Positions 1 to 64,000 of a stretch of DNA of 64,000 bases are shown piece after piece. The stretch is taken from contig CACYTP010000004.1 in assembly GCA_902777385.1 (NCBI GenBank), positions 124,001 through 188,000 of the forward strand, read 5' to 3'. Origin of the DNA: an uncultured bacterium (GTDB taxonomy: Bacteria; Cyanobacteriota; Vampirovibrionia; Gastranaerophilales; Gastranaerophilaceae). How positions within the stretch are numbered: the stretch's first letter is position 1; the number at the start of each line of letters is the position of its first letter. The translations under genes were made by a program, and so were the position numbers. The notes beneath the pieces are model-generated. The model ran no database searches. It was not told where the DNA came from and worked only from the letters and a program-made list of their open reading frames with translations.

Positions 1-360
1 TAAATCATCTTTAGTTGCCACGTGAGGTAATTTATAAGCTTCTTCAATATTTGTAACTGAAGCTATAACCTTGATAGACTTATAAGAGGATATAATATTA
101 TATAATTTATTTCTTATTTCATTTTTTTGTTCATAAGAGAGATGTTTCATACCGTTTTCATCACTGGTATTGTTAGGGGCAAAATACCTCCACTTAATTT
201 CGGAAGTAATTCCGTACTGTCTTTTTATTTCTCTAAGTTTAGAATATAAATCATGCCAGTGAATTTCAGGAATAATTACACCCCCTATTACGAAATACTT
301 AGAATGTTTTTTATTCTCTGGGACTATTGCCCCTGATTCATCTAAAAATAATAAATGCAT
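1..360 (-). CDS. DUF3800-family protein, N-terminal part, runs off the left edge
   Basis: This is an open frame of 120 codons with no stop before the window edge, so only the N-terminal part is visible. It opens with MHLLFLDESG, followed by YFVIGGVIIP and an IKWRYF segment. That is the DUF3800 pattern: an acidic DESG motif in the first strand, then a GG-V strand. DUF3800 proteins have been linked to abortive-infection and mobile-element cargo, and their chemistry is poorly defined. The gene points the same way as the Rep-like and integrase genes to its right and probably belongs to the same integrated element. The ATG at 360 is the only credible start seen. Family assignment is from motif recognition only. 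Confidence 0.7.
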   Translation of the reverse strand, partial: MHLLFLDESGAIVPENKKHSKYFVIGGVIIPEIHWHDLYSKLREIKRQYGITSEIKWRYFAPNNTSDENGMKHLSYEQKNEIRNKLYNIISSYKSIKVIASVTNIEEAYKLPHVATKDDL

Positions 361-407
361 GAATTCTACTCCTTACTATAATTCTATCATAAATTATACT
401 TTTTTTA

Positions 408-1475
408 TTAAATATTATTCTGAGCTTTTATATTATCCAAAATTTCTTTAATATATTCATTTTCATTTGTTTCCTGAAGATAGCTCAGCATTTTTTTATA
501 TTTATTATGCATATTATTCTCTTTAAAAACACTTTCTAATTTTTGAGCAATATCTAAGCCGTTATAATCTACCAGTATTTGTAAATAAACATTCGGCTTA
601 CGCTTTTGTTTTGGTGAAGTAGTTTTGAAAATTTTTAAAGTATAGTCTGTATAAAATTTATCCAGCATTTCATATAATTCACATTTATCAAGTAAATTAA
701 GGAAGTCTTTTAAATACAAATAATTTGTATGCTCAAAGCCGAAAAATTTACTAATTTCACATAACTTTTTACTGCTTTTTAAATGCCACTCTAATCTTAA
801 AATATTTAAACCGTTTAGTCTCAAAGTATTTGTACTTTTTTCATAATTTTGCTTAATTGCAGGAATTTTACACTCTTCATCGGATAATGTGTTTTTTAGG
901 ATAATTTCTGATAAGTGGTGAGTTTTTAATTCTTCAACCTTATCATAACATTTTAATTCTCTGTCTCCCACAGTATCTTTCTTTGTCAAATCTTTTGCTA
1001 CTGCAGAAATTGTTATGGTCTTGGTATAACATCCCGAATTTATAGATTTTACCTTGAATCCGTTGAAATATTTATAATTAAGAAAAGCTTCTAAATAATA
1101 ATAAATTTTTTTATTCATAAAAAAATTTTTAGTTAAATCGAGTATAGTTATCCTACAGGTTGACCGCAGTTCAAGTAAATTTTTATTTAAAAACAGCTCA
1201 TAAAACAAGTCCTTGATATGAATTTCTGCAGGCATGTCAAGGTTCGTATCTGTGTAATTTTTTAGCTCTAATATGGAATTATAATACCTTGTAGGTGTAA
1301 ACCAAAAATGGAGCATCCTACCTTTTTGGCTCAGCCAAACCATATATGAATTCTTAGCGTAATGTTTACTTAAAGTTGTTTCAATGTGTTTTTTTAACCC
1401 AAAAGCATATTCTTGACCTTTATCTTTTAACAAAAAATAACACTGTAATTTATCGATGAGTATGTTACCAAGCAT
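408..1475 (-). CDS. Rep-like protein (possible gene II/X-type replication initiator)
   Basis: This is a 355-residue protein. The middle (residues about 165-180) carries RELKCYDKVEELK and the region near 225-235 carries LNILRLEWHLK. The K-x-Y-D-K and R-x-E-x-x-L pairing resembles replication initiators of the filamentous-phage gene II/X type found on small mobile elements. No clear HUH nickase motif could be confirmed by eye, so the assignment is tentative. The start overlaps the end of the upstream gene by 11 bp and has a GAGGT ribosome site 7 nt upstream, so the two are translationally coupled. Position within an integrase-bearing element supports a replication or mobilisation role. It could equally be an unrelated element protein. 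Confidence 0.4.
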   Translation of the reverse strand: MLGNILIDKLQCYFLLKDKGQEYAFGLKKHIETTLSKHYAKNSYMVWLSQKGRMLHFWFTPTRYYNSILELKNYTDTNLDMPAEIHIKDLFYELFLNKNLLELRSTCRITILDLTKNFFMNKKIYYYLEAFLNYKYFNGFKVKSINSGCYTKTITISAVAKDLTKKDTVGDRELKCYDKVEELKTHHLSEIILKNTLSDEECKIPAIKQNYEKSTNTLRLNGLNILRLEWHLKSSKKLCEISKFFGFEHTNYLYLKDFLNLLDKCELYEMLDKFYTDYTLKIFKTTSPKQKRKPNVYLQILVDYNGLDIAQKLESVFKENNMHNKYKKMLSYLQETNENEYIKEILDNIKAQNNI

Positions 1476-2709
1476 AATAGTACCTCATTTCTGCTAAGAA
1501 CTCATCAAGTACAGATTTGGAAGGTTTCTTTAGTAACTTTCTTAACTTATTTACTTCACTTAAAATATTATCTCTCTGTCCTTTATGTACAAGGTACTTA
1601 CTTATAATTTCTTCTTGTAATTCAGGATGCAGTGCAATTAAGGTTACAACAGAAATTATTTCAGGAACATACCTTTTCCCTTTATACTGTTTTATATAGC
1701 TATTAAATTGCTTGTAATTTGATGTCTGTAATTGTTTCAAATTGCAATTGTCTAAGATTCCAGAAAGGCAAAAGAATAAGAAATTACGGATACAAGATAA
1801 TCCTGCATCATAAAGTTTGTTTATTCTTATAGAATATTTTGCATTCCAGCAAAATATTCTTCCTAAAGTTCTCTGTCCGCAGGCTCTTTTATATATAAAT
1901 TTTATGCAGTAAGGAGTGCTCCCCCTAACAATCCTGAATTTATTACTTATATTTTTATCTTTTGAATAATCTTCCTCATAATCCAAATTATCCCATCCAT
2001 ATTTTTCATAAGCTTCTTGGAGTATAATACTATTCTTTACTGTAAATTCAAGAGTCTGACTATCTGGAGTTTTCCCTATAACTAAATGTTTTTTATCCGC
2101 AGTATTTAAAGTTAGTAACTCTTCTACAAAAGCTCCATATAAAAAATCTGTTTCAATTTCAGTGTATGCCTCGAATCCTGTTATTATCCCTAAGTTTAGA
2201 TTATTATGTACAGAGCGGCAAAACCTTTCATATTCTGCTTTTTTAATATAAGGTTCTACAACAGAAAATATTAAAATCAGTATTGGAAAGTAGTAAAAAG
2301 CTGAAGCATATTCTAAAACTCTATCTTTAATGTATTCTTTGTCTTGGAGAGTACCTTTAAATATAGGTTTTGTATTAAAATTGTACAGCATATATGTATT
2401 TTTACTTATTTTAAAATTTACTACTGACCCTAATCCCTTATTTAAAAATAAAATAAAATCTTTAAGAATTTCTTTTTCAAAACCTGAATTTATTTTATTA
2501 TAAATTAATAACAGTCTTATAATTTTTCTTTTAAAGTTACTGCTATAAAAATTACTAACAACTTCTTTAACTTTAAAAGAAAAGAAATATTCCTTAATCT
2601 TTTTAATATTTACACTACTGTTAGGATATTTTTTTAAAATTATTTCAATATTTGTAAAATAAACAGAAAAAGAAAGACTATTATAAGTTGATTCAATTTC
2701 TTTTATCAT
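1465..2709 (-). CDS. Element-borne protein of unknown function
   Basis: This is a 414-residue protein that I do not recognise. It is rich in Lys, Ile, Phe and Tyr. Several hydrophobic stretches look like buried core rather than clear membrane helices, for example around residues 135-150 and 300-320. The start at 2709 was chosen over an in-frame ATG nine codons upstream because a perfect AGGAGG lies 4 nt before it. The C-terminus is basic and helical (KLRKLLKKPSK region). It overlaps the start of the Rep-like gene and lies downstream of the integrase gene on the same strand, so it is probably co-transcribed element cargo. Confidence 0.5.
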   Translation of the reverse strand: MIKEIESTYNSLSFSVYFTNIEIILKKYPNSSVNIKKIKEYFFSFKVKEVVSNFYSSNFKRKIIRLLLIYNKINSGFEKEILKDFILFLNKGLGSVVNFKISKNTYMLYNFNTKPIFKGTLQDKEYIKDRVLEYASAFYYFPILILIFSVVEPYIKKAEYERFCRSVHNNLNLGIITGFEAYTEIETDFLYGAFVEELLTLNTADKKHLVIGKTPDSQTLEFTVKNSIILQEAYEKYGWDNLDYEEDYSKDKNISNKFRIVRGSTPYCIKFIYKRACGQRTLGRIFCWNAKYSIRINKLYDAGLSCIRNFLFFCLSGILDNCNLKQLQTSNYKQFNSYIKQYKGKRYVPEIISVVTLIALHPELQEEIISKYLVHKGQRDNILSEVNKLRKLLKKPSKSVLDEFLAEMRYYYAW

Positions 2710-2807
2710 AAAACCTCCTATATTGTTATATTTCATGCAATTATTCTTAGCTTACTACTACTATTACTTATGTTATATATAAGGGTGGAATTACAGTTAA
2801 AGGTTTT

Positions 2808-3797
2808 TTAATACGCCTCTAGCTTACTCATAGCAGCAATTTTATATTCTTCGGTGGTATGCAAGTACCGTAATGTAGTTTTTATGTCCTTGTGTCCGAG
2901 AATTTCCTTAATTGTTACAATGTCAACTCCCAGTTCATTTAATCTTGAAGCTGTCGTGTGGCGTAGCTTGTGAAAAGTAATGTGGGGTATTCCTGCTTTC
3001 AAAACTGTTCTGCCAAAAGTAGTTTTGATATCCAGATATTTCCCCCTTGTTACAGGAGATGTAAAGACGTATTCACTTTCATGGAGTATTTCCGTTAATA
3101 CTTTTTTTACTTTATTTATTAGGGGAATCTTTCGGGGTTCGTTATTTTTGGTTTCTCGTACATATATGTATGGGTTCTTATTCCTTAAGAATACATCTTC
3201 CCATTTCAAATTCAATAATTCATTTGTCCTTAAGCCAGTGTATATAGCCACAATAATCATATTTTTCATTATAGGATTTGCAACCTCCAATAATTTAACT
3301 TCTTCATCCTTCATTAAAAAACGCTCTTCGGGATTTTTTATTCGGAGCTTTTTTAATTTAACACATGGATTTTCTTTTAATTTTCCATTTTCAACTGCTA
3401 AAGAAAAAATTCGTCTTATAATGTCAAGTTCCCTGTTAATACTTGAATTTTTAACTTTGCCTTTTCTAGAAGAAATATATTTATCAAAGTCCTGAAGTTT
3501 TATCAGATTTGCCTCTTTGTTACCTATAAGCTTAATAAATTTATCAATTACATAGTCAAATTCATCAGGGCGAGAACAATGAGTTTTCCTGTAAAGCTTA
3601 TAGTCCTTGTTAAGTTCTGCAAGATAAATTTTTCGCATTTTTAGTGGTGCTTGACCATTATTTACGGAAACTCTTAAATCTGCAGCTTTAAGAATAACTT
3701 CTTTCTCACTTGAATTTTTAAAAGACCGATGGTAGCGTTTACCATCAATCATAATATTAAATTCCCAGTGTCCAGCTTTATTTTTCTTTATCTTCAT
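2808..3797 (-). CDS. Tyrosine recombinase / integrase
   Basis: This is a 329-residue phage-type integrase. It has an N-terminal arm-binding region (about residues 1-60), a SAM-like core-binding domain (about 60-150) and a C-terminal catalytic domain. The visible catalytic residues are Arg in TGLRTNELLNL, a Lys in the beta-hairpin, the HKLRHTTA box giving His and Arg, a second His in LGHKDI, and the nucleophile Tyr in TTLRYLH. Length is normal for the family. Its ATG directly abuts the stop codon of the small excisionase-like gene, so the two form an operon. It presumably integrates its element at the adjacent tRNA-Pro, since the element lies on the 3' side of that tRNA. Confidence 0.93.
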   Translation of the reverse strand: MKIKKNKAGHWEFNIMIDGKRYHRSFKNSSEKEVILKAADLRVSVNNGQAPLKMRKIYLAELNKDYKLYRKTHCSRPDEFDYVIDKFIKLIGNKEANLIKLQDFDKYISSRKGKVKNSSINRELDIIRRIFSLAVENGKLKENPCVKLKKLRIKNPEERFLMKDEEVKLLEVANPIMKNMIIVAIYTGLRTNELLNLKWEDVFLRNKNPYIYVRETKNNEPRKIPLINKVKKVLTEILHESEYVFTSPVTRGKYLDIKTTFGRTVLKAGIPHITFHKLRHTTASRLNELGVDIVTIKEILGHKDIKTTLRYLHTTEEYKIAAMSKLEAY

Positions 3798-3983
3798 TTA
3801 TTCACCTAATATGACTTCTTTTGAAAATAAAAATTTCATTAATTCTTCTTTAAGGAACCTGTACTGAGTACCTACTTTTGTGCATACATTTTTAGGATAA
3901 TATTCTTCTTTTGCTTGTCTCTGTACAGTTCTTTTATCAATTCTTAACATTTTTGCAACTTCTTCCGTTGTTATAATAGTCAT
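3798..3983 (-). CDS. Small helix-turn-helix DNA-binding protein (excisionase-like)
   Basis: This is a 61-residue protein with one winged-helix/MerR-like HTH. TTEEVAKMLRIDKRTVQRQAKEE reads as a helix-turn-helix, followed by YPKNVC and a YRFLKEELMKFL helix, as in the excisionase-type HTH_17 family. Such proteins bind next to the integrase gene and bias recombination toward excision or regulate it. It abuts the integrase start with no gap and is divergent from the XRE regulator across a region holding two operator-like palindromes. Either excisionase or integrase regulator would fit. Confidence 0.75.
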   Translation of the reverse strand: MTIITTEEVAKMLRIDKRTVQRQAKEEYYPKNVCTKVGTQYRFLKEELMKFLFSKEVILGE

Positions 3984-3999
3984 CTAATACTACCTTTCT

Positions 4000-4013
4000 A
4001 CGAATTATTTCGT
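4000..4013. promoter_or_regulatory. Operator-like palindrome 1 (ACGA-N6-TCGT)
   Basis: The sequence ACGAATTATTTCGT is a near-perfect dyad between the divergent excisionase-like and XRE genes. The same ACGA-N6-TCGT spacing occurs again at 4056-4069, and both are preceded by CT. This is probably the binding site of the adjacent XRE regulator. The binding partner is inferred from position. Confidence 0.5.
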
Positions 4014-4055
4014 TATATTAATATATTAGCATAGAAAACAAAATGTGTCAAATCT

Positions 4056-4069
4056 ACGAAACAAGTCGT
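4056..4069. promoter_or_regulatory. Operator-like palindrome 2 (ACGA-N6-TCGT)
   Basis: ACGAAACAAGTCGT repeats the half-sites of the palindrome at 4000-4013 with identical 6-bp spacing, 56 bp away. It lies just upstream of the -35 box of the XRE gene, where a bound regulator could control both divergent promoters. Confidence 0.5.
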
Positions 4070-4083
4070 CATAAGCATACATG

Positions 4084-4112
4084 TTGACAGAATTAAAAAA
4101 TAAAGCAATAAT
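4084..4112 (+). promoter_or_regulatory. Sigma-70-type promoter of the XRE gene
   Basis: TTGACA at 4084-4089 is separated by 17 bp from AATAAT at 4107-4112. It lies 32 bp before the XRE start codon and immediately downstream of the second operator-like palindrome. Confidence 0.65.
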
Positions 4113-4144
4113 AAGTATGTGTAGTACTGTAGAGGGTTTAAATC

Positions 4145-4612
4145 ATGGATAGAAAAACTGCAAAAAGGACAATTATGAACATGGTAGCAGACGCGGGCTA
4201 TCCTATGGCTTCGGAAACGGAAGCTATTGAAAAGCTTATACTAAAAAAGCTGGGAACATATATTGCTACACAGAGAAAGCAGAAAGGTATTACTCAAAAG
4301 GAGTTAAATAACCTTTCCTCTGTCAGCTTGGCTGTTATTGCAGATCTCGAAAATGGAAAGAGTATGCCGAGAGTAGAGACCCTAATAAGATTGGCTATTG
4401 CTTTGAAAATTAATGTGAATGATATTTTTGAGACTATGAAGTGTGATACGAACAATGCTTTAATGAAGCCAATTAAAGCAAAAAGCTCTCGTGATTCTGA
4501 ATTAGCTTCAGCCATTGCAGGTTTTGGCTATGAGAAAAATATGGTAAATGAAATTATGGATTTTATCAGTTTTATCGAGTATAAGTACAAAAAGAACAAT
4601 TCACGACATTAA
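4145..4612 (+). CDS. XRE-family (Cro/CI-type) transcriptional regulator
   Basis: This is a 155-residue protein. Residues about 35-95 form an HTH_3 domain: the segments IATQRKQKGITQKELNN, VIADLENGKSMPRVETL and LAIALKINVNDIFE match the five-helix XRE fold. An N-terminal extension of about 35 residues and a C-terminal helical tail flank it. It is divergent from the integrase/excisionase operon and transcribed toward tRNA-Pro, the usual place for the repressor of an integrative element. The two ACGA-N6-TCGT palindromes upstream are candidate operators. Specific DNA targets are not known. Confidence 0.85.
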   Translation: MDRKTAKRTIMNMVADAGYPMASETEAIEKLILKKLGTYIATQRKQKGITQKELNNLSSVSLAVIADLENGKSMPRVETLIRLAIALKINVNDIFETMKCDTNNALMKPIKAKSSRDSELASAIAGFGYEKNMVNEIMDFISFIEYKYKKNNSRH

Positions 4613-4636
4613 AATACTATTACGACAAAAACTGCA

Positions 4637-4660
4637 ATTACACAAAAAATTACACAAAAA
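4637..4660. repeat. Two abutting 12-bp direct repeats near the element end
   Basis: ATTACACAAAAA occurs at 4637-4648 and again at 4649-4660 with no gap. The pair lies between the last element gene and tRNA-Pro. Short tandem repeats close to the junction are typical arm-type integrase sites, so that is the likely role. This is inference from position. Confidence 0.5.
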
Positions 4661-4667
4661 CATAAAT

Positions 4668-4698
4668 AAAGGACTTCAGTAAATCTCTGAAGTCCTTT
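4668..4698. terminator. Bidirectional rho-independent terminator between XRE gene and tRNA-Pro
   Basis: This is a perfect 12-bp stem, AAAGGACTTCAG / CTGAAGTCCTTT, around a 7-nt loop. T-rich sequence follows on both strands. It can end tRNA-Pro transcription on the minus strand and XRE transcription on the plus strand. Confidence 0.8.
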
Positions 4699-4706
4699 AT
4701 TTTAAA

Positions 4707-4783
4707 TGGTCGGGATGACACGATTTGAACGTGCGACCCCCTCGTCCCAAGCGAGGTGCGCTACCAAGCTGCGCCACATCCCG
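4707..4783 (-). tRNA. tRNA-Pro (TGG)
   Basis: This folds as a full cloverleaf on the minus strand. Acceptor CGGGATG pairs with CATCCCG, the D-stem is GCGC/GCGC, the anticodon stem CCTCG/CGAGG encloses CTTGGGA (anticodon TGG), and the T-loop is TTCAAAT. The 3' CCA is encoded. A mobile element lies immediately beyond the 3' end, which makes this its likely attachment site. A truncated copy of the tRNA 5' end lies 126 bp upstream. Confidence 0.95.
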
Positions 4784-4909
4784 TCGAAGCACTCGGTTAT
4801 ACCGAGATTTTATATTTATTTGTCAATTGTACCGTGCGGCTCGGTGTTTCCTCTCCTCGGAAGATACTTAATCTTCCTCGTCGGCAGAGTCAAGCTGCAC
4901 CACATCCCG
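4784..4909 (-). repeat. 126-bp pseudo-tRNA unit upstream of tRNA-Pro
   Basis: Read on the minus strand, the unit starts with a 19-nt copy of the tRNA-Pro 5' end (4909-4891, one mismatch, C to T in the D-stem). A 44-nt hairpin insert follows (4890-4847). The sequence then resumes at CAC, as at the start of the anticodon arm, diverges, and reaches a TTGACA box at 4826-4821 that probably drives the real tRNA. The 3' half of the tRNA is missing. The offset to the real tRNA is exactly 126 bp, the same period as the units upstream of tRNA-Thr(GGT) at 39644-39895. Confidence 0.75.
4847..4890 (-). ncRNA. 44-nt hairpin module inside the pseudo-tRNA-Pro unit
   Basis: Layout on the minus strand: ACTCTGCCGA, a stem with core GGAAGAT/ATCTTCC around loop TAAGT, then GAGAGGAAA. 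CTCT can pair with AGAG to close the module. The module has the same length and fixed flanks as the two at the tRNA-Thr locus, but a different, compensated stem. Expression is plausible because a consensus promoter lies upstream at 4943-4971. The function is unknown. Confidence 0.45.
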
Positions 4910-4942
4910 TCGAAAAAATTTTTCAACACAGGGTACTTAAAA

Positions 4943-4971
4943 ATTCTATTTTAAAAATAAATCAAAGTCAA
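4943..4971 (-). promoter_or_regulatory. Consensus promoter upstream of the pseudo-tRNA-Pro unit
   Basis: On the minus strand TTGACT (4971-4966) is separated by exactly 17 bp from TAGAAT (4948-4943). Transcription would start about 25 nt before the tRNA-5'-end copy and read through the hairpin module toward tRNA-Pro. Confidence 0.6.
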
Positions 4972-5098
4972 GTATTTATTTTATACGGTTTTCTTAAAAC
5001 TGTTTCCTTTACAAAGATTTACTATTTCTTGACTGCCCTATGCTTTTATAATACCGTTTATATTATACGAGTTATAAATTAGAGAGAGGATTAGGGAA

Positions 5099-6187
5099 TT
5101 GGATTTCGTTAGTTTAACAATACATTTTTTGAAAATATTAGCTTCTTATGTTGGTAGTTATGGCGTCGCCATTATAATTTTGACTTTGATAATGAGAGCT
5201 GCTATGTGGCCTTTAAATGTTTCACAACAGAGAAACATGAGAGCTATGCAAACATTACAGCCAAAATTAAAAGCAATTCAAGAAAGATATAAAAACAATC
5301 CACAGCTGATGCAACAGAAAATGATGGAGTTCTATAAAGAACACAAATTCAATCCTATGGGCGGCTGCCTTCCTTTATTAATCCAAATGCCGATATTCAT
5401 TCTTTTATATACATCTTTGATGAGTCCTCAATTTATACAGGTTGCAGGAGATTCAAGGTTTCTGTTTATTAACAGACTCGATACAACTCTAAGAGCAAAC
5501 ATAGGAGTATCAAATGACGGGAAACTTGGTGTTTCTAAGCTTGATTCTTTTGCACCGGGTAAAACGGCACGGGTATTTATCGGAGATGAAGTCATTGAAA
5601 ACGTAAAAATTAAAGATGCAAAAAAGGCTCTTGAAGTTCAGGGTGAGATTATTCCCGGTGAAAACATGGATTTGAAATTAAGTCTTGATCATCTTGATTT
5701 GAGATTCTCTCAACTCGAAAAAATTACCAAGGCTGAATTAAGTATTACCGACCTTAGCACTAAGGAAACAGAAAATATTACATTTAACCGTGAGGGCGGA
5801 CTTTTGGCAGCATCAATACCTACAGTACCGGCAAACAGGACATGGCACTGGGATGTACTTGCTTTAATTGCAATTTTCGGTATTACAATGTGGCTATCGC
5901 AAAAGCTCATGATGTCAATGAATAACAAGGGCGTTGCTGCTAACGCAGATCCTACACAACAAGCTATTCAAAAATCAATGGGAACATTCATGCCTATAAT
6001 GATTATGGCAACGTTTATAATGATTCCTATTCCTGCCGGAGTATTTATTTACCTGATTGTAAGTAATATTGTTCAGGTTATTCAAACGGTTGTTGTAGGC
6101 AAACAAATTGAAAAGGAAGAAGCTATGAAAAAAGCTGCCGTAAGTGATATAGATTTGGCAAATGCCAAAAATGTTACGAAAGAATAA
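5099..6187 (+). CDS. yidC: Membrane protein insertase YidC
   Basis: This is a 362-residue Oxa1/YidC/Alb3 insertase that places proteins in the inner membrane, alone or with Sec. A first membrane helix at about residues 15-36 carries the groove Arg (R33, LIMRAAMWPLN). A cytoplasmic helical hairpin follows, then the signature NPMGGCLPLLIQMPIFILLY around residues 85-105, a helix at about 250-270 and two at about 295-335. Between the second and third helices lies a roughly 140-residue soluble insertion, as I recall from cyanobacterial YidC. The start is TTG at 5099, preceded by GAGAGAGGA; no better start was seen. queA follows 7 bp downstream. Confidence 0.93.
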   Translation: MDFVSLTIHFLKILASYVGSYGVAIIILTLIMRAAMWPLNVSQQRNMRAMQTLQPKLKAIQERYKNNPQLMQQKMMEFYKEHKFNPMGGCLPLLIQMPIFILLYTSLMSPQFIQVAGDSRFLFINRLDTTLRANIGVSNDGKLGVSKLDSFAPGKTARVFIGDEVIENVKIKDAKKALEVQGEIIPGENMDLKLSLDHLDLRFSQLEKITKAELSITDLSTKETENITFNREGGLLAASIPTVPANRTWHWDVLALIAIFGITMWLSQKLMMSMNNKGVAANADPTQQAIQKSMGTFMPIMIMATFIMIPIPAGVFIYLIVSNIVQVIQTVVVGKQIEKEEAMKKAAVSDIDLANAKNVTKE

Positions 6188-6194
6188 TACTCAA

Positions 6195-7244
6195 ATGCTT
6201 ATTTCAGAATATGATTATAATTTACCTGAAGAGTTAATCGCCCAATTACCGGCAGATAAAAGACAAAATTCCAGAATGCTTGTTCTTGACAAAGCTGCAA
6301 AAACAATTGAACATAAGCATTTTTACGATATTGTTGACTTAATAGATAACGATTCTGTTCTGGTATTAAATAATACAAAAGTTTTACCTGCAAGATTATA
6401 TGGAATAAAAGAAGAAACAGGGGCTAAAATAGAAGTATTACTGCTAAAAAATACAGAAAAGGAATCTGTTTGGCAATGTCTTATAAAACCGTCAAAAAGA
6501 GTAAAAAGCGGAACAGTAGTAACAATAAGTGATGAATTATCCGTAAAAGTTATAAAACCACTTGAAGATGTGGGAGAATGGCTTGTAGAATTAATATATG
6601 AGGGGAATTTACTTGAGGCTTTGCACAGGAATGGAAATATTCCACTGCCTCCATACATTGAAAGAAAACTTCAGAACGAAGATTTGAAAAAACTTGATTT
6701 TGAAAGATATCAAACAGTTTATGCAAAAGATGAAGGTTCTGTTGCAGCACCTACCGCAGGATTACATTTTACGGAAGAAATTTTGGAAAAACTGAAAAAT
6801 AAGGGTGTGGATATAATATATGTTACGCTGAATGTCGGTATGGGAACCTTCAGACCGGTAAAGTGCGAAAGAGTAGAAGACCATATAATGCACTCAGAAA
6901 GCTTTGAAATAACGCAGGAAGCTGCCGATAAAATAAATAAAGCAAAAAAAGAGGGCAAAAATATTATTGCAGTCGGTACAACTTCGGTTAGAACACTTGA
7001 AACCGTGTATAATAAATACGGTTGCATAAAGGCTTGTCAGGACAGTTCAAAACTGTTTATTTATCCCCCTTATGAATTTAAAGTAGTAGATAAACTTATT
7101 ACCAATTTTCACCTTCCAAAATCAACACTGCTAATGCTGGTTAGTGCGTTTGCAGGAAAAGATTTTATATTTGAAGCTTACGAACAGGCTATAACTAACA
7201 AATACCGTTTCTTTAGTTATGGTGACTGTATGTTTATTAAATAA
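6195..7244 (+). CDS. queA: S-adenosylmethionine:tRNA ribosyltransferase-isomerase
   Basis: QueA transfers the ribosyl moiety of SAM to preQ1 in the wobble position of GUN-anticodon tRNAs, giving epoxyqueuosine. The protein begins LISEYDYNLPEELIAQLPADKR, with the family's typical PEELIAQ-P segment, and carries GTFRPVK and APTAGLHFTEE plus TNFHLPKSTLLMLVSAFAG near the C-terminus. Length (349 residues) is normal. The ATG at 6195 was chosen because it matches the family N-terminus; an earlier in-frame ATG at 6171 would overlap yidC and add eight unlikely residues. It is 7 bp after yidC and probably co-transcribed. Confidence 0.93.
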   Translation: MLISEYDYNLPEELIAQLPADKRQNSRMLVLDKAAKTIEHKHFYDIVDLIDNDSVLVLNNTKVLPARLYGIKEETGAKIEVLLLKNTEKESVWQCLIKPSKRVKSGTVVTISDELSVKVIKPLEDVGEWLVELIYEGNLLEALHRNGNIPLPPYIERKLQNEDLKKLDFERYQTVYAKDEGSVAAPTAGLHFTEEILEKLKNKGVDIIYVTLNVGMGTFRPVKCERVEDHIMHSESFEITQEAADKINKAKKEGKNIIAVGTTSVRTLETVYNKYGCIKACQDSSKLFIYPPYEFKVVDKLITNFHLPKSTLLMLVSAFAGKDFIFEAYEQAITNKYRFFSYGDCMFIK

Positions 7245-7273
7245 ATTAAAAGCCTTATTATTAGCAATTGATA

Positions 7274-7302
7274 TTGTAAATACCCCAAAAAAATGCTATA
7301 AT
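7274..7302 (+). promoter_or_regulatory. Promoter of the M49-like peptidase gene
   Basis: TTGTAA at 7274-7279 is separated by 17 bp from a perfect TATAAT at 7297-7302. An AAAGGAG ribosome site and the start codon follow. Confidence 0.65.
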
Positions 7303-7325
7303 CCTTTTGGAAAAGGAGCTTTATT

Positions 7326-9044
7326 ATGACTAATTACACACTTAATCTTTCTATGGAAGAATTAGAAAAAAGAACACATAAAGACTATTTGATGACAAAG
7401 AAATTTTTAAAAGCTGATGCTCCTGAATACTTAGCACTGGCTGACGGGGACAAAGAAGCATTAAAACATCTTGTTCGTGCTGCAAATATATTAGAAGTTA
7501 TAAATATGCAGCTTGATAACCATCATAACTTACCGTTTAAAAACTTTTTGGAAGCAGAAATTAAAAAGGGCAATAAGCAAGCGGAGCTGACAAAAATTCT
7601 TTTTGATGCTCAAAAAGGTATAAATGCCATTGATACAATGTCTGAACCTATTTTCCTTGCAAAAGAAGTTCCTGCGTATTCGGGGAAAGGCGTTTACCCG
7701 ACGGATTTATCAACAGAAGAATTCCATACAATATTAATAGGAATGTTAAAATCCGGAAAAGCTGATAAGGTCAAAAAAATACTTACTCAGCGTTCTGTTG
7801 TAGAGCGTGACGGAAAAGAGTTGGTCGGAATTGATTATATAGATAAATTTAAGGATGATTTTGACAAAATGGCAGATGAAATAGAAGCTGCAAGCGAATT
7901 ATCAACAAATGCAGATTTCAATGAATATTTGAAATTACAGGCAAAAGCACTGAGAACTGCTGATCCAATGCTTGATGCTTACGCTGATAAGAAATGGGCA
8001 ACCCTACAAGATACTCCGTTAGAATTCACAATTACAAGAGAAAACTATTCTGACGAGATGACCGGAACTGTTATTGAAAACGAAGAACTGAAAAAACTAC
8101 TTGATGAAAACAATATTTCACCGATACCGAAAGATTTTCTTGGCGGACGTGTTGGTATTATTAACAAAAAAGGGACAGAAGCCCTTATGGCAATAAAGAA
8201 ATATTTACCGACACTTGCTAAACACATGCCATACAATGATGAATATGAACAGAATATCAAACCTGATGAAGATTCAAAACAAACAATGGTAGATGTGGAT
8301 ATGGTAACAGCAACCGGTGATGTCGGGGAGTATAGAGGCGGAATTACTTTAGCCGAAAACTTGCCCAACGACGACAAATTATCTCTTACCATAGGCGGCG
8401 GAAGAAGGAATGTTTATCACAGACAGATAAGATTTATCAGCGACCTGAAAAAATTACAGGAAAGGCTGGATGCAATTTTGGATAAAGAACAGCATCAATA
8501 TTATTTGGACGAAGCAGACCACTGGTTTACAATCGGACATGAAAATGCTCATTCTCTAGGGCCCAAAAAGGGAAATGAAACATTAGGGAAATATCGTAAT
8601 ATAATTGAAGAAAATAAAGCTGATATGGGTTCTCTGGCTTTTGTTGATTTGCTAACCGAACTTGGAATGTACACGGAAGAACAAAGAAAACAAATTATAG
8701 TTACAACAATTGCGGATAATTTTCTAAAAACAAAACCTACTCTTTCACAGGCTCACAGAGTACGAACAGTTATGCAAAATAAATATTTTTCAGAACGTGG
8801 AGCTTATGAAATTATAGACGGTAAAATTCATGTAAACATAGACAAAGTTGTTCCGATAGCAAAAGAAATGCTTGCAGAAATTGTAAGAATACAAATTGAC
8901 GGCGATTTTGAAAAAGCAGAAAAATATGTAAAAGACAACTTTATCTGGACAGATAATATGGAACTTATCGGTCAAAAACTTCAAAAAATCAGCAAAACGC
9001 TTAATGGTCGTTTGGAAACGGAGTTGGCAGATAAATTAAGCTAG
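7326..9044 (+). CDS. M49-like (dipeptidyl-peptidase III type) zinc metallopeptidase
   Basis: This is a 572-residue cytosolic protein without a signal peptide. HENAHSLG at about residues 405-412 provides an HExxH zinc site, and IEENKADMG some 22 residues later supplies the likely third ligand, as EECRAE does in dipeptidyl-peptidase III. The classical DPP III motif is HExxxH, so this would be a shortened variant. The N-terminal third is helical and the GGRRNVYHRQI region precedes the zinc site. The expected activity is release of dipeptides from short peptides in the cytoplasm. The family assignment is from motif spacing; another gluzincin family is possible. It has its own promoter and terminator. 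Confidence 0.65.
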   Translation: MTNYTLNLSMEELEKRTHKDYLMTKKFLKADAPEYLALADGDKEALKHLVRAANILEVINMQLDNHHNLPFKNFLEAEIKKGNKQAELTKILFDAQKGINAIDTMSEPIFLAKEVPAYSGKGVYPTDLSTEEFHTILIGMLKSGKADKVKKILTQRSVVERDGKELVGIDYIDKFKDDFDKMADEIEAASELSTNADFNEYLKLQAKALRTADPMLDAYADKKWATLQDTPLEFTITRENYSDEMTGTVIENEELKKLLDENNISPIPKDFLGGRVGIINKKGTEALMAIKKYLPTLAKHMPYNDEYEQNIKPDEDSKQTMVDVDMVTATGDVGEYRGGITLAENLPNDDKLSLTIGGGRRNVYHRQIRFISDLKKLQERLDAILDKEQHQYYLDEADHWFTIGHENAHSLGPKKGNETLGKYRNIIEENKADMGSLAFVDLLTELGMYTEEQRKQIIVTTIADNFLKTKPTLSQAHRVRTVMQNKYFSERGAYEIIDGKIHVNIDKVVPIAKEMLAEIVRIQIDGDFEKAEKYVKDNFIWTDNMELIGQKLQKISKTLNGRLETELADKLS

Positions 9045-9064
9045 TTGCATATAATAATTCTGAG

Positions 9065-9101
9065 AAATACCGTTATACGTTGAGTATAGCGGTATTTTTT
9101 T
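9065..9101 (+). terminator. Rho-independent terminator after the M49-like gene
   Basis: AAATACCGTTATAC and GTATAGCGGTATTT form a long stem around GTTGA, followed by a run of T. Confidence 0.85.
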
Positions 9102-9212
9102 ACTCAGATGTAAAATCTTTATAAAGATATAAAGATTATGTAAGGAAAATCGAGTTTGAGGAAATTTTGAATTATAATGTAAACATAGATTAGAATAAAT
9201 GGAGATTATATA

Positions 9213-9497
9213 ATGGAAACAGTTAAAGAAATTCTTACAAAGTTAGAAAATGCAGATAATACAACAAAGAATGAATTGGAAAACACCTTAGTAAACTGCG
9301 GTTCTGCTATTGTTCCCCAATTAGTTGACCAGTTACAAGTTGTAAAAGGTATTAAAAGAGGTGTTGTAGCTATGACATTAATCAGAATTGGTGATGCGTC
9401 TATTAAGTATCTTGAAAAAGCTGCACACGATAATAAGGATTTCGAATGGGTTGCAGAATATTTAATCAGAGAAATTAAAGGCGAAATTGCTGCATAA
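9213..9497 (+). CDS. Small HEAT-repeat-like protein
   Basis: This is a 94-residue, all-helical protein. Residues 1-30 and 31-75 read as paired amphipathic helices: NCGSAIVPQLVDQLQ and GVVAMTLIRIGDASIKYLEKA match the A and B helices of HEAT/PBS-lyase-type repeats. Such short proteins usually mediate protein contacts; no catalytic motif is seen. It stands alone between terminators, with GGAGATTATATAATG giving a clear start. The partner is unknown. Confidence 0.55.
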   Translation: METVKEILTKLENADNTTKNELENTLVNCGSAIVPQLVDQLQVVKGIKRGVVAMTLIRIGDASIKYLEKAAHDNKDFEWVAEYLIREIKGEIAA

Positions 9498-9516
9498 CAT
9501 TTAACTTAAAATTTCC

Positions 9517-9555
9517 AAAAGACCTGAATTCCTATGTATCGGATTCAGGTCTTTT
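9517..9555. terminator. Terminator after the HEAT-like gene
   Basis: AAAAGACCTGAAT pairs with ATTCAGGTCTTTT across a 13-nt loop. The U-tract is present on both strands. Confidence 0.85.
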
Positions 9556-9616
9556 AATATACAATTTGACTGAGAGTAACTCTAATAGTGTATTATAATA
9601 AAAAAAGGAGGTATTT

Positions 9617-10096
9617 ATGACGAAGAATTTGGTTGCATATTTTTCAGCAAGCGGTGTTACAAAAAATGTTGCAGAAAATTTGGCAAAAGCAACAGAAGCG
9701 GATTTGTACGAAATAAAGCCGGCTATTCCATACACTGATGAAGATTTAAATTGGATGGACAAAAATGCAAGAAGTACGGTTGAGATGAAAGATTGGAGCT
9801 CAAGACCTGAGATAATTGATGATAAATTTGATACATCCGGTTATGACACGGTATTTTTAGGATTTCCGGTATGGTGGTATATTGCACCTACAATTATTAA
9901 TACTTTTTTGGAGGCACACGATTTTTCAAATAAGAAAATTATACTGTTTGCAACCTCAGGCGGCAGCAGGTTTGGCAGAACAATAGAAAACCTTAGACCG
10001 AGCGTTGCAGAAACGACTGAAATAATTGAAGGGAAAATATTAAACGGAGAACCTTCTGTTGAAGAATTAAAAAAATGGACAGATAGCATATTATAG
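9617..10096 (+). CDS. Flavodoxin-family protein
   Basis: This is a 159-residue flavodoxin-fold protein. The N-terminal FMN-phosphate loop is AYFSASGVTKNVAENLA (residues about 6-22), and a central YDTVFLGFPVWWYIAP strand-loop with the flavin-contacting WW follows. LFATSGGSRFGRT completes the third nucleotide-binding loop. It resembles the flavodoxin_4/NAD(P)H-dependent reductase subgroup used as small electron carriers or quinone reductases. GGAGG 7 nt before ATG gives a strong start. It is monocistronic, ending at the hairpin at 10121. Partner proteins are not visible nearby. Confidence 0.85.
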   Translation: MTKNLVAYFSASGVTKNVAENLAKATEADLYEIKPAIPYTDEDLNWMDKNARSTVEMKDWSSRPEIIDDKFDTSGYDTVFLGFPVWWYIAPTIINTFLEAHDFSNKKIILFATSGGSRFGRTIENLRPSVAETTEIIEGKILNGEPSVEELKKWTDSIL

Positions 10097-10120
10097 AAAC
10101 GAAATAAATTCAAAACTTTA

Positions 10121-10159
10121 CTACCCGATAATATTTGAAAAAATTTTATTATCGGGTAG
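10121..10159. terminator. Stem-loop after the flavodoxin gene
   Basis: CTACCCGATAAT pairs with ATTATCGGGTAG. Only a weak T-tract follows, so termination is likely but not certain. Confidence 0.6.
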
Positions 10160-10207
10160 AATTATTTATACAAAGGATTAAACAAAATAGTCAGGAGTAT
10201 AAAGAGC

Positions 10208-11305
10208 ATGAAAATCTTAGTCGGAATGTCAGGCGGAGTAGATTCCTCAGTAACAGCACTAATGCTAAAAGAACAAGGACATGAGGTAATTGGTGCGACA
10301 ATGGCTATATGGGGAAACACCGGAGTACACAAGAGAATTCAGGAAAAACTGAACAAAATTTCTGACAAAAAGCCGACGCATGGTGCTTGTTACGGCCCTG
10401 ACGAAAAAGAAGATATTGAAGAAGCGAGAAAAATTGCTGAGAGCATAGGAATACCATTTTATGTATTTGATTGTGCTGAACAGTACGAAAAAATTGTTTT
10501 GGACAATTTTAAGAAAGAATATCTTGACGGGAGAACACCTAATCCATGCATTTGGTGTAACAGTTTGATAAAGTTTGATGTATTGCCAAAATTAGCTTTA
10601 GCAAACGGCATTGAGTATGACAAATTTGCGACTGGGCATTATGCCAGAGTTGAAAAAGAAGGGGATAGATATTTATTAAAAAGAGGATTAAATGAGGGCA
10701 AAGATCAGTCATATTTCTTGTACAGATTAAAACAGGAGCAGCTTGCAAAAATAATGCTGCCTCTTGGAACATATAAAAAAGAGGAAATTCGTGCAATAGC
10801 CGAGCAACACGGATTAAAAGTTGCAGATAAGCCTGATAGTCAAGATTTTTATGACGGAGATTATAACGAGCTGTTGGAAGTTCAGCCTAAAAAGGGTAAT
10901 ATAGTCGACCGTGACGGCAAGATATTAGGTTCACATGAAGGTATATGGAATTATACGATAGGACAGAGAAAAGGTCTTGGAATTTCTGCGGCAGAACCTT
11001 TATATGTATTAGAATTAAGGAAGGATACGAATGAGGTTGTAGTTGGCGGGAAAGACGCTACAATGAAGGATTCTCTGGTTGCAACCAAATTAAATTGGAT
11101 ACCGTTTGATTATTTAACAGAGGAAACAAGATGTCAGGCAAAAATTCGTTCAACGCAAAAACCTACTGACGTAATTGTAACTCCGTTAGAGAATGGTAAT
11201 GTTCTTGTAAAATTTGAAAATATGCAAAAATCTATTGCGATAGGGCAATCGGTAGTATTTTATGACAATGACATTGTTCTTGGCGGTGGGATTATTGATG
11301 CGTAA
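10208..11305 (+). CDS. mnmA: tRNA-specific 2-thiouridylase MnmA, CxxC variant
   Basis: MnmA adenylates and thiolates U34 of Lys, Glu and Gln tRNAs. The ATP pyrophosphatase P-loop is GMSGGVDSS (residues 6-14), and GRTPNPCIWCN (109-118) marks the first catalytic region. ATGHYAR, KDQSYFLYRL and TIGQRKGLGI are family-typical. Two differences from the E. coli type are visible. The region that normally reads S-x-x-I-C-F reads SQDFYDGD (211-218) and has no Cys. Instead there are Cys at 61 (GACYGP), 114 and 117. A three-Cys set suggests an iron-sulfur-dependent thiolation variant, which is inference. Length (365) is normal. Confidence 0.92.
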   Translation: MKILVGMSGGVDSSVTALMLKEQGHEVIGATMAIWGNTGVHKRIQEKLNKISDKKPTHGACYGPDEKEDIEEARKIAESIGIPFYVFDCAEQYEKIVLDNFKKEYLDGRTPNPCIWCNSLIKFDVLPKLALANGIEYDKFATGHYARVEKEGDRYLLKRGLNEGKDQSYFLYRLKQEQLAKIMLPLGTYKKEEIRAIAEQHGLKVADKPDSQDFYDGDYNELLEVQPKKGNIVDRDGKILGSHEGIWNYTIGQRKGLGISAAEPLYVLELRKDTNEVVVGGKDATMKDSLVATKLNWIPFDYLTEETRCQAKIRSTQKPTDVIVTPLENGNVLVKFENMQKSIAIGQSVVFYDNDIVLGGGIIDA

Positions 11306-11327
11306 TCATTATAAATAAAAAGGTATT

Positions 11328-11536
11328 TATACACAATGTTACAGTTAAATCTCTCCCTTGGAGAGAAAAGAATTTTAGGACGAAATGCAGTTGAGTTCTA
11401 AAAATTCAAGAGAGGGTAGATAATTTCCCTAACGGGATAACAGCCTCTTATGAAAATCTAAGTTTCGTAAACTCAACTTGATTTTCTATCCTCTCCCCTA
11501 CGGAGGTTTCGGCTATATTTACTGTAACATAGTATA
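11328..11536. mobile_element. MITE-like palindromic element, no gene
   Basis: This roughly 209-bp stretch is bounded by imperfect terminal inverted repeats with a 10-bp identical core (ATGTTACAGT at 11336-11345, ACTGTAACAT at 11521-11530) and outer TATAC/GTATA. Subterminal parts also pair: AGTTGAGTT at 11389 with AACTCAACT at 11470, and CTCTCCC-type blocks near both ends. It holds no ORF and fills the gap between mnmA and tRNA-Lys. A non-autonomous transposon or a large transcribed hairpin both fit. Confidence 0.5.
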
Positions 11537-11598
11537 TAATTACCAATAAAAATATTGATTTTTAAAATTTACATGCTACTATAAAGAGGTAAATATAT

Positions 11599-11674
<76 letters not shown>

Positions 11675-11893
11675 TAAAGAAGAACAGGTTATCCTGTTCT
11701 TTTTTATTGTCTGTATGCGTGAGAATTTGAAGAACCCACACAGGTCGCAAGACCTGTCATGAGGGTTCGGCGAATTTTTTGCAGAGAGCGGAGGACTTTT
11801 GCAAAAAGAACGTAAGAACGTAAGTTCTTTGAAGCAAAATCCGTAGACTCGTTTAACGCAAAAAATTCAAGAGAAGTCCCACCGGACCCACCA
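11675..11893 (+). repeat. tRNA-Lys downstream unit 1 (219 bp; terminator, hairpins, copy of tRNA tail)
   Basis: The unit begins with the tRNA terminator at 11680-11706. Next come a partial inverted T-arm (GAACCCACACAGG) and several nested inverted repeats (GAATTTTTTGC/GCAAAAAATTC, AAAGAAC/GTTCTTT). It ends with an exact copy of the tRNA tail from GTCCCACC through the CCA (11876-11893). No coding potential was seen. Confidence 0.65.
11680..11706 (+). terminator. Terminator directly after tRNA-Lys
   Basis: AAGAACAGG/CCTGTTCTT around TTAT, followed by TTTTT. Confidence 0.9.
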
Positions 11894-12083
11894 TAAAGAA
11901 GACTCCGAAAGGGGTCTTTTTTATTAAGGTGGGACGAGAACCACAATGCAGAGCCTTGTCAGGTTTGAGAGCGAATGAGCTGAGGCTGGAGCAATTTTGT
12001 TTGGAAGAAACGCAGTTTCTGAAAACAAAATGCGGAATTGCCGTTAAATGCGAATGAGCGATACAGTCCCACCGAATCAACAA
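11894..12083 (+). repeat. tRNA-Lys downstream unit 2 (190 bp)
   Basis: It opens with a second terminator (11899-11922). An inverted T-arm copy follows (GGTGGGACGAGAACCAC at 11928-11944), then a long nested hairpin centred on GAAACGCAGTTTC. It ends in a decayed tail copy starting GTCCCACCG at 12066. It has the same layout as unit 1 and as the units after tRNA-Val and tRNA-Tyr. Confidence 0.6.
11899..11922 (+). terminator. Second terminator in the tRNA-Lys array
   Basis: AAGACTCC-GAAA-GGGGTCTT followed by TTTT. It follows the duplicated tRNA tail exactly as the first terminator follows the real tRNA. Confidence 0.85.
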
Positions 12084-12111
12084 AAAGACAGGCTTTCAGC
12101 CTGTCTTTGTC
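12084..12111 (+). terminator. Third terminator in the tRNA-Lys array
   Basis: AAAGACAGGC/GCCTGTCTTT around TTTCA, after the third, decayed tail copy. Confidence 0.75.
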
Positions 12112-12162
12112 GTTAAATAATTATTATAAAAATTCGTTAAAAATCAGTTTGATTATATACTT

Positions 12163-12624
12163 TTATTTTTCTACTGTCTGAGTTTGTTCTGTTTCGGTCT
12201 TTTCAATGATTTTTTCGGCACCACTCTTAATTTTTCTGAAGGTAAAGTTTGTTGCCTTTTTTGCCCCACGAGTTGTTGCGTCACCCGCCTTTTTGGCACC
12301 ATTTTTTATTGCCTCTCCCGTTGCATCGACTGCATCATAGGATGTTTCAACAACAGCATCCGCTGCTTTCGCTGCTGCTTTTTTAGTTTTTTTACCCAGT
12401 TTCTTTACGGTTTTTTCTGTTTTTCTGCCTATTCTCTTTGCCGCATCACCTGTTTTTTCTCCGACTTTTATTACAGTATTTTCAGCATTAGTTCCAAGTT
12501 TTTCCAGTGCTGTCGGATTGGTATTTTCTGTATGTATGACATAAGTTTGATCTGCAAGAACGGCTGTTCCGCTCATTATCAAAACTGTCATTATGCCTAA
12601 AATGAATACTGATATCTTTTTCAT
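12163..12624 (-). CDS. Secreted Ala/Lys-rich amphipathic-repeat protein (LEA/apolipoprotein-like)
   Basis: This is a 153-residue protein. Residues 1-24 are a signal peptide (basic MKK, hydrophobic core, cleavage expected after VLA-DQ). The mature part is almost wholly charged helix with Lys/Ala/Gly/Thr repeats of about 11 residues: KVGEKTGDAAKRIGRKTEKT, KKLGKKTKKAAAKAADA and AIKNGAKKAGDATTRG. Such 11-mer amphipathic repeats are seen in LEA and apolipoprotein-like proteins that lie on membranes or protect against desiccation. No enzyme motif is present. It is monocistronic, with a good promoter and AAGGAGG site. Confidence 0.65.
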   Translation of the reverse strand: MKKISVFILGIMTVLIMSGTAVLADQTYVIHTENTNPTALEKLGTNAENTVIKVGEKTGDAAKRIGRKTEKTVKKLGKKTKKAAAKAADAVVETSYDAVDATGEAIKNGAKKAGDATTRGAKKATNFTFRKIKSGAEKIIEKTETEQTQTVEK

Positions 12625-12648
12625 ATAAACCTCCTTATTAATAGTCTA

Positions 12649-12677
12649 ATGCTAATATATTTCACTTGTTAAGTCAA
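12649..12677 (-). promoter_or_regulatory. Promoter of the secreted repeat protein
   Basis: On the minus strand TTGACT (12677-12672) is separated by 17 bp from TAGCAT (12654-12649), upstream of AAGGAGG and the ATG. Confidence 0.65.
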
Positions 12678-12767
12678 CACCTTAAAGTTTTTTGCATAGT
12701 TGCCGTATAAATATTTGACAGTCATAAGTTAATCATTAAATATATACCGAAAGGATTTGTGTATCGA

Positions 12768-13280
12768 ATGGCAATAAACGCATCCTCATTAATAAATTCA
12801 TACTTTGGGGCAGGAAATTCTCTTCTCAGCGAAGAAACCCGAAGAAAGCTTATTGCACTCGGGATTGATCCTTCAACCGTTACCTCTGAAGGTCAAGCAC
12901 AAATTATCATACAAAATGCCCAAAAAGCAAGAAAAGCTGAAATTGAAAATTTACCTAAACAACCGGAAAAAGTATGTTCAGGTAGTGTTTCAAGTGAAAT
13001 TGAATTAATGAAAAAGGCAAAAGAACTTGCGACAAAAATGGGACTGCATTTAGCTGATAACTTAACCTTAGACGAAATTTTAAAAACTATTTCCGAAGAA
13101 ATTAATACAGTTCTTAATTCTGAATACACAGATAAGTCAAAACGAGATTTGTATAAACTATACAATACAGAACTCGGAGCAATAAATCAAAGTTATAAAG
13201 TAACAAAAGAAAACGAAAAAGCAGTCATTATGTCAATGAATATGAGTGCAAACATTAACAAAATGATTTTAGGATTGTAA
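12768..13280 (+). CDS. Small helical protein of unknown function with N-terminal F-G motif
   Basis: This is a roughly 170-residue predicted helical, highly charged protein. It starts MAINASSLINSYFGAGN, so it has no signal peptide but carries an aromatic-F-G-x-G segment at residues 12-16 like several other small proteins here. Residues 80-150 contain paired helices (LADNLTLDEILKTISEEI, DKSKRDLYKLYN). The ATG at 12768 was preferred. A GTG at 12759 is possible, and the AAAGGA site lies awkwardly between the two choices. Not recognised as any family. Confidence 0.55.
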   Translation: MAINASSLINSYFGAGNSLLSEETRRKLIALGIDPSTVTSEGQAQIIIQNAQKARKAEIENLPKQPEKVCSGSVSSEIELMKKAKELATKMGLHLADNLTLDEILKTISEEINTVLNSEYTDKSKRDLYKLYNTELGAINQSYKVTKENEKAVIMSMNMSANINKMILGL

Positions 13281-13367
13281 TATTTTGTAAAAATTTAGTT
13301 AAATTTCTAAAGTTATTATAGAATTGACCGTAATCTTTTGTGTAAGTATTAGTATAGGAGAAAAATT

Positions 13368-13748
13368 ATGGCAGGAAATATTCCGGATTATTCAGATTTA
13401 AAGTTTAGCATGGCCGATATGCAAAGATTCTTTAAAGACCAAGGCATTAAGTTAAATCAAAATGATGCTAAAAAATTAAATTCTGTTTTTAATAAATATG
13501 ATGCTAAAAATGAGAAAAAAGATGGCGAAATTTCTAAAATTGACAATAGAGTCAGATTTTTAGGCGAATTAGAAAAAAGCGATCCTGAAATATTCGATAA
13601 AGTTGTATCCTTTAGTATCGCTGTTGAATATGCAGAAGATATGAGGAAGGCAAAAAACGAAATTGAAAAGGACATAAAACAATCCATTGAATCCGAAAAA
13701 AAAGCTAAAATCGAAAAGAAAATTAAAAACTTTAACGGACTCGGATAA
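13368..13748 (+). CDS. Small protein with a possible EF-hand-like loop
   Basis: This is a 126-residue charged helical protein. NSVFNKYDAKNEKKDGEISK (residues 40-59) fits a helix followed by a DxxNxxxDGEI loop, reminiscent of an EF-hand calcium loop with non-standard spacing. The C-terminal 40 residues are a Lys/Glu-rich helix. There is no signal peptide. AGGAGAAAAATTATG gives a clear start. It follows another small hypothetical gene by 87 bp and ends at a strong terminator. Calcium binding is a guess from the loop alone. Confidence 0.5.
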   Translation: MAGNIPDYSDLKFSMADMQRFFKDQGIKLNQNDAKKLNSVFNKYDAKNEKKDGEISKIDNRVRFLGELEKSDPEIFDKVVSFSIAVEYAEDMRKAKNEIEKDIKQSIESEKKAKIEKKIKNFNGLG

Positions 13749-13762
13749 AAGAATAAAGAACC

Positions 13763-13800
13763 AAAAAAGCTCTGTCCAAAATTATGACAGAGCTTTTTTA
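13763..13800. terminator. Terminator between the convergent small-protein gene and pckA
   Basis: AAAAAAGCTCTGTC pairs with GACAGAGCTTTTTT across 10 nt. Uridine tracts on both strands serve both converging genes. Confidence 0.9.
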
Positions 13801-13815
13801 TGTTAAATAAAAAGA

Positions 13816-15417
13816 TTACTTAACTGAACTTAATGGCTTTGGGCCAGCATTAACAATTTCTGATGGCATGTTCGGATATTTGCTTGAGAAGTTGTCAGCA
13901 AACATTTGAGCCAATTTGTTAGCAGCTTCATCATAAGCAGCCTTATCAGTCCACATACCTCTTGCATCCAACATTTCATCAGGAACGTTAGGGCAAGATG
14001 TAGGATAATCAACATTGAATACATCATGGTGTTTGAATTCAACAGAATCAAATGAGCCGTTCAATGCTGCAGTTACCATAGCTCTTGTATATGCAAGTTT
14101 CATTCTCTTAGCACCTGATGATGCAGAACCGCCTGCCCATCCTGTGTTAACTAAGTAAACCTTAGTACCGTATTGATCCAATTTATCACCCAACATTTTA
14201 GCGTAAACTGAAGCATCCATAGGCATGAACGGTTCACCAAATAATGTTGAGAATGTAGGTACAGGTTCTGTAATACCACGTTCAGTACCTGCAAGTTTTG
14301 ATGTGAAACCTGTTACGAAGTGATACATAGCAGCGTTCTTATCCAATCTTGAAATTGGAGGAAGTACACCAAACGCATCAGCTGTCAAAAATACGACAAC
14401 TTTTGGAATACCGCCCATTGAAGGGATAGCTGCATTGTTTATATAGTTAACAGGATAACCAACACGAGTATTTTCTGTTAATGAACCATCAAAGAAATCC
14501 AATTCTCTTGTTTCAGGGTTCATAATTACGTTTTCAACCAATGAACCAAATTTAATAGCGTTGAAAATATCAGGTTCATTTTCTTCAGTAAGGTTGATAC
14601 ATTTAGCATAGCATCCGCCTTCGAAATTGAATACGCCATCAGGTGACCAACCGTGTTCGTCATCACCGATTAATTTACGGCTAGGATCAGCTGATAAAGT
14701 TGTTTTACCTGTTCCTGAAAGTCCGAAGAATACGGCTGTTTCATGAGTTTCCGGATCCATATTTGCTGAACAGTGCATAGGAAGAACATTTTTCTTAGTC
14801 ATTACATAATTCATAGTTGCAAATACAGATTTTTTAATTTCACCAGAATATTGAGAACCTGCAATAATAATCATGTGAGCTTCATAATCAATTGCAATAC
14901 AAGCTTCAGAGTTTGTACCGTCAACAGCCGGATCACATTTGAATCCAGGAGCACAAATGATTGTGTAATCAGCTTCACCATAGTTTGCTAATTCTTCTGC
15001 TGTTGGTCTGATTAACAATTGGTGAATAAACATGTTTTGAGATGCCATTTCGTTAATTACTCTAAATTTTTGAGTATATTTCTTGTCTGCACCTGCAAAA
15101 CCATCAAAAATAAATACTTCTTTACCATTCAAGTAGTCAACCATTTTTGACTTAATTGAATTAAAAGCTTCTCTTGAAATAGGACGATTTACCTTGCCCC
15201 ATGCGATATCGTCATGAATGCTAGGAGTATCAACGATAAATTTATCCTTAGGTGAACGACCTGTATATTTACCTGTAGTAACAACAAGTGCACCTGTTTC
15301 ACATAATGTACCTTCACCTCTTCTCAAAGCAGCTTCGGTTAACTGAGCCGGAGTCCAGTTTCTGTGTACTGCGGAAGGAGAAGTGATACCTAATTTTTCA
15401 ATACCATAAGTTTCCAT
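13816..15417 (-). CDS. pckA: Phosphoenolpyruvate carboxykinase (ATP)
   Basis: PckA interconverts oxaloacetate + ATP and PEP + CO2 + ADP. In fermenters it often runs toward oxaloacetate. The 533-residue protein has TGKYTGRSPKDKF near residue 50, the kinase-1a P-loop GLSGTGKTTLS around 235, the metal site LIGDDEHGWS, and FEGGCYAKCI. These are typical of the ATP-type enzyme. The start has an AGGAGGAAATATAAATG site. It is monocistronic and convergent with the small-protein gene. Its neighbour operon encodes an oxaloacetate/pyruvate carboxyltransferase pump, so the two plausibly share the oxaloacetate pool. Confidence 0.96.
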   Translation of the reverse strand: METYGIEKLGITSPSAVHRNWTPAQLTEAALRRGEGTLCETGALVVTTGKYTGRSPKDKFIVDTPSIHDDIAWGKVNRPISREAFNSIKSKMVDYLNGKEVFIFDGFAGADKKYTQKFRVINEMASQNMFIHQLLIRPTAEELANYGEADYTIICAPGFKCDPAVDGTNSEACIAIDYEAHMIIIAGSQYSGEIKKSVFATMNYVMTKKNVLPMHCSANMDPETHETAVFFGLSGTGKTTLSADPSRKLIGDDEHGWSPDGVFNFEGGCYAKCINLTEENEPDIFNAIKFGSLVENVIMNPETRELDFFDGSLTENTRVGYPVNYINNAAIPSMGGIPKVVVFLTADAFGVLPPISRLDKNAAMYHFVTGFTSKLAGTERGITEPVPTFSTLFGEPFMPMDASVYAKMLGDKLDQYGTKVYLVNTGWAGGSASSGAKRMKLAYTRAMVTAALNGSFDSVEFKHHDVFNVDYPTSCPNVPDEMLDARGMWTDKAAYDEAANKLAQMFADNFSSKYPNMPSEIVNAGPKPLSSVK

Positions 15418-15587
15418 TTATATTTCCTCCTTTTTTATGGGTTTGAAATTTACCTATATATAGTTAGTGTACTATAAACACTAAAAAATATCAATAGTCT
15501 TTACAAAGGAAGAATATTAAGAAACTATTGTATAAACATATAACATGCACATTTAATATTGAAGTTTAAAATCATGTAACGTGAAAA

Positions 15588-15935
15588 TTATGAGTGTGAT
15601 TTTTTTATAAAGTTTTCAGCAGATTTAATCATATCTTCCGTAATAGACAAGAAAGCATGTATCAATTCACTATCTCTTTTTTCAAAACCCAATTTTACCA
15701 CTTTGTCACCAAGTCTATTATTACTGATAGTAAAAACGCTTTTACCTGTATTCTTATTTTCCGCAATAGATATAACAGAATCATTATATCCCCAATTTTC
15801 AAATCTTTTGGCACAAGAATCAATACAATCCGAAATTTCTCTTGAAGAGCTTTTTCTCAATTTTGCATAAGCCGATGAATCAAGCTTTGCCCCAAATTGC
15901 GTTCCTGATATTCTGTAAGTATTATTGTTAATCAT
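15588..15935 (-). CDS. Small protein of unknown function with F-G motif
   Basis: This is a 115-residue protein starting MINNNTYRISGTQFGAK, with F-G-A-K at residues 14-17. It then has a helix with two Cys (SDCIDSCAKRFENWG), a beta-rich centre (VISIAENKNTGKSVFTISNN) and a C-terminal helix. A similar fold pattern, helix then ENKNTGKS/EDKNTGKSI then strand, appears in the 162-residue protein at 29749, so the two may be distant paralogues. The ATG at 15935 has AGGTG just upstream. No function is assigned. Confidence 0.55.
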   Translation of the reverse strand: MINNNTYRISGTQFGAKLDSSAYAKLRKSSSREISDCIDSCAKRFENWGYNDSVISIAENKNTGKSVFTISNNRLGDKVVKLGFEKRDSELIHAFLSITEDMIKSAENFIKKSHS

Positions 15936-15985
15936 ATTCACCTGACCTTCAAAACTTTATAAAAACCGTAAATATATTTTTTTGC

Positions 15986-15991
15986 TATAAT
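15986..15991 (+). promoter_or_regulatory. -10 box that makes birA likely leaderless
   Basis: A perfect TATAAT ends 6 bp before the birA ATG at 15998, so transcription should begin at or within the start codon. No ribosome site is present and no clear -35 was found. Confidence 0.5.
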
Positions 15992-15997
15992 TTTAAT

Positions 15998-16717
15998 ATG
16001 AATTTATTATATTTGGAAGAGATTGATTCAACGAATAAATATGCCAAAGAAAATATTACCTCAATTAGTGACGGCACAATAGTTTACACCCAAAATCAAA
16101 CCGACGGGAGGGGCAGACTCAACCGCAAATGGTCTTATTTGGGAAAAGATAATATCTATGCAAGCATAGTACTTAAACCATCCGATACAATATTGCCTGT
16201 ATATTCAAATTTAACGCAGCTTTTATGCCTTATATTATGTCAAACTTTTGAAGAATACGGAACAAATCCGAAAATAAAATGGCCTAATGACGTACAAATT
16301 AACGGCAAAAAAATTTCAGGGATTTTAGCAGAAGCTGTAATGGGTAAAGGAGTACTCAAGGGAATAGTTTTAGGCTTTGGAGTAAACCTTAATACAACAC
16401 AGGAAACACTTGATAAAATAGATCAGCCGGCGACCTCACTTAATATAGAAACGGGTAAAACTATTGACAGAGAAGAATTTTTAGAAAAACTGTCTACACG
16501 ATTTTGTTTGTTATATAATAAATTTATTGAGGGTGGATTTTTATTAATAAGAGAAGATTACATAAGAAGAGCCGGATTCCTCAATAAAGATATAACCGTA
16601 AAAGTTCTTAATGAGAAGTATTGCGGAGTAGCCACCGATGTGACTGAAAACGGGGCATTAAAACTTAAAGACAAAAATAACAAAGAACACATATTACTAA
16701 TAGGAGATATATTATGA
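15998..16717 (+). CDS. birA: Biotin-protein ligase (no DNA-binding domain)
   Basis: This 239-residue enzyme activates biotin as biotinyl-AMP and attaches it to the biotin carrier Lys. The ligase core begins immediately: EEIDSTNKYAKE, then TDGRGRLNRKWSY (the GRGRxxRxW biotinyl-AMP loop), KIKWPNDVQINGKKISGILAE and a C-terminal SH3-like cap. The N-terminal winged helix of regulatory BirA is absent, so it is catalytic only. It overlaps oadG by 4 bp (ATGA) and leads an operon whose OadA carries a biotin domain, so OadA is the obvious client. Translation probably starts leaderlessly. Confidence 0.92.
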   Translation: MNLLYLEEIDSTNKYAKENITSISDGTIVYTQNQTDGRGRLNRKWSYLGKDNIYASIVLKPSDTILPVYSNLTQLLCLILCQTFEEYGTNPKIKWPNDVQINGKKISGILAEAVMGKGVLKGIVLGFGVNLNTTQETLDKIDQPATSLNIETGKTIDREEFLEKLSTRFCLLYNKFIEGGFLLIREDYIRRAGFLNKDITVKVLNEKYCGVATDVTENGALKLKDKNNKEHILLIGDIL

Positions 16718-16947
16718 ACAGTGAATTATGGATACAAGGGCTTGTCGCAATGTGTATCGGAATGGGAACAGTACTTAGTTTCCTATGCTTGATGATTATT
16801 GTAATGCACATTATGTCAGCCATTGTAAAAAAATTGAACCTGATATTCCCTGAAGTTATTGCTCAACCTGCAGGGGTTAAAAAAGTTTCTTCATCTAATG
16901 ACGAAGAAATTGCCGTAGCAATACTTTCAGCAATGTTTAGAAAATAA
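16714..16947 (+). CDS. oadG: Na+-pumping decarboxylase gamma subunit (OadG-like)
   Basis: This is a 77-residue protein with one membrane helix (about residues 8-36, LVAMCIGMGTVLSFLCLMII), followed by a charged tail containing NDEEIAVAILSAMF. That layout and the context between birA and oadA match the gamma subunit, which anchors and assembles the alpha and beta subunits. The sequence is short and poorly conserved in general, so operon position carries much of the weight. Its ATG overlaps the birA stop. Confidence 0.82.
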   Translation: MNSELWIQGLVAMCIGMGTVLSFLCLMIIVMHIMSAIVKKLNLIFPEVIAQPAGVKKVSSSNDEEIAVAILSAMFRK

Positions 16948-16973
16948 GTAAATAAATTAAGGGAGATAAATAA

Positions 16974-18788
16974 ATGACAAAACTAATTAAAGTTATGGAT
17001 ACGTCATTCAGAGACGGTTTCCAATCAATTTTCGGGGCAAAAGTCCTCGTTGATGACTTTATTCCGGCATTACAGTCAGCTGTTGATGCAGGTTTAAAAC
17101 ATTTTGAAACAGCAGGCGGTGCAAGATTTCAGGCTCCGATATTTTTCTGTAACGAAAATGCTTTCGAAACTATGGATAAAATCAGAGCTGCAGTAGGACC
17201 TGATGTAAAATTACAATCTTTAGCTCGTGGTGTTAACGTTGTTGGTTTGAACTCTCAGCCTCGTGACGTTATTGATTTACACGCAAAAATGTTTGCAAAA
17301 CACGGCGTAAACGTAATCAGAAACTTTGATGCGTTGAATGATGTTAATAACTTAATCGATTCGGCAAACAGTATTAAAAAACACGGACTTCAGCATGAAG
17401 TAACTATCACAATGATGGAATTGCCGTTTGGCTGCGAAGGTGCTCATGATGTTGCTTTTTACGAAAAAGTTTTGAGAAACATTCTTGATTCGGGTTTACC
17501 GTTTGACAGTTTGGCATTTAAGGATGCTTCAGGTACATCTAATCCTAGAAAAGTATATGCAACCGTAAAAATGGCTCGTGAATTATTAGGTCAGGATGCT
17601 CACATTCGTTTCCACTCACACGAAACAGCAGGTACAGGCTTAGCTGCATATCTTGCAGCTCTTGAAGGTGGTGCTGACGGAATTGATTTAGCTATGAAAC
17701 CTGTTTCAGGCGGTACCGGTCAACCAGATATTATTTCTATGTGGCATGCTCTGAAAGGCACTGAATATGATTTAGGTTTGGATATCAAGAAAATTATGGA
17801 AACAGAAGAAATATTCAAGGATTGCATGAAAGATTATCCTATTTCACCTATTTCATTAGCGGTTAACCCTATATTAATTCAGGCTCCGCTTCCGGGTGGT
17901 GCTACAGCAACAACTGTTAACCAGTTAAAAGACATGGGTATGCTTGACAAATTCCCTAAACTGATTGCAAATATGAAAGAAGTCGTTGAAAGAGGCGGTT
18001 TTGCTACATCAGTTACACCTGTTTCACAATTCTATGCTCAGCAATCATTCTTAAATGCAATCACTGAACATCCTTGGGAACAGGCAAATCCGGGTTATGC
18101 AAAGATGTTGCTCGGTTACTTCGGTAAAACACCTTGTGAACCTGATCCTGAATTGGTTAAATGGGCAGAAGAAAAAACAGGACTTAAACCTACAACTGAA
18201 CACGTTGTTGACTTGAATGAAAAAGATCCTGAAAAAGGTTTGAAAGCTGCGGAAGAAAGATTAAAAGCTGCAGGACTTCCTGTAACTGATGAAAACTTAT
18301 TCATAGCTGCAGCATGCAAAGACGGTAACGTTGATAAAGGTATTGATTTCTTACTTGGCAAAGGTCAGGTATCTGTCAATAAAAAATCTGCTGATGCACC
18401 TGCTGCAGCAAGCACTCAGACATCTTCAACAGGTGAATATACAATCAAAGTTAACGGTAAAAATTATGCAGTTAAACTTGACGGTGATAACAAAGCTACA
18501 GTTAACGGAAAGACTTATGATATTGCCGTTAAAGCAGGTATTGAAACAAAAGGCTCATCAGCTTCATCAGGTAATGGTGAAGAAGTTAAAGCAGGATTAC
18601 CTGGTAACGTGTTAAGACTTGAAGTTTCAGAAGGCGACGAAGTTGCTGAAGGTGATGTACTTTTGGTTATGGAAGCTATGAAAATGGAAACAGAAGTAAA
18701 AGCTCCAAAAGCAGGTACTATTCAATCAGTTCTTGTTGCACAGGGCGATAAAGTAGTTACGGGTCAAGCTTTGGTAACTATAGGTTAA
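16974..18788 (+). CDS. oadA: Oxaloacetate/pyruvate carboxyltransferase alpha subunit with biotin domain
   Basis: This 604-residue protein combines an N-terminal carboxyltransferase TIM barrel (MDTSFRDGFQSIFGAKV; metal and substrate region FHSHETAGTGLAAYLAALE), a PYC_OADA domain, a Ser/Ala/Thr-rich linker at about residues 460-480 and a C-terminal biotinyl domain with EAMKMETE. The biotin Lys lies about 35 residues from the end. It transfers CO2 from a beta-keto acid to biotin; OadB then decarboxylates carboxybiotin and pumps Na+. The FRDGFQS start differs from the usual LRDAHQS of OadA, so the exact keto-acid substrate is less certain than the reaction type. Confidence 0.93.
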   Translation: MTKLIKVMDTSFRDGFQSIFGAKVLVDDFIPALQSAVDAGLKHFETAGGARFQAPIFFCNENAFETMDKIRAAVGPDVKLQSLARGVNVVGLNSQPRDVIDLHAKMFAKHGVNVIRNFDALNDVNNLIDSANSIKKHGLQHEVTITMMELPFGCEGAHDVAFYEKVLRNILDSGLPFDSLAFKDASGTSNPRKVYATVKMARELLGQDAHIRFHSHETAGTGLAAYLAALEGGADGIDLAMKPVSGGTGQPDIISMWHALKGTEYDLGLDIKKIMETEEIFKDCMKDYPISPISLAVNPILIQAPLPGGATATTVNQLKDMGMLDKFPKLIANMKEVVERGGFATSVTPVSQFYAQQSFLNAITEHPWEQANPGYAKMLLGYFGKTPCEPDPELVKWAEEKTGLKPTTEHVVDLNEKDPEKGLKAAEERLKAAGLPVTDENLFIAAACKDGNVDKGIDFLLGKGQVSVNKKSADAPAAASTQTSSTGEYTIKVNGKNYAVKLDGDNKATVNGKTYDIAVKAGIETKGSSASSGNGEEVKAGLPGNVLRLEVSEGDEVAEGDVLLVMEAMKMETEVKAPKAGTIQSVLVAQGDKVVTGQALVTIG

Positions 18789-18806
18789 TAAAGGGGGTAA
18801 ATTAAG

Positions 18807-19997
18807 ATGACAATTAATATTCAAGACGGTTTACTCCAGTTATGGAATTCAACGGGTATTATGACGTTTTTACAACCTCAGGATCCGTCTATAACAAACT
18901 GCTTTGAACAATTCTTACATGTCCATGGACACTGGATAATGATTCTTGTTTGTTTATTCTTGCTCTGGTTGGGTATTAAGAAACAATTTGAACCGTTACT
19001 TCTTGTACCAATAGCATTTGGCGGTTTGCTATCAAACATTCCGATGCCGTTAGGAGAAGAAATAGCAGGTCCAAACGGATTTTTGGGAATTATATTTGAA
19101 GCAGGTATTCATAAAGGATTATTCCCGTTGATAATCTTCATGGGTGTCGGAGCAATGACAGACTTTGGTCCTTTGATTGCAAATCCGAGAATGGCACTGT
19201 TAGGTGGTGCAGCCCAATTCGGTATATTCGGTGCTTTATTAATGGCATACTGTATATTCGGGTTCACTTTACCTGAAGCAGCATCAATCGGTATTATCGG
19301 TGGTGCGGACGGTCCGACTTCAATTTATGTAACTACAAAACTTGCAGAAAACTTACTCGGACCTATCGCAGTTGCGGCTTATTCATATATGGCATTAGTT
19401 CCTGTTATTCAACCGCCAATTATGAGATTGTTGACAACAAAAACCGAAAGACAAATTCAGATGACACAATTAAGAGAAGTATCAAAAAGAGAAAAAATAG
19501 TATTTCCTCTTATGATTTTACTTCTTTGCGTAATTCTTTTACCTAGTGCATGTCCGTTACTTGGGGCTTTATGTTTCGGTAATTTATGTAAAGAATGCGG
19601 TGTTGTGGAAAGACTTTCCGATACAATGCAGAACGCATTAATCAATATTGTAACGATATTCTTAGGCTTGTCAGTCGGTTCAAAACTGTCAGCAGAGCAG
19701 TTTTTGACATTACAGACAATATTCATTCTTATTTTGGGTATCATTGCATTCTCGCTTGCAACAGCAGCAGGTGTATTGATGGCTAAGTTAATGAATGTAT
19801 TTTCTAAGAACAAAATCAATCCGCTTATCGGTTCAGCAGGGGTTTCAGCTGTACCTATGGCAGCCCGTGTATCAAACAAAGTCGGTTTAGAGGAAAATCC
19901 TCAAAACTTCTTGCTGATGCATGCTATGGGACCTAACGTATCAGGCGTAATTGGTTCTGCAGTAGCAGCCGGCGTATTACTGGCACTTTGCCACTAA
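18807..19997 (+). CDS. oadB: Na+-pumping decarboxylase beta subunit
   Basis: This is a 396-residue polytopic membrane protein with about nine to eleven helices. It decarboxylates carboxybiotin on OadA and exports Na+. Family signatures seen are [32 protein letters not shown] and [17 protein letters not shown], which hold the Asp and Ser residues of the Na+ path. GGGGG-type ribosome site and 18-bp spacing place it in the birA-oadG-oadA operon. A strong terminator follows. It is probably a main source of the sodium-motive force here. Confidence 0.95.
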
Positions 19998-20019
19998 TAT
20001 TTATAAACTAAAAACCTTG

Positions 20020-20050
20020 ACCAGTCTTATCATTTGATAAGACTGGTTTT
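20020..20050 (+). terminator. Terminator of the birA-oadGAB operon
   Basis: ACCAGTCTTATC pairs with GATAAGACTGGT, followed by TTTGTTTTG. Confidence 0.88.
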
Positions 20051-20143
20051 GTTTTGTAAATATTTATTAAATAAAAGGGCAATTTTTAACACAGAAATTT
20101 CTTTATATAAGAGTGTGTAAATATAGTGTGAGGTAAAAATTTT

Positions 20144-20440
20144 ATGGCAATTAGTCCTGTATCAGTCAGATGTTACAATCCAATGTTTAGAGGGGATGAA
20201 CAACCGCCTGCTCAACCGATTGAGGGTAAACAAGAATCTAAACAGGATAAAGTTCAGACATTAGTGAACAACACAAATAAAGAAATAGATTTACAGCAAA
20301 AGGAATTACGGGTAGAAATTCTTGAAGATAAATTAAAGGCAAACGACTTGTCAGAAGAAGAACGCTCAGAATTACAAGCTATGCTCGTACAAGCAAAAGC
20401 TGATTATGAAAACACAAATAAACTGGATTTAATAGCGTAA
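20144..20440 (+). CDS. Small coiled-coil protein with N-terminal F-x-G motif
   Basis: This is a 98-residue protein starting MAISPVSVRCYNPMFRGDEQ, with F-R-G at residues 15-17. A Pro/Gln-rich linker follows, then a continuous heptad-like helix from about residue 40 to the end (LQQKELRVEILEDKLKAND, ELQAMLVQAKADYENTNK). There is no signal peptide and no enzyme motif. Not a recognised family; its value lies in sharing the short N-terminal motif with other small proteins of this window. Confidence 0.55.
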   Translation: MAISPVSVRCYNPMFRGDEQPPAQPIEGKQESKQDKVQTLVNNTNKEIDLQQKELRVEILEDKLKANDLSEEERSELQAMLVQAKADYENTNKLDLIA

Positions 20441-20463
20441 CTACACATAAACCATACAGATGA

Positions 20464-20490
20464 CGGTATCTGAAATTATTTCAGATACCG
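20464..20490. repeat. Perfect 13-bp inverted repeat between two small genes
   Basis: CGGTATCTGAAAT-T-ATTTCAGATACCG is a 27-bp near-perfect palindrome. With a one-base centre it could extrude as a cruciform, act as a protein site, or form a stem in RNA. The U-tract is too weak for a classic terminator. Confidence 0.6.
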
Positions 20491-20524
20491 CTTTGAAAAA
20501 GATTACCAATGGAGAAATAAACAA

Positions 20525-20953
20525 ATGGACGTCAGATGCAATCAATCACCAAGTTTTGGAAAATTAAAAGGAAATATTCTGTTGGAACAAACTCCTGAAA
20601 TAAAAGCAGCTCAGGAGGCACTTGCTCATTGTAAACACTGGCATGTTGTATCTGACGGCAACGGCTATAAACTTGAATACAAAGATACATCAAAGACTTA
20701 CGAAGTTGCAGACAAACCGAAACGCCACAGAACAAGTACATTATTCATAAGAACTTTTGACAAAGCTCACAAAGTTAAAGGAAAAATTACCAGTTTTAGG
20801 GTAGATTTAAACTCTCATGAAGAAGCACTTGCTCTTTACAAAAGAATTATGTCCACAACCGGACTGGAAAAAATGGTGATTATAGCAAAAGCTTTGGAAG
20901 AACAGGTTATCAAAAGAAATCACGATAAGAAAATCAAGAAATTATTTGCATAA
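20525..20953 (+). CDS. Small basic protein of unknown function with F-G motif
   Basis: This is a 142-residue, Lys-rich protein starting MDVRCNQSPSFGKLKGN, with S-F-G-K at residues 10-13. A beta segment (HWHVVSDGNGYKLEYKDTSK), a basic stretch (KPKRHRTSTLFIRTF) and C-terminal helices follow. Two His and one Cys cluster in the EALAHCKHWH segment, which might bind metal, though nothing else supports that. There is no signal peptide. It follows another F-x-G protein by 84 bp. Function unassigned. Confidence 0.55.
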   Translation: MDVRCNQSPSFGKLKGNILLEQTPEIKAAQEALAHCKHWHVVSDGNGYKLEYKDTSKTYEVADKPKRHRTSTLFIRTFDKAHKVKGKITSFRVDLNSHEEALALYKRIMSTTGLEKMVIIAKALEEQVIKRNHDKKIKKLFA

Positions 20954-20955
20954 TC

Positions 20956-20984
20956 TTGAGCAAATGTAAGATATATGTTATAAT
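20956..20984 (+). promoter_or_regulatory. Promoter upstream of the interrupted pilin-like gene
   Basis: TTGAGC at 20956-20961 is separated by 17 bp from a perfect TATAAT at 20979-20984. An AGGAGGG ribosome site at 21003 and ATG at 21018 follow. Confidence 0.7.
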
Positions 20985-21017
20985 AATAATGACGACAATA
21001 ACAGGAGGGTGAAAACT

Positions 21018-21044
21018 ATGGCTATATCTGCATTCAGGGAGTGA
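21018..21044 (+). other. Eight-codon leader ORF ending in UGA, in frame with the pilin
   Basis: ATG at 21018 has an AGGAGGG site at ideal spacing and encodes MAISAFRE, then UGA at 21042-21044. The frame stays open after the UGA straight into the pilin-like protein. It is therefore either a true leader peptide or the 5' end of an interrupted gene. Confidence 0.6.
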
Positions 21045-21060
21045 GGACTAAAACTCACTC
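21039..21060 (+). promoter_or_regulatory. Stem-loop containing the in-frame UGA
   Basis: GAGTGAG (21039-21045) pairs perfectly with CTCACTC (21054-21060) across loop GACTAAAA. The stop codon UGA sits in the 5' strand of the stem. Confidence 0.55.
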
Positions 21061-21071
21061 GTAGCAATGGT

Positions 21072-21893
21072 TTGCACGATTTAGAAAATTTAGCAGCTAA
21101 ACAATTAACCGGCTTGAAATACACTGCTTCATACATAATTAGAGATAGGAAAACCGCATTTACCTTGGCTGAGGTTTTAATAACGCTTGGTATAATTGGT
21201 GTAGTTGCGGCAATGACGTTGCCGACACTTATACAAGGTTATCAAAAGAGTGTAGCGGCAAACAGATTAAAACAAGCTTACGCACAGATTACTGTAGCAA
21301 TGGATAAAGCATCTGCCGATTATGACGGCGGACCTATGGAAACCTGGTGTTCAGGTGATGAAACAATCAACGGAGTTACTTTCAGTAAATTTCATCAGGG
21401 ATGTTTTCATCGTGCAATGAAAGAGATTGCCGTTAAAATGTATCCTTCGCCTGATGATGTAAGACATGCAGCCTGCTATGAAGGTAAAGAATACAGACCA
21501 TATACTGCGATGGATGGTTCTACTGAAAGATTTACAACTAATCACATGCACTTTTCTACAGAATCATGGTCAGCAAAACTCCCAAGCGGTGCTTGTGTAA
21601 TTTGGAACGGGGTTTATACTCACGATGCGAGCGGAAAAGTCTGGATTGATATAGATGGTCCTTATGCAGGGTTTAACAGAATGGGCAAAGACTTATTCTA
21701 CTTTAGTTATGCGTACGGCAGAGACAATATAGCTCATGGACAAGGACAAAACGGGCGAAGTCTGACTGTTGGTTATCAGGGAACACGCAGAAGTGATTTG
21801 GTAAGATGGTGTGATAACGGAGTCGGAGACTCATGTACACCGCTAGTTGTGTACGATGGTTGGCAAATTAAGAAGGATTATCCGTGGCACTAA
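21072..21893 (+). CDS. Type IV pilin/pseudopilin-like protein, 5' end interrupted by UGA
   Basis: The protein carries the N-methylation/prepilin-peptidase signal KTAFTLAEVLITLGIIGVVA at about residues 31-50 of this part, with the usual Glu at +5. The hydrophobic helix MTLPTLIQGYQK follows. The roughly 220-residue C-terminal domain has several Cys (WCSGDET, HQGCFHR, HAACYEG, SGACVIW) that could form disulfides outside the cell. This family would assemble in a pilus or secretion pseudopilus. No ribosome site precedes the TTG at 21072. The well-formed start is at 21018 in the same frame but is separated by UGA. Readthrough, a recent nonsense mutation, or a sequence error are all possible. Confidence 0.7.
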   Translation: MHDLENLAAKQLTGLKYTASYIIRDRKTAFTLAEVLITLGIIGVVAAMTLPTLIQGYQKSVAANRLKQAYAQITVAMDKASADYDGGPMETWCSGDETINGVTFSKFHQGCFHRAMKEIAVKMYPSPDDVRHAACYEGKEYRPYTAMDGSTERFTTNHMHFSTESWSAKLPSGACVIWNGVYTHDASGKVWIDIDGPYAGFNRMGKDLFYFSYAYGRDNIAHGQGQNGRSLTVGYQGTRRSDLVRWCDNGVGDSCTPLVVYDGWQIKKDYPWH

Positions 21894-22906
21894 TCTTCAA
21901 GTAAAGATTTAGCATCAATTTCTGTTTTAAGTTTCAGAGCAAAGATGTTGTCGAAATTAAATTCTTTTATTTTGACAGCATCTTTTTCTGTTGTAATAAT
22001 CGGACAATCTGTCTTTGGAATATCCGTTTCAATATATTGATGATGATCATCAAAAACGATTTTTTTATCAATCACAAAACCGTTCAAAAATTCAAAAAAC
22101 TGCTCAGGCTGTCCTATTGCCGACAACGCAACAACTTTTGTTCCTTTTTGAAGATGAAAATTAGTTTTAATATTATAAACATAATCAGGTTCAGTCTTAC
22201 ATACGGAGGTACTAATATCAAACCTGTTCTCTAAAATTCGGGATAATCTTTCAGCTTCATCATGAACTGTATTTTTACTCACTATAATCAACTTATTTGC
22301 ACGAGAAATAGAGTCAATTCCTTCTCTTAACGGTCCTGCCGGAAGTACACATTCGTTTCCGAATTGTTTTTCAGAATCCATTAAAATCAAATCCAAATCT
22401 CGATAAAGTTTCCGATGTTGAAAACCATCGTCAAGAATAATTTTAGTTACACCGAACTCCTTAATCGCAAATTCCGCAGCCTTATATCTGTTTTTTGAAG
22501 TAACAACAACGACTTTTGTTTCCTGAGCAAGCCAATACGGTTCATCTCCGGCAAATCTGGCATTATAATAGACCTTTTCTCCGTCAGAAATGAGATTAAT
22601 ATTTTTGTTTGATAATCTGCCGCCATAACCTCGAGATATAACAGCAACTTTTTCACCTTTTTGGATTAAATACTTTGCTATTTCAGCTACAACAGGAGTT
22701 TTTCCAACACCGCCCGTAGTAAGATTTCCTACCGAAATTACATAAGCATCAACCTTTTTGGGTTTGATATACTTCTTATCGTACAGATAATTTTTAAAGT
22801 TACTTCCGATACCGTAAAACAAAGATGCAAACTTCAATATGTTGAACAGGAAGCCTTTAGCATCTTTGTTGTAGTGTAATTTAGTAATTTCGGTTTTTAT
22901 GTTCAC
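21890..22906 (-). CDS. lpxK: Tetraacyldisaccharide 4'-kinase
   Basis: LpxK phosphorylates the 4' position of the lipid A disaccharide at the inner membrane, which means an outer membrane with LPS. The P-loop is ISVGNLTTGGVGKTPVVAE (residues about 58-76). An N-terminal amphipathic/hydrophobic helix (FLFNILKFASLFYGIG) and ILDDGFQHRKLYRDLDLILMD (the DDGFQH motif) are family-typical. Length (338) is normal. It overlaps the convergent pilin gene by 4 bp and lies 10 bp after an Mce-family gene with which it is probably co-transcribed. Confidence 0.95.
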   Translation of the reverse strand: MNIKTEITKLHYNKDAKGFLFNILKFASLFYGIGSNFKNYLYDKKYIKPKKVDAYVISVGNLTTGGVGKTPVVAEIAKYLIQKGEKVAVISRGYGGRLSNKNINLISDGEKVYYNARFAGDEPYWLAQETKVVVVTSKNRYKAAEFAIKEFGVTKIILDDGFQHRKLYRDLDLILMDSEKQFGNECVLPAGPLREGIDSISRANKLIIVSKNTVHDEAERLSRILENRFDISTSVCKTEPDYVYNIKTNFHLQKGTKVVALSAIGQPEQFFEFLNGFVIDKKIVFDDHHQYIETDIPKTDCPIITTEKDAVKIKEFNFDNIFALKLKTEIDAKSLLED

Positions 22907-22916
22907 GGTAAAACTC

Positions 22917-24278
22917 CTAGAACAACAACCTGAATATTAAAAATCTCTTATTCAATTTTTCTGAGAATTTCTTTAGATTTGCGGTTGTAACTTTTGCATC
23001 TTCAAGCAAGCTGTCAAGTTCAGTCTTATTCTCAGGAGTCATTTTATTTACGGAGGCAAGTGCCATTGACACATTATCCAATGCCCTGTTTGTGTTAGCT
23101 AAAGTATTTTTCAAATCTTTTTTCAACTGTTCATCTTTTGTCATAGCAGTAACAGAAGTTGAAATTTCAGCTAAATTATCAGTAATTGTTCTTATATCCT
23201 GAGCCATTTTCGTAGATTCTTGTTCGTTACCCATAATCTTATTAAGATTTCTAGCCAACTGATCAATCGAAGTTGATGTTGAAACTAAATTCTTTTTGAA
23301 CACAGGGTCCCCAACAATGTTGTTAATATTACCTGCAAGGGCATTAAAGTCAGCTGCGGTATGATTTGCCAATTCAATAAGCTCCTTGATATCGCCTTTT
23401 GAATCATCAATAAGCTGATTAATCTTATCAACAGTAACTTCAGCCTTCTTTGTAATTTCATCAATATTATTAACAGTAGCCTGTAATTCAGCTATTGTTT
23501 GATCAGATAACAATGTATTAACCTTCATATTAGTTTCAGTCAAGCTTTCGGCTGCTTTATACTGCCAATTCAAGAAGTCTGCAATTCTCATAGGCTCGAT
23601 AATCGTATATGGAGATTTTTGTTTCGGGTAAGGCGGTATTGTGTTATCCAATGCCGCAATTCTTAACTTCTTAATTCCGCCCTTGGATACAGCTTCACCT
23701 TTAATAAAGTTTGGCATAATTAATCCCGGAAGATTGATTATATAGTCAACTCTGTATGCGTAATTGGTAGTAACTTTATCTCTGACATTATAAGGCAGAG
23801 CATCTCTGTGAACTATCTGAACATCTCTTATAATACCTACGTCATAAAATTTATCACTTAATTTCATTTCAACAGGATCATCTTTGAACAGTACATCCTT
23901 ATTTATCATAGGGATATAAATAGTTCTTGTTTTTGGAGGAGTAATTTCTAAGAACAACTCCCCAATCAGACCTGACTGCTGAATTGAAAATGTAGATGCT
24001 CTCGGAATTTTAACCTGAGGATTTGTGATAACGAATTTAACTTTGACATAACTGTCTTCACCATCAATAGTAGGTGTGATTTGTTCAACCTGACCGACCT
24101 TTAAGCCCATCATCTGAACTCCTGCACCGGGACGCATACCGTTTACATCTTTAAACTGAATTTCTACACGGGGTGCTGAGGATATCGCTCTTCCTTTTAC
24201 CCTTATAACTACACCAATCAATATTATTAAGGATAATAGAGTTAATAATCCAACCTTAAACGATGATGAAAATTTCAT
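22917..24278 (-). CDS. Mce/MlaD-family lipid-transport substrate-binding protein
   Basis: This is a 453-residue membrane-anchored periplasmic protein. A single N-terminal helix (residues about 7-25, GLLTLLSLIILIGVVI) is followed by one MCE domain (VEIQFKDVNGMRPGAGVQMMGLKVGQVEQI). The C-terminal half is long and coiled-coil-like. MlaD-type hexamers pass phospholipids between inner and outer membranes. The start at 24278 was chosen because AGGAAGG precedes it; an upstream in-frame start adds 16 residues without a ribosome site. No permease or ATPase partner is in the window. It lies between prfB and lpxK on the same strand. Confidence 0.88.
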   Translation of the reverse strand: MKFSSSFKVGLLTLLSLIILIGVVIRVKGRAISSAPRVEIQFKDVNGMRPGAGVQMMGLKVGQVEQITPTIDGEDSYVKVKFVITNPQVKIPRASTFSIQQSGLIGELFLEITPPKTRTIYIPMINKDVLFKDDPVEMKLSDKFYDVGIIRDVQIVHRDALPYNVRDKVTTNYAYRVDYIINLPGLIMPNFIKGEAVSKGGIKKLRIAALDNTIPPYPKQKSPYTIIEPMRIADFLNWQYKAAESLTETNMKVNTLLSDQTIAELQATVNNIDEITKKAEVTVDKINQLIDDSKGDIKELIELANHTAADFNALAGNINNIVGDPVFKKNLVSTSTSIDQLARNLNKIMGNEQESTKMAQDIRTITDNLAEISTSVTAMTKDEQLKKDLKNTLANTNRALDNVSMALASVNKMTPENKTELDSLLEDAKVTTANLKKFSEKLNKRFLIFRLLF

Positions 24279-24344
24279 TATTACCTTCCTACTGTTATAT
24301 AACAATACACATTGTAACAAAAACAACAGAAATTGTAAAATAAA

Positions 24345-25431
24345 TTACACCATTAATTTGAGATACGCCTCAACAAATCCATCCAACTCCCCATCCATAA
24401 CCGCATCAACATTACCGACTTCAAAGCCTGTACGGTGATCTTTCACCATTTTATAAGGATGAAAAACATAAGACCGAATTTGAGAACCAAAATTTATATC
24501 TACATTTTCTCCTTTAAGTTCTGCAAGTTTTTTTTCATGCTCTGCCTGACGAATGGCAAGAAGTTTAGAAGCAAGCATCTGCATTGCATTTTCCTTGTTT
24601 TGCAGTTGTGAACGCTCTTGCTGACACTTTACAACAATACCTGTAGGTTTATGCAAAATTCTGACGGCAGTTTCAACCTTATTAACATTCTGTCCGCCGG
24701 CACCTCCCGAACGCATTGTATCAATTTCCAAATCTTCAGGCGGTATTGTTATCGTCTTTTCAAAATCTTCTATTATCGGAGACACCTCTACAGAAGCAAA
24801 ACTGGTTTGTCTTTTCCCGTTTGCATTAAACGGCGAAATTCGAACTAATCTGTGAACTCCTCGTTCTGCCTTTGAATAACCGAATGCGAATTTACCCGAA
24901 ACCTTTATTGTCGCCGATTTAATACCTGCTTCATCTCCGTCAAGCTTATCCATTAAACTTACATGCCAGTCATGCTGTTCTGCCCACCTTGTGTACATTC
25001 TCAACAAAAGACTTGCCCAATCCTGTGCATCAGTTCCGCCTGCTCCGGCGTTTATGGTTAGCATTGCATCAGCATCATCATATTCACCGCTAAGCATTAA
25101 CCTGACTTCAAAGCTTTCTATTTCTTTTTCAGCAGATATTAATGCCGATAAACTTTCACTTATCAAATCCGTATCACCTATATCAAGTGATACCTCTGCA
25201 TCATCTATAACTGCCTGCCACTTTTCATAAAGAGAAATATTTTCCTTTATCTCTTTTATCTCAGAACCTAATTTTGAAACCTTATCTTTATCCGACCAAA
25301 TCTCAGGATTTTGCATTTTTTCTTCAAGAGAAACCAGCTTTGAACTTAAATTGTCAAAGTCAAAGGCACTCCTTCACGCTTTTCAGGCGTGGTAATAAGT
25401 TATTTATAATTTGCTTTACTTTCGTTTCCAT
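24345..25431 (-). CDS. prfB: Peptide chain release factor 2, with programmed +1 frameshift
   Basis: RF2 releases peptides at UGA and UAA. The main frame (from 25361 down) holds the GGQ loop [18 protein letters not shown] and [10 protein letters not shown]. It lacks a good start of its own. The true start is ATG at 25431, encoding about 23 residues ([19 protein letters not shown]) up to CTT-TGA. A +1 slip at CTTTGAC (25365-25359) joins the frames, with a GAAGGAG Shine-Dalgarno-like stimulator just upstream. This is the classical RF2 autoregulation: low RF2 causes slow UGA decoding and more frameshifting. Joined length is about 361 residues, which is normal. Confidence 0.93.
25359..25374 (-). 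promoter_or_regulatory. prfB +1 frameshift site with SD-like stimulator
   Basis: On the minus strand the site reads AAGGAGTGCCTTTGAC. AAGGAG pairs with the 16S tail, and CTT-TGA-C is the slip site. UGA is therefore read as a stop codon in this organism. Confidence 0.9.
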
Positions 25432-25472
25432 ACCAAAATACTACAGGAAAAAATACATTTATGCAAATCAGA

Positions 25473-27017
25473 TTAATCAGTTATAATAATTCTTCCGTCA
25501 TCAACAATATCTATAGGTTCTTTTGCTGCCCGAATTTTTTGTTCGATTGCATAATTTAAATCCCAGCTATATCTCTCTGTTGCTTCAAAGTATTTGTTTA
25601 GCATGTCGTAGCCGTCATTATTACTGGAAAAATAGTCGTTTATTGCAGTAGAATATATCTTATCTGTTCTCGGATTGTTTATGTCAATCGGACATTCTTT
25701 ACCTTGCTTGTCGATATAACTTAAAGAAGTTACATCACCCTCTTTTGTCATCGTATATTTTAGGCCTGAAACATACATTATACCCGGCTTATTATTTCGT
25801 GATTTTATGGATTTTGCACTGTATTTTATCGCATCAACGATTTCTTTCTCGGTATAATTTATTTTTACAATTTTGTTTTTGAACGGTGAAATTTCTTCAA
25901 TGACAGATGTATCAATTTTTCCTTTTTCAACGTATCCTCTCATATTCGCCGCCCCAATCAATGCAATATCAGCTCCCGTCAATTCTCGTAGTGCATCTGC
26001 CCCATAATATGCAAGCGGATTAGGTTCTGTTAAATCATTTTTCAATGCTGGAGGAGCAGTCCTTATTTCTCCTATAATTTCAGGTTTACCCTTGATTTTT
26101 TCAAATATATAACGGGCTATTGCATTCCTTGAAAAATCTTTTGTTGTACCGATATTATTTTGAGCTTTTGTAATAACTCCGTTCTTATCAAATTCAAGAT
26201 TTAATATCCCAAAATTCTTACCGTCACGCCCTGCCTGAGTAATAATAACGGGTTCTCCCGATTTTGAATAAAACAAGTTTATATCCTTTTGAATACCATT
26301 TAGAAGATTATGAGAATGTCCGCCCAATATAACATCAATTCCATTAGTATTCTTAGCTATCTTTATATCATAACCGTAACCGCTATGAGATAAAAGTATT
26401 ATCTTATCTACTCCCTGAGATTTTAATTTATCGACTTCATCTTGCACATATTTGATTGTTTCATCAATATTTGCAGGCTGAATATTCTGATCTTGAAGAA
26501 CTTTCCCGTATTTTATCCTTGAAATCAAATCTGACGGGATAGTACCTATCAATCCGTACTTTGTTCCGTTTATTTCCTGCACACAAGACTTTTGAACATA
26601 TTTTGACAATTTACTGTCCTGTGGATTTTTGATGTTACATGCAAGAAGTGTTGCAGGCATGCCCGTAATTTCGCTAAAGAAATCCTCGGATTTCATATCG
26701 CATTCGTGATTACCAACGGCAGTTGCAGTTACACCGATAAACTTTAAAAACTGCATCGCAACCCTGTTTACACCTATATCCTCTCCGAGCATTATATCAC
26801 CCGAAGCCAGCTTCAATTTATCCGTAGGCTTCTGAAACGTAAATCTGTCAAAAGCATTTGAAGCAGTAACAGCTCTTTCCATATTTATTGCCTTGCCATG
26901 GAAATCATTTACATAAAAAATACTTGTCCTAACAGGCTTTTTAATGTTAACTTCTGCCGAATTATTATCAGCTCCCCTATAGCCAAACGAAATGTTATAT
27001 TTAATCGGATTAATCAT
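25473..27017 (-). CDS. 5'-nucleotidase/UshA-family metallophosphatase with N-terminal F-G motif
   Basis: This is a 514-residue two-domain protein. The N-terminal metallophosphatase domain shows YVNDFHG, LASGDIMLGED, AVGNHECDMK, LLSHSGYG and LGGHSHN, a complete two-metal site. The C-terminal 5_nucleotid_C domain (about 330-500) binds the nucleotide base and ends with NDYFSSNNDGYDM. Normal family members are exported, but here the N-terminus is MINPIKYNISFGYRGADNN, with no signal peptide and an S-F-G-Y-R-G motif like that of small proteins nearby. The start at 27017 has AAGGG upstream; a TTG at 27047 is less likely. Export by another route or a cytosolic role are both open. Confidence 0.88.
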   Translation of the reverse strand: MINPIKYNISFGYRGADNNSAEVNIKKPVRTSIFYVNDFHGKAINMERAVTASNAFDRFTFQKPTDKLKLASGDIMLGEDIGVNRVAMQFLKFIGVTATAVGNHECDMKSEDFFSEITGMPATLLACNIKNPQDSKLSKYVQKSCVQEINGTKYGLIGTIPSDLISRIKYGKVLQDQNIQPANIDETIKYVQDEVDKLKSQGVDKIILLSHSGYGYDIKIAKNTNGIDVILGGHSHNLLNGIQKDINLFYSKSGEPVIITQAGRDGKNFGILNLEFDKNGVITKAQNNIGTTKDFSRNAIARYIFEKIKGKPEIIGEIRTAPPALKNDLTEPNPLAYYGADALRELTGADIALIGAANMRGYVEKGKIDTSVIEEISPFKNKIVKINYTEKEIVDAIKYSAKSIKSRNNKPGIMYVSGLKYTMTKEGDVTSLSYIDKQGKECPIDINNPRTDKIYSTAINDYFSSNNDGYDMLNKYFEATERYSWDLNYAIEQKIRAAKEPIDIVDDGRIIITD

Positions 27018-27121
27018 TTTTGTACCCTTAACATATAACCACCTCAAGAATTATTTTTGCTACTTTGTATATATTACATTTACAAAATGTAACCTGAAAT
27101 TTCTTATAAATATCTTTGTTA

Positions 27122-27127
27122 TATAAT
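27122..27127 (+). promoter_or_regulatory. -10 box that makes mnmG likely leaderless
   Basis: TATAAT ends 6 bp before ATG 27134, the same geometry as birA. No Shine-Dalgarno sequence is present. Confidence 0.45.
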
Positions 27128-27133
27128 ACTGTT

Positions 27134-29017
27134 ATGAATTACCTCAATAACACATACGATGTAATAGTAGTGGGTGCAGGTCACGCAGGTTGTGAAGCCG
27201 CTTTATCCTGTGCAAGATTAGGACTAAAAGTTCTTCTTGCGACATTGGATGTTGAGCATATTGCCCTCCAGCCTTGTAATCCTGCCATAGGAGGTCCTGC
27301 AAAATCAACTTTGGTAAGAGAAATTGATGCTCTCGGCGGAGAAATGGGACTTGCAGCAGACGCTACATACCTGCAAATGAAGACACTTAATTCTTCAAAA
27401 GGTCCTGCAGTCAGAGCTTTAAGAGCTCAATCAGATAAACGTCAATATTCTGATTATATGAGAAATGTTATTGAGAGTAACGAAAATATTTATCTGCGAC
27501 AAGCCTGCATAACCGATTTACTTGTTAATGACGGAAAAATAACAGGTGCAATTGATGAGTACGGCATTGAATTTACCGTCAACGCCGCAATCTTGACTAC
27601 AGGAACATCATTAGACGGCAAAATATGGGTAGGACTTCAGTCATACAGTGCCGGCAGGCTCGGGGAAAAAGCTGCTTACGGACTTTCCGATTCTTTAAGA
27701 AAGCTTGGATTAGAATTGAAAAAATTAAAAACAGGTACTCCGCCAAGAGTTGATAAAAGATCTATTGATTACTCCAGACTTGATATTCAACCCGGAGATG
27801 AAATTTTAAGTTTTTATTCGTTCAGACCTGACAGACCTGTAAGAAAACAGTATCCTTGCTATCTGACAAGAACAAATGAAGAAACTCATAAGATTATTAA
27901 AGCAAATCTTGATAAATCACCTATGTTCAAGGGTTTGATACAGGGTGTCGGCCCGAGATACTGCCCGTCAATAGAAGATAAAGTCGTCAGATTTGCCAAA
28001 AATCCGTCGCATCATATATTTATTGAGCCTGAGGGTTTAGGAAATTACGAAGCTTATATTCAGGGATTTTCAAGCAGTCTGCCTGCGGATGTTCAGGTAA
28101 AAATGTTGAGAACTCTTCCGGGGCTGGAAAATGCTCACGTTATAAAACCTGCTTATGCGGTTGAATATGATTATGTACCTGCCGTACAGACTACACATTC
28201 TTTAATGTCAAAGAAAATTCAAGGACTGTTTTTGGCAGGACAAATCAACGGAACAAGCGGTTATGAAGAAGCAGCAGCACAAGGATTAATTGCGGGTATT
28301 AATGCGTTCAACTACTTAAACGGTTCCGAAATGCTTGAACTTTCAAGAAGTTCATCCTATACGGGTACATTGATAGATGATTTGGTAACAAAAGATATCC
28401 AAGATCCGTACAGAATGCTTACTTCCCGTTCCGAATACAGATTATTGTTAAGGCAGGATAACGCTGATGAAAGACTTACGCCTATAGGACATAAAATAGG
28501 TCTTATTGATGGTGAACAATATCAAAGATTTACTCAAAAACAGGAAAATATCCAACGTGAAATTCAAAGACTTTCTGATGTAAAAATTTCTGCAAGTGAA
28601 GAGGTCAAAACTATTTTAGGCAAATACGGCGAAGGTATTGAAAGAGGAATGAGATTAGCTGAACTTCTGAAACGCCCGAATATTAATTATGATATTTTAA
28701 AAGAATTGGATGAAGAAACAAATAATCTGAATTTAAGCCGTGATGTTTACGAACAGGTAGAAATTATGATTAAATATGACGGTTATCTGAAACGTCAGAC
28801 AGCACAAGTTGAGCAGGCAGGAAAACTCGATAAATTTAAAATTCCTGATGATATTGACTATATGTCAATTGAACACATATCATCAGAAACTAAAGAAAAA
28901 CTTGATAAAATCAAACCTAAAACTTTAGCACAAGCATCCCGTATCGGAGGCGTTAAACCTGCGGATATATCTGTTCTTATGGTACTTTTGGAAAGACATG
29001 CGGTTGCAAGAAAATAA
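27134..29017 (+). CDS. mnmG: tRNA uridine-5-carboxymethylaminomethyl modification enzyme MnmG
   Basis: MnmG (GidA) works with MnmE to add carboxymethylaminomethyl or aminomethyl groups to U34 of certain tRNAs, using FAD and folate. The FAD fold is YDVIVVGAGHAGCEAAL. The catalytic Cys regions are LQPCNPAIGGPAKSTLVRE and GPRYCPSIEDKVVRF. The second half shows GQINGTSGYEEAAAQGL, and the C-terminal helical domain binds MnmE. Length (627) is normal. The ATG at 27134 matches the family start. With mnmA in the same window, both halves of U34 modification are represented. nth follows by 2 bp. Confidence 0.96.
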   Translation: MNYLNNTYDVIVVGAGHAGCEAALSCARLGLKVLLATLDVEHIALQPCNPAIGGPAKSTLVREIDALGGEMGLAADATYLQMKTLNSSKGPAVRALRAQSDKRQYSDYMRNVIESNENIYLRQACITDLLVNDGKITGAIDEYGIEFTVNAAILTTGTSLDGKIWVGLQSYSAGRLGEKAAYGLSDSLRKLGLELKKLKTGTPPRVDKRSIDYSRLDIQPGDEILSFYSFRPDRPVRKQYPCYLTRTNEETHKIIKANLDKSPMFKGLIQGVGPRYCPSIEDKVVRFAKNPSHHIFIEPEGLGNYEAYIQGFSSSLPADVQVKMLRTLPGLENAHVIKPAYAVEYDYVPAVQTTHSLMSKKIQGLFLAGQINGTSGYEEAAAQGLIAGINAFNYLNGSEMLELSRSSSYTGTLIDDLVTKDIQDPYRMLTSRSEYRLLLRQDNADERLTPIGHKIGLIDGEQYQRFTQKQENIQREIQRLSDVKISASEEVKTILGKYGEGIERGMRLAELLKRPNINYDILKELDEETNNLNLSRDVYEQVEIMIKYDGYLKRQTAQVEQAGKLDKFKIPDDIDYMSIEHISSETKEKLDKIKPKTLAQASRIGGVKPADISVLMVLLERHAVARK

Positions 29018-29019
29018 GT

Positions 29020-29655
29020 ATGAATGATAAAGATATTGATATAATTGTCAAAACTTTAAAAGATGCAAAACAGCAAAAGAGCGAATTTGTCGGATTAATG
29101 GACAGCTTCAATAATCCGTATTTAGTTTTGATATCTTGTATATTGAGTTTGAGAACTAATGACAGAACGACTTATCCTGCGACTTTAAGAATGCTGAAAC
29201 TGGGGAAAACTCCGCAGGAGTTTGCAAAGTGTGATGAAAAAGCGTTATCAGAGGCAATTTATCCTGTCGGATTTTACGCAAACAAAGCAAAACAAATTAT
29301 CCGATTATCGAAAGAAATTGTCGAAAAATATGACGGAAAAGTTCCGGATACGATAGATGAGCTTGTAAAATTCAACGGTGTCGGCAGAAAAACCGCAAAC
29401 CTTGTAGTTGCAAGGGGATTTAACAAGCCTGCCATCTGTGTGGATGTGCATGTCCACAGAATTTTTAACCGTATGGGTTATGTAAAAACAAGAAATCCCG
29501 AGGAAACAGAATTTGCTCTCAGGGATAAACTTCCCGTAAAGCACTGGATAGATATAAATACACTTATCGTAACCCACGGACAAAACGTTTGTAAACCGCA
29601 AAAGCCGATGTGTTCAGTCTGTCCGATAGAAAAATATTGTGATAAGAATTTGTAA
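29020..29655 (+). CDS. nth: Endonuclease III
   Basis: This is a base-excision repair glycosylase/AP lyase for oxidised pyrimidines. The helix-hairpin-helix is FNGVGRKTANLVV, with the catalytic Lys in GRKTA. The catalytic Asp is in CVDVHVHRI. The C-terminal [4Fe-4S] motif is CKPQKPMCSVCPIEKYC (C-x6-C-x2-C-x5-C). Length (211) is typical. It follows mnmG by 2 bp and is likely co-transcribed. Confidence 0.95.
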   Translation: MNDKDIDIIVKTLKDAKQQKSEFVGLMDSFNNPYLVLISCILSLRTNDRTTYPATLRMLKLGKTPQEFAKCDEKALSEAIYPVGFYANKAKQIIRLSKEIVEKYDGKVPDTIDELVKFNGVGRKTANLVVARGFNKPAICVDVHVHRIFNRMGYVKTRNPEETEFALRDKLPVKHWIDINTLIVTHGQNVCKPQKPMCSVCPIEKYCDKNL

Positions 29656-29748
29656 CCACAGATAATTAATATTTTTTAATAAAATCATATATTTTTTTAT
29701 TATTGTCATAAAATATGTATATTAGGTTAGCATAGCAAAGGTATTATA

Positions 29749-30237
29749 ATGAGAACATCTTTAAACACAGGCTTAGGCTTTTTGGCAATTAACTGGCAAA
29801 AATTCAGAAATTTTATAACAGAAGCATCTGCCGATACTTCAAAAAAAGAACAAAAAATCAGAAAATACTTCAACATATATGACGTTTTTGGATACGGCGA
29901 AGCGTCTAAGCAACTTGAATTGATGAAAGAACCGATTGCAAATTTTGCAAGAAGAAACAACGTTAAAATTGACGTTTACGAAAAAGAAGATAAAAATACA
30001 GGTAAAAGTATTCTTACAACTTATGTAACAAAAACGGATAAATCGGTAGCTACTGTCAGAAATATTGAAGCTGATACTAACACAGTATACCCTAAAGAAG
30101 CCCGCTACACATATATAGCCAATATTAAAGGGGAAGATACTCAGGTTGCACGAGAAGTTAAATTAACCAGAGAAGATAATTTTATAGAAAACTTCTTCAG
30201 AAATATAGGAAATATGACGGCTGAAGTTACGAAGTAA
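29749..30237 (+). CDS. Protein of unknown function
   Basis: This is a 162-residue protein. The N-terminus MRTSLNTGLGFLAINW is weakly hydrophobic but is not a clear signal peptide. A charged helix (TSKKEQKIRKYF) and a beta-rich domain (IDVYEKEDKNTGKSILTTYVT, ARYTYIANIKGED) follow. The EDKNTGKSI segment recalls ENKNTGKSV in the small protein at 15588, so a shared fold is possible. No catalytic motif is seen. It stands alone, divergent from nothing and 130 bp before the hydrogenase operon. Confidence 0.5.
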   Translation: MRTSLNTGLGFLAINWQKFRNFITEASADTSKKEQKIRKYFNIYDVFGYGEASKQLELMKEPIANFARRNNVKIDVYEKEDKNTGKSILTTYVTKTDKSVATVRNIEADTNTVYPKEARYTYIANIKGEDTQVAREVKLTREDNFIENFFRNIGNMTAEVTK

Positions 30238-30366
30238 ACTCAACGGATGAAATCGTTTTAAATACTTGCTTTTAAATTTTAGTTATGCAATAATATAGCT
30301 TGAACAGTGACTTGTGTGACTGTTCGGGGTTTATTAATGATAGATGTAACAGAATAGGAGTGTGAG

Positions 30367-30861
30367 ATGACTGCAGAAAATCTCCACAAAATCGACACAT
30401 CTAAATTGGATGAAATTATTGCTCAATACGAAGGCAAAAAATCTAATTTGATTGCGATTTTGCAGAAGGTGCAGGAAGTTTACCGATACTTACCTGAAGA
30501 TGCCATGATTTATATCGGAACTAAGATGGAGGGTTTATCTCCGGCAACTGTATTTGGTGTAGCAACATTCTATGCACAATTTTCTCTTGAACCTAAAGGT
30601 AAGTTTGAGATAAAAGTTTGCGATGGAACGGCATGCCACGTTAGAGGTTCAATGCCTGTATTGAACGCCATAAAAGCACGTCTTGATTTAACGGACGGCA
30701 AAATGACAACTAATGACGGACTGTTTTCTTTGGAAACTGTCAGCTGTTTAGGAGCTTGCGGTCTTGCTCCGGTAGTTGTTGTTAACGGCAAAGTATATCC
30801 GCAAATGACTTCGGATGCAATAAAAATTGTGTTGGATACCTTACTAAAAGAGGAAGCATAA
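30367..30861 (+). CDS. hydC: NuoE-like [2Fe-2S] subunit of the trimeric hydrogenase (HydC)
   Basis: This is a 164-residue thioredoxin-fold [2Fe-2S] protein. Cluster ligands are CDGTACHVRGS and CLGACGLAPVV (C-x4-C ... C-x3-C). It is the gamma subunit of NAD- and ferredoxin-linked [FeFe] hydrogenases and passes electrons to the NuoF-like subunit. Gene order hydC-hydB-hydA with spacings of 1 and 15 bp marks one operon. A leader with the hairpin GAACAGT/ACTGTTC lies upstream around 30301-30325. Confidence 0.92.
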   Translation: MTAENLHKIDTSKLDEIIAQYEGKKSNLIAILQKVQEVYRYLPEDAMIYIGTKMEGLSPATVFGVATFYAQFSLEPKGKFEIKVCDGTACHVRGSMPVLNAIKARLDLTDGKMTTNDGLFSLETVSCLGACGLAPVVVVNGKVYPQMTSDAIKIVLDTLLKEEA

Positions 30862-30862
30862 A

Positions 30863-32725
30863 ATGGAAAAGACAGTTTTAAATATAGACATTGCTGCAGA
30901 GCAAAAACGTGCTTTAGATGACATTAAGCAGCAGGGCTTAAGAGTATTGGTTTGTGCCGGCACAGGCTGCGTTGCAAACGGTTCTCTTAAAGTTATTGAA
31001 AAATTCAAAGAACTTGGTGCTGATGTATCAGTACTGACTGATTATGATAAAATGACTATCGTGCCTACAGGATGTCACGGATTTTGCGAACAGGGAGTTC
31101 TGGTAGTTATTCCTGACAAGCACGTTACTTACGTTAAAGTTAAAGAAAGTGACGTTGAAGAAATTTACGAAAGTCATATAAGAAACAACAAACCTGTAGA
31201 AAGATTATTATACGTTGATCCAAAAACACACGAACACGTTATGGATGACGAACATATAAACTTCTATGCAAAGCAGACAAGAACAGCTCTTGCTAACTGC
31301 GGAAACATTAATGCAGAAAATATTGATGAAGCAATTGCTGTCGGCGGTTATGAAGCTTTGGCAAAAGTATTGATTGAAAACAATCCTGACGGCGTTATTG
31401 AAACAATCCAAAAATCAGGATTAAGAGGAAGAGGCGGCGGCGGTTTCCCTACCGGAAACAAATGGAAATTTACGGCAGCTAACCGTGGCGGAAAATCTTA
31501 TGTAGTATGTAACGGGGACGAAGGTGATCCGGGTGCGTTTATGGACAGATCCGTAATGGAAGGAGATCCTCATAAATTACTTGAAGGTATTGCTATTGCG
31601 GCATTTGCAGTTGGTGCAGATGAAGCATACATCTATGTTCGTGCAGAATACCCTCTTGCTATCAAACGTTTAAGAAAAGCTATTGCTGATGCAGAAGCTC
31701 GTCATTTCTTAGGCGATAAAATTATGGGTTCTGACTTTAATTTGACTATTCACATTAAAGAAGGTGCCGGAGCGTTTGTTTGCGGAGAAGAAACAGCTCT
31801 CATAGCATCAATTGAAGGTGAAAGAGGTATGCCTCGTCCGAAACCGCCATTCCCTGCGAACAAAGGGTTATTTGGCAGACCAACATTAATAAACAACGTT
31901 GAAACACTTGCTAATGTACCTGTTATTATCAGAAAAGGTGCTGATTGGTTCAGTTCTATGGGAACAGAAACTTCAAAGGGAACAAAAACATTTGCTCTTA
32001 CCGGAGAAGTAAACAACACAGGCTTAATAGAAGTTCCAATGGGAACAACTTTGAGAGAAATTGTTTTTGATATCGGTGGTGGTATCAGAGGCGGCAAAAA
32101 ATTTAAAGCTGTTCAAATCGGCGGACCTTCCGGCGGCTGTTTAACGGAAGAACATTTGGATTTACCTATGGATTATGACAGTTTGATAAAAGCAGGAGCT
32201 ATGGTAGGTTCTGGCGGTCTGGTTGTAATGGCTGAAGATACATGTATAGTTGAAGTTGCCAGATTTTTCATGAACTTTACTCAAAATGAAAGCTGTGGCA
32301 AGTGCGTACCTTGTCGAGAAGGTACAAAAAATATGCTTCGCATATTAGAAAAAATTGTTGCGGGTAAGGGTGAAATGAAAGATTTGGAAACACTTGAAGA
32401 ACTTGCAAAATCCGTAAAAGACGGTTCTCTTTGCGGATTGGGTAAAACAGCTCCAAACCCTGTATTATCAACTCTTAAATACTTTAGAGATGAGTATATT
32501 GCTCATATTAAAGATAAAAAATGTCCGGCAGGAGTTTGTACTGCAATGAAAAAGATTGTAATTGTACCTGAACTTTGCAAAGGATGTACAAAATGTGCAA
32601 GAAATTGTCCGGTCGAGGCAATTAGCGGTACAGTAAAACAACCTCACAAAATTGACCAGTCAAAATGTATCAAATGTGAAGCTTGTTTAACTAACTGTCC
32701 GTTCAAGGCGATAGTACTGGAATAA
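30863..32725 (+). CDS. hydB: NuoF-like NADH/FMN subunit of the trimeric hydrogenase (HydB)
   Basis: This 620-residue protein has an N-terminal thioredoxin-like [2Fe-2S] domain (CAGTGCVANGS, CHGFCEQG). The FMN/NADH core follows, with GLRGRGGGGFPTGNKW and the NAD site CNGDEGDPGAFMDRS. ESCGKCVPCREGTKNM gives a [4Fe-4S] cluster. A C-terminal 2x[4Fe-4S] ferredoxin (CKGCTKCARNCP, CIKCEACLTNCP) completes it. This is the beta subunit at which electrons from NADH and ferredoxin meet in bifurcating enzymes. Every expected cluster ligand was found. It lies between the other two subunit genes. Confidence 0.95.
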   Translation: MEKTVLNIDIAAEQKRALDDIKQQGLRVLVCAGTGCVANGSLKVIEKFKELGADVSVLTDYDKMTIVPTGCHGFCEQGVLVVIPDKHVTYVKVKESDVEEIYESHIRNNKPVERLLYVDPKTHEHVMDDEHINFYAKQTRTALANCGNINAENIDEAIAVGGYEALAKVLIENNPDGVIETIQKSGLRGRGGGGFPTGNKWKFTAANRGGKSYVVCNGDEGDPGAFMDRSVMEGDPHKLLEGIAIAAFAVGADEAYIYVRAEYPLAIKRLRKAIADAEARHFLGDKIMGSDFNLTIHIKEGAGAFVCGEETALIASIEGERGMPRPKPPFPANKGLFGRPTLINNVETLANVPVIIRKGADWFSSMGTETSKGTKTFALTGEVNNTGLIEVPMGTTLREIVFDIGGGIRGGKKFKAVQIGGPSGGCLTEEHLDLPMDYDSLIKAGAMVGSGGLVVMAEDTCIVEVARFFMNFTQNESCGKCVPCREGTKNMLRILEKIVAGKGEMKDLETLEELAKSVKDGSLCGLGKTAPNPVLSTLKYFRDEYIAHIKDKKCPAGVCTAMKKIVIVPELCKGCTKCARNCPVEAISGTVKQPHKIDQSKCIKCEACLTNCPFKAIVLE

Positions 32726-32740
32726 TAAAGGAATAATAAA

Positions 32741-34507
32741 ATGGCAGATAATAAAAAAACATTATTTATAGAAGGTAAAGAAGTAGAATTTACTGATGAA
32801 CCTAACCTGCTTGAAGTTATCAGAAAAGCAGGAATGAACGTTCCGACATTCTGTTACCGTCCTGATTTGACTTCGTTCGGAGCATGCAGAATGTGTGTTG
32901 TTGAAGTAGAATATCCAAACGGCAGAAAAATGATTAATTCATCTTGTACAATGCCGCCGGAAACAGGTATAAAAGTACACCTCAACACGGAAGCAACAAG
33001 AAGAATTCGTAAAACCGTATTGGAACTGCTGCTTGCAAATCATGACAGAAAATGTCTCACATGCGAAAGAAGCGGAAACTGCGAATTACAGAAATATGCT
33101 GAAGAATACGGTATAAAAAATATCCGCTTCCCGGATAAAGCACTAGACAGTTACTTACCGGTTGATGAAAGCAGCCCAGCTTTGGTAAGAGATCCGAATA
33201 AATGTATTCTTTGCGGTGCTTGTGTAAGAGCCTGCACAGAATTTCAGGGACATTCAGTATTAGGGTTTGCAAACAGAGGATCTAAAACTCTTGTTCAGCC
33301 TATGAACGGAAGACCATTGGCAGAAGTTGACTGCGTAAATTGCGGTCAATGTGCAGCGGTATGTCCGACAGGTGCTTTATCAATTAAGAATGATACGGAT
33401 AAAGTTTGGGCAGAAATAACAAACCCTGCAAAAACAGTTGTAGTTCAGATGGCACCGGCAACCCGTGTAGCATTGGGCGAAATATTCGGTCTAAAACCGG
33501 GTGAAAATACCATTGGTCTGATGAATGCAGCATTGAGAAGACTTGGATTTGATTATGTATTCGATACAAACTTCTCTGCTGACTTAACTATTATGGAGGA
33601 AGCTACAGAATTTTTAGGCAGACTGCAGTCAGGAGAAAACTTACCGTTATTCACTTCCTGTTGTCCTGCTTGGATTAAATATCTGGAAACTCAGCATCCT
33701 GATATGTTACATCACTTGTCATCCTGCAAATCACCAATGTCAATGTTATCACCGGTACTCGTAGACTTAGTACCAAAATATTACAACGTTGACAGAGAAA
33801 ATCTTGTTGTAGTAGCGGTTATGCCATGTACAGCCAAGAAATATGAATGCAAACGTCCGGAATTAGGACGTGATGGCAGACCAGATACTGATTATGTAAT
33901 CACAACACAAGAACTTGGTAAAATGATTAGAAGTGCAGGTATTGATTTCAATGCACTTGAACCCGAAGATAACGATTCCCCGTTTGGAGAATACACAGGT
34001 GCAGGAACAATCTTTGGTGCTTCCGGAGGCGTTGCAGAAGCTGCAGTAAGAACAGCTTATGAATTTGCTACAGGCGAAGAGTTAAATCCTGTTGATATCA
34101 AGGAAATGCGTGGGACATCAAATCGTTCAAAAACAGTTGAACTTGATATAAAGGGAACAAAAGTTGTAGTAAGAGTTGTTTCTACATTAAAAGAAGCTGA
34201 AAAAGCTATTCAGGAAATCAAACGTGGTGAAGCTAACTTCCAATTGCTTGAAGTAATGGCTTGCCCGGGAGGTTGTATTAATGGTGGCGGACAACCTAGA
34301 AGTTGCGATGATTCAACCGTTAAAGGTAAACGTGCTGACGGCTTATACAAAGAAGACAGCGAATTACCATTAAGGGAATCTCACAAAAATCCATCTATCC
34401 AAAAATTATATAACGAATTTTTGGAGAAACCGGGTTCGCACAAAGCACACGAATTATTACACACCGTTTATAAGAACAAATTTGAAGGTTCATATAAAGA
34501 CGTATAA
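32741..34507 (+). CDS. hydA: [FeFe] hydrogenase catalytic subunit (HydA)
   Basis: This 588-residue enzyme reduces protons to H2. In order it has a plant-type [2Fe-2S] domain (CYRPDLTSFGACRMC), the His-ligated [4Fe-4S] region (HDRKCLTCERSGNC), two [4Fe-4S] motifs (CILCGACVRAC, CVNCGQCAAVCP) and the H-cluster. The three H-cluster signatures are complete: TSCCPAWIKYLE, MPCTAKKYE and ACPGGCINGGGQP. With hydC and hydB it forms a group A3-type trimer, likely electron-bifurcating or confurcating. Maturases HydEFG are not in the window. A terminator follows. Confidence 0.96.
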   Translation: MADNKKTLFIEGKEVEFTDEPNLLEVIRKAGMNVPTFCYRPDLTSFGACRMCVVEVEYPNGRKMINSSCTMPPETGIKVHLNTEATRRIRKTVLELLLANHDRKCLTCERSGNCELQKYAEEYGIKNIRFPDKALDSYLPVDESSPALVRDPNKCILCGACVRACTEFQGHSVLGFANRGSKTLVQPMNGRPLAEVDCVNCGQCAAVCPTGALSIKNDTDKVWAEITNPAKTVVVQMAPATRVALGEIFGLKPGENTIGLMNAALRRLGFDYVFDTNFSADLTIMEEATEFLGRLQSGENLPLFTSCCPAWIKYLETQHPDMLHHLSSCKSPMSMLSPVLVDLVPKYYNVDRENLVVVAVMPCTAKKYECKRPELGRDGRPDTDYVITTQELGKMIRSAGIDFNALEPEDNDSPFGEYTGAGTIFGASGGVAEAAVRTAYEFATGEELNPVDIKEMRGTSNRSKTVELDIKGTKVVVRVVSTLKEAEKAIQEIKRGEANFQLLEVMACPGGCINGGGQPRSCDDSTVKGKRADGLYKEDSELPLRESHKNPSIQKLYNEFLEKPGSHKAHELLHTVYKNKFEGSYKDV

Positions 34508-34526
34508 CAAACGTGTAAATATACAG

Positions 34527-34561
34527 AAAAGCGATAAGTCGGGTAGACTTATCGCTTTTTT
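34527..34561 (+). terminator. Terminator of hydCBA
   Basis: AAAAGCGATAAGTC pairs with GACTTATCGCTTTT, followed by TT. It lies 20 bp after hydA. Confidence 0.9.
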
Positions 34562-34595
34562 CATGCTACAATACGCTAAAAAAGGAGTTATAAAA

Positions 34596-35480
34596 ATGAA
34601 GGGTATCATTTTAGCAGCAGGTGCAGGAACTCGTCTATATCCGGCATCATTACCAATATCAAAAATTTTATTGTCTATTTATGACAAACCTATGATTTAT
34701 TATCCGTTATCAACATTAATGCTTGCGGGAATTCAGGATATTCTGGTAATAACAAACGAAGCTGACTATGATAACTTCAAAAAGCTACTCGGGGACGGTT
34801 CTCAGTTTGGACTGCATATTGAATATAAAATTCAATATGTACAAAGAGGTATTGCAGATGCTTTTCTAATTGCTGAAGACTTTATTGCAGGTGAAGATGT
34901 TGCATTAATATTAGGAGATAATATATTCCACGGACACGGATTTTCAACATTAATGAAACATGCCATTGACAATAATACAGGAGCTACTGTTTTTGGTTAT
35001 ACGGTAAAAGATCCTGAGCGTTTTGGCGTTGTCGAATTTGATGAGAACAAGAAAGTTATTTCATTAGAAGAAAAACCCTCTCATCCAAAATCTGATTATG
35101 CTGTAACCGGTTTGTATTTCTATGATAAAAATGTCTGTGATTATGCAAAACAACTAACCCCATCGGCTCGTGGAGAATTAGAAATCACAGATTTAAATAA
35201 AATATATCTTAAACACGGCACATTAAATGTTGAAATACTTGGCAGAGGGTTTGCTTGGCTTGATACAGGCACTCACGACTCAATGTTGCAAGCAAGTAAT
35301 TTTGTACAATCAATGGAATTAAACAAGGGTGAAAAAATATCTTGTCTGGAAGAAATTGCATACCTCCACGGATATATCAGTGGGGAACAAATCCTTAAAA
35401 ACATAGAAGGATATAAAAGCGATTACTATGATTATGTAAGAAACATAATTTTAAAAAGAATGACCGGAATAAAGGTTTAA
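34596..35480 (+). CDS. rfbA: Glucose-1-phosphate thymidylyltransferase
   Basis: RfbA makes dTDP-glucose from glucose-1-phosphate and dTTP, the first step toward dTDP-rhamnose. The nucleotide loop is KGIILAAGAGTRLYPASLPISK, the metal-binding strand is LILGDNIFHGHG, and EEKPSHPKSDYAVTGLYFYD and RGFAWLDTGTHDSM are hallmark segments. The usual GSGTRL is AGTRL here. The start at 34596 was chosen because AAAGGAG precedes it and it matches the family N-terminus; 38 extra upstream codons would run into hydA. The rest of the rhamnose pathway is not adjacent. Confidence 0.94.
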   Translation: MKGIILAAGAGTRLYPASLPISKILLSIYDKPMIYYPLSTLMLAGIQDILVITNEADYDNFKKLLGDGSQFGLHIEYKIQYVQRGIADAFLIAEDFIAGEDVALILGDNIFHGHGFSTLMKHAIDNNTGATVFGYTVKDPERFGVVEFDENKKVISLEEKPSHPKSDYAVTGLYFYDKNVCDYAKQLTPSARGELEITDLNKIYLKHGTLNVEILGRGFAWLDTGTHDSMLQASNFVQSMELNKGEKISCLEEIAYLHGYISGEQILKNIEGYKSDYYDYVRNIILKRMTGIKV

Positions 35481-35483
35481 AGT

Positions 35484-35954
35484 TTAAGCATTTATATCTT
35501 CCGAATCATTATTTACGAGATTGACATCATCAGAACCTGATAACTGATATAAATCATCTTTATTTAACTTTAAAGTATTGTTCTCTGAACGCTGAATTTT
35601 ACCATTTGGTAAAGTTCTATCTTGAACTTCGACAAAATCCTGATCCATACCAAAAGTATGAGTTCCACCATCGAGAGTACCACCATCTGCCGCAACTGTA
35701 ACATTACGGCAACCGCATAATACATAAACATCGTCCATTGGAGTATCAATTATTGTAGCATTTTCAATCCCTCTAAATTCCACTCTTCCTGATTCCAACA
35801 GTTCAACTTCAGCAAATCTGTCTTCTGCTTGCTGAACAAAGTCAAGTGTAGTACCATCAGCAAGATTAACTGAATACTTGTTATCAAAACACTCTTTAGC
35901 TGCAATATCCTTTGATTTAAACTTTATACCACCAACTATCTCAAATCCACTCAT
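35484..35954 (-). CDS. Acidic protein of unknown function
   Basis: This is a 156-residue acidic protein, rich in Asp, Val and Gly, with short alternating beta segments (VELLESGRVEFRGIENATII, NVTVAADGGTLDGGTHTF). Such a pattern suggests a small beta-helix or beta-sandwich. There is no signal peptide or enzyme motif. The Asp-rich DGGTLDGGTHT and NDSEDINA stretches could bind calcium, but this is speculation. It is convergent with rfbA, 3 bp apart. Confidence 0.5.
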   Translation of the reverse strand: MSGFEIVGGIKFKSKDIAAKECFDNKYSVNLADGTTLDFVQQAEDRFAEVELLESGRVEFRGIENATIIDTPMDDVYVLCGCRNVTVAADGGTLDGGTHTFGMDQDFVEVQDRTLPNGKIQRSENNTLKLNKDDLYQLSGSDDVNLVNNDSEDINA

Positions 35955-36037
35955 AAACTCAACTCCTTACTTTGATGATTATAAAATATTTTACAAAAAA
36001 AGTAAATACCAAGGAAATATTTATATATTTTAATTTC

Positions 36038-36066
36038 TTGCACAATACAACGTATTGCGTTATTCT
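36038..36066 (+). promoter_or_regulatory. Promoter placing the recN transcript start at its ATG
   Basis: TTGCAC at 36038-36043 is separated by 17 bp from TATTCT at 36061-36066. The expected start is about 36073, the recN ATG, so the mRNA is probably leaderless. A TATAAT at 36066-36071 overlaps but sits too close to the ATG. Confidence 0.4.
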
Positions 36067-36072
36067 ATAATC

Positions 36073-37725
36073 ATGATAAAGCAATTAAAATTAAAGAATT
36101 ATATATTAATAGACGAGCTGGAAGCAAATTTTCACTCAGGGCTCAACATCATTACAGGGGAAACAGGAGCCGGCAAAAGCATACTTATCAGTGCAATTGA
36201 CATAGCTTTTTCATCAAGAGTTTCTAAAGATGTTATAAAAACAGGTGCTGATAAAGCCGTAATTGAACTATTAATAGATAACACAAAACATGATTTATCA
36301 AAATTATTTGAAGATAACGGTATAGACAACCTTGGTAATGAAATAATTTTGACAAAAGAAATAACCTCTAACGGAGTAAGGACAAGGGTAAACGGAACTT
36401 TAATAAATCAGGAATTTTTAAAACAAATCAAATCATTATTTTTAGATATACATTCACAACATCAAACGTATGTTTTTATGCAGCCAAAATACCATATAAC
36501 ACTCCTTGACAGTTATGCTAAGGATGTTTACGGGAAAATGCTTGATGAATACAAAGAACTCTACAAAAAATATACAGATACCAAAAATCTTTTGGAAAAA
36601 GCCAAGAATTCAGCAGATACGGAAGAAAATAGAATAGAATTTTTGAGATTTCAGGTAAATGAAATTGAAGAAGCATCTATTTCATCAACAACAGAAGACG
36701 AAGAATTAAATATTGAGCTGGAAGTTTTATCTAACGCAGAGAAGCTGAAAGAACTTACAGGACAGGCTTACTGGTCTATAAACGGCGATGATGGTTCAAT
36801 AATTGAAGCTCTTGGCAAAATCAAACAAAATATATCCAAAGCGGCTTCAATGGATACGAAGCTTGAAGAACTTGAACAAAGATACATAGATGCTGTTGAA
36901 AATTTAAAAGATTTATCATCTGATTTAAGAGATTATTCTCAGGGATTAGACAATGACGAACAACGCCTGAACGAGATACAGGAGCGTTTGTTTATACTTG
37001 ACAAATTGAAGAGAAAATACGGTGGAAATCTTGAAAATGTACTAAAAACATACGACGAATTATCGGAAGAATTAAAAGGTATCGAATTTTCAACACAAAA
37101 TATTGAAGAACTTGAGCAGGCAGTAGCGAAGATATACGCACAATTGACGGAAATAGCATCAAAAATTACAGAAAACAGAAAAAATTATGCAAATGTTCTG
37201 TCTGCATATATTCAAGAAAAAATGGAAAATTTAGAGTTACCTAAATCGAGATTTCAGATTTCAGTTCAACCGAAAGAAATTGGCAATGATGGGGCAGATG
37301 AAGTTGAATTTTTGATATCAACAAACATATCCGAAGACTTAAAACCTCTTGCGAAAGTGGCATCAGGTGGTGAAATATCCAGAGTAATGCTTGCAATAAA
37401 ATCAATTTTTGCACAATCAGATGATATTGACACCGTAATTTTTGATGAAATTGACACAGGAATATCGGGTAAAGCATCACAGAGCGTTGCGGACGAAATA
37501 AAAGATTTATCAAAATATCATCAAATAATATTAATTACACACCAGCCGATAATAGCTTCAAAAGCAGACAAACACTTCTACGTCCGTAAATCACAGCAGG
37601 ATGAAACCCATGTTGACGTATATGTATTAACAGGTGAAAACAGAGTTAAGGCTCTGGCAGAACTTGCAGGTGGGGATATAAATGCACAGTCCGTTGATTT
37701 TGCTCGTTCTTTATTATCCGTATAA
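36073..37725 (+). CDS. recN: DNA repair protein RecN
   Basis: RecN is an SMC-like ATPase acting in double-strand break repair. The head domain begins IKQLKLKNYILIDELEANF with Walker A ITGETGAGKS. A central coiled coil spans about residues 160-370. The C-terminal half-site has ASGGEISRVMLAIKSIF (signature) and DTVIFDEIDTGISGKAS (Walker B), then LITHQPIIAS. Length (550) is normal. ATG 36073 matches the family start; an upstream TTG is unlikely. Confidence 0.95.
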   Translation: MIKQLKLKNYILIDELEANFHSGLNIITGETGAGKSILISAIDIAFSSRVSKDVIKTGADKAVIELLIDNTKHDLSKLFEDNGIDNLGNEIILTKEITSNGVRTRVNGTLINQEFLKQIKSLFLDIHSQHQTYVFMQPKYHITLLDSYAKDVYGKMLDEYKELYKKYTDTKNLLEKAKNSADTEENRIEFLRFQVNEIEEASISSTTEDEELNIELEVLSNAEKLKELTGQAYWSINGDDGSIIEALGKIKQNISKAASMDTKLEELEQRYIDAVENLKDLSSDLRDYSQGLDNDEQRLNEIQERLFILDKLKRKYGGNLENVLKTYDELSEELKGIEFSTQNIEELEQAVAKIYAQLTEIASKITENRKNYANVLSAYIQEKMENLELPKSRFQISVQPKEIGNDGADEVEFLISTNISEDLKPLAKVASGGEISRVMLAIKSIFAQSDDIDTVIFDEIDTGISGKASQSVADEIKDLSKYHQIILITHQPIIASKADKHFYVRKSQQDETHVDVYVLTGENRVKALAELAGGDINAQSVDFARSLLSV

Positions 37726-37766
37726 AACAAAAAGCCTGAAAAATTATTTCAGGCGGATGATGTGAA

Positions 37767-38720
37767 CTAGTCTTGGATATAATCTTTAAAACAGGAAATA
37801 TTTTTATCACGCATTCTGCTTATAGCGACATTTTCCAACTGTCGTATTCTCTCTTTTGAATATCCCAGTTTTTTACCTAACTCTTCCAGTGTTAAAATTT
37901 TATGACCATTAATTCCAAATCTATGGTAAATAATTTGTTGTTCTCTTTGAGGTAAACTGTTAATAAGCTCTGTTACACTGGTTTCCATAGATTTTGTAAG
38001 TGCAGTTTCATCGGGAGCATTGTGGGATTTATCTTCAATATAATCACCAATACATAAATCGTCCGTAACAGGAGTTTCCAGACTGACAGGATCCTTAATC
38101 ATTGCACGTCGTATAGAGTTGAGATTTCTAACAGAAACACCCATTTTTGTAGTTATTTCTGTATCATAGGGTTCTCGTCCCAAATTATTTGTTAACTCGG
38201 AATAAACTTGTTTGTATTTTCTTATTTTATCGGCCATGTGGATAGGAATACGGATAGCTTTGGCATTATTAGTTATTGCCCTCATAATAGTTTGTCTTAT
38301 CCACCATGTTGCATAGGTAGAAAACTTGCAATTTTTTGTATAATCGAATTTTTCAGCAGCCTTAATTAACCCCAAAGAGCCCTCCTGAACCAAATCCATA
38401 AAGAGAACACCCTGTCCTGTATATTTTTTGGCAATACTTACAACAAGACGCAAATTCGCTTGTATAAGTTTTCTTTTTGCTATATCAGCCTGAATTTTCT
38501 TTGCAGACTTAATATCTTTGCCCAGATTTTGTTCATCTTGAGCTTTAAGCAGCTTAATTTTTCCAATATCTTTAAGATACATTTGCAGCAAATCATCTTC
38601 TTTAGCAATAGTATTAAACACTTTAGGTTCTTCATCCTCCGGCACATTATCTTGAGTCGATACATCTTTAAGGTAATTTTCGTCATAAACGCAGCACAAA
38701 TCTTCAGTATTCAAGCTCAT
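37767..38720 (-). CDS. RNA polymerase sigma-70 factor (RpoD/group 2 type)
   Basis: This is a 317-residue sigma factor with regions 1.2 to 4. [17 protein letters not shown] is region 1.2, [26 protein letters not shown] and [16 protein letters not shown] are regions 2.1-2.4, and [13 protein letters not shown] starts region 3. [20 protein letters not shown] is the region 4.2 helix-turn-helix that reads the -35 box. A long non-conserved region 1.1 is absent, and the first 35 residues are acidic. It could be the housekeeping factor or a group 2 paralogue of the cyanobacterial SigB-E kind; the single copy seen here cannot decide. AGGAGAGTTTATTTATG gives the start. Confidence 0.9.
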
Positions 38721-38810
38721 AAATAAACTCTCCTCATATATTCAAAATTCCGATACATGGACATTGACGGAAATAAAGAAAAAAAGTTTCAAAGAAAAGG
38801 ATAAAATCTA

Positions 38811-38839
38811 TTGACATGAAAAAATGTTTAGTATAGGAT
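38811..38839 (+). promoter_or_regulatory. tRNA-Val promoter
   Basis: TTGACA (38811-38816) is separated by 17 bp from TAGGAT (38834-38839), 19 bp before the tRNA. Confidence 0.7.
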
Positions 38840-38858
38840 TAGAGATGTCGAGAGGTGC

Positions 38859-38934
38859 GGGCGTTTAGCTCAGTTGGTAGAGCGTCTCCCTTACAAGGAG
38901 AGGGTCAGAAGTTCGAGTCTTCTAACGCCCACCA
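38859..38934 (+). tRNA. tRNA-Val (TAC)
   Basis: Cloverleaf: acceptor GGGCGTT/AACGCCC, D-stem GCTC/GAGC, anticodon stem TCTCC/GGAGA around CTTACAA (anticodon TAC), T-stem AGAAG/CTTCT with loop TTCGAGT. The CCA is encoded. Its 3' end plus terminator is repeated 194 bp downstream. Confidence 0.96.
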
Positions 38935-39128
38935 TTTAAGAAAGAGGTTACAAGACCTCTTTTTTTTATGGGCGTTTTGATGACGAGAACTTCCGTTTGA
39001 AGTTCGAGAGGATTTCCGTACGGCATTTATGCCGGATAGCGAACAGATTGAGCATACTGTGGCAAAGCCACAAATGCGAAACTCTGTGAGCGTGGAGGAA
39101 ATCCAAGACAGGCTTCTAACGCCCACCA
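38935..39128 (+). repeat. tRNA-Val downstream unit 1 (194 bp)
   Basis: The unit opens with the tRNA terminator. Next come an inverted T-arm/acceptor copy (TGGGCGTTTTGATGACGAGA at 38968-38987), a direct GAAGTTCGAG, nested hairpins (GGATTTCC/GGAAATCC, GGCAT/ATGCC, TGTGGC/GCCACA) and a copy of the tRNA tail from CTTCTAACG through the CCA. No coding potential is credible. Confidence 0.7.
38941..38968 (+). terminator. Terminator directly after tRNA-Val
   Basis: AAAGAGGT/ACCTCTTT around TACAAG, followed by TTTTT. An identical copy occurs at 39135-39162 after the duplicated tail. Confidence 0.9.
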
Positions 39129-39283
39129 TTTAAGAAAGAGGTTACAAGACCTCTTTTTTTTATGGGCGTTTTGATGACGAGAACTTCCGTTTGAAGTCCG
39201 AGCGGATTTGCGGACGGAATGAAACGAAGTGAATTCCGGATAGCGAACAGATTGAGCAGACTTTTGTCTTCTCTTTTTAGTGG
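39129..39283 (+). repeat. tRNA-Val downstream unit 2 (partial)
   Basis: It repeats the terminator (39135-39162) and the first 45 bp of unit 1 almost exactly. It then diverges in the hairpin core while keeping GGATAGCGAACAGATTGAGC. It ends in a small hairpin AGAC-TTTT-GTCT with a T-rich tail, where the convergent tRNA-Tyr unit begins. The closing tRNA tail is lost. Confidence 0.6.
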
Positions 39284-39469
39284 TGGGCAGGGGTGGATTA
39301 ATCACTTCGCTCACGTTAAACGTGCCTTCGGTTGATTGCTCCATAATTTTTAATTATTCCGCAATCAAGCCTACGCACTTCGCTCGCTCGTTCCGAACCA
39401 ACTACAGGGCTTTGCCCTGTGTGGTTCTCATCCACCTACTAAAAAAGACCCTTTCGGGTCTTAAAAGTT
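39284..39469 (-). repeat. tRNA-Tyr downstream unit (186 bp)
   Basis: Read on the minus strand, tRNA-Tyr is followed by a terminator and then an inverted T-arm (GGTGGATGAGAACCACACAG). Next are hairpins (CAGGGC/GCCCTG, and a TTGATTGC/GCAATCAA stem) and finally a copy of the tRNA 3' tail ending CCACCCCTGCCC at 39285. The block GAACCxCACAGG-hairpin-CCTGT...GGTTCGG is shared with tRNA-Lys unit 1. Confidence 0.6.
39441..39463 (-). terminator. Terminator of the Thr-Thr-Tyr tRNA cluster
   Basis: On the minus strand TAAGACCCGAAAGGGTCTTTTTT forms a GACCC-GAAA-GGGTC stem with six T. Confidence 0.9.
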
Positions 39470-39552
39470 TGGGCAGGGGTGGATTCGAACCACCGTAGAC
39501 TCGCGCCGACAGATTTACAGTCTGTTCCCTTTAGCCACTCGGGCACCTACCC
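39470..39552 (-). tRNA. tRNA-Tyr (GTA)
   Basis: This is a class II tRNA of 83 nt with a long variable arm. Acceptor GGGTAGG/CCTGCCC (one G-T pair), anticodon stem ACAGA/TCTGT around CTGTAAA (anticodon GTA), T-loop TTCGAAT. The CCA is not encoded. It is last in a Thr(TGT)-Thr(GGT)-Tyr cluster. Confidence 0.95.
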
Positions 39553-39571
39553 TTATATCTGATTTTAAATT

Positions 39572-39643
39572 TGCCTTTGATGGGATTTGAACCCATGGCC
39601 TCTCCCTTACCAAGGGAGTGCGCTACCCCTGCGCCACAAAGGC
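39572..39643 (-). tRNA. tRNA-Thr (GGT)
   Basis: Acceptor GCCTTTG/CAAAGGC, D-stem GCGC/GCGC, anticodon stem CTCCC/GGGAG around TTGGTAA (anticodon GGT), T-loop TTCAAAT. The CCA is not encoded. Two truncated copies of its 5' end lie upstream at 126-bp steps. Confidence 0.95.
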
Positions 39644-39769
39644 TCATTACCTTCAAAGTTTTATTTTATTGTCAATTCGCACTTTCTGATATTTCTACCA
39701 AGGGAGTGCTTCCTCTCGAAAAACAATACTCAATTGTTTTTCTCGGCAGAGTCCCTGCGTCACAAAGGC
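39644..39769 (-). repeat. 126-bp pseudo-tRNA-Thr unit, proximal copy
   Basis: On the minus strand it comprises 17 nt of the tRNA-Thr 5' end (39769-39753, one mismatch, GGCGC to GACGC), a 44-nt hairpin insert (39752-39709) and the anticodon-arm 5' half CACTCCCTTGGTA (39708-39696). A spacer with TTGACA then leads to the real tRNA. The 3' half of the tRNA is absent. It differs from the distal copy at only 3 of 126 positions. Confidence 0.8.
39709..39752 (-). ncRNA. 44-nt hairpin module, proximal tRNA-Thr unit
   Basis: ACTCTGCCGA, then a perfect 10-bp stem GAAAAACAAT/ATTGTTTTTC around loop TGAGT, then GAGAGGAAG. The length and flanks match the tRNA-Pro module, while the stem bases differ in a compensated way. 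The A/T-rich stem could also act as a weak terminator. Confidence 0.45.
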
Positions 39770-39895
39770 TCATTACCTTCAAAGTTTTATTTTGTTGTCA
39801 ATTCGCACTTTCTGATATTTCTACCAAGGGAGTGCTTCCTCTCGAAAAACAATACTCAATTGTTTTTCTCGGCAGAGTCCCTGTGCCACAAAGGC
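39770..39895 (-). repeat. 126-bp pseudo-tRNA-Thr unit, distal copy
   Basis: Same layout as the proximal copy. The tRNA-5' segment (39895-39879) carries a different single mismatch, GGCGC to GGCAC. Upstream of it lies the spacer after tRNA-Thr(TGT), with TTGATA at 39927-39922 in place of TTGACA. Confidence 0.8.
39835..39878 (-). ncRNA. 44-nt hairpin module, distal tRNA-Thr unit
   Basis: It is identical in sequence to the proximal module at 39709-39752. Both copies keep the stem intact while the surrounding tRNA-5' copies have each picked up a D-stem-breaking change. Confidence 0.45.
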
Positions 39896-39957
39896 TCATT
39901 ACCTTCAAAGCTTTATTTTATTATCAATCAACTCTTTCTGATATTTCCCAGAAAGAA

Positions 39958-40029
39958 AGCCGGCAATAGGAATCGAACCTACAACCTACGGTTTACAAAA
40001 CCGTTGCTCTACCGTTGAGCTATGCCGGC
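39958..40029 (-). tRNA. tRNA-Thr (TGT)
   Basis: Acceptor GCCGGCA/TGCCGGC (TTGCCGGC end), D-stem GCTC/GAGC, anticodon stem ACGGT/ACCGT around TTTGTAA (anticodon TGT), T-loop TTCGATT. The discriminator is T and the CCA is not encoded. It is first in the Thr-Thr-Tyr cluster. Confidence 0.94.
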
Positions 40030-40114
40030 TTACGTTTCCCATTCTATTAAGAACATAATTAAATGTCAAGAACTTTTTTCTGTTAGTAGTATAATTTTTG
40101 TAAGGAGATTGCTT

Positions 40115-40456
40115 ATGACAAAATTTATTGCACCTATTATATTATTGACTATATCAAATATATTTATGACGTTCGCTTGGTACGGACACTTGAAATTCAA
40201 GTCCTCTGCTCTCTGGCTTGTTATACTGGTTAGCTGGGGTATTGCACTGTTTGAATATTGTTTTCAGGTACCGGCAAACCGCATAGGACATGAAGTCTAC
40301 AACGCAGTTCAGTTAAAAACAATGCAGGAAGTCATTACCCTTATTGTTTTTAGCTTTTTCTCTGTGTTGTACCTTAAAGAAGAATTCCGTTGGAACTATC
40401 TTGTAGGTTTTGCCCTCATTATTCTTGCCGTATTCTTTATTTTTAAAAAATGGTAA
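40115..40456 (+). CDS. DMT-superfamily / DUF486 small membrane protein
   Basis: This is a 113-residue protein with four membrane helices: residues 5-22, 33-50, 68-88 and 95-111. NIFMTFAWYGHLKF, FEYCFQVPANRIGH and QLKTMQEVITLIVF are the DUF486 signature segments. The family sits in the drug/metabolite transporter fold; its substrate is not known. The start at 40115 has AAGGAG upstream. It stands alone and is divergent from the tRNA cluster. Confidence 0.88.
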   Translation: MTKFIAPIILLTISNIFMTFAWYGHLKFKSSALWLVILVSWGIALFEYCFQVPANRIGHEVYNAVQLKTMQEVITLIVFSFFSVLYLKEEFRWNYLVGFALIILAVFFIFKKW

Positions 40457-40572
40457 ACAAGGCTTATCTCTACTGCTAAAATATTATACCTTCGGGTAAT
40501 GATTTAATTACTAAATATAGAATAATTAAATTATCAGGAATTAGTATTAGCCGCTAACAAAGGAGGTATGAT

Positions 40573-40794
40573 ATGAACATGTTAAGAAAAATAGCTTTTG
40601 TATTGGTAATGGTAGGTGCCATTGTCTGGGGAGTTCTTGGAATATTTAACATAAACCTGGTTGCCGCCCTATTCGGTGATGCAACAATTCTATCCCGAAT
40701 TGTTTACGCTTTGGTAGGCATCTCTGCAATTATACTTATGGCAACACCAAATGATGAAGGATGTTACTGCGACTGTAACGAACGCACTTACTAA
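40573..40794 (+). CDS. DUF378 small membrane protein
   Basis: This is a 73-residue protein with two membrane helices (KIAFVLVMVGAIVWGVLGIF and IVYALVGISAIILMA). The pattern GAIVWGVLGIFNINLV is that of DUF378. The C-terminus ends with GCYCDCNERTY, which puts three Cys after the last helix and could bind metal. AGGAGG precedes the ATG. The physiological role of the family is not known to me. Confidence 0.85.
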   Translation: MNMLRKIAFVLVMVGAIVWGVLGIFNINLVAALFGDATILSRIVYALVGISAIILMATPNDEGCYCDCNERTY

Positions 40795-40912
40795 TACTTA
40801 TGAAAGCCATCTCGTTTAAGAGATGGCTTTTAAATTAAGATTTTATAAAGATTTCTCTATATATAGCTTTTTTTAAATATTTGTATTACAATACCAAAAA
40901 AGTAAATTATTT

Positions 40913-40918
40913 TATAAT
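40913..40918 (+). promoter_or_regulatory. -10 box 5 bp before the next gene's ATG (leaderless)
   Basis: A perfect TATAAT at 40913-40918 lies immediately before ATG 40924, without a Shine-Dalgarno sequence. The -35 is weak. Confidence 0.4.
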
Positions 40919-40923
40919 TCAAT

Positions 40924-42594
40924 ATGAATAAAATCAGTCAAATCTATAGCAATAATCTATACCAGATAAATCATAGCAAATTAAGTAAATTTTTCCCTGC
41001 ACACAATTGGAATTATTGTGTACAGAATGATGCTGTTGATGAATACAGCAAAAATTCTGACCAAAATTCTGACAATAAAAAACGCAGCGACAAATTTATT
41101 ATTCCTGCTATGTTTATTGCAGGCACAGGGCTTATATTGCTCTCAAAAGGTGCCCAGAAAAGCACTCGAAAAATTTTGGAAACTATTAAAAATCACATGG
41201 AAGAAAATGCTGATATCATCCCTCTTGGTGAGTCAAAAAGGAAAAACCTTTTATATGAGCATACTACCAGAAGATTAAATTCATTTATTCGTAAACTGGA
41301 AAGTATCAATAATATCAACTCGCTTAAAGATATTTTGTTCATGAAGCTTATGTTCAAAACATCGCCAACTAAAAAAATTCACGAATCTATCACAAAATTT
41401 TTTGAAAAATTATCAATTGATACAGTTAAAAAATCTTACCGAAAAACACAAAAAGAATTTGATAAAATGTATAAAGTTTTTGACGGACTTGACGATTATA
41501 TTCTAAAAAATAATTTGTTGGATGACGAAAAAATAGAATTTAAAGGACAAGAATATACTAAAAAGCAGCTCCTTGAAAAAGCTAAAGATTGCAGAGAAAC
41601 TGTTAAACTTGTTGTTGATGTATTTGTATGTGAAGGGGCATGGCAATCACGCTATGAGTACATAAAAAAAGCAACGAATAAACTCTACTCTGATTTTTGG
41701 GATGAATCATTTAAGGGCTTCTGGACAAAAAATAATAAATTTAAAAATCAAGAAATGTGGCAAACCTTTATCGCCGCAGAACAGGTAAAACAGAATAAAT
41801 CAGATTTATTTAAAACAATTGCATTTTCCAGAAATGTACTATCATTTACTGATGCAGAAAAAGCAACTTATCTCTCAGACTATGTTAAAAACCTTGATAA
41901 TATTATTGCACCAAATGATGACAAAAGTATTGCTATTCTTAAAAGACTGGAATGGTTTACAAAAGATACAAATACCATAAAAGAAAACAGTCAAAATATA
42001 CTGAAAGAACTCGATAATCTCGAGCAAACCCCTCTTATGCTAACTGCTAACGAACATATTAACTCTGTTAAACTTGAAGACAAAGCCACAAATATAAAAC
42101 TTATCAGAGATATCATAAAAGAATATGCTCACAAAGAATTAAAAGAGGAAGAAAAAGCTACAGGTGAATTGCAGGACATGCTGGATATTTACTATAAGCT
42201 TGCACCGTTTGAAGTAGCCAAATCCGGTGCCGCAAGAGCCGCACAAAGAGCCGTTAACGCTTTTGATAAATCCGTTGAAATAGAAGCCGGTGAATTTTTT
42301 GACAAAACAAGAGATTTAGACTTGGGTTCTGCCCCGACAGATATGCTTACCCTGCTTACATCTGCCGGAATGATTACTTATGGTCTTATCAGGGCAAAAA
42401 ATAATGATGAAAAAACTTCCGTAATGTTAAAATCCGGAATTCCAATAATCGGAGCGGTTACAACCTCTCTAATATCCGCAACAAAGCTCATCTCAGGCAG
42501 CAAGTCCATTGCACTCGGTATTGTATCAGGTATTGTCCTTAATCAGGCTGGAAAAATTGTCGATAATTACAGAAAACAATTAAAAAATAAATAA
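40924..42594 (+). CDS. Large protein of unknown function with membrane segments at both ends
   Basis: This is a 556-residue protein. There is a hydrophobic segment at about residues 58-76 (FIIPAMFIAGTGLILLS) and two more near the C-terminus (about 460-485 and 500-540: PIIGAVTTSLISATKLI, SIALGIVSGIVLNQAG). In between is a roughly 380-residue helical, Lys/Glu-rich domain. KSGAARAAQRAVNAFDK may form an amphipathic turn. This suggests a protein anchored at both ends with a cytosolic helical bundle. I do not recognise the family; related large hypotheticals appear lineage-specific. A leaderless start is likely. Confidence 0.55.
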   Translation: MNKISQIYSNNLYQINHSKLSKFFPAHNWNYCVQNDAVDEYSKNSDQNSDNKKRSDKFIIPAMFIAGTGLILLSKGAQKSTRKILETIKNHMEENADIIPLGESKRKNLLYEHTTRRLNSFIRKLESINNINSLKDILFMKLMFKTSPTKKIHESITKFFEKLSIDTVKKSYRKTQKEFDKMYKVFDGLDDYILKNNLLDDEKIEFKGQEYTKKQLLEKAKDCRETVKLVVDVFVCEGAWQSRYEYIKKATNKLYSDFWDESFKGFWTKNNKFKNQEMWQTFIAAEQVKQNKSDLFKTIAFSRNVLSFTDAEKATYLSDYVKNLDNIIAPNDDKSIAILKRLEWFTKDTNTIKENSQNILKELDNLEQTPLMLTANEHINSVKLEDKATNIKLIRDIIKEYAHKELKEEEKATGELQDMLDIYYKLAPFEVAKSGAARAAQRAVNAFDKSVEIEAGEFFDKTRDLDLGSAPTDMLTLLTSAGMITYGLIRAKNNDEKTSVMLKSGIPIIGAVTTSLISATKLISGSKSIALGIVSGIVLNQAGKIVDNYRKQLKNK

Positions 42595-42639
42595 ATTATT
42601 TGATTGCATTATATATAAAATGCTAAAAATTTAAAAACA

Positions 42640-42665
42640 GAGGTACATCATAATTGATGTACCTC
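42640..42665. terminator. Hairpin between two convergent genes
   Basis: GAGGTACATCA/TGATGTACCTC around TAAT. The flanking T-tracts are short, so termination strength is uncertain. Confidence 0.45.
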
Positions 42666-42721
42666 GATTTATTATTTCTTCGCATTTCACAGGCGAAGCA
42701 TCTTTTGATGTGCCTCAGGCA

Positions 42722-45700
42722 CTATTTCAATAAAGCACCGACTGCTTTGTACACATCCATACGGGTTGCGGCATCTTTTTGTGCCTTTGCGTACAAGTCT
42801 TCTGCTGCTTCAGGATTTGTCTTAAGAAGTGATTTATATCTGCCTTCACTTCTGATGAATTCCTGATAATCAGCTTTCGGTTCTTTAGCGTCCCAAGTGA
42901 ACGGAACTTCTGCTTCCGGATTGTATCTGAACAATGGGAAGTATCCTGCTTCAACTGCACGTTTTTGTTCTGTCTGAGTCTTAGACATATCAATACCGTG
43001 AGCGATACAAGGAGCATAAGCGAAGATGATTGAAGGTCCGTTGTATGCTTCAGCTTCTTGGAATGCTTTTAGAGTTTGAGCTCTGTCTGCACCCAATGCT
43101 ACTGATGCAACGTAAACGTAACCGTAAGACATACTCATCAATGCCATATTCTTCTTGTAAGTTCTCTTACCGCCTGTAGCGAATTTTGCAACAGCACCGG
43201 TTGGAGTTGATTTAGAAGCCTGACCGCCTGTGTTTGAATAAACTTCGGTATCAAGAACTAAGATATTAACGTTTTGTCCTTGTGCAAGAACGTGGTCAAT
43301 ACCGCCGTATCCGATATCGTTAGCCCATCCGTCACCACCGATAATCCAAACTGATTTATCTGTGAAGTAGTCTTCCAGTTCTTTAATTTTCTTAATTGTA
43401 TCGCATCCGCATTCTTTTGCGTATTTTTCGATAACAACTTTTGCAGCGTTTTGAGCAGCAACTGCTTCTTCTGTCTTTGAATTATCCCAATGTGACATAG
43501 CTTCTGTTAATGCAGCCTTCAAATCAGCAGGAGCATCTTCTTTTGATAAAACTTTTTCAACATTTTCTTTCAAAAGTTCTCTGTTAGAATCTACTGCTAA
43601 TCTCATACCGTAACCGAATTCAGCATTGTCTTCAAATAATGAATTAGCCCAAGCCGGTCCTCTGCCTTCCTTAGTCTTAGTATAAGGAATTGTAGGGAAA
43701 GTACCTGAGTAAATTGAAGAACAACCTGTTGCGTTAGCAACGATTGTATTTTCCCCGAATAATTGAGAAACCAATTTAACGTAAGGAGTTTCACCACAAC
43801 CTGCACAAGCACCTGAGAACTCAAACAACGGTTTTCTTAGCATTGCACCCTTAATTGTCTTAGTTGTGTTTTTACCCATTACATTGTCAGGTAAAGCGTC
43901 AAAGAATTTTTCATTAACAACTTCGCCTGCAGCTTCTTCAGCCTCGATAGTTGACCATCTGAAAGCTTGTTTTTCAGGAGCCATTTTCATTGTAGGACAT
44001 TGATCAACACAAACACCGCAACCTGTACAATCTTTGCAGTAAACCTGAACTTTGAATTTTTCATCAGCTAATGCAGGTCTTGCTGCAACTGTTTTGAATG
44101 ATTCAGGAGCGTTTGCCAAGTCTTTTGCTTCAATAAGTTTTGTTCTTACTGCAGCGTGAGGACAAGCTGATGCACAAACGCCACACTGTAAGCAGTTTTC
44201 AGGTACCCATTGTGGAACTCTAGGAGCAATACCACGTTTTTCTAAACAAGCTGTACCTGTCGGAATAACACCGTCAACACTCATAGCTGAAACAGGGATG
44301 TCATCACCCTTTTGTCTCATTGAAGGTTCAATGATTTTCTTAGCAAATTCATCTGCGTCAGCCGGAATCATTTCAACGTGATCAGCGTGAGCTACACCGT
44401 CTAATGAAGCTGGGATAACAACTTCTTCAGTTGCATTGATAGCTGCATCAATTAACGCTAAGTTCATGTTAACAACATCATCACCTTTTTTCTTAAAGGT
44501 TTTCTTAGTCATTTCTTTCATACCTTCATAAGCTTGTTCAAACGGAATAATTCCTGAAACTTTGAAGTATGCAACCATCATAACGGTATTTGCACCCTTA
44601 CCTCTTAAACCGGGTTGTTCGTGGATAAGTTTTTCAGCATCAACATTGTAGAATTTAATCTTCTTGTTGATGATAGTTTCTTGCATATCTCTTGTTAAGT
44701 GAGAGAAAGCTTCTTCCTTAGACCAAGGTGAATTAAGCAAGAACGTACCGCCTTCTTTAATGCCTTTCAATAAATCATATCTGCCAACATAAGCATGAGC
44801 AGAACATGATACGAAATCAGGTGCTGTGATTAAATAAGTAGATTTAATTGGCTTGTCACCAAATCTCAAGTGAGAAACGGTAACACCAAATGATTTCTTA
44901 GAGTCGTAAGCAAAGTATGCCTGAGCATCTTTATTTGTGTATTGACCGATAATCTTAATTGAGTTTTTGTTAGCACCAACGGTACCATCTGAACCTAAGC
45001 CCCAGAACATGCAATTTGTTGTTCCCTCAGGTTCTGTAACGATATGTTCTTTAATTTCTAAAGATTTATGAGTTACATCATCATTGATACCAACTGTAAA
45101 TCCGTGGAAACCGTTGTTTTCAGAATGTTTGTAAATAGCAAGAACCATTGACGGAGTGAATTCTTTAGAAGCCAAACCGTAACGACCGCCAATTACTCTG
45201 ATATCTTTATTTTCTAATGCTGCAACAACATCTAAGTATAAAGGTTCACCGATAGATCCCGGTTCTTTAGTTCTGTCCATTGCAACAATACGTTTAACAG
45301 ATTTAGGAAGAGCTTCATTAAATCTCTTAACGTCGAAAGGTCTGTATAATCTGACTTTAACCAAACCGTATTTAGTACCTCTTGTAGAATTCAAGTATTC
45401 GATTGTTTCTTCAATAGTTTCACAACCTGAACCCATAGCTACGATAACGTCAGTAGCGTCAGGAGCACCAACATAATCAAACGGATGATATTGACGACCT
45501 GTAACTTTTGCTACTTTATCCATATATTCCTGTACAATTTCAGGAACAGCTTCATAGTATTTGTTAGAAGTTTCACGACCTTGGAAGTAAACGTCACCGT
45601 TTTGAGCACCAACTTTTGAAACAGGAGCTTCAGGACGTAATGCTCTTTGTCTGAATTCTTCAATATATTTAGGTTCAACTAATGAAGCAATATCTTCATA

Positions 45701-46261
45701 AGAAATTTCTTCAATTTTGTGTACTTCGTGAGAAGTTCTAAAACCATCAAAGAACTGCAAGAAAGGAACTTTTGCTTTATAAGTTGATAAGTGAGCTACT
45801 AAAGCCAAATCCATTTCTTCCTGAACGCTGTTTGCTGCTAACATTGCATAACCTGTATTTCTGCAAGCCATAACGTCTGTATGATCACCAAAAATTGCTA
45901 AAGATTGGGCAGCCAATGCACGAGCCGCAACGTGAATAACGTGCGGAAGCATTTCGCCGGCAACTTTATGCATTACGGGAATCATCAACAATAAACCTTG
46001 AGATGCCGTATATGTTGATGTTAAAGAACCTGCGGCAAGAGAACCATGAACTGCACCTGCAGCTCCGGCTTCAGATTGCATTTCGGCAACTCTAACTTCT
46101 TTGCCCCAAATGTTTTTCTTGTGTTGAGATGCCCATTCATCAATCCATTCACCCATTGTAGATGAAGGAGTGATAGGGTAGATTGCGGATACTTCGCTCA
46201 GTGCATAAGCAACATGTGCTGCGGCGTAGTTACCGTCAACTGTTATTGTTTTACCAGCCAT
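42722..46261 (-). CDS. nifJ: Pyruvate:ferredoxin (flavodoxin) oxidoreductase
   Basis: This 1179-residue single-chain PFOR oxidises pyruvate to acetyl-CoA and CO2 and reduces ferredoxin or flavodoxin. Domains run in order: the N-terminal pyrimidine-binding domain (YPITPSSTMGEWID), a gamma domain (MFWGLGSDGTVGANKNSI), a ferredoxin region with CLQCGVCASACP and CKDCTGCGVCVDQCP, then the TPP domain with FSGACAGCGETPY, IIGGDGWANDIGYGG and YSNTGGQASKSTP. All expected cluster Cys were found. It is monocistronic with AAGGAGG upstream. Its reduced ferredoxin is the natural donor for HydABC. Confidence 0.97.
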   Translation of the reverse strand: MAGKTITVDGNYAAAHVAYALSEVSAIYPITPSSTMGEWIDEWASQHKKNIWGKEVRVAEMQSEAGAAGAVHGSLAAGSLTSTYTASQGLLLMIPVMHKVAGEMLPHVIHVAARALAAQSLAIFGDHTDVMACRNTGYAMLAANSVQEEMDLALVAHLSTYKAKVPFLQFFDGFRTSHEVHKIEEISYEDIASLVEPKYIEEFRQRALRPEAPVSKVGAQNGDVYFQGRETSNKYYEAVPEIVQEYMDKVAKVTGRQYHPFDYVGAPDATDVIVAMGSGCETIEETIEYLNSTRGTKYGLVKVRLYRPFDVKRFNEALPKSVKRIVAMDRTKEPGSIGEPLYLDVVAALENKDIRVIGGRYGLASKEFTPSMVLAIYKHSENNGFHGFTVGINDDVTHKSLEIKEHIVTEPEGTTNCMFWGLGSDGTVGANKNSIKIIGQYTNKDAQAYFAYDSKKSFGVTVSHLRFGDKPIKSTYLITAPDFVSCSAHAYVGRYDLLKGIKEGGTFLLNSPWSKEEAFSHLTRDMQETIINKKIKFYNVDAEKLIHEQPGLRGKGANTVMMVAYFKVSGIIPFEQAYEGMKEMTKKTFKKKGDDVVNMNLALIDAAINATEEVVIPASLDGVAHADHVEMIPADADEFAKKIIEPSMRQKGDDIPVSAMSVDGVIPTGTACLEKRGIAPRVPQWVPENCLQCGVCASACPHAAVRTKLIEAKDLANAPESFKTVAARPALADEKFKVQVYCKDCTGCGVCVDQCPTMKMAPEKQAFRWSTIEAEEAAGEVVNEKFFDALPDNVMGKNTTKTIKGAMLRKPLFEFSGACAGCGETPYVKLVSQLFGENTIVANATGCSSIYSGTFPTIPYTKTKEGRGPAWANSLFEDNAEFGYGMRLAVDSNRELLKENVEKVLSKEDAPADLKAALTEAMSHWDNSKTEEAVAAQNAAKVVIEKYAKECGCDTIKKIKELEDYFTDKSVWIIGGDGWANDIGYGGIDHVLAQGQNVNILVLDTEVYSNTGGQASKSTPTGAVAKFATGGKRTYKKNMALMSMSYGYVYVASVALGADRAQTLKAFQEAEAYNGPSIIFAYAPCIAHGIDMSKTQTEQKRAVEAGYFPLFRYNPEAEVPFTWDAKEPKADYQEFIRSEGRYKSLLKTNPEAAEDLYAKAQKDAATRMDVYKAVGALLK

Positions 46262-46460
46262 AATTAATAACCTCCTTATTTAATACGCTAATTATGGTAC
46301 ACTATCATTTGATTACATGATAATACAAACATGAAAAATCGTCACGGAAAGTTTTAATTTAATTTGTTAACCCATGTTACAATTTTTAAAATTTTTATGT
46401 TTTTTTGTAAAATAAAATTCTTGAGGAACATTATCTTTTTGTGGAAGGAAGATTTTAAAA

Positions 46461-47831
46461 ATGAATATTGCCCCTATATTTTTTGGTAAATTAAATAATT
46501 ATAAAACAACAAACACAAATAATTACGCAGATAACAGACTAATCAAACCGAATTACAGGAACCAGTTAACACAAGATACCGTATCTTTTGGGATGGGAGC
46601 AATATCTGATACGATATGGCATAATTTTGTAAAGGATTTGCCGAGATTGAAGCGTATAGGTATGACATATCTTGATGCAACAGAAGCAATTGCGAATAAA
46701 CTTAAAGAAGACGGCATAGAATTTGTCAGAGATATGTTTGAAGCCACAGTTGTAAAAGAACCTGATTCTAAATTATCAAAAGTCAACCGTTCAAAAACTT
46801 TTGATGTAAGAGATGCAATAAGAACAACCTTATTTGTAAAAAATCCATACGATGTTTCTGTACTTTTTAACAGTATTTTACCTGAATATAAATTGAGAGG
46901 CTACAATATAGCGGATATTTCTACCTCGGTAGCTGATTTGATGGAACGCGGATATATGCCTTTTGAAGAAGCAAAGCGAATAACAGAATTCTTTAATATT
47001 CCACACACAAAAGAATCGCATAATAAGTTCTTTAGAGAACTTAAAAAACTTGGTTATGATTACGATGAAACCAAAAAAGTTCTGGCAGAATATCTAAAAG
47101 AAGGAAAAATTCCTAATGAAGATGAAATTATTGAGATTATCAAAACCTTAAGGAAGGATGCTCCGGACGTAGATATAAGGCTCAAAAAAAGCAGAATCAA
47201 CACATCTGATATACCGAAAGAATACAAATATACTCTTGGCAAACCTCAAAAATCAGGATATGAAGATATCCAAATCAGGTTTATAAGAGATGTTGATATA
47301 GATGCTAAAAATCCTGTTTATCACGAATTACTAATCCAATTTGGACCTACATATAACAGGAATGCTTTTAGAGAGCATAAATTGGTGTATGAACCGCTCA
47401 GATTATTCGGTGAACTTAATATAAATATGGATACGACAACCAAAGGCGTTGAAAACTATAAACTGCATCCGGAAAACGGTGTAAGTAAGTTTATATCTGA
47501 TATCAGAAAAATGTTCAGAGAAGGAGTATCCGAAAAACTCATTCAGAACGGTAAAAATGAAGATTTTTTGAATAATACTGAAGATAATAAAGAAATTTTC
47601 TTCTCAGAAAAAGAAATAAAAGATTTTGAACGCCGATTTAAAAATATTAAAGGCTTCCTGATTGAATATTACAATCAGGCAAGAGAACGTGCAAAAGTAA
47701 GTTCTATAACAACCGAAATTATTGAAAATGATTTTAAAGCCGACATGAAGCTCATAAATAAAATCCAAAAAGCATTAAAACAAACTATTGATACTATTAA
47801 CTACGAACACGGATTAAGAGATAACGGCTAA
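46461..47831 (+). CDS. Unknown protein, possible RelA/SpoT-type nucleotidyltransferase fold, with F-G motifs
   Basis: This is a 456-residue protein. The N-terminus MNIAPIFFGKLNN has F-F-G-K, and TVSFGMGAI follows near residue 43. The central part shows DVRDAIRTTLFVKNPYDVSVL, then GYEDIQIRF, HELLIQFGP and EHKLVYEPL. In order these resemble the D-x-x-R, GY-x-x-I, E-x-x-x-Q and EH-x-x-Y elements of RelA/SpoT synthetase domains, with a roughly 90-residue helical insertion. The match is by eye and several canonical residues are absent, so alarmone synthesis should not be assumed. It overlaps the convergent methyltransferase gene by 4 bp. Confidence 0.4.
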   Translation: MNIAPIFFGKLNNYKTTNTNNYADNRLIKPNYRNQLTQDTVSFGMGAISDTIWHNFVKDLPRLKRIGMTYLDATEAIANKLKEDGIEFVRDMFEATVVKEPDSKLSKVNRSKTFDVRDAIRTTLFVKNPYDVSVLFNSILPEYKLRGYNIADISTSVADLMERGYMPFEEAKRITEFFNIPHTKESHNKFFRELKKLGYDYDETKKVLAEYLKEGKIPNEDEIIEIIKTLRKDAPDVDIRLKKSRINTSDIPKEYKYTLGKPQKSGYEDIQIRFIRDVDIDAKNPVYHELLIQFGPTYNRNAFREHKLVYEPLRLFGELNINMDTTTKGVENYKLHPENGVSKFISDIRKMFREGVSEKLIQNGKNEDFLNNTEDNKEIFFSEKEIKDFERRFKNIKGFLIEYYNQARERAKVSSITTEIIENDFKADMKLINKIQKALKQTIDTINYEHGLRDNG

Positions 47832-49177
47832 GACATACTTATAACGGCAACCGTTTCAACGTGATATGTATGACAAAACATATCGAACGGCTGTACGGAT
47901 TGTAATTTGCAACCTTTTTCGAGTAAGTATTTTAAATCTCTTGCTAAAGTTGCAGGATTACAACTGACATATATTATTTTTTCTTTTGTGTGTTTTAAGG
48001 TTTCGTCTAAAGACTCTTTTGTACAACCTTTTCTGGGCGGATCTAGAATTGTTATATCAAATTTTCTTTTAACTTTTTTAAGATATTTTGTCGTATCCTC
48101 GGCAAATAATTCAACATTTTTGATGTTATTCAGTTCTAAAACTTCCTTAGCTTTTTCTATAGAATTTTTATTAAATTCAACACTTACAACTCCTTTAGAT
48201 ACATCACTGACAAGTATTCCAAAAGTTGCTATCCCTGCATAAGCATCAAGAACTGTCGGATTATCAGTTTTTTTAATTTCATTTTTCACATAAGCAAAAA
48301 TATTTTCCGCACTTTTCGGATTAACCTGAAAAAATGTATCAGCACCGATTTTAAAAGTTTTATCAAGCACTTTTTCTTCAACAAAATCCTGTCCGGCAAC
48401 ACACAGAGTGCTTTCAGAAAGTATCACATTTGTTTGTTTTGGGTTTAAATTTAAGCATACGCCAACAACTTCCGGAAATTTCTTATAAATATCTCGGGCG
48501 AAATCCTCAGAATTTTTAAAAGATTTTTTGGCATTTAAAACAAGTGTAACCAGAACTTTCCCATCCATTGCCGATACTCTTAATACAACGTGTCTTAAAT
48601 CTCCTGTGTGTTTTTTTTCGTTGTATCCGCTTATCTTAAATAATTCAGCATTTTCTCTTATATATTCTATGATACTATCACATATTGCAGGCTGAATAGG
48701 ACAATGTTTTATATTTACAATATCGTGACTTTGCGGTTTATAATACCCTGCAAGCAGCCTCTTTGATACTTTTGTCTGAGAAATCGGATATTGTACTTTG
48801 TGTCTGTATTGTATATTATTCGGGCTTGGAACTGTTAACGGCACATCAAACTCAATTCCGCCTATAGAGTGCAGAGCATCTTGAACAATACTACGTTTCA
48901 TCTCTAACTGATAATTGTAATCTGCATATTGCAATTGGCAAGCACCGCAAACTTTTTGCATAGGACAAAAAGGAGATACTCTGTGCGGTGAAGGATTAAT
49001 AATCTCAAGAATTTCAGCATTTGCAAAATTCTTATTAACCTCAGATATTTTTACCCTTAACTTATCATCAGGACAAGCTCCCTCAACAAAAATAACAAAT
49101 CCGTCAATTCTTGCTATTCCTGTTCCGAGATTTGAGATTTTTTCAATATTAACAATCAGCTCATCATCACGTTTCAT
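47828..49177 (-). CDS. RumA/RlmCD-type 23S rRNA (uracil-C5)-methyltransferase
   Basis: This 449-residue enzyme methylates C5 of a uridine in rRNA using SAM. It has an N-terminal TRAM domain (residues about 8-60), a [4Fe-4S]-type Cys set (CPMQKVCGACQLQ, with a further CP in KHCPIQP), SAM motif VLDAYAGIATFGI, catalytic-site DPPRKGC and VSCNPATLARDL. The catalytic Cys is in the VSCNP element. Which uridine is modified (the position 1939 or 747 type) cannot be told by eye. Possible confusion with TrmA is unlikely given the TRAM domain. Confidence 0.9.
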   Translation of the reverse strand: MKRDDELIVNIEKISNLGTGIARIDGFVIFVEGACPDDKLRVKISEVNKNFANAEILEIINPSPHRVSPFCPMQKVCGACQLQYADYNYQLEMKRSIVQDALHSIGGIEFDVPLTVPSPNNIQYRHKVQYPISQTKVSKRLLAGYYKPQSHDIVNIKHCPIQPAICDSIIEYIRENAELFKISGYNEKKHTGDLRHVVLRVSAMDGKVLVTLVLNAKKSFKNSEDFARDIYKKFPEVVGVCLNLNPKQTNVILSESTLCVAGQDFVEEKVLDKTFKIGADTFFQVNPKSAENIFAYVKNEIKKTDNPTVLDAYAGIATFGILVSDVSKGVVSVEFNKNSIEKAKEVLELNNIKNVELFAEDTTKYLKKVKRKFDITILDPPRKGCTKESLDETLKHTKEKIIYVSCNPATLARDLKYLLEKGCKLQSVQPFDMFCHTYHVETVAVISMS

Positions 49178-49248
49178 AACAAGTTTATAATAATATAAAA
49201 AACATAATTAAATACAACTTAATAAAAATTTTATACAGAATCTTAATA

Positions 49249-50589
49249 TTACAAATTTAAAGAATGAATAAAAAGTTCACCAACTTTTTTGTTATATTCC
49301 ATTCCGTCATCTGATGCAAAAAGGTTTTTCCAATGACTTTGAGGGGTTCCGTCAACAGAATAAGACGGATTAGACATCATAAGATGATGAGTATTGGTGT
49401 CATATCTTAAAGGAAATAAATCTTCCATTTGCATAAAACTCGCCAATTTGTCACTTGGATATTCATAAGCAAACAAAGAATTATGAATTCTTCTTAGACG
49501 TTCTTCATAACTGCGTCCGCCTGTATCATTATCATTTGAAACTTCGATACCCGGAGAATAATTTTTTGAATATTTATGATCAATGGCTTTATCTCTTACG
49601 GTATGGAAATCATCCGGTTCAATATAGCCCGTACCCGTTGACAATCCAAGATTTTCATATCTGGCAAAATCTCCGGTACTTTTTTCACCGACAAAACTCA
49701 AATGAGTATTTCCCGTTCTGCTTCTTATCTCGTGAATTATGTACTGCATTTGTTCATAACTCGGCAATGCCCCTACTCCGGTGTAATTTTCCATATCATA
49801 TCCGCCTATATGCTTTGCAGAGTCAATAAATATAGCTTCAAATCCCGTATTTATGAGTTCGATATGAGAATTTAAAAACAGATTAAAGTGTTCTTCATTT
49901 TCCCAACTGAAAGTAACATCACTTCCGTCAGACTGCACCACTTTTATCTGGTCGGCAGATATAACTGTTCTAAAGCCTGTTTTTAATCCGTGGAAATTTG
50001 CTAAGTCATTAAATGCTCTAAACTGCTCTGTGGGGGACACCTTATCAACTATTTCATAATCTATAATATTTTTGCTGTAACCGAGGTTCAGCTTTATTCC
50101 ATATATGGAATTTTCCTCTTCGGCTGGTTTATTAAACCCATCTCCATATATATTCGGAAAAATTTGGGATAAAATTACGCAATTTGCCCAGCTTTTTGCA
50201 CTTGGCGGAATGGCAGGCAGAAGTTTCATTACCGACAATAGTCCTCTTCGGCAAGTATTATTGCTCATTTCAGCAATTGCACGATTATTTATCTCAATAT
50301 AATTTGCGATTACGCCCCAATTATCACCGTAATTCGGAGTTTCAATATTATCAGGGAAATATTCATAAAAAATTCCATCCTGACTTAATGTAGCTAATGA
50401 GGAAACCGCTTCATTAAGACTTCTTGTTAACAATTGGTATGGCAGCACTCCTGCAAGCCATTTTCTCATGCCTGATACATACTGATATTCCACAGAAAAT
50501 TTGTCATAATGAAGTGCAGTATCTTGCTTATAGACTTTTAACAATCTATTAACGGTATTCATAAATTTATTGTAGAATTTCTGTTCCAC
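49249..50589 (-). CDS. Divergent alpha-amylase-like (GH13-type?) protein
   Basis: This is a 446-residue soluble protein without a signal peptide. GFEAIFIDSAKHIGG resembles amylase region II (nucleophile Asp in GFRIDAAKH), LSFVGEKS recalls region III (acid Glu) and VSNDNDTGGR recalls the region IV NHD, with His replaced by Asn/Asp. The usual region I D-V-V-x-N-H was not found, so the family call is tentative and a key residue may be changed. The likely start is a GTG at 50589; the AAAAG just before it is a poor ribosome site. A cytosolic glycoside phosphorylase or hydrolase is possible. Confidence 0.4.
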   Translation of the reverse strand: MEQKFYNKFMNTVNRLLKVYKQDTALHYDKFSVEYQYVSGMRKWLAGVLPYQLLTRSLNEAVSSLATLSQDGIFYEYFPDNIETPNYGDNWGVIANYIEINNRAIAEMSNNTCRRGLLSVMKLLPAIPPSAKSWANCVILSQIFPNIYGDGFNKPAEEENSIYGIKLNLGYSKNIIDYEIVDKVSPTEQFRAFNDLANFHGLKTGFRTVISADQIKVVQSDGSDVTFSWENEEHFNLFLNSHIELINTGFEAIFIDSAKHIGGYDMENYTGVGALPSYEQMQYIIHEIRSRTGNTHLSFVGEKSTGDFARYENLGLSTGTGYIEPDDFHTVRDKAIDHKYSKNYSPGIEVSNDNDTGGRSYEERLRRIHNSLFAYEYPSDKLASFMQMEDLFPLRYDTNTHHLMMSNPSYSVDGTPQSHWKNLFASDDGMEYNKKVGELFIHSLNL

Positions 50590-50710
50590 CTTTTCATTAA
50601 TAAAAACTATTAGATTAATAAAATAAAATTAATACAAATGACTATATAAATATCTTTCAACAGAATCTTGGAGTATAATAGATATGAAATTAGGTTAAAG
50701 GAGTTAACAA

Positions 50711-51748
50711 ATGAAAAATAAAATTATAACATTAATACTTATTATGCTTCTGATAAACACATCCGGCATAAGTTTTGCACAAGATACAATTATTAAAAGC
50801 AAACTTTTTTCAATCTCTATACCGGAAGAATTTAAGGGAAATTATTGCGTTAAAAAAGATAAAAATAAAATATCAGTTTTTGATAAAAAATCAAAAAAAG
50901 CAGGCTTTGGAGGATTCGCATTCGGCATAAAAGCGTACCAAAATCCTGCGGATCATGCTGTTCTTCCGGGCAGCAGAAAACTCGGAGAATTAACCGACAA
51001 AAAGGGGCAATTGTATGATATAGTGCTTAAACATCCAACAGATGTTCAATACGATTACACTAAATCAACAGAACCGCCAAAAGAATTCAAACAACTGTAC
51101 GAACTTGGAGAAGTAGTAAGTATTCAAGGAAACAAAGGGGCAACATATTTTAAAAATCAAGGAACTAAGGGAAAAGATTTATACGGTGAAGTTTTGGCAA
51201 AACATTTAACAGCCGTAAAAGAAAAATGGAACTCTATAAAACTTGAAAACGAAAATATGAGTTATATGTACAACGTCCTTGCTCAAACTAACCAAAACAT
51301 CTTAGATAAAATAGGATACGCATATTATGACATTAACGCTGACGGCATAGAAGAACTTGTGATAGGAGAAATTGCTGAAGGCAGCTGGAAAGGTGTTATT
51401 TATGATATTTATACAATGGTAAATCGTAAGCCAAAACATGTAATAAGCGGAGGTGCAAGAGACAGGTATTACGTTTGTGATTACAGTTTCGTTTGTAACG
51501 AGTATTCATCAGGTGCAATGGAAAGCGGTGTAATTGTTTATAATCTTGTTGAAAACTCAACAGAATTATACCCGCAGATAAGTTTTAAATATGACGGTTA
51601 CGAAAATCCGCAAAAGCCTTGGTTCTATTCATATTCTGACGGAGTATGGCAAAATGTATCCGAAAAGGATTATAACAATCGAAAAGAAATCTTTAACAGA
51701 TATGAAAGATTTGATTTTACTCCGTTAAGTCAACTTTATAACAAATGA
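50711..51748 (+). CDS. Secreted protein of unknown function
   Basis: This is a 345-residue protein with a clear signal peptide (MKNKIITLILIMLLINTSG, cleavage near SFA-QD). The mature part has a beta-rich N-terminal domain and a C-terminal segment IGYAYYDINADGIEELVIGE. The D-x-N-x-D-G-x-E-E-L pattern looks like the calcium-binding loop of VCBS/FG-GAP-like repeats. Aromatic-rich C-terminal strands follow (KPWFYSYSDGVWQNV). AAAGGAG precedes the ATG. It overlaps the convergent radical SAM gene by 13 bp. The family is not recognised. Confidence 0.6.
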   Translation: MKNKIITLILIMLLINTSGISFAQDTIIKSKLFSISIPEEFKGNYCVKKDKNKISVFDKKSKKAGFGGFAFGIKAYQNPADHAVLPGSRKLGELTDKKGQLYDIVLKHPTDVQYDYTKSTEPPKEFKQLYELGEVVSIQGNKGATYFKNQGTKGKDLYGEVLAKHLTAVKEKWNSIKLENENMSYMYNVLAQTNQNILDKIGYAYYDINADGIEELVIGEIAEGSWKGVIYDIYTMVNRKPKHVISGGARDRYYVCDYSFVCNEYSSGAMESGVIVYNLVENSTELYPQISFKYDGYENPQKPWFYSYSDGVWQNVSEKDYNNRKEIFNRYERFDFTPLSQLYNK

Positions 51749-53283
51749 TTATCATTTAATAACCGTTGATTTTCTTTAATAAGAAATTCCTTACCCGGAT
51801 TAAGTTCTATAAAATCCCAAGGAAGCTGACTGTCAAAACTCCAGTTCCCGTGTGCAATCTCATCAGTATCAATATTAAATTTTACTGCAGCTTTTTTGTA
51901 TGCACCCAATTTACCGCCGGTTTTATAGACTTCTTCCAACAAATCCGCAAGTCGGCTGTCACCTCTTGATAAAACAGCTTGCCAGTAATCCCACTTTGCA
52001 CTTGATACAGTAGCATGAACTCCTATTTTGTGCATTTCTTTTTTTATATAATTGCTTTTTTGTTCAAGAGATTTATTATCCTCTCTCCCAATCCACTGAA
52101 ACGGCGTATTGGGTTTTGGCACAAATGTTGAAAACCCAAAAGATATATCAAAACCTTTATATGCCGATTTTAACTCTTTTGCCAATAGTATCATTTCATC
52201 AATATCTTCTTTTGTTTCAGTAGGCAGCCCAAGCATACCGTAAAATTTAAAGCCTTTTAAACCGGCTTCTTTTGCTATTTTAACGGCATTTAGTATTTGC
52301 TGCTTTGTTAAATTCTTATTGATAACCTTTCTGAGTCTTTCACTTCCGGCTTCAACGGCAAGCGTTACATTTTTTTGACCGCAAGCAACAAGGGTTCTCA
52401 TAATATCAGAGGTAATAGAGTCAACCCTCAAAGAAGAAACACTCATTTCTATCTCCATACCGTTTTGAATTTTCTCCAGAATATATTTACAAATATCGTT
52501 AAATTTTGGATGGGCACTCAATTGAGCTCCCAACAAAGCTATTTTATTTGTCTTTGACAGCCCCAAATCTATAACCTCTAGAATCTTTTCATAAGGAATA
52601 CATCTGAGCGGCAAATTCAAATATGAAGCAATACAAAATCCGCATCGATTTGCACATCCCCTCGCAGCCTCCATAATAAATGTATTAGGGAAAAAGGCTT
52701 TTTCGCTGATAATCGGAGTATAAATGCAATCCGAAAGTTTTTCAGTATTTTTTTTAACGGTTTTAGAAATATTAGGGACATAAATTCCGTCTAACTTGGC
52801 AAGCTTATTTAAAAACTCTTCTTTTGAAATATCAGTATTATCCTTGTACAGATTTATGATATCAAGATTAAGTTTTTCGCCGTCCCCAATTACAAAAAAG
52901 TCAAAAAACGCTTCATAAGGAGTAGGATTTGCCGTAACAACAGGTCCTCCCGCAAAAATAAACGGTAAATCACTCCCCCTGTTATTACTCCTTAACGGGA
53001 TTTTATACTTATCCAACATCGAGAATATATTTATAAAATCTGTATCAAATGTAAATGAAAACCCTATTAAATCAATATCTTCTTTTTTTAAAGTTGTGGT
53101 TTTGGAATCGCTGTATATTCTTTCAACATTTACATCCTGAATTTCATCTATATTTTTAAACAGCCATAAGTACCCTAATGATGACATTGCAAAAGACTCC
53201 GGACCCGGGAAAGCCATCCATACATTAACAGAGGCTTCCTTGTTTGAAACAGGATTATAAAAATACGTTTCGGAATTATGCAT
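51736..53283 (-). CDS. B12-binding-domain / radical SAM protein
   Basis: This is a 515-residue enzyme. Residues about 20-170 look like the Rossmann-type B12-binding domain that precedes the radical core (LIGFSFTFDTDFIN, FIFAGGPVVTANPTPYEA, FFVIGDGE). The radical SAM motif is ARGCANRCGFCIAS (C-x3-C-x2-C), followed by GAQLSAHPKF, AVEAGSERLRKVINK and MLGLPTETKEDIDE. It resembles the TIGR03960-type proteins, whose reaction is unknown to me. The start at 53283 has GGAGG upstream and overlaps the AI-2E transporter stop by 8 bp, so the two are coupled. Confidence 0.8.
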   Translation of the reverse strand: MHNSETYFYNPVSNKEASVNVWMAFPGPESFAMSSLGYLWLFKNIDEIQDVNVERIYSDSKTTTLKKEDIDLIGFSFTFDTDFINIFSMLDKYKIPLRSNNRGSDLPFIFAGGPVVTANPTPYEAFFDFFVIGDGEKLNLDIINLYKDNTDISKEEFLNKLAKLDGIYVPNISKTVKKNTEKLSDCIYTPIISEKAFFPNTFIMEAARGCANRCGFCIASYLNLPLRCIPYEKILEVIDLGLSKTNKIALLGAQLSAHPKFNDICKYILEKIQNGMEIEMSVSSLRVDSITSDIMRTLVACGQKNVTLAVEAGSERLRKVINKNLTKQQILNAVKIAKEAGLKGFKFYGMLGLPTETKEDIDEMILLAKELKSAYKGFDISFGFSTFVPKPNTPFQWIGREDNKSLEQKSNYIKKEMHKIGVHATVSSAKWDYWQAVLSRGDSRLADLLEEVYKTGGKLGAYKKAAVKFNIDTDEIAHGNWSFDSQLPWDFIELNPGKEFLIKENQRLLNDNHLL

Positions 53284-54316
53284 CAAAATCCTCCGATGAA
53301 ACCTCATTTATTGGGGCTAAATACAATTCATTAATCAATACACAAACGGTTGCGGCAATAGCAGGAGAAAGTATTACACCCCAAAAACCCAAAAATTGTT
53401 GTGCCAAAAACAATGCCAAAAATATCATTAACGGATGTAATTTCATCCATTTACTGAATACCAAAGGTCTTACTATATAATTAGATAATTGTTGTGCAAT
53501 TATAAACAACAAAATAATCAATATAACTTTTCCAATACTTATAGGATAAGCAACCAAAAGTACTATGCCTAATGCAACTGTCGGACCGACTAACGGAATT
53601 ATATCCAAAATACCTGTAATCAAACCAAGCAAAACATAATAATCAACTTTTAAGAAAAACAAGAATATCGTAGTCATTAAACCAACGGCAGCCATAGAAA
53701 GGATTTGAGCACTAACATATCCGCCAACTTTATAAATTATTGTTTGCAAAATACTATCGGCTCTTCCTTTAATACTTTGAGGGAAAAATTCAATAAACTT
53801 ATCTCTCAGATAAACTCTGTCCGCCAGCAGATAATAGACAATCATCATCAACGCAACCGCAATAACAGCAATTTCAAATACTCCCAAGGTAAATGACCAG
53901 GACTGGTTAACCAAATTTCCCGCAAACTCTGCTTTATTGGACAATATCGTATCAAATGAAACATACTCCGATAATCTCTTACCAAACAACTGATTTGAAT
54001 TGAAAAAAGATATTAACAATGTAATTTTTTCAGGCAAACCCGATAAAAAATATTTCACTTCCTTAATTGTCATCATTAAGACAGGAATAAATAATGCAAA
54101 AATTGCAATACTACTCAGCAATACAGCTACTACAGATGACAACTTCCTACCCAAATATTTTTCTATTTTTTTTACAAAAGGATTTAGGGCACAAGCAATA
54201 ACAAATGCCCCGAAAAACAGCAATAAGACATTCACAATCTTTGGCAAAATTAAAAGAACTAATCCCACAAGAATAAGAAATATAATATTTTTTATTGTAA
54301 AAAGCCTCTTTAGCAT
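53276..54316 (-). CDS. AI-2E family transporter (PerM-like)
   Basis: This is a 346-residue membrane protein with about eight helices. LGRKLSSVVAVLLSSIAIF, a long soluble region, and GLITGILDIIPLVGPTVALG (the conserved D-I-I-P-x-x-G-P motif), followed by QQLSNYIVRPLVFSKWMKLHPL, are family-typical. Members have been linked to Na+/H+ exchange, quorum-signal export or permease roles, so the substrate is open. GAGAGG precedes the ATG. It is upstream of, and overlaps, the radical SAM gene. Confidence 0.92.
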   Translation of the reverse strand: MLKRLFTIKNIIFLILVGLVLLILPKIVNVLLLFFGAFVIACALNPFVKKIEKYLGRKLSSVVAVLLSSIAIFALFIPVLMMTIKEVKYFLSGLPEKITLLISFFNSNQLFGKRLSEYVSFDTILSNKAEFAGNLVNQSWSFTLGVFEIAVIAVALMMIVYYLLADRVYLRDKFIEFFPQSIKGRADSILQTIIYKVGGYVSAQILSMAAVGLMTTIFLFFLKVDYYVLLGLITGILDIIPLVGPTVALGIVLLVAYPISIGKVILIILLFIIAQQLSNYIVRPLVFSKWMKLHPLMIFLALFLAQQFLGFWGVILSPAIAATVCVLINELYLAPINEVSSEDFDA

Positions 54317-54469
54317 TGGATACCTCTCTATTTGAGAATTTTAACAAAAACATATTCATTAGTAAATTGTAAATAAATGTTACAAATCTGATTTATTAGG
54401 CAATTTGCTAAAATAAAAAAACTTTTTATAAATGTAGGTTAGTGTTAATTTAAATTGAAGGTAGTAGTT

Positions 54470-55270
54470 ATGGTAAGTTTATCAATTCCTCCTTATGTAA
54501 ATTGGAACAACGTTAAACGAGTTGTAAAAATGGCACCTTACTATTGGGGTGACGGAATGGTAACCCATCAAGATGCACTGGAAAGACTCGTTAGAGGCAC
54601 AAAAGACGCATCCGGCAAATATGTAGGCGGTCGTGGTTTTAAAAACTTCGGCAGTTCGCTTAGAGAATCATTTTTAGAAACCGAAGCAGCATATAAAGGT
54701 GTAATGGCAAGAGAAGGCGGTTTCTTCAGATATGTAGGAAACACATTAAAAAGATTCCCCGGTGAAGTAAGTGCTGCTTGGAAAGCAGGCGGCACAGCCG
54801 CAGCAGCTGCTGAAAAATCTGCATTATGGGGAAGTATAAAAGGTGCCGGCAGTGCTATTGGTAAAAGATTACCTTTAATCGGTTCTTTAATATATGCCGC
54901 AACCCAAATTCCAAATATATTTGAAGCAACAAAAGATGGCGGACTCGTCAGTGGCGGGGCAGAATTACTTAAAACAGGTGCAAAAATCACCGGATTTACC
55001 GCAGGATGTGCAATCGGTCAGGCAATATGTCCTATTCCAATCGTTGGCGGTATCATAGGCGGTATGGTAGGTGAATGGCTGACAGGACTTGTTGTTGGCA
55101 AAAGCTATACCGAACAGAAGGAAGAAATACAGCAAGAAACAGCTCAGGCTATGCAGCAGCACAGCTTTGATACAGGTTCAACAAATCCGTTTGCACAAGG
55201 TGTAGATCCTCAACAATTACAAATGCTGCAACAAATGGTAGCAAATGATCCAAGATTCAGACAAGCATAA
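54470..55270 (+). CDS. Glycine-zipper protein of unknown function
   Basis: This is a 266-residue protein. A central Ala/Gly-rich region (AGGTAAAAAEKSALWGS) is followed by a hydrophobic segment (PLIGSLIYAATQIPNIF) and a strong glycine-zipper hairpin, CAIGQAICPIPIVGGIIGG then MVGEWLTGLVVG. The C-terminus is Gln-rich (QQLQMLQQMV). Glycine-zipper hairpins occur in membrane-inserting, pore-forming and outer-membrane lipoprotein families. There is no signal peptide. The start at 54470 has GAAGG at good spacing. A strong terminator follows. Function is not known. Confidence 0.55.
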   Translation: MVSLSIPPYVNWNNVKRVVKMAPYYWGDGMVTHQDALERLVRGTKDASGKYVGGRGFKNFGSSLRESFLETEAAYKGVMAREGGFFRYVGNTLKRFPGEVSAAWKAGGTAAAAAEKSALWGSIKGAGSAIGKRLPLIGSLIYAATQIPNIFEATKDGGLVSGGAELLKTGAKITGFTAGCAIGQAICPIPIVGGIIGGMVGEWLTGLVVGKSYTEQKEEIQQETAQAMQQHSFDTGSTNPFAQGVDPQQLQMLQQMVANDPRFRQA

Positions 55271-55300
55271 CATATCAAAATAACATACTTAACCTAAAAG

Positions 55301-55331
55301 AAAATCCGATGACATTTCATCGGATTTTTTT
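55301..55331 (+). terminator. Terminator after the glycine-zipper gene
   Basis: AAAATCCGATG/CATCGGATTTT around ACATTT, followed by TTT. Confidence 0.9.
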
Positions 55332-55380
55332 AAATATAATTTACACTAATTACATAATAAACTTTTTCATAAATTGTTTG

Positions 55381-55409
55381 TTGTAATTTTAATTTTTATT
55401 TGGTATAGT
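55381..55409 (+). promoter_or_regulatory. Promoter of the GT-C membrane protein gene
   Basis: TTGTAA (55381-55386) is separated by 17 bp from TATAGT (55404-55409). Confidence 0.6.
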
Positions 55410-55429
55410 CAGCGTTGGAAATATATATT

Positions 55430-57109
55430 ATGCAACCTTTTCTATCTAAATACAAAAAAGATTTATTATGTCTGTTGGGCATTACAATTATATTTTTGAT
55501 ATGCTCTGTTTTATTTTTTGGATATTTTGGCAGTTTATTTTACGATACCGGCAGAGAAATTTATATCCCTCAATTAATATTGGAAGGAAAAGTATTATAT
55601 AAAGACATTTTTGCACTATATAATCCTCTGTCGTATGAGATAAACTCATTTTTATATCTGATATTCGGAACAAATGTTAATGTTTTGTACTCAGCAGGAA
55701 TTATAAATTCATTTTTAATAATACTATGCATATATCTTATATCCAGACAATTTCTTAATCGGCTTAATTCCTTTGTAATATCGGTATTTACCATATTTTA
55801 TTTTATATTTAATTCCAATACAATAATTAACTATATATTTCCGTATGCATACGCTATGATTTATGCCCTTACAGCAATGCTTTATTCCGCACTGTTCGGT
55901 CTGATATACATTAGGAATAATAAATCCGTATATATAATATCGGCATTTTTTATGCTTGGATTATCTTTTGCTAATAAACCCGAATTTATTTTTTGTATTA
56001 TTCCGCTAATTTGTCTGCTTTTTAAAAATAAAACTAATCTGAAAGTAATAATTGCCTCGATAACAGCATTTATTACCCCAATAATTATCAGTTACGAAAT
56101 ACTATTCATCCAAGGCTTTACAGTGCAAAATTTAACTGAATATTTGAAATTTATAAGATATTTCTTTGCGACAACAGAACAAAAAATATATAATACAAAC
56201 ACATTCAGAGATTGGAGCTTACAAAATATTATTAATGTTTCAATAGATTTTATACAATTTGTAATACTTACTGTAGTTCCTGCATTTATATTTAACTTAT
56301 TTAGGGCAAAAAAGTATGTCGCAGCAGGAATTATTTTAGCATTATTGCTATTTAAACCATACTACATAACCATTAGCAAACTTACACTTAATTCTGCTTT
56401 AATGATATCATGGGTATGTATAGCTTGCTTAATTATAGCAATAAAATCTCTAAAAGATAAGAACTGGGATTTCTTATTTTTATGCGTTTTTGCAATTTTA
56501 TCATGTCTCAGATACAAATTTATCCTCCTTGCAGATTTTGCAAAATTTGCAGGAATTCTTCCATTTGCTCTTATTTGGATTTATATTAATAAAACTTTAT
56601 TCACTCAAAAAATTCAATATTCACTATCAATCATACTGCTCGGCTTATGTACGGCAATTACACAATACCAATTTAAACAAATAGTATATGTACCTGTAGA
56701 ATTAAGAAACAAAAACGAAATTGTATATACGTTAAAAGCTTATGCTGAGCCATTTTTAAACACCATTAGCTGGATTAAGAAAAACACCAAAAATACAGAT
56801 ACGATTCTTGCTATACCCGAAGGTATTATGATAAATTATGCAACGGAACGTCCAACGCTTCCAATGTACTATCACCTCATTCCAAACCACATAGCCGCCC
56901 TCAATGAACACAATATTATTGATAATATAAACAAAAACCAGCCTGAATACTTTGTCTTAAATAACTTGGATTACAGTAGTTACGGTTCATCACATATATG
57001 TGAAAATTTCGGACAAAACTTATGCAATTTTATATACAACAATTACACTTTAGTTCAAGAATTTGAATCCGAAAAAATTAAAATAAAAATATTTAAGCAT
57101 AATTTATAA
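55430..57109 (+). CDS. GT-C-fold membrane glycosyltransferase (GT39/ArnT-like)
   Basis: This is a 559-residue protein with about 11-12 membrane helices and a C-terminal periplasmic domain of about 100 residues. The first extracytoplasmic loop carries YDTGREIYIPQLILEGKVLY then KDIFALYNPLSYEINSFLY. This is the acidic D-x-G-R / G-x-x-L-Y-x-D-x pattern of lipid-linked-sugar transferases in the GT39/PMT superfamily. The expected role is moving a sugar from a polyprenyl carrier onto a lipid or protein outside the inner membrane. The acceptor is unknown; no glycan cluster surrounds it. The start at 55430 follows a good promoter. Confidence 0.75.
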   Translation: MQPFLSKYKKDLLCLLGITIIFLICSVLFFGYFGSLFYDTGREIYIPQLILEGKVLYKDIFALYNPLSYEINSFLYLIFGTNVNVLYSAGIINSFLIILCIYLISRQFLNRLNSFVISVFTIFYFIFNSNTIINYIFPYAYAMIYALTAMLYSALFGLIYIRNNKSVYIISAFFMLGLSFANKPEFIFCIIPLICLLFKNKTNLKVIIASITAFITPIIISYEILFIQGFTVQNLTEYLKFIRYFFATTEQKIYNTNTFRDWSLQNIINVSIDFIQFVILTVVPAFIFNLFRAKKYVAAGIILALLLFKPYYITISKLTLNSALMISWVCIACLIIAIKSLKDKNWDFLFLCVFAILSCLRYKFILLADFAKFAGILPFALIWIYINKTLFTQKIQYSLSIILLGLCTAITQYQFKQIVYVPVELRNKNEIVYTLKAYAEPFLNTISWIKKNTKNTDTILAIPEGIMINYATERPTLPMYYHLIPNHIAALNEHNIIDNINKNQPEYFVLNNLDYSSYGSSHICENFGQNLCNFIYNNYTLVQEFESEKIKIKIFKHNL

Positions 57110-57119
57110 ATTACTCTAA

Positions 57120-60089
57120 CTAAGCTGAAAGCGTAAATATTTCGTAAATTTCTTCGTCCGTAAGTTCTGTAATAATCTTTTCGCCTTCGTAAATTGCCAA
57201 ATCAGCAAGCTCCTTTTTGGATTTAAGCATTTCATCGATTTTTTCTTCAAACGTTCCCAATGTTATCATTCTGTGAACCATAACATTCTTATCCTGACCG
57301 ATACGGTAAGTTCTGTCTGTTGCCTGATCCTCAACCGCCGGATTCCACCACAAGTCATAGTGTATAACATTCGTTGCACTTGTCAGGTTCAAACCTGTAC
57401 CACCTGCTTTCAAAGACAATATCATTACCTTTGTATCATCATCATTTTGGAATTGATTAATTAAAGCTTCACGCTGAGGAACTGTCAACGAGCCATGGAA
57501 GAACAGAGGCTGCGTATTACATTCTTCTGCAATAACCTTGCATAAAATATCACCCATTTCCTTATACTGGGTAAATATAAGCGATTTTTCACCGTTATCC
57601 AATATGCTTTCCAAAGTTGATATACATTTATCAAGTTTCCCTGACATTTCTCTTGTCATATCACCGGATTTCAGGAACTGATACGGGTGATTACATATTT
57701 GTTTCAGAGCGGTAATAAGTTTGAAGATATTACCACGTCTGTTGATACCTGAGAATTCGTTAATCTTATCCATCATTTCATTAAGAGTCTTTTCATACAG
57801 AACAGCCTGCTGTTTAGATAAGTAACAGTATTCATTAAGTACCATTTTTTCAGGTAAGTCGGAAATAACGTGTTTGTCTGTTTTTAAACGTCTTAATACA
57901 AATGGAGATACAGACATTTTCAATTTTGCAGCACGAGAATTTTCCTTAAATCTTTCAATCGGTATTGCATAACTCTTTTGGAATTCTCTCAAACTGCCAA
58001 GATATCCTTGATTAATGAAGTCAAAAATACTCCACAACTCAGTCAATCTGTTTTCCACAGGAGTACCGGTCATAGCAACCTTAGTATCAGCCTTCAGAGT
58101 TTTAATTGCAAGCGTTTGAGCCGTATCAGGATTTTTTATATTTTGAGCTTCATCAACAATAACCATACCCCATTGATGCTTCTTTAATTCCTCAACATCT
58201 ATTCTCATAATGGCATAAGTTGTAAGAATTACATCATGCTCCACATCCAGTTTTCGTTCTGTACCATGGTAAACAACGGCGTCCAGAGATGGGGCAAACA
58301 TCTGCAATTCTTTCATCCAGTTACCCATTAGAGTTGTAGGGCATATTACAAGTACAGGTTTCTTTAGTCTGTCTTCCTCTTTTAATTTCAGAATCAAGCT
58401 TATGACCTGAATAGTTTTACCTAATCCCATATCATCAGCCATACAAACACCAAAGCCCTTAGTTACGTTTGTCCATAGCCATTTCAAACCTGTTTGCTGG
58501 TACGGTCTTAACTCTCCCGTCAATGCTGCCGGAGGAGTAACTTCTACAGGCTTTGTAAAATCCTGAATTACTCTTGCATAAGCATCATCATAATCAAACT
58601 CGTACTGGGACAATTGACCCGACATTGAAGCATGTATCAATTCCATACGGGACAATGATTTAAAGTTCGCTTTTGCAATCTGCTCAAATATCTTTTTACT
58701 TTCCTCTTTATCAATAAGAACATATTTATTTTTATACTTAATCAGTCCGTTATTTTCCTCTACGAGTTTATTAAACTCTTCCAAAGATATTTTTTCATTA
58801 CCGATAGCTATTTCATAAGAAAAATCAAGAATATCATCCAGTGCAATTTTACTTGACGAAGTATTATTGAACAAATCGGACAAATCCTGAGAACGGGAAG
58901 CCTTAACTTTTGCATTTATAGAGGCTCTCGGAACAACAATATTTACCAGTTCCTTTGGCAATATAACTTCTATCTGAGCTTTTTGGAGATAATATGCTGT
59001 TTGAGTAATTATTTTATAAACTTCATTTAAATTTAAATCCAGAGCAAGTTTATCTTCATCTTCAAACAAATCCTCTAACTCAGGCATATATCGAATTGCA
59101 TAATTAAGTTGTTTCTCAACAATCTTAGCAATATCGGAAGAATTTGCATCAAAAATCGTATCTTTGTGATACAATTCATCAATCAATACGCTTTCACCGG
59201 TTTTTCTGTTCTTTATATGAACCTTTAATTGGAACAGCTCATCCTCTAATCTGTCAATTTTGAAGAACGGAATTACATCATATTTTCCAAGATACAACTC
59301 GTCAAACCACTGAGCAATATTTTCGGCAATCGAAACCCCTCTCATATTTGAACGCTGTTCAAGGTCTTTAATCATATAAGTTCCTGATTTTACATCTTTA
59401 AATTTATATGCCTTTATACCTAAGAACTTATATATAACATAATTCATATAGTTATGAACAAACTCATTTACGAAATTCTTTGGTTTTTCGCCCTTAATAA
59501 ATAAGTTTTCAGGGATATTTTCCTCAAACTGATTTATAATTCTGGCGACCTGCTGATTAGGAATTATCGGCTCGTACACAATTTTGAACATAGAATTCTT
59601 TTCTCTCACAACAGGAATAAAATATAATTTTTCAATTAATTTCATTACAAAATGTGCAAGATTATTCATATATATAAAGGTAGGAGTAACAGATTCCATA
59701 TCGATAATTTCACCAAAACTGCCGAAATAATCCATTACCAAATCCAAATTCATAAAATATCCGACATATTCATCCAAAACCTGTGAACGAAATCTGAACA
59801 AAGAACCCTTTGATTTCAAATAATACTCAAAATTATTTGTCGGAGTGATAAAGAATGACAATTTACCGTTTTCATTTACCAAAAAGAAATCCGTATTTCT
59901 TGCAGGACTGTGAGGAGAAACAAAAACATCTTTAAATTCATCCTCAATAGTCTGATAAATTAAACTTAACGTATAACGAAAATCTTTGTTCTTAAACCCT
60001 TCAGGATTTTCTGAAAGGTTAAAAAACAGTTCATCAACATTATTTTTCTTTATTGAAAAATCTATATTCCAGTTTGTGCCAATTGTCAT
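57120..60089 (-). CDS. SNF2-family DNA-dependent ATPase/helicase
   Basis: This is a 989-residue protein. The C-terminal half is a full SNF2 motor: GVCMADDMGLGKTIQVISL (Walker A), MVIVDEAQNIKNP (DEAQ), MTGTPVENRLTELWSIFDF, then the second lobe with LSLKAGGTGLNLTSATNVIH, DLWWNPAVEDQATDRTYRIG. The N-terminal 500 residues have no SWIM Cys/His set visible and look lineage-specific, with an SNF2_assoc-like DUF region just before the motor. Likely substrates are DNA or nucleoprotein complexes, as with bacterial RapA/HepA-type remodellers. It is tail-to-tail with the GT-C gene and 24 bp after gpmI, likely co-transcribed. Confidence 0.93.
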   Translation of the reverse strand: MTIGTNWNIDFSIKKNNVDELFFNLSENPEGFKNKDFRYTLSLIYQTIEDEFKDVFVSPHSPARNTDFFLVNENGKLSFFITPTNNFEYYLKSKGSLFRFRSQVLDEYVGYFMNLDLVMDYFGSFGEIIDMESVTPTFIYMNNLAHFVMKLIEKLYFIPVVREKNSMFKIVYEPIIPNQQVARIINQFEENIPENLFIKGEKPKNFVNEFVHNYMNYVIYKFLGIKAYKFKDVKSGTYMIKDLEQRSNMRGVSIAENIAQWFDELYLGKYDVIPFFKIDRLEDELFQLKVHIKNRKTGESVLIDELYHKDTIFDANSSDIAKIVEKQLNYAIRYMPELEDLFEDEDKLALDLNLNEVYKIITQTAYYLQKAQIEVILPKELVNIVVPRASINAKVKASRSQDLSDLFNNTSSSKIALDDILDFSYEIAIGNEKISLEEFNKLVEENNGLIKYKNKYVLIDKEESKKIFEQIAKANFKSLSRMELIHASMSGQLSQYEFDYDDAYARVIQDFTKPVEVTPPAALTGELRPYQQTGLKWLWTNVTKGFGVCMADDMGLGKTIQVISLILKLKEEDRLKKPVLVICPTTLMGNWMKELQMFAPSLDAVVYHGTERKLDVEHDVILTTYAIMRIDVEELKKHQWGMVIVDEAQNIKNPDTAQTLAIKTLKADTKVAMTGTPVENRLTELWSIFDFINQGYLGSLREFQKSYAIPIERFKENSRAAKLKMSVSPFVLRRLKTDKHVISDLPEKMVLNEYCYLSKQQAVLYEKTLNEMMDKINEFSGINRRGNIFKLITALKQICNHPYQFLKSGDMTREMSGKLDKCISTLESILDNGEKSLIFTQYKEMGDILCKVIAEECNTQPLFFHGSLTVPQREALINQFQNDDDTKVMILSLKAGGTGLNLTSATNVIHYDLWWNPAVEDQATDRTYRIGQDKNVMVHRMITLGTFEEKIDEMLKSKKELADLAIYEGEKIITELTDEEIYEIFTLSA

Positions 60090-60112
60090 TCTTTATATAT
60101 CCCTTTTCCTGA

Positions 60113-61639
60113 TTATTTAATCAATGATTCGCAATTCATTTCCTTTGGTTGAGCAATACCGAGCAACTGAAGCACTGTAGGAGCAATATTACACAAAGCT
60201 CCGTCATCCTTCAACTGCAAATCTTGCGGCCCGTTTATTACAACAAAAGGAACTTTATTTGTAGTATGGGCTGTTTGAGGTTTGCCTGTTTCAGAATTAA
60301 CCATAACTTCGGCATTACCGTGATCTGCTGTTAAAAGCATTGTAACCCCATTTTTCTTGCATTCTTCCGCAATTTTCCCGACACACTCATCAACAGTTTT
60401 ACAAGCTTTTGTTGCAGCTTCTATAACTCCTGTATGACCAACCATATCAGGATTTGCAAAATTTACAAGCACAAATTGGTATTCAGGATTATTAACGGCT
60501 TTTAATACATTTTCACATACCTCCGGAGCACTCATCTCAGGCTGCATATCATAGGTTGCAACTTTTGGAGACGGAACAAGGACTCTGGTTTCATGAGGCT
60601 GCGGTTCATCAATACCACCGTTAAAGAAGAATGTAACGTGAGCATATTTTTCGGTTTCAGCAGTTCTGAACTGGTGAATACCGTTAGCCTCCAAAACATC
60701 ACCCAAAATATTTACAAGATGTTCTTTTGGAAAAGCTACAGGAAATTCAAAATCTTCATTGTATTTTGTCATTGTAATATAGCACAAATTCTTTAGTACT
60801 TTCTTTCTCGCAAAACCATCGAAATCTTGGAAATTCAAAGCTTTTGAGACTTCTCTAGCTCTGTCCGGACGGAAGTTTATGAATATTACGGAATCATTAT
60901 CCTTAATTCTGCTTTCTTCACCACCAACAACTGTTGGTAATACAAACTCATCATTATCACCTCTGGCATAAGAAGCTTTTACCCCTTCTATAGCAGAAGC
61001 TGCATGTTCACCTTCTCCGAGCAGAAGAGCATTATAACCCTTTTCAACTCTGTCCCAACGGTTATCTCTGTCCATAATATAGTATCTGCCAATTACGGTA
61101 GCAACCGGCGGTAAATTATATTTCTTTAATTCAGCCTCAACAGGTTCAAGGAAAGTACATGCACTTTGCGGAGGAGTATCTCTGCCATCCAAGAATGCGT
61201 GTACATACACTTTTGATAAACCTTCATCCGCAGCAAGCTTAATTAATGCCAATAAATGCTCTAATGACGAATGAACACCGCCGGTTGAAACCAAACCAAA
61301 AATGTGTAATGAAGAATTATTTTCTTTTGCATGGTTTACTGCCATCAAAAATCTCTCATTTTTAAAGAAAGTACCATCTTTTATGGCATTATTAATTCTT
61401 GATAAATCCTGATATACTATTCTTCCTGCACCCAAATTCAAATGACCGACTTCACTGTTTCCCATTTGACCGGCAGGCAATCCTACATATTCACCGTCTG
61501 CATGAATTGTTATTGACGGATATTCTTTTTCTAATCTTGTTACGTTTTCAGCATGAGCAAGCTTGGTTGCATCATACTCAGGGTGATTTGAACTGATACC
61601 CCAACCATCCATAATACAAAGTAGTACTCTCTTATCCAT
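60113..61639 (-). CDS. gpmI: 2,3-bisphosphoglycerate-independent phosphoglycerate mutase
   Basis: GpmI interconverts 3- and 2-phosphoglycerate using two Mn2+ ions and a phosphoserine. The metal-site start is VLLCIMDGWGIS, the phosphoserine loop is GNSEVGHLNLGAG, and DGRDTPPQSA, IGRYYIMDRDNRWDR, FANPDMVGHTG and LLTADHGNAEVM are all present. Length (508) is typical. It lies upstream of the SNF2 gene on the same strand. It gives this organism the glycolytic step feeding PEP and pyruvate. Confidence 0.97.
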   Translation of the reverse strand: MDKRVLLCIMDGWGISSNHPEYDATKLAHAENVTRLEKEYPSITIHADGEYVGLPAGQMGNSEVGHLNLGAGRIVYQDLSRINNAIKDGTFFKNERFLMAVNHAKENNSSLHIFGLVSTGGVHSSLEHLLALIKLAADEGLSKVYVHAFLDGRDTPPQSACTFLEPVEAELKKYNLPPVATVIGRYYIMDRDNRWDRVEKGYNALLLGEGEHAASAIEGVKASYARGDNDEFVLPTVVGGEESRIKDNDSVIFINFRPDRAREVSKALNFQDFDGFARKKVLKNLCYITMTKYNEDFEFPVAFPKEHLVNILGDVLEANGIHQFRTAETEKYAHVTFFFNGGIDEPQPHETRVLVPSPKVATYDMQPEMSAPEVCENVLKAVNNPEYQFVLVNFANPDMVGHTGVIEAATKACKTVDECVGKIAEECKKNGVTMLLTADHGNAEVMVNSETGKPQTAHTTNKVPFVVINGPQDLQLKDDGALCNIAPTVLQLLGIAQPKEMNCESLIK

Positions 61640-61729
61640 TGTTAAATCCTCTATTTATATTCGTACAATAGATAAATTATACAAAGGACATAATTTAAAA
61701 ACAAGATAAAATTTTTATACATCACATTA

Positions 61730-61761
61730 AAGCCGGATTAAGATTTTCCTAATCCGGCTTT
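61730..61761 (-). terminator. Terminator of the triple-repeat peptide gene
   Basis: AAGCCGGATTA/TAATCCGGCTT with a 9-nt loop. It separates the small-peptide gene from gpmI, so the peptide gene is its own transcription unit. Confidence 0.8.
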
Positions 61762-61781
61762 ATCGTATGCTTTAAATTTTA

Positions 61782-62093
61782 TTATTGACCATTTACAGGC
61801 GGCATATATTTTGTCTGTGGTCCATTTCCAAATATTGGCGGCATATATTTCGTTTGAACAGTAGAATCATTTTCCAACTGAGATTGCAAACTTCCACCGT
61901 TTATCGGCGGCATATATTTTGTCTGAGGTTCTCCACCCTGAAAATGAACAGAATCCTGAGCGGAAGAATTCTGCTTCATAGCATTGATAATATCAGCAGT
62001 AGTAGGATTACTATTACCGTTTTTAATCAAATTATTCTTTGTAGCTTCATAATTTGTCTTGAATGAATTAATAGCATTTACATTGTTATTCAT
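61782..62093 (-). CDS. Small triple-repeat protein, candidate RiPP precursor
   Basis: This is a 103-residue protein. Residues 1-50 are a charged helical leader-like part (NSFKTNYEATKNNLIKNG, TTADIINAMKQ). VHFQGGEP at 49-56 carries the F-x-G motif. The C-terminal half holds three near-identical decapeptides: QTKYMPPING (57-66), QTKYMPPIFG (80-89) and QTKYMPPVNG (93-102). There is no signal peptide. The start at 62093 has GAGG 9 nt upstream. It is divergent from a radical SAM/SPASM enzyme 148 bp away. A leader plus repeated cores beside a SPASM enzyme is the layout of multi-core RiPP precursors. The role is inferred from layout only. Confidence 0.6.
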   Translation of the reverse strand: MNNNVNAINSFKTNYEATKNNLIKNGNSNPTTADIINAMKQNSSAQDSVHFQGGEPQTKYMPPINGGSLQSQLENDSTVQTKYMPPIFGNGPQTKYMPPVNGQ

Positions 62094-62241
62094 AAACAAA
62101 AACCTCTTTCTTTATTACAGCATATACTATATATAAACCCCATTTTACAATTATTTTTTAGTAAAATCTAAAATTTTTACAAAATTTTACAAAATGACAA
62201 ATCACAATCAGTACTATATGATAAGGAAAGGGAGATTTAAT

Positions 62242-63390
62242 ATGAGATACAAACCTTTAAGAGTAGTTTGGGAAATAACTTGGAAATGTAATTTAAAATG
62301 TATGCACTGCGGATCTGACTGCATATCCGTTGAAAAATCTGAACAACTCACAACTGCAGAATGTCTGGATATTGTTGCAGATTTAAAATCACTGGGAACA
62401 GAACTCATAACTTTATCAGGCGGAGAACCTCTGCTTAGAAAGGACTATTCTACAATTGCTGCAGCTATAAAAGCTCAAGGAATGGATGTAGCATTTATAT
62501 CAAACGGTTTGGCAATAAATGATGACAATATTCAAATATTAAAAGCAATAAATCCACTCGTATATGGAATGAGTATGGACTCAGCAGATGAATGGATGCA
62601 CGATTATATAAGAGGGCATAAAGGATGTTTTATGCAGCTTTTAGCGGCAATACAAGCACTTCAGGCTAACGGAGTACATGTCGGCATAGTTACTACCGTA
62701 CACAGATTAAACTTCACTCAGTTACCAAAAATCAGAGATTTATTACTAGCTTTGGGTGTTGATTCATGGCAAATTCAGTATGCCGACTTTATTGGCAGAA
62801 TGCCGCACGAAACAATGCTTACCGAAGCTCAATACTGGGAAATGGCTAAATTTATTTTGGATATAAAACAAAATTACTGTGACAGATTGTATGTAACCGG
62901 CAGTGATTCAACCGGCTATATGTCGGATTTTTCAAAAATGTTACAAGGTAACTGGTACGGATGTCATGCAGGCTTAAAAGTTCTGGGAATAGGAAGTGAC
63001 GGAACATTACGAGGTTGTTTATCACAACAAATGGATAAATTTATAGAAGGTAATGTCAGAGAACGTTCTCTTGTTGATATCTGGAATGATCCGAATGCTT
63101 TTGAATATAACAGACATTTCGACTGTTCTATGTTAACCGGATACTGTAAAGAATGTATATACGGACCAATCTGCAAAGGCGGCTGCGTAATAGCATCAAC
63201 AAATCTTGGAGATTGCAGATGTAATCCGTACTGCCTGTACAAAATTGAAAAAGAAGGTTATTCATCTGAAGAACAGGCTCGATTGGATTTTTCAAAAGAA
63301 GAAATTGCAGCACTATACAATCAGGTTCGTGAACTTCCTCCTGAATTTTATGATAATTATGAAGAACACTGGGATTGCTGTTTCAAATAA
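62242..63390 (+). CDS. Radical SAM/SPASM-domain enzyme, candidate peptide maturase
   Basis: This is a 382-residue enzyme. The radical SAM cluster is TWKCNLKCMHCGSD (C16-x3-C20-x2-C23), followed by ELITLSGGEPLLRKD, FISNGLAI and GMSMDS. The C-terminal Cys-rich SPASM region includes CHAGLKVLGIGSDGTLRGC, GYCKECIYGPICKGGC and CRCNPYC, enough for auxiliary [4Fe-4S] clusters. SPASM enzymes typically modify ribosomal peptides or protein side chains. The start at 62242 has AAGGGAG upstream and begins MRYKPLRVVWEITW; 16 extra upstream codons lack a ribosome site. It is divergent from the triple-repeat peptide gene. An enzyme of the NirJ/AhbD haem branch is the main alternative, but no haem genes are adjacent. 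Confidence 0.88.
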   Translation: MRYKPLRVVWEITWKCNLKCMHCGSDCISVEKSEQLTTAECLDIVADLKSLGTELITLSGGEPLLRKDYSTIAAAIKAQGMDVAFISNGLAINDDNIQILKAINPLVYGMSMDSADEWMHDYIRGHKGCFMQLLAAIQALQANGVHVGIVTTVHRLNFTQLPKIRDLLLALGVDSWQIQYADFIGRMPHETMLTEAQYWEMAKFILDIKQNYCDRLYVTGSDSTGYMSDFSKMLQGNWYGCHAGLKVLGIGSDGTLRGCLSQQMDKFIEGNVRERSLVDIWNDPNAFEYNRHFDCSMLTGYCKECIYGPICKGGCVIASTNLGDCRCNPYCLYKIEKEGYSSEEQARLDFSKEEIAALYNQVRELPPEFYDNYEEHWDCCFK

Positions 63391-63394
63391 TATA

Positions 63395-63853
63395 CTAATT
63401 CATTGGCTTAATATCAGGGTATAAGGCTTTTATACCACGATATAACTTGTCTACGCACTTTGGTCCATCTAAATTATCTTCATCTTCAGGTCCATAAGAG
63501 CCGTAACCTGTGATTTTGGGCGAAGGCGAGGTTACAAATTCCACAGAGCATTTAGTCGAATTTAAACGGCCCTCAACCATTTTACCGCTTACTTCACACT
63601 GACCGTTTTTGTACTCGGAATTTGCCTGTCCATAAATACTTTCGTAATACTCGGCACATTTGCCATGTTTTAACATACCTGTCTTAACATACGGTGCCAT
63701 ATCCTGACAAAATTGGAACTGTGTCACCATAGGATTATAATTAAACATGGACGGACAGTTATATGTATCTTTGACATCTAACGAATATGCCGCTATATTA
63801 CAAGACATAATAATTAAAACAAAAACTGATAAACGCAACGCAAACTTTAACAT
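63395..63853 (-). CDS. Secreted Cys-containing protein of unknown function
   Basis: This is a 152-residue protein with a signal peptide (MLKFALRLSVFVLIIMSCNI, cleavage near AAYS-LD). The mature part has six Cys in spaced positions (YNCPSM, FQFCQDM, HGKCAEY, NGQCEVS, TKCSVEF, GPKCVDK), probably forming disulfides outside the cytoplasm. YGSYGPEDEDNLDG is a flexible acidic stretch. AAAGGA precedes the ATG at 63853. It is tail-to-tail with the radical SAM gene and 17 bp after another partial gene on the same strand that it may be co-transcribed with. Not recognised. Confidence 0.6.
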   Translation of the reverse strand: MLKFALRLSVFVLIIMSCNIAAYSLDVKDTYNCPSMFNYNPMVTQFQFCQDMAPYVKTGMLKHGKCAEYYESIYGQANSEYKNGQCEVSGKMVEGRLNSTKCSVEFVTSPSPKITGYGSYGPEDEDNLDGPKCVDKLYRGIKALYPDIKPMN

Positions 63854-63870
63854 TAATAATTCCTTTCTGT

Positions 63871-64000
63871 TTAGAATCTTGAGGATTTTAATTGTGGATA
63901 AGTTTCTCCTAACTGTTTTTTCAAAGTTTTTATACAAGCATCAATATCTGAAGCATTACCCTTTTCTGATTTAACACTCAATGAACTCAAACCGTCTTTT
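63871..64000 (-). CDS. C-terminal end of an unknown protein, runs off the right edge
   Basis: This open minus-strand frame ends in TAA at 63871-63873, and its start lies beyond the window. The visible 42 residues include SVKSEKGNASDIDACIKTLK and end in YPQLKSSRF, a helical tail with one Cys. Its stop lies 17 bp before the start of the secreted Cys protein, so the two are probably in one operon. The family cannot be told from this much. Confidence 0.5.
   Translation of the reverse strand, partial: KDGLSSLSVKSEKGNASDIDACIKTLKKQLGETYPQLKSSRF

What the first reader, a model, noticed from the sequence alone, without database searches (positions are those of the whole stretch)
4784..4971. tRNA-Pro carries the same 126-bp pseudo-tRNA unit behind a consensus promoter
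Seen: the tRNA-5' copy at 4909-4891 is exactly 126 bp from the real tRNA 5' end, the same period as at tRNA-Thr, although the two sequences outside the module are unrelated. Its segments are 19+44+63 nt versus 17+44+65, so total length is conserved while the parts vary. TTGACT-17-TAGAAT lies upstream. A fixed period suggests a defined element or constraint rather than random duplication. The transcript would start with a tRNA-like 5' end, which RNase P or tRNA-binding proteins might meet.
Basis: partly seen in the sequence, partly recalled or inferred. Interest (0 to 1): 0.75.

Follow-up and report, generated by a model that had tools for sequence, protein, structure and literature searches.

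The report
Hairpin modules welded to tRNA gene ends
In a group of gut bacteria related to cyanobacteria, short covarying hairpin elements sit inside partial copies of tRNA gene ends next to many intact tRNA genes; the one reported here is one of these, and its 126-base spacing is a coincidence rather than a rule.

Summary
In detail: a 19-nt copy of the tRNA-Pro 5' end (4909-4891, minus strand, one mismatch) lies 126 bp from the real 5' end, followed by a hairpin module (4890-4850), behind TTGACT-17-TAGAAT. The fixed period is not right: in 52 tRNA-proximal units the distance runs from 77 to 165 bp (mean 110), and only the two loci in this window give 126. Orthologous tRNA-Pro(TGG) loci of the genus are empty, or carry one unit, a doublet, two or three units. 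The promoter is evidently the tRNA's own. The real feature is the hairpin: ACTCTGCCGA-stem-loop-GAGAGG, with double changes in all 10 variable stem pairs, found in 85 of 194 phylum genomes sampled, all 85 of one family, and with no Rfam match. Of 113 cores with a tRNA within 300 nt, 103 point toward it (82 sense at 5' ends, 21 antisense at 3' ends). In this genome 18 of 41 tRNAs carry a terminal copy, against 1 of 39 in a core-free relative. I read it as a clade-specific propagating palindromic module, fixed at tRNA ends together with a local tandem duplication. A leader-RNA function is not excluded.

The parts
4707..4783 (-). intact tRNA-Pro(TGG) gene
   Evidence: ARAGORN; Rfam RF00005, 62.3 bits
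4891..4909 (-). 19-nt copy of the tRNA-Pro 5' end, 1 mismatch; the direct repeat runs on to 4914
   Evidence: direct repeat, spacing 126
4850..4890 (-). core hairpin ACTCTGCCGA-stem-loop (UAAGU)-stem-GAGAGG
   Evidence: pattern, covariance model R1, 59.1 bits, covariation
4784..4849 (-). spacer: second hairpin / closing-strand region (4849-4829), leader-like TTGACAAATAAATAT (4826-4812), small hairpin (4806-4792)
   Evidence: sequence, folds, inverted repeat 4792-4806
4943..4971 (-). promoter of the tRNA-Pro transcription unit, TTGACT-17-TAGAAT
   Evidence: a similar site stands upstream of the tRNA in empty orthologous loci
4664..4702 (-). intrinsic terminator-like hairpin downstream of tRNA-Pro
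39644..39895 (-). two 126-bp units upstream of tRNA-Thr(GGT): tRNA 5' copy, core hairpin, tRNA D-arm/anticodon segment, leader
39712..39752 (-). core hairpin, tRNA-Thr proximal unit
39838..39878 (-). core hairpin, tRNA-Thr distal unit
39572..39643 (-). intact tRNA-Thr(GGT) gene
39287..39437 (-). second structured element ('B') in a duplicated 3' end of tRNA-Tyr; ends approximate

Best explanation
The module is one copy of a family of short palindromic elements that spreads within the order Gastranaerophilales. The element folds in one strand: a conserved base (CUCU/AGAG with an asymmetric GCCGA/G internal loop), a freely covarying stem of about 9-12 bp and a mostly constant loop. At tRNA genes it sits where the outermost 9-27 nt of the gene have been copied, at the D-stem, D-loop or D/anticodon junction from the 5' side and mostly in the T-arm from the 3' side. 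The intact gene follows. I propose that copy and module arise in one event: DNA synthesis entering the tRNA gene from outside stalls at the first stem-loop, a hairpin module is inserted, and synthesis restarts in the flank and reads through. That leaves copy, module and intact gene; unequal crossing-over then gives tandem arrays. In 5' arrays the unit lies in the tRNA leader, behind the tRNA's own promoter, and is predicted to fold on itself, so it is probably tolerated. Shown: anatomy, covariation, clade limit, orientation rule, presence/absence between species. Inferred: the event order, the stalling step and near-neutrality.
For: Covariation: 97.3% of cells paired against 83.4% in shuffles, 10 pairs with double changes, 0 of 500 shuffles reach the covariation score. 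Clade limit: 85 of 194 phylum genomes match, all 85 of the home family; no family member stands among the 20 unmatched genomes listed (3 of the class, 17 of the phylum), and 89 more unmatched genomes are not listed; 2 of 4 members of family f6 of the order also hit. Orientation: 103 toward and 10 away, of which 6 belong to the next tRNA in line or to a truncated contig. Coupling: 18 of 41 tRNAs of the home genome have a terminal copy, 1 of 39 in core-free G124; in the home genome each of the 5 tRNAs with a 5' copy has a core or a core remnant, and by eye all 13 3' copies carry element B or a reverse core. Turnover: empty, 1, doublet, 2 and 3 units at orthologous tRNA-Pro(TGG) loci. Copies are young or homogenised: 19 mismatches in 1107 nt, 59 of 73 perfect. 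Dispersal outside tRNAs: identical cores in palindromic repeats of G077.
Against: No transposase is known for it: no Y1_Tnp in the home genome. Presence throughout the family and arrays of up to 4 units would also fit a useful function. Closing stems and second hairpins are stronger than shuffles on average (mean z -1.0 and -1.8, 71 units of both sides), which selection could explain; but that shuffle was mononucleotide and part of the pairing is leftover tRNA D-arm. 7 of the 11 cores in the home genome lie in tandem repeats of three loci, so independent events are fewer than cores.
Confidence: 0.5

Rival explanations
1. The 5' units are functional leader RNAs: behind the tRNA promoter, tandem hairpin units tune transcription or processing of the tRNA, the core being a protein-binding hairpin.
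For: 82 of 113 tRNA-near cores are sense and upstream; strand-specific fold: G.A mismatches 28 against C.T 3 in stems; closing stem and second hairpin stronger than mononucleotide shuffles; found throughout the family; boxA-like TTGAAAACTAAATA leaders in many units (the likeness to boxA is recalled).
Against: 21 cores sit antisense at tRNA 3' ends, where the tRNA transcript would hold the reverse complement. Orthologous loci lack the unit in 4 of the 9 genomes with the TGG gene, one further locus being cut by a contig end. G.T against A.C mismatches are 14 to 9, not significant. The G.A excess comes largely from one related stem variant. Leaders without units also carry the boxA-like motif.
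Confidence: 0.22
2. The core is a folded recombination site (attC-like in architecture: conserved base, variable stem and tip) used by a tyrosine recombinase, and the arrays are ORF-less cassettes at tRNA ends.
For: Conserved base with asymmetric loop and variable tip; tandem units; tRNA genes are classical integrase targets (established knowledge); an integrase gene is 0.9 kb from this tRNA.
Against: Units carry the sequence of their own tRNA and show no exchange between different tRNAs. The integrase at 2808-3797 is better explained by an integrated element at the 3' end of tRNA-Pro. No recombinase was linked to cores here.
Confidence: 0.12
3. Ordinary tRNA pseudogene by tandem duplication, the hairpin being incidental.
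For: The copy is a partial tRNA next to an intact one.
Against: The same hairpin family recurs at many tRNA types and outside tRNAs and covaries; core-free G124 has 1 such copy in 39 tRNAs.
Confidence: 0.04
4. Duplicated tRNA ends act as decoy attachment sites that divert integrating phages from the real gene.
For: 13 of 41 tRNAs have 3'-end copies, and 3' ends are the usual integrase targets (established knowledge).
Against: 5'-end copies are not usual targets; in this genome the integrated element sits at tRNA-Pro, which has only a 5' copy; no integration into a copy was seen.
Confidence: 0.06

Closest known systems
REP elements (GTAG- and CGTC-tagged palindromes; PMC3733652, passages read)
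   Same: short palindromic repeat, many copies, mostly intergenic, single-strand fold, clade-specific families, tandem arrays occur
   Different: tag is CTCTGCCGA at the 5' base, not GTAG or CGTC; no Y1/RAYT-type transposase found in the home genome; tied to copied tRNA ends
Repetitive hairpin-forming elements of sponge mitochondria (PMC2800124, passages read)
   Same: dispersed hairpins, some in tandem, considered mobile, no known enzyme
   Different: there stems are conserved and loops vary; here stems covary and the loop is mostly constant; no tRNA-end copies in the passages read
Rickettsia palindromic elements (recalled; only a search listing seen)
   Same: palindromic modules inserted into genes
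   Different: recalled as being mostly in protein genes; no tRNA-end duplication recalled
Integron attC sites (recalled)
   Same: folded single strand, conserved base, variable tip
   Different: no AAC/GTT boxes seen, no cassette exchange, no integron integrase shown

Membership tests
GTAG-REP / RAYT system | short imperfect palindrome in many copies | tested here: met
GTAG-REP / RAYT system | GTAG (or CGTC) tag at one end | tested here: not met
   invariant 5' tag ACTCTGCCGA and 3' GAGAGG in the 50 aligned cores (the pattern used to collect them demanded most of these letters)
GTAG-REP / RAYT system | Y1 (HUH) tyrosine transposase in the genome | tested here: not met
   PF01797: 0 matches in G000, found in 5 of 14 control genomes; other genomes of the family not tested
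Known Rfam RNA family | score above a gathering threshold | tested here: not met
   only tRNAs pass in the window; no credible hit at E up to 10 on 4780-4960
Repetitive hairpin-forming elements | repeated hairpin at dispersed sites | tested here: met
Repetitive hairpin-forming elements | conserved stems and variable loops | tested here: not met
   10 of 10 inner stem pairs change on both sides; loop columns 21 and 23-25 at least 90% constant
Integron attC site | recombination by an integrase on the folded strand | not testable with these tools
   needs an assay
Phage element | presence in viral contigs | tested here: not met
   3 pattern matches in viral contigs, none forming the hairpin by eye; plasmids not searched
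tRNA leader regulatory RNA | transcribed and alters tRNA output | not testable with these tools
   needs RNA-seq and deletion

The most novel reading that the evidence does not exclude
A clade-wide system of structured modules (this core and the unrelated element B) that targets the first stem-loop of tRNA genes from either end, and each time copies the end of the gene so that the intact tRNA survives: a tRNA-end-specific propagation mechanism acting on folded single strands with an unknown enzyme, possibly later used as leader RNA.
Probability: 0.25. Interest if true: 0.8.

Novelty: new variant of a known kind. Interest (0 to 1): 0.55.

Why it matters
tRNA genes are the best-known landing sites of mobile DNA, yet hairpin modules that come with copied tRNA ends at both sides of the gene turned up in none of the paper searches made here. 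In this genome they mark 18 of 41 tRNA genes. If propagation is real it implies an unidentified mechanism acting on folded strands; if the units are functional they are a new kind of tRNA leader. Either way the presence/absence polymorphism between species makes it testable.

Tried and rejected
Rejected: a fixed 126-bp period; the promoter as the unit's own; Rfam families; viral origin (the 3 viral matches are not hairpins); a Y1/RAYT driver in the home genome; a plain pseudogene.

Led nowhere: one search used a wrong gap range for element B and its 0 matches are no evidence; the regular expressions caught only a few B copies, so B was not modelled. Searches use different core filters and so give different totals (76, 136, 97, 176, 71, 189, 73). 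The filter dropped stems with tandem G.A mismatches, among them the window's own core. Redundancy was removed by flanking sequence only. The loci fetched with tRNA-Pro as query (L160-L182) over-represent Pro; the genome contigs subset (34 sense, 10 antisense, 4 away, 50 with no tRNA within 300 nt) avoids that bias.

Full report
CHECK. The copy of the tRNA-Pro 5' end is real: 19 nt at 4909-4891 with one mismatch, within a 24-nt direct repeat at spacing 126, next to tRNA-Pro(TGG) at 4707-4783. The module behind it matches the module of the two tRNA-Thr units; no shuffle of the window reproduces the pattern. The promoter TTGACT-17-TAGAAT at 4971-4943 is present. Such sites are common in shuffles of so A+T-rich a stretch, but upstream of the tRNA in empty orthologous loci a similar site stands at a comparable place, which is better evidence that it is the tRNA's promoter.

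WHERE IT IS. Named contigs with the module are mostly Candidatus Gastranaerophilales / Melainabacteria from gut and rumen. A covariance model (R1) finds 11 cores in the home genome. In 194 genomes drawn from the phylum 85 match, all of the home family; among the 20 unmatched genomes listed 3 are of the class and 17 of the phylum, none of the family, and 89 further unmatched genomes are not listed, so '85 of 85 of the family' rests on the listing order. An exact pattern finds it in 25 of 57 relatives, including 2 of 4 genomes of another family (f6) of the order.

ANATOMY. The core is ACTCTGCCGA, a stem of about 9-12 bp, a loop that is usually UAAGU or UGAGU closed by AU/AU pairs, then GAGAGG. 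In 50 distinct cores of equal length all ten inner pairs show changes on both sides and 97.3% of cells pair; the four outer pairs never vary, partly because the search pattern demanded them. Stem mismatches are G.A far more often than C.T (28 to 3), which points to folding of this strand, though one stem variant supplies most of them. Other loop types occur. In many units the strand after the core is complementary to the copied tRNA end, and a second hairpin follows: over 71 units mean z is -1.0 for the closing duplex and -1.8 for the spacer hairpin against mononucleotide shuffles. Some of this is leftover D-arm sequence, some is a true reverse complement of tRNA sequence (for example GGTGCGCTACA in L164).

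PERIOD. Over 52 units nearest to a tRNA the distance from copy start to tRNA start is 77-165, mean 110, s.d. 17; 126 occurs twice, the two loci of this window. In the home genome: 126 (Pro), 126 twice (Thr), 122 twice (Leu-TAA), 102 three times (Leu-TAG), and a 37-nt remnant (Leu-GAG). Copy lengths fall in classes of 9-13, 18-21 and 25-27 nt, that is, at the D-stem, the D-loop and the D/anticodon junction.

ORTHOLOGUES. tRNA-Pro(TGG) was retrieved in nine genomes of the genus, the home genome included: no unit in G009, G010, G001 and G008; one in G000; two cores in one unit in G004, with closely similar upstream sequence; two units in G002 (partly masked); three in G012; G003 is cut by a contig end. 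tRNA-Pro(CGG) has units in most of the genus but not in G000 (L182). Gain and loss are therefore quick, and copies are 98.3% identical to their tRNA (19 mismatches in 1107 nt, 73 units).

BOTH ENDS. Of 189 non-redundant cores in all loci held, 113 have a tRNA within 300 nt; 103 point toward it, 82 sense from the 5' side and 21 antisense from the 3' side; 10 point away, 6 of which belong to the next tRNA in line or lie at a contig end. None is antisense and pointing away. In the home genome 5 of 41 tRNAs have a 5' copy and 13 a 3' copy, none both; a core-free genome of the same class has 1 of 39. The 3' copies of the home genome hold either a reverse core (Phe, Glu) or a second structured element, B (judged by eye). 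I saw no copy without a module in the home genome. A sample of 29 tRNAs of two congeners (part of the 82 matches) gives 10 with a copy, 2 at the 5' side and 9 at the 3' side; one 5' copy there (L310) has no intact core tag upstream and was not examined further.

OUTSIDE tRNAs. In G077 identical cores lie in composite palindromic repeats (most of the 16 places fetched). In L044, L052, L119, L144 and others a core lies inside a longer dispersed repeat of several hundred bases; the L044 copy has no Rfam match.

INTERPRETATION. Spread to unrelated places and nesting in other palindromes argue for a propagating palindromic module. The sense/antisense symmetry at the two tRNA ends argues against one RNA function for all copies and for a process at DNA level that enters the gene from outside; the acceptor stem makes both entries look alike. 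That no copy of the home genome lacks a module argues that duplication and insertion are one event. I therefore prefer templated insertion during stalled synthesis, followed by unequal crossing-over. This is inference; no enzyme was found, and the home genome has no Y1 transposase. The leader-RNA rival keeps 0.22 because 5' units are transcribed by position, carry leader motifs and are found throughout the family.

Right on the observation and on 'a defined element', wrong on the fixed period, and unsupported on the RNase P idea: the predicted transcript starts before the copy, and the predicted fold pairs part of the copy away. In the minimum-energy fold of the whole leader the tRNA acceptor stem still forms with its own strand, though the interior is not a full cloverleaf.

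LITERATURE. Eight searches gave no description of this element; passages of two papers were read, otherwise only search listings. The library is open-access only.

Noticed in passing
window 39287-39437 (-), and downstream of Gln, Gly, Ile, Leu-CAG, Lys, Ser-CGA, Thr-CGT, Val tRNAs of the home genome: A second structured element (B, about 125-150 nt: GAGAAC-hairpin-GTTCG, GAGxGCGxAG...CGxAGxCxCGTT, AAGACAGTC) sits inside duplicated tRNA 3' ends; some variable positions appear to covary; no Rfam match in the four loci tested.
   Followed up: partly
window 1-4707 and G000:C4:115040-115096: A 57-bp perfect copy of the tRNA-Pro 3' part lies about 13.6 kb from the gene, with a tyrosine integrase (2808-3797, PF00589) and an HTH regulator (4145-4612) in between: probably an integrated element at the tRNA-Pro 3' end.
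   Followed up: partly
L044 1290-1840 and similar places in L050, L052, L061, L063, L119, L143, L144, L154: A dispersed repeat of several hundred bases, starting near GTCTGAGGC.GCCTCGCTTGTA and ending near AGTCGGAGTCAGTTGAC, apparently structured, carries one or two cores; no Rfam match for the L044 copy.
   Followed up: partly
L161 1340-1450; L177; L181: Nested cases: two cores side by side in one unit (L161), and a long insert inside a core (L177, L181).
   Followed up: no
leaders of many tRNAs of the home genome: A boxA-like TTGAAAACTAAATA motif stands before many tRNAs, with or without units; the likeness to boxA is recalled.
   Followed up: no
L254 and L253: Arrays of four units at tRNA-Leu(GAG) (5' side, period 128) and tRNA-Leu(CAA) (3' side, period about 107).
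   Followed up: no
L310: A 5' copy of a tRNA-Met end 90 nt upstream without the intact core tag; it may be a decayed unit.
   Followed up: no

Follow-up and report, generated by a model that had tools for sequence, protein, structure and literature searches.

A small covarying hairpin in partial tRNA copies of Gastranaerophilales, a candidate miniature mobile element

Between two tRNA-Thr genes of the window (the whole 64,000-nucleotide stretch of DNA analysed here) lie two tandem units that resemble interrupted tRNA genes, raising the question of what these units are and what the sequence that interrupts them does. The units belong to a Thr-Thr-Tyr tRNA operon on the minus strand, which has a promoter-like TTGACA-N17-TAGAAT at 40041–40069, tRNA-Thr(TGT) as its first gene (39957–40030) and an intact tRNA-Thr(GGT) at 39572–39643. 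A preliminary description had placed two 126-bp units with three differences between these genes, and the coordinates are confirmed at 39770–39895 for the distal unit and 39644–39769 for the unit adjoining tRNA-Thr(GGT). Each consists, in order, of tRNA-Thr nt 1–17 (39879–39895 and 39753–39769), a 43-nt hairpin that we call type A (39836–39878 and 39710–39752), tRNA nt 23–36 (39822–39835 and 39696–39709) and a spacer, all on the minus strand. Since the tRNA sequence resumes at nt 23 past the hairpins, exactly GTAGC, the 3' strand of the D-arm, is missing.

A third hairpin, also reported in the preliminary description, is present on the minus strand at 4848–4890 in the leader of tRNA-Pro(TGG), where it follows a copy of nt 1–19 of that tRNA (4891–4909) within another 126-bp unit (4784–4909). 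Upstream of this unit is a promoter-like TTGACT-N17-TAGAAT (4943–4971, minus strand), found in near-identical form in a second genome, G004. The hairpin ends had been correctly recognized as fixed, as ACTCTGCCGA and GAGAGGAA occur in all aligned copies. Four stem pairs were said to differ in a compensated way between the Thr and Pro hairpins; the compensation holds and the count rises to five, the additional pair being the outermost (G-C versus C-G). Two more stem pairs are tandem G.A mismatches in the Pro hairpin. Such a tandem G.A (CGAG/GAGG) substitutes two stem pairs in approximately half of the 43-nt class, including the copy at 4848–4890, and is an alternative helix rather than decay.

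The draft genome comprises 37 contigs, and two near-identical units in tandem could be explained as an assembly artefact or a chance repeat. A covariance model was built from 18 hairpins, the window copies included; it returned these copies with E-values of 2e-15 to 4e-15, and the next-best match in the window was not below 1.6. The preliminary description had allowed that relatives might contain no more copies, which proved not to be the case, as the model detected the hairpin in 369 of the 383 genomes of the same family of Gastranaerophilales, an order of non-photosynthetic Cyanobacteria. Hundreds of independent assemblies thus contain it, many in the same architecture and with E-values near 1e-15, and the family also includes a negative genus, represented by two nearly complete genomes with zero matches at E ≤ 1. 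Recurrence across genomes refutes the artefact, which we regard as having practically no chance of being correct. In the source genome there are 11 copies at E < 0.001, ten of which lie no more than about 300 bp from a tRNA gene (Pro, Thr twice, Leu(TAA) twice, Leu(TAG) three times, and Glu and Phe on the 3' side), and six fully scored genomes have 13 to 75 copies each. The preliminary description missed that the hairpin is a dispersed, probably mobile element rather than a tRNA feature: it is also found in other repeats and, in one genome, within an open reading frame, and its presence varies between orthologous loci.

Beyond the family, confident matches were confined to two neighbouring families of the order, where they lie beside tRNA-Met, -Leu, -Pro and -Lys. 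This association suggests a long-lived habitat, and we list it against the mobile interpretation. A pattern search matched 32 of 97 genomes, compared with none for the control pattern read backwards. An occurrence across bacteria was considered and discarded, as the pattern matches outside Gastranaerophilales are without the stem, save for records apparently of this lineage. One of these, JAISCP010000122.1 (L056), is titled Heliobacteriaceae, has the hairpin and matches G031:C41, from a genome placed in the family; the title is probably a misassignment. Carriage by phages was likewise rejected, since all pattern matches in viral contigs are stemless and the hairpin was seen in none of these contigs.

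To what extent does the stem reflect selection? Hairpin length varies from 43 to 48 nt across copies. In the 43-nt class, two-sided changes affect 8 of 14 pairs (18 hairpins), and the covariation score is 0.362, compared with 0.124 for shuffled alignments and at most 0.161 for slid ones; the 47-nt class behaves alike. Two-sided stem changes (35 and 46) far outnumber one-sided ones (1 and 6, respectively). On the tRNA-sense strand, stem mismatches comprise 21 G.T and four A.C among 107 distinct hairpins, not all of which are independent copies. Were the structure to act as a duplex, or on both strands, G.T and A.C should be equally frequent, so the bias indicates that it is the sense single strand that folds, either as RNA or as ssDNA. 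The covariation and this bias bear out the earlier suggestion of selection on a folded structure. The motif had also been called unrecognized, and it remains so, since a scan of Rfam 15 recovered tRNAs alone and left the hairpin unmatched even at E ≤ 1. A search of the open literature for repeats of the Gastranaerophilales lineage found no description of it.

To define the sites at which the hairpin is found, the replaced sequence was read by aligning copies that carry the hairpin to the intact tRNA at the same locus. The pentamers replaced were GCAGC (13 cases), GTAGC (10), GCAGT (6), GGAAT(C) (6), GGAGT(C/T) (5) and GGAGC (1), together with a few longer losses. The target rule that emerges from these alignments is GNRRY, mostly in the D-arm of the partial tRNA copy. 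The insertion junctions are A-CTCTGCCG and GAGAGG-AA. Comparison of empty and filled sites shows that about 5 nt are replaced without a short duplication; genome G057, for example, has an empty GAGTGGC-GTAT-TAGACAGC alongside a filled GAGTGGC-A[hairpin]-TAGACAGC. Among 108 near-tRNA copies, which were picked by match strength so that the proportions are not unbiased, all 86 on the 5' side are oriented as the tRNA, and both orientations occur on the 3' side.

Orthologous loci provide evidence of gain. At the tRNA-Pro locus, the source genome and G004 have the promoter, unit and tail in common. The G004 pseudo-copy contains one more hairpin, whose loop (TTCGGCGAA) is of a different class, and the same site in the source genome is still GCAGC. 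Occupancy of the Thr operon also varies, with two units in the source genome, two in G008 (one decayed), one each in G004 and G002, and none in G009 and G010. In the last two genomes (L364 and L363, respectively), the stretch between tRNA-Thr(TGT) and tRNA-Thr(GGT) holds 11 nt copied from the 5' end of tRNA-Thr, GCCYTTGYGGC-AGTTA, with no hairpin; this is either what remained once a hairpin had been lost or a stage that precedes insertion. Near-identical hairpins are found within a larger dispersed repeat in G184. Between genomes, hairpins that share a tRNA are scarcely more similar (0.681) than those at different tRNAs (0.670). Clustering by genome was considered and set aside as a weak signal (0.721 versus 0.681, 13/200 permutations), and this weakness counts against the mobile interpretation.

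Nesting extends to a reading frame in one case. At L035 (G012:C22), positions 1077–2090 on the minus strand, a 337-aa open reading frame contains, in frame and flanked by GCGGATTTG, a type-B-like repeat (see below) in which a type A hairpin is nested. The sole homologue of this frame, a 290-aa protein of G021, is without the element; it was rejected as a clean empty site because a variable linker surrounds the position. In the window, 39029–39058 near tRNA-Val matches the G012 stretch, with GAACA where G012 has the hairpin.

The type B repeat is a separate observation. It is found in the window at 38935–39128 (plus strand, after tRNA-Val) and 39284–39469 (minus strand, after tRNA-Tyr), with more examples in L314–L348. 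At least 11 of 41 tRNA genes are followed by it: a structured non-coding body of about 110–190 nt, behind which the last 15–19 nt of the tRNA are repeated directly, usually from within the T-loop onwards. At its start the body repeats the tRNA 3' end in inverted orientation; it runs through GAGAAC, GGTTCGA, GAGNGCG, CGCAGNCNCGTT and CAAGAC, and has helices that appear to covary. We found no Rfam entry for it.

A short covarying palindrome in many copies invites comparison with REP elements mobilized in trans by a RAYT, a Y1 transposase. Genes for Y1_Tnp are present in 123 of the 383 family genomes, and the core of the target, GNAG, is similar to the GTAG at which RAYTs cut (PMC3733652). However, neither end of the hairpin has a GTAG or CGTC tag, and Y1_Tnp is absent from the source genome and from the hairpin-rich genomes G184 (52 copies), G031 (42) and G053 (35). 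Moreover, 23 of 25 RAYT loci have no hairpin nearby, and at the other two the hairpin is one-sided and beside a tRNA or tRNA fragment. The RAYT of G016 is flanked by a different, GTAG-tagged palindrome. Mobilization by RAYT was rejected on the strength of the hairpin-rich genomes without Y1_Tnp and of this other tagged palindrome; the explanation is largely refuted and we consider it very improbable. The G016 locus (L375, G016:C9, approximately 405–1010) has its Y1 (RAYT-like) transposase gene between inverted GTAG-tagged palindromes, GTAGGGTGCAATTTATTGCACC, and is a REP-like system distinct from the hairpin.

Direct repeats of tRNA ends, both 5' and 3', beside intact tRNAs might alternatively be remnants of tRNA-targeted integrative elements, in which case the partial copies would be att sites of tyrosine integrases. 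Against this, the units are gene-free and only about 100–126 bp long, their spacers at any one tRNA cannot be aligned between genomes, and the hairpin occurs at many tRNAs as well as at non-tRNA sites. This origin for the units is, in our estimation, very improbable.

We also asked how the units relate to transcription of the tRNAs beside them. The TTGACA of the unit spacer, which the preliminary description had pointed out, was considered as a promoter of each unit and rejected, since it lies 9–10 nt from the tRNA at some loci, is missing in the Thr spacers of congeners, and well-formed promoters stand upstream of the units; it is probably not a promoter. The sequence TTGACA-N17-TAGAAT precedes tRNA-Thr(TGT) in all seven genomes compared (the source genome and six congeners), in one with a diverged spacer. 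Promoter-like sequence upstream of the units would place them within transcribed leaders and spacers, and we infer that they would be co-transcribed in the pre-tRNA. The idea that copies start exactly at the RNase P site was not upheld, as homology fades over 0–20 nt upstream. A motif, TTGACAATTRAATA, recurs just before the mature 5' end of many tRNAs (for example in L339, L359 and L363), and is also found at the hairpin-free tRNA-Tyr; it may serve processing or be a relic of a promoter.

The RNA of such a unit is predicted to fold back on itself. The tail that follows the hairpin pairs with its own partial tRNA copy better than swapped tails do (4.74 versus 4.27, 0/500), and a second hairpin in the tail exceeds shuffled sequences (0/200). 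The predicted fold of the Thr unit is cloverleaf-like (z of −1.9), with its own spacer closing the pseudo acceptor strand. At tRNA-Pro(CGG), units have the same folded tail across several genera, although their spacers are unalignable. This conservation fits purifying selection and repeated templated formation equally well, and it speaks against the mobile interpretation. The fold-back itself may result from template switching, or it may have been selected since it keeps the decoy strand off the real tRNA.

Because the pseudo-copies fold back beyond chance, the main and serious rival is that pre-tRNA leaders contain the unit as a structured RNA with a function in processing, folding or control of tRNA levels, the hairpin being the conserved core of that RNA rather than a selfish sequence. 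The strong covariation on one strand, the tail kept at tRNA-Pro(CGG) where the spacer is not, the complementarity to the own tail, the cloverleaf-like Thr fold and the position of the units between a conserved promoter-like sequence and a tRNA all accord with such a role. A leader RNA of this kind is less easily reconciled with a set of carrier tRNAs that varies by genome, two congeners without the hairpin in the Thr operon, a copy number ranging from 0 to 75, many copies in non-tRNA repeats, and one copy in an open reading frame. On balance we judge this explanation unlikely, albeit one to be taken seriously.

Overall, the hairpin is probably a miniature mobile element of the non-autonomous kind, accumulating in the tRNA pseudo-copies found in pre-tRNA leaders and spacers. 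The element would act as a folded single strand of tRNA sense, RNA or ssDNA, and would enter new sites by substituting a GNRRY-type pentamer, such sites being offered by tRNA D-arms (GCAGC, GTAGC) and, on the opposite strand, by T-arms (GGAAT, GGAGT). Insertions in a working tRNA would be lost, so that those which survive sit in partial copies beside an intact gene. There the hairpins could build up, multiply in tandem and be transcribed within the pre-tRNA leader or spacer, and the copies would fold back through an outer stem, the hairpin and the second hairpin, presumably sparing the real tRNA from mispairing with the decoy 5' strand. Movement would call for an enzyme, and no mobilizing gene for the hairpin was found, which counts against mobility. 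It is possible, but rather unlikely, that the hairpin moves via an RNA copy of the tRNA transcript: template switching or reverse transcription would place a copy of a 5' tRNA fragment with the hairpin next to the gene from which the fragment came, and the resulting fold-back pseudo-tRNAs would be released as stable tRNA-like RNAs. If true, this route would define a gene-free, tRNA-borne, retro-like element of about 45 nt. As a miniature mobile element, the hairpin would be among the smallest described, with no known enzyme. Since its presence varies among closely related gut genomes in a highly constrained type of gene, both the mobility of the hairpin and its influence on tRNA processing are directly testable.

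How does the hairpin compare with known small repeats? It works like the SDRs of Nostoc, REPs and RPEs, yet by the features tested is a member of none. SDRs, reportedly described by Elhai et al. in 2008 (a study cited in PMC3116915) from Nostoc and relatives, are very small mobile repeats of Cyanobacteria, 21–27 nt long with eight named sequences, with compensated stems, nested and possibly RNA-mediated. They have no known enzyme, and they are not known to live in tRNA pseudo-copies or to replace GNRRY pentamers. The hairpin likewise has a compensated stem and nests in other repeats, but it is longer (43–48 nt) and differs in sequence and hosts. RPEs (Rickettsia palindromic elements) are about 100–150 bp and, like the hairpin, are dispersed palindromic elements for which no transposase is known. 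Residence in frame within open reading frames characterizes RPEs; a single hairpin, that of G012, lies in frame, nested in the larger repeat of the 337-aa frame. The hairpin differs from RPEs in sequence and in its tRNA-leader location. RPEs also bear a CGTC tag (PMC3733652). As in REPs and REPINs, the palindromes are short, dispersed and non-autonomous, and a folded single strand is active (PMC3116915, PMC3733652). In the REP super-families, however, one end of the palindrome carries an unpaired tetranucleotide, GTAG or CGTC (PMC3733652), whereas the hairpin is untagged, flanks none of 25 RAYT loci in the REP manner and replaces its target pentamer. A REPIN consists of two inverted REPs forming one hairpin, whereas the present copies are single or in direct tandem. 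Unlike a MITE, which has terminal inverted repeats and a target-site duplication, the hairpin does not show this combination. With tRNA-targeted integrative elements (att), the units have in common that partial tRNA copies flank an intact tRNA, but they are without cargo or integrase, the hairpin interrupts the D-arm of the partial copy, and that copy is folded back on itself. To the class of SDRs, REPs and RPEs, whose mobility is still poorly explained, the hairpin contributes an element that is very small, present family-wide and strict in replacing its target.

Follow-up and report, generated by a model that had tools for sequence, protein, structure and literature searches.

In spliceotide biosynthesis, the SPASM radical SAM enzyme PlpX, a member of IPR026482, works with a truncated RRE partner, PlpY, and excises tyramine from Xaa-Tyr-Gly sites (PMC11002830). 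The natural PlpX sites contain MYG or LYG, a splice tag derived from PlpA2 has the sequence PIRPLYGLPI, and the removal of C8H9NO is established for PlpXY (PMC10533398). Protease inhibition is conferred by the spliced β-residues according to the part of PMC10373908 that reports on Scott 2022, and spliced residues are also linked to protease inhibition in PMC11117315. Here we compare with these systems a divergent gene pair encoded in a 64,000-nucleotide stretch of DNA, referred to below as the window. Gene content and the genome sets suggest an organism of the Gastranaerophilales type, a probable gut relative of cyanobacteria.

The first gene of the pair, which encodes the precursor (substrate), occupies 61782..62093 on the minus strand, stop codon included, within an open reading frame (ORF) spanning 61782..62099; its likely start is an ATG at 62093, with AGAGG upstream. 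Its product is the 103-residue protein first described, composed of a leader half (residues 1–56; 61926..62093, minus strand) and three decapeptides of the form QTKYMPP[IV]xG on the same strand: QTKYMPPING at residue 57 (61896..61925), QTKYMPPIFG at residue 80 (61827..61856) and QTKYMPPVNG at residue 93 (61788..61817). The codons for the seven residues common to the repeats vary synonymously (CAG/CAA, ACA/ACG, CCG/CCA/CCT), indicating that selection acts on the protein. Among the 216 window ORFs of at least 45 aa, the precursor alone combines a length below 500 aa with a Y[GAM]x tripeptide present three times; the peptide gave no Pfam match, and the QTKYMPP repeat has no second occurrence across the 2.32-Mb genome. 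KYMPP repeats were confined to this genome among 383 genomes of the family, the TKYMPP coding pattern yielding four single matches elsewhere, none of them repeated and one in frame within a long protein represented by a 1004-aa fragment. Nor are QTKYMPP proteins common without the enzyme in these 383 genomes, a point that the preliminary description had proposed to check. When the peptide was searched against 145 family genomes, it retrieved itself and one chance match, a phosphoesterase-like protein at L005.

The second gene (62242..63390, plus strand) encodes a 382-aa radical SAM/SPASM maturase, annotated as splicease-like from Pfam, NCBIfam and trees. Its ATG is preceded by AGGGAG, the longest form of the ORF begins at 62194, and the intergenic region between the divergent starts (62094..62241) measures, ATG to ATG, the 148 bp initially reported. 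The radical SAM motif and SPASM Cys region claimed for the enzyme are indeed present, the former as C16-x3-C20-x2-C23 and the latter with cysteines 241, 259, 302, 305, 311, 315 and 331; Pfam matches are Radical_SAM (1.4e-21) and SPASM (1e-7). An AlphaFold model of the enzyme reached a mean pLDDT of 73.6, its SPASM part being poor, and Foldseek found PqqE, SkfB and SuiB as the closest solved structures, as fold relatives only; model and search confirm just the general fold. SuiB has an N-terminal RRE domain, and the model, which starts straight at the barrel, lacks a domain of this kind. To the left of the pair lies what is presumably the phosphoglycerate mutase gene gpmI, named from its sequence; the right side holds two small proteins, whose starts resemble signal peptides, and a gene similar to that for ribosomal protein L6. 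No neighbor on either side seems to belong to the system. Within the window, neither an exporter nor a protease gene adjoins the pair, and promoter and terminator scans gave no signal usefully above chance. At positions 408-3797 and 4145-4612 of the window, an integrase-like gene, two neighbors and, nearby on the opposite strand, an XRE-type regulator make up what looks like a small mobile element.

Among the NCBIfam models, the enzyme matched TIGR03913 best (206 bits, 5.3e-61, below the cut-off of 591.75), followed by TIGR04103 (193 bits, 5.6e-57, below the cut-off of 725 bits) and TIGR04133. We take IPR026482 to be the same family as TIGR04103; in support of this assignment, cyanobacterial full TIGR04103 members lie beside Nif11 precursors (..QPLYGV..PP) and a small PlpY-like gene. 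Scott et al. are said to have predicted 939 spliceases in 2022. In an enzyme tree, the window enzyme, PlpX (TIGR04103), the GDL maturases (TIGR03913) and enzymes from Agathobacter and Phocaeicola formed one clade versus NirJ/TIGR04053 with a support of 100/98, and an earlier tree with fewer families gave the same grouping (98/96); both trees have few outgroups and some long branches, with the haem d1 enzyme NirJ as their representative of the haem and sulfatase maturases. The preliminary description had raised the question of whether the enzyme might fall among the haem or sulfatase maturases; NirJ lies outside the clade with support, and the enzyme scores far under the cut-offs of the NCBIfam models for haem and sulfatase maturases. 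By sequence, the window enzyme is placed with the PlpX splicease superclade. For this reason, and because the repeat varies the known X-Tyr-Gly splice motif, an earlier claim that the system is of an unknown kind does not stand. With PlpX, the window enzyme shares the tree grouping and both domains with their cluster cysteines, all three radical SAM and seven SPASM cysteines being common to PlpX-type enzymes; however, it stays below the family cut-off, its site reads K-Y-M instead of X-Tyr-Gly and no match to a PlpY partner was found in the genome. Because of these three departures, we describe the enzyme as splicease-like in its probable working and do not class it as a PlpX splicease.

A profile search across the 383 family genomes found a related enzyme in 47 of them, representing 13 of 41 genera. 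The window enzyme belongs to the CGSD subclade, where about 16 of 22 loci encode, next to the enzyme, a protein with X-Tyr-Gly or X-Tyr-Ala repeats; for the CGSN subclade the figure is about 10 of 11. The loci are partly non-independent, as some genomes are near-copies. Mechanical counting gave 17/22 and 9/11, respectively; these values were corrected by removing L108, where a YAI repeat near the enzyme sits in an unrelated 435-aa protein, and by adding by hand L076, the sites of which differ from one another. The background rate of such repeats was 2/126 in other window ORFs and 1/92 in distant ORFs. The repeat proteins are usually encoded within 250 bp of the enzyme and are built on many unrelated scaffolds, among them LysM proteins, an RTX-repeat protein, lipoprotein-like, signal-peptide and short acidic proteins, and several of them look exported. 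As to the enzyme occurring without a peptide, which had been named as evidence against a pair, this applies to a minority: about 7 of the 33 Tyr-type loci, some of them on short contigs, show no recognizable repeat neighbor, and most have one. At two loci of the same subclade, enzymes without a repeat neighbor (L109:6459-8756 and L110:6357-7466) adjoin other radical SAM/SPASM-like and glycosyltransferase-like genes. A scan of genome contigs with the enzyme gave one contig (L028), from a metagenome-assembled genome titled Acinetobacter, but its enzyme start and a murA-like neighbor match a genome of the family (G490; L067), and the label is probably a binning error.

The leaders provide a second connection between loci. 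The window leader aligns with those of four other enzyme-linked precursors (L053, L054, L055 and L123), with a BLASTP E value of 6e-8 against the L054 precursor, and a leader profile retrieved five strong matches, every one beside an enzyme. Weaker matches of this profile were LysM-like domains in larger proteins, one of them above the Pfam LysM threshold; moreover, hhalign related the leader to LysM-like domains with a probability of 97.5 (E 8.5e-12), and an ordinary LysM domain stands at the start of other precursors (E 3e-17 and 7e-16). This profile similarity, together with the LysM starts, makes a LysM-like domain the most likely ancestor of the leader. In many large proteins of the family, LysM-like domains share a conserved ‘..L..G(N/K)..PT..I’ stretch (L130-L144).

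The pairing of maturase and precursor that was originally claimed is thus supported by an enzyme that adjoins multi-repeat proteins family-wide and by leader homology between loci, and the arrangement of a leader and repeated cores beside a dedicated modifying enzyme is that of a multi-core RiPP. We consider it very improbable that a surface or structural protein with no relation to the enzyme merely happens to be encoded beside it. While the LysM, RTX-repeat, lipoprotein or signal-peptide character of some relatives and the few enzyme loci without a repeat neighbor would fit such an explanation, the same motif core recurs beside the enzyme in proteins of many unrelated scaffolds, mostly at the short distance given above, the enzyme is spread over 13 of 41 genera and all five strong leader matches adjoin it.

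Across the family, repeat sites follow an X-Tyr-small residue pattern and include KYGANIGC, VYGI, KYAPPP, RYAGPE and LYGVP. At 106 sites from 25 precursors, collected with a pattern that left the residue before Tyr free and limited the residue after it to G, A or M, the preceding residue is Lys (53), Val (15), Met (13), Arg (13) or Leu (12), with no others, and the following one is Ala (57), Gly (46) or Met (3, all in the window). When the restriction after Tyr was lifted, YA and YG continued to make up most of the repeated Tyr-first tripeptides. Tyr alone is kept in every Tyr-type repeat, and it is the likely target, as the preliminary description had suggested. The basic and aliphatic residues found at X are of the kinds that trypsin-, chymotrypsin- and elastase-like proteases prefer at P1.

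Met after Tyr occurs in the window precursor alone in the clade. If a splicease-type enzyme needed Gly or Ala at this position, as the known X-Tyr-Gly motif and the restriction of TKYMPP repeats to one of 383 genomes could suggest, the KYM sites would be decayed or unprocessed. We regard this explanation as unlikely: KYMPP is kept in all three copies despite their synonymous codon differences, which argues for selection, and a near-identical TKYAPP repeat is present at L074. Furthermore, YM alternates with YG in the GDL peptides, where PMYMATM lies beside MLYGGAM, Met taking the place after Tyr that Gly has in paralogues; YM thus occurs in a sister family.

We consider it reasonably probable that the pair comprises a maturase and a multi-core substrate that work like a PlpXY splicease, but free of PlpY and at a Lys-Tyr-Met site. 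The genome gave no match to PlpY or to a PqqD-type RRE, very diverged forms of which might escape such a search, and the enzyme itself would bind the LysM-derived leader. Having generated a 5'-deoxyadenosyl radical, it would cut the tyramine part of Tyr (C8H9NO) out of each Lys-Tyr-Met-Pro-Pro and join the Tyr carbonyl to the Lys carbonyl, giving an α-keto-β-homolysine backbone (a ketoamide) and a mass change of -135.068 Da per site, or about -405.21 for all three. As a lysine ketoamide would suit an inhibitor of trypsin-like proteases, the product, in which Met-Pro-Pro comes after each of the three electrophilic Lys sites, might act as a three-headed reversible inhibitor of such proteases.

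A true maturase/substrate pair could also carry out another radical reaction at Tyr, such as a Lys-Tyr or Tyr-Met crosslink, an oxidation or a side-chain cyclization, and we hold this to be possible, although not probable. SPASM enzymes catalyze diverse reactions, PlpX is a distant relative of the window enzyme, conserved sequence is no proof of conserved chemistry, and PqqE, SkfB and SuiB, the nearest solved structures, are related to the model in fold only. On the other hand, PlpX sites are matched by X-Tyr-Gly/Ala in which X is hydrophobic or basic and Pro lies downstream, LYGVPP, LYGVPV and KYGIPNP being found in relatives, and a fixed crosslink partner is missing, given that Lys at X is not conserved and Met is found only in the window.

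A further argument for variable chemistry comes from a sister subclade (CI; CxxxCxHCI) inside the same clade (L018-L023, L114, L115 and L117-L122). Beside these enzymes lie proteins whose repeats lack Tyr, for example PLAGLIAPP, PIGGLIAPP, MAGKVVPKPP and PLSGNVIPKF, and have Ala (36), Gly (13) or Ser (8) in its position. Without Tyr, loss of tyramine is impossible there; either the CI enzymes catalyze a new reaction, or the clade reacts at a residue other than Tyr. The loss of Tyr may thus represent new chemistry, showing that the reaction can vary within the clade, and it lowers our confidence in splicing for the window. As a tentative and rather speculative extension, gut cyanobacterial relatives might have a separate splicease-like branch, PlpY-free, with LysM-derived leaders and Ala or Met accepted after Tyr, from which the sister enzymes arose, acting on Tyr-less X-Ala/Gly/Ser-Gly repeats by a different backbone reaction; its products would inhibit proteases with several heads, residue X setting their specificity.

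If splicing is confirmed, backbone splicing to β-amino acids would take place in gut bacteria on many-site proteins, with no accessory RRE protein and at a site devoid of the Gly that defines the known motif, and the enzyme toolbox for placing ketoamides in proteins would be widened. The limitation of X to Lys, Arg, Leu, Met and Val suggests testable protease targets, and the Tyr-less sister repeats raise the question of how the same scaffold acts when tyramine cannot leave.

Several known systems resemble the window pair in part. The best plasmid match of the window enzyme (33.5% identity) is WP_015515522.1 of an Agathobacter rectalis plasmid; unlike the window, this Firmicutes system has a single site, and an MFS transporter follows the enzyme. 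On that plasmid (L100), an unannotated small ORF (3707-3913) ending in GPVMYGTGVRM lies upstream of the enzyme gene (3995-5149). The TIGR04133 enzymes of Bacteroidota share CGSDC after the cluster motif, but they are associated with a single site in a lipoprotein, and their tree placement depends on a long branch. In Phocaeicola, a radical SAM enzyme (L148:2399-3475) is immediately followed by a lipoprotein with CEYGTPSADY (L148:3490-3975), the sequence of which suggests that XYG sites also occur in TIGR04133-linked lipoproteins. The GDL-motif maturase (TIGR03913, with DUF1843 peptides) is the highest NCBIfam scorer for the window enzyme, and each GDL peptide has one XY[GAM] site, YM included; however, the GDL system consists of two or three short peptides with a single N-terminal site each and no repeats, together with a larger enzyme, and no DUF1843/GDL peptide is found among the ORFs neighboring the window enzyme. 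Compared with PlpXY (TIGR04103, IPR026482), the window enzyme shows about 30% identity, under the family cut-off, and the window system has no PlpY, a LysM-derived in place of a Nif11 or NHLP leader, Met in place of Gly after Tyr, and tandem repeats with linkers. Both use SPASM radical SAM enzymes from one clade; in both, the site is of the X-Tyr-small residue type, a stretch containing Pro often comes after it, and a precursor may have several such sites.
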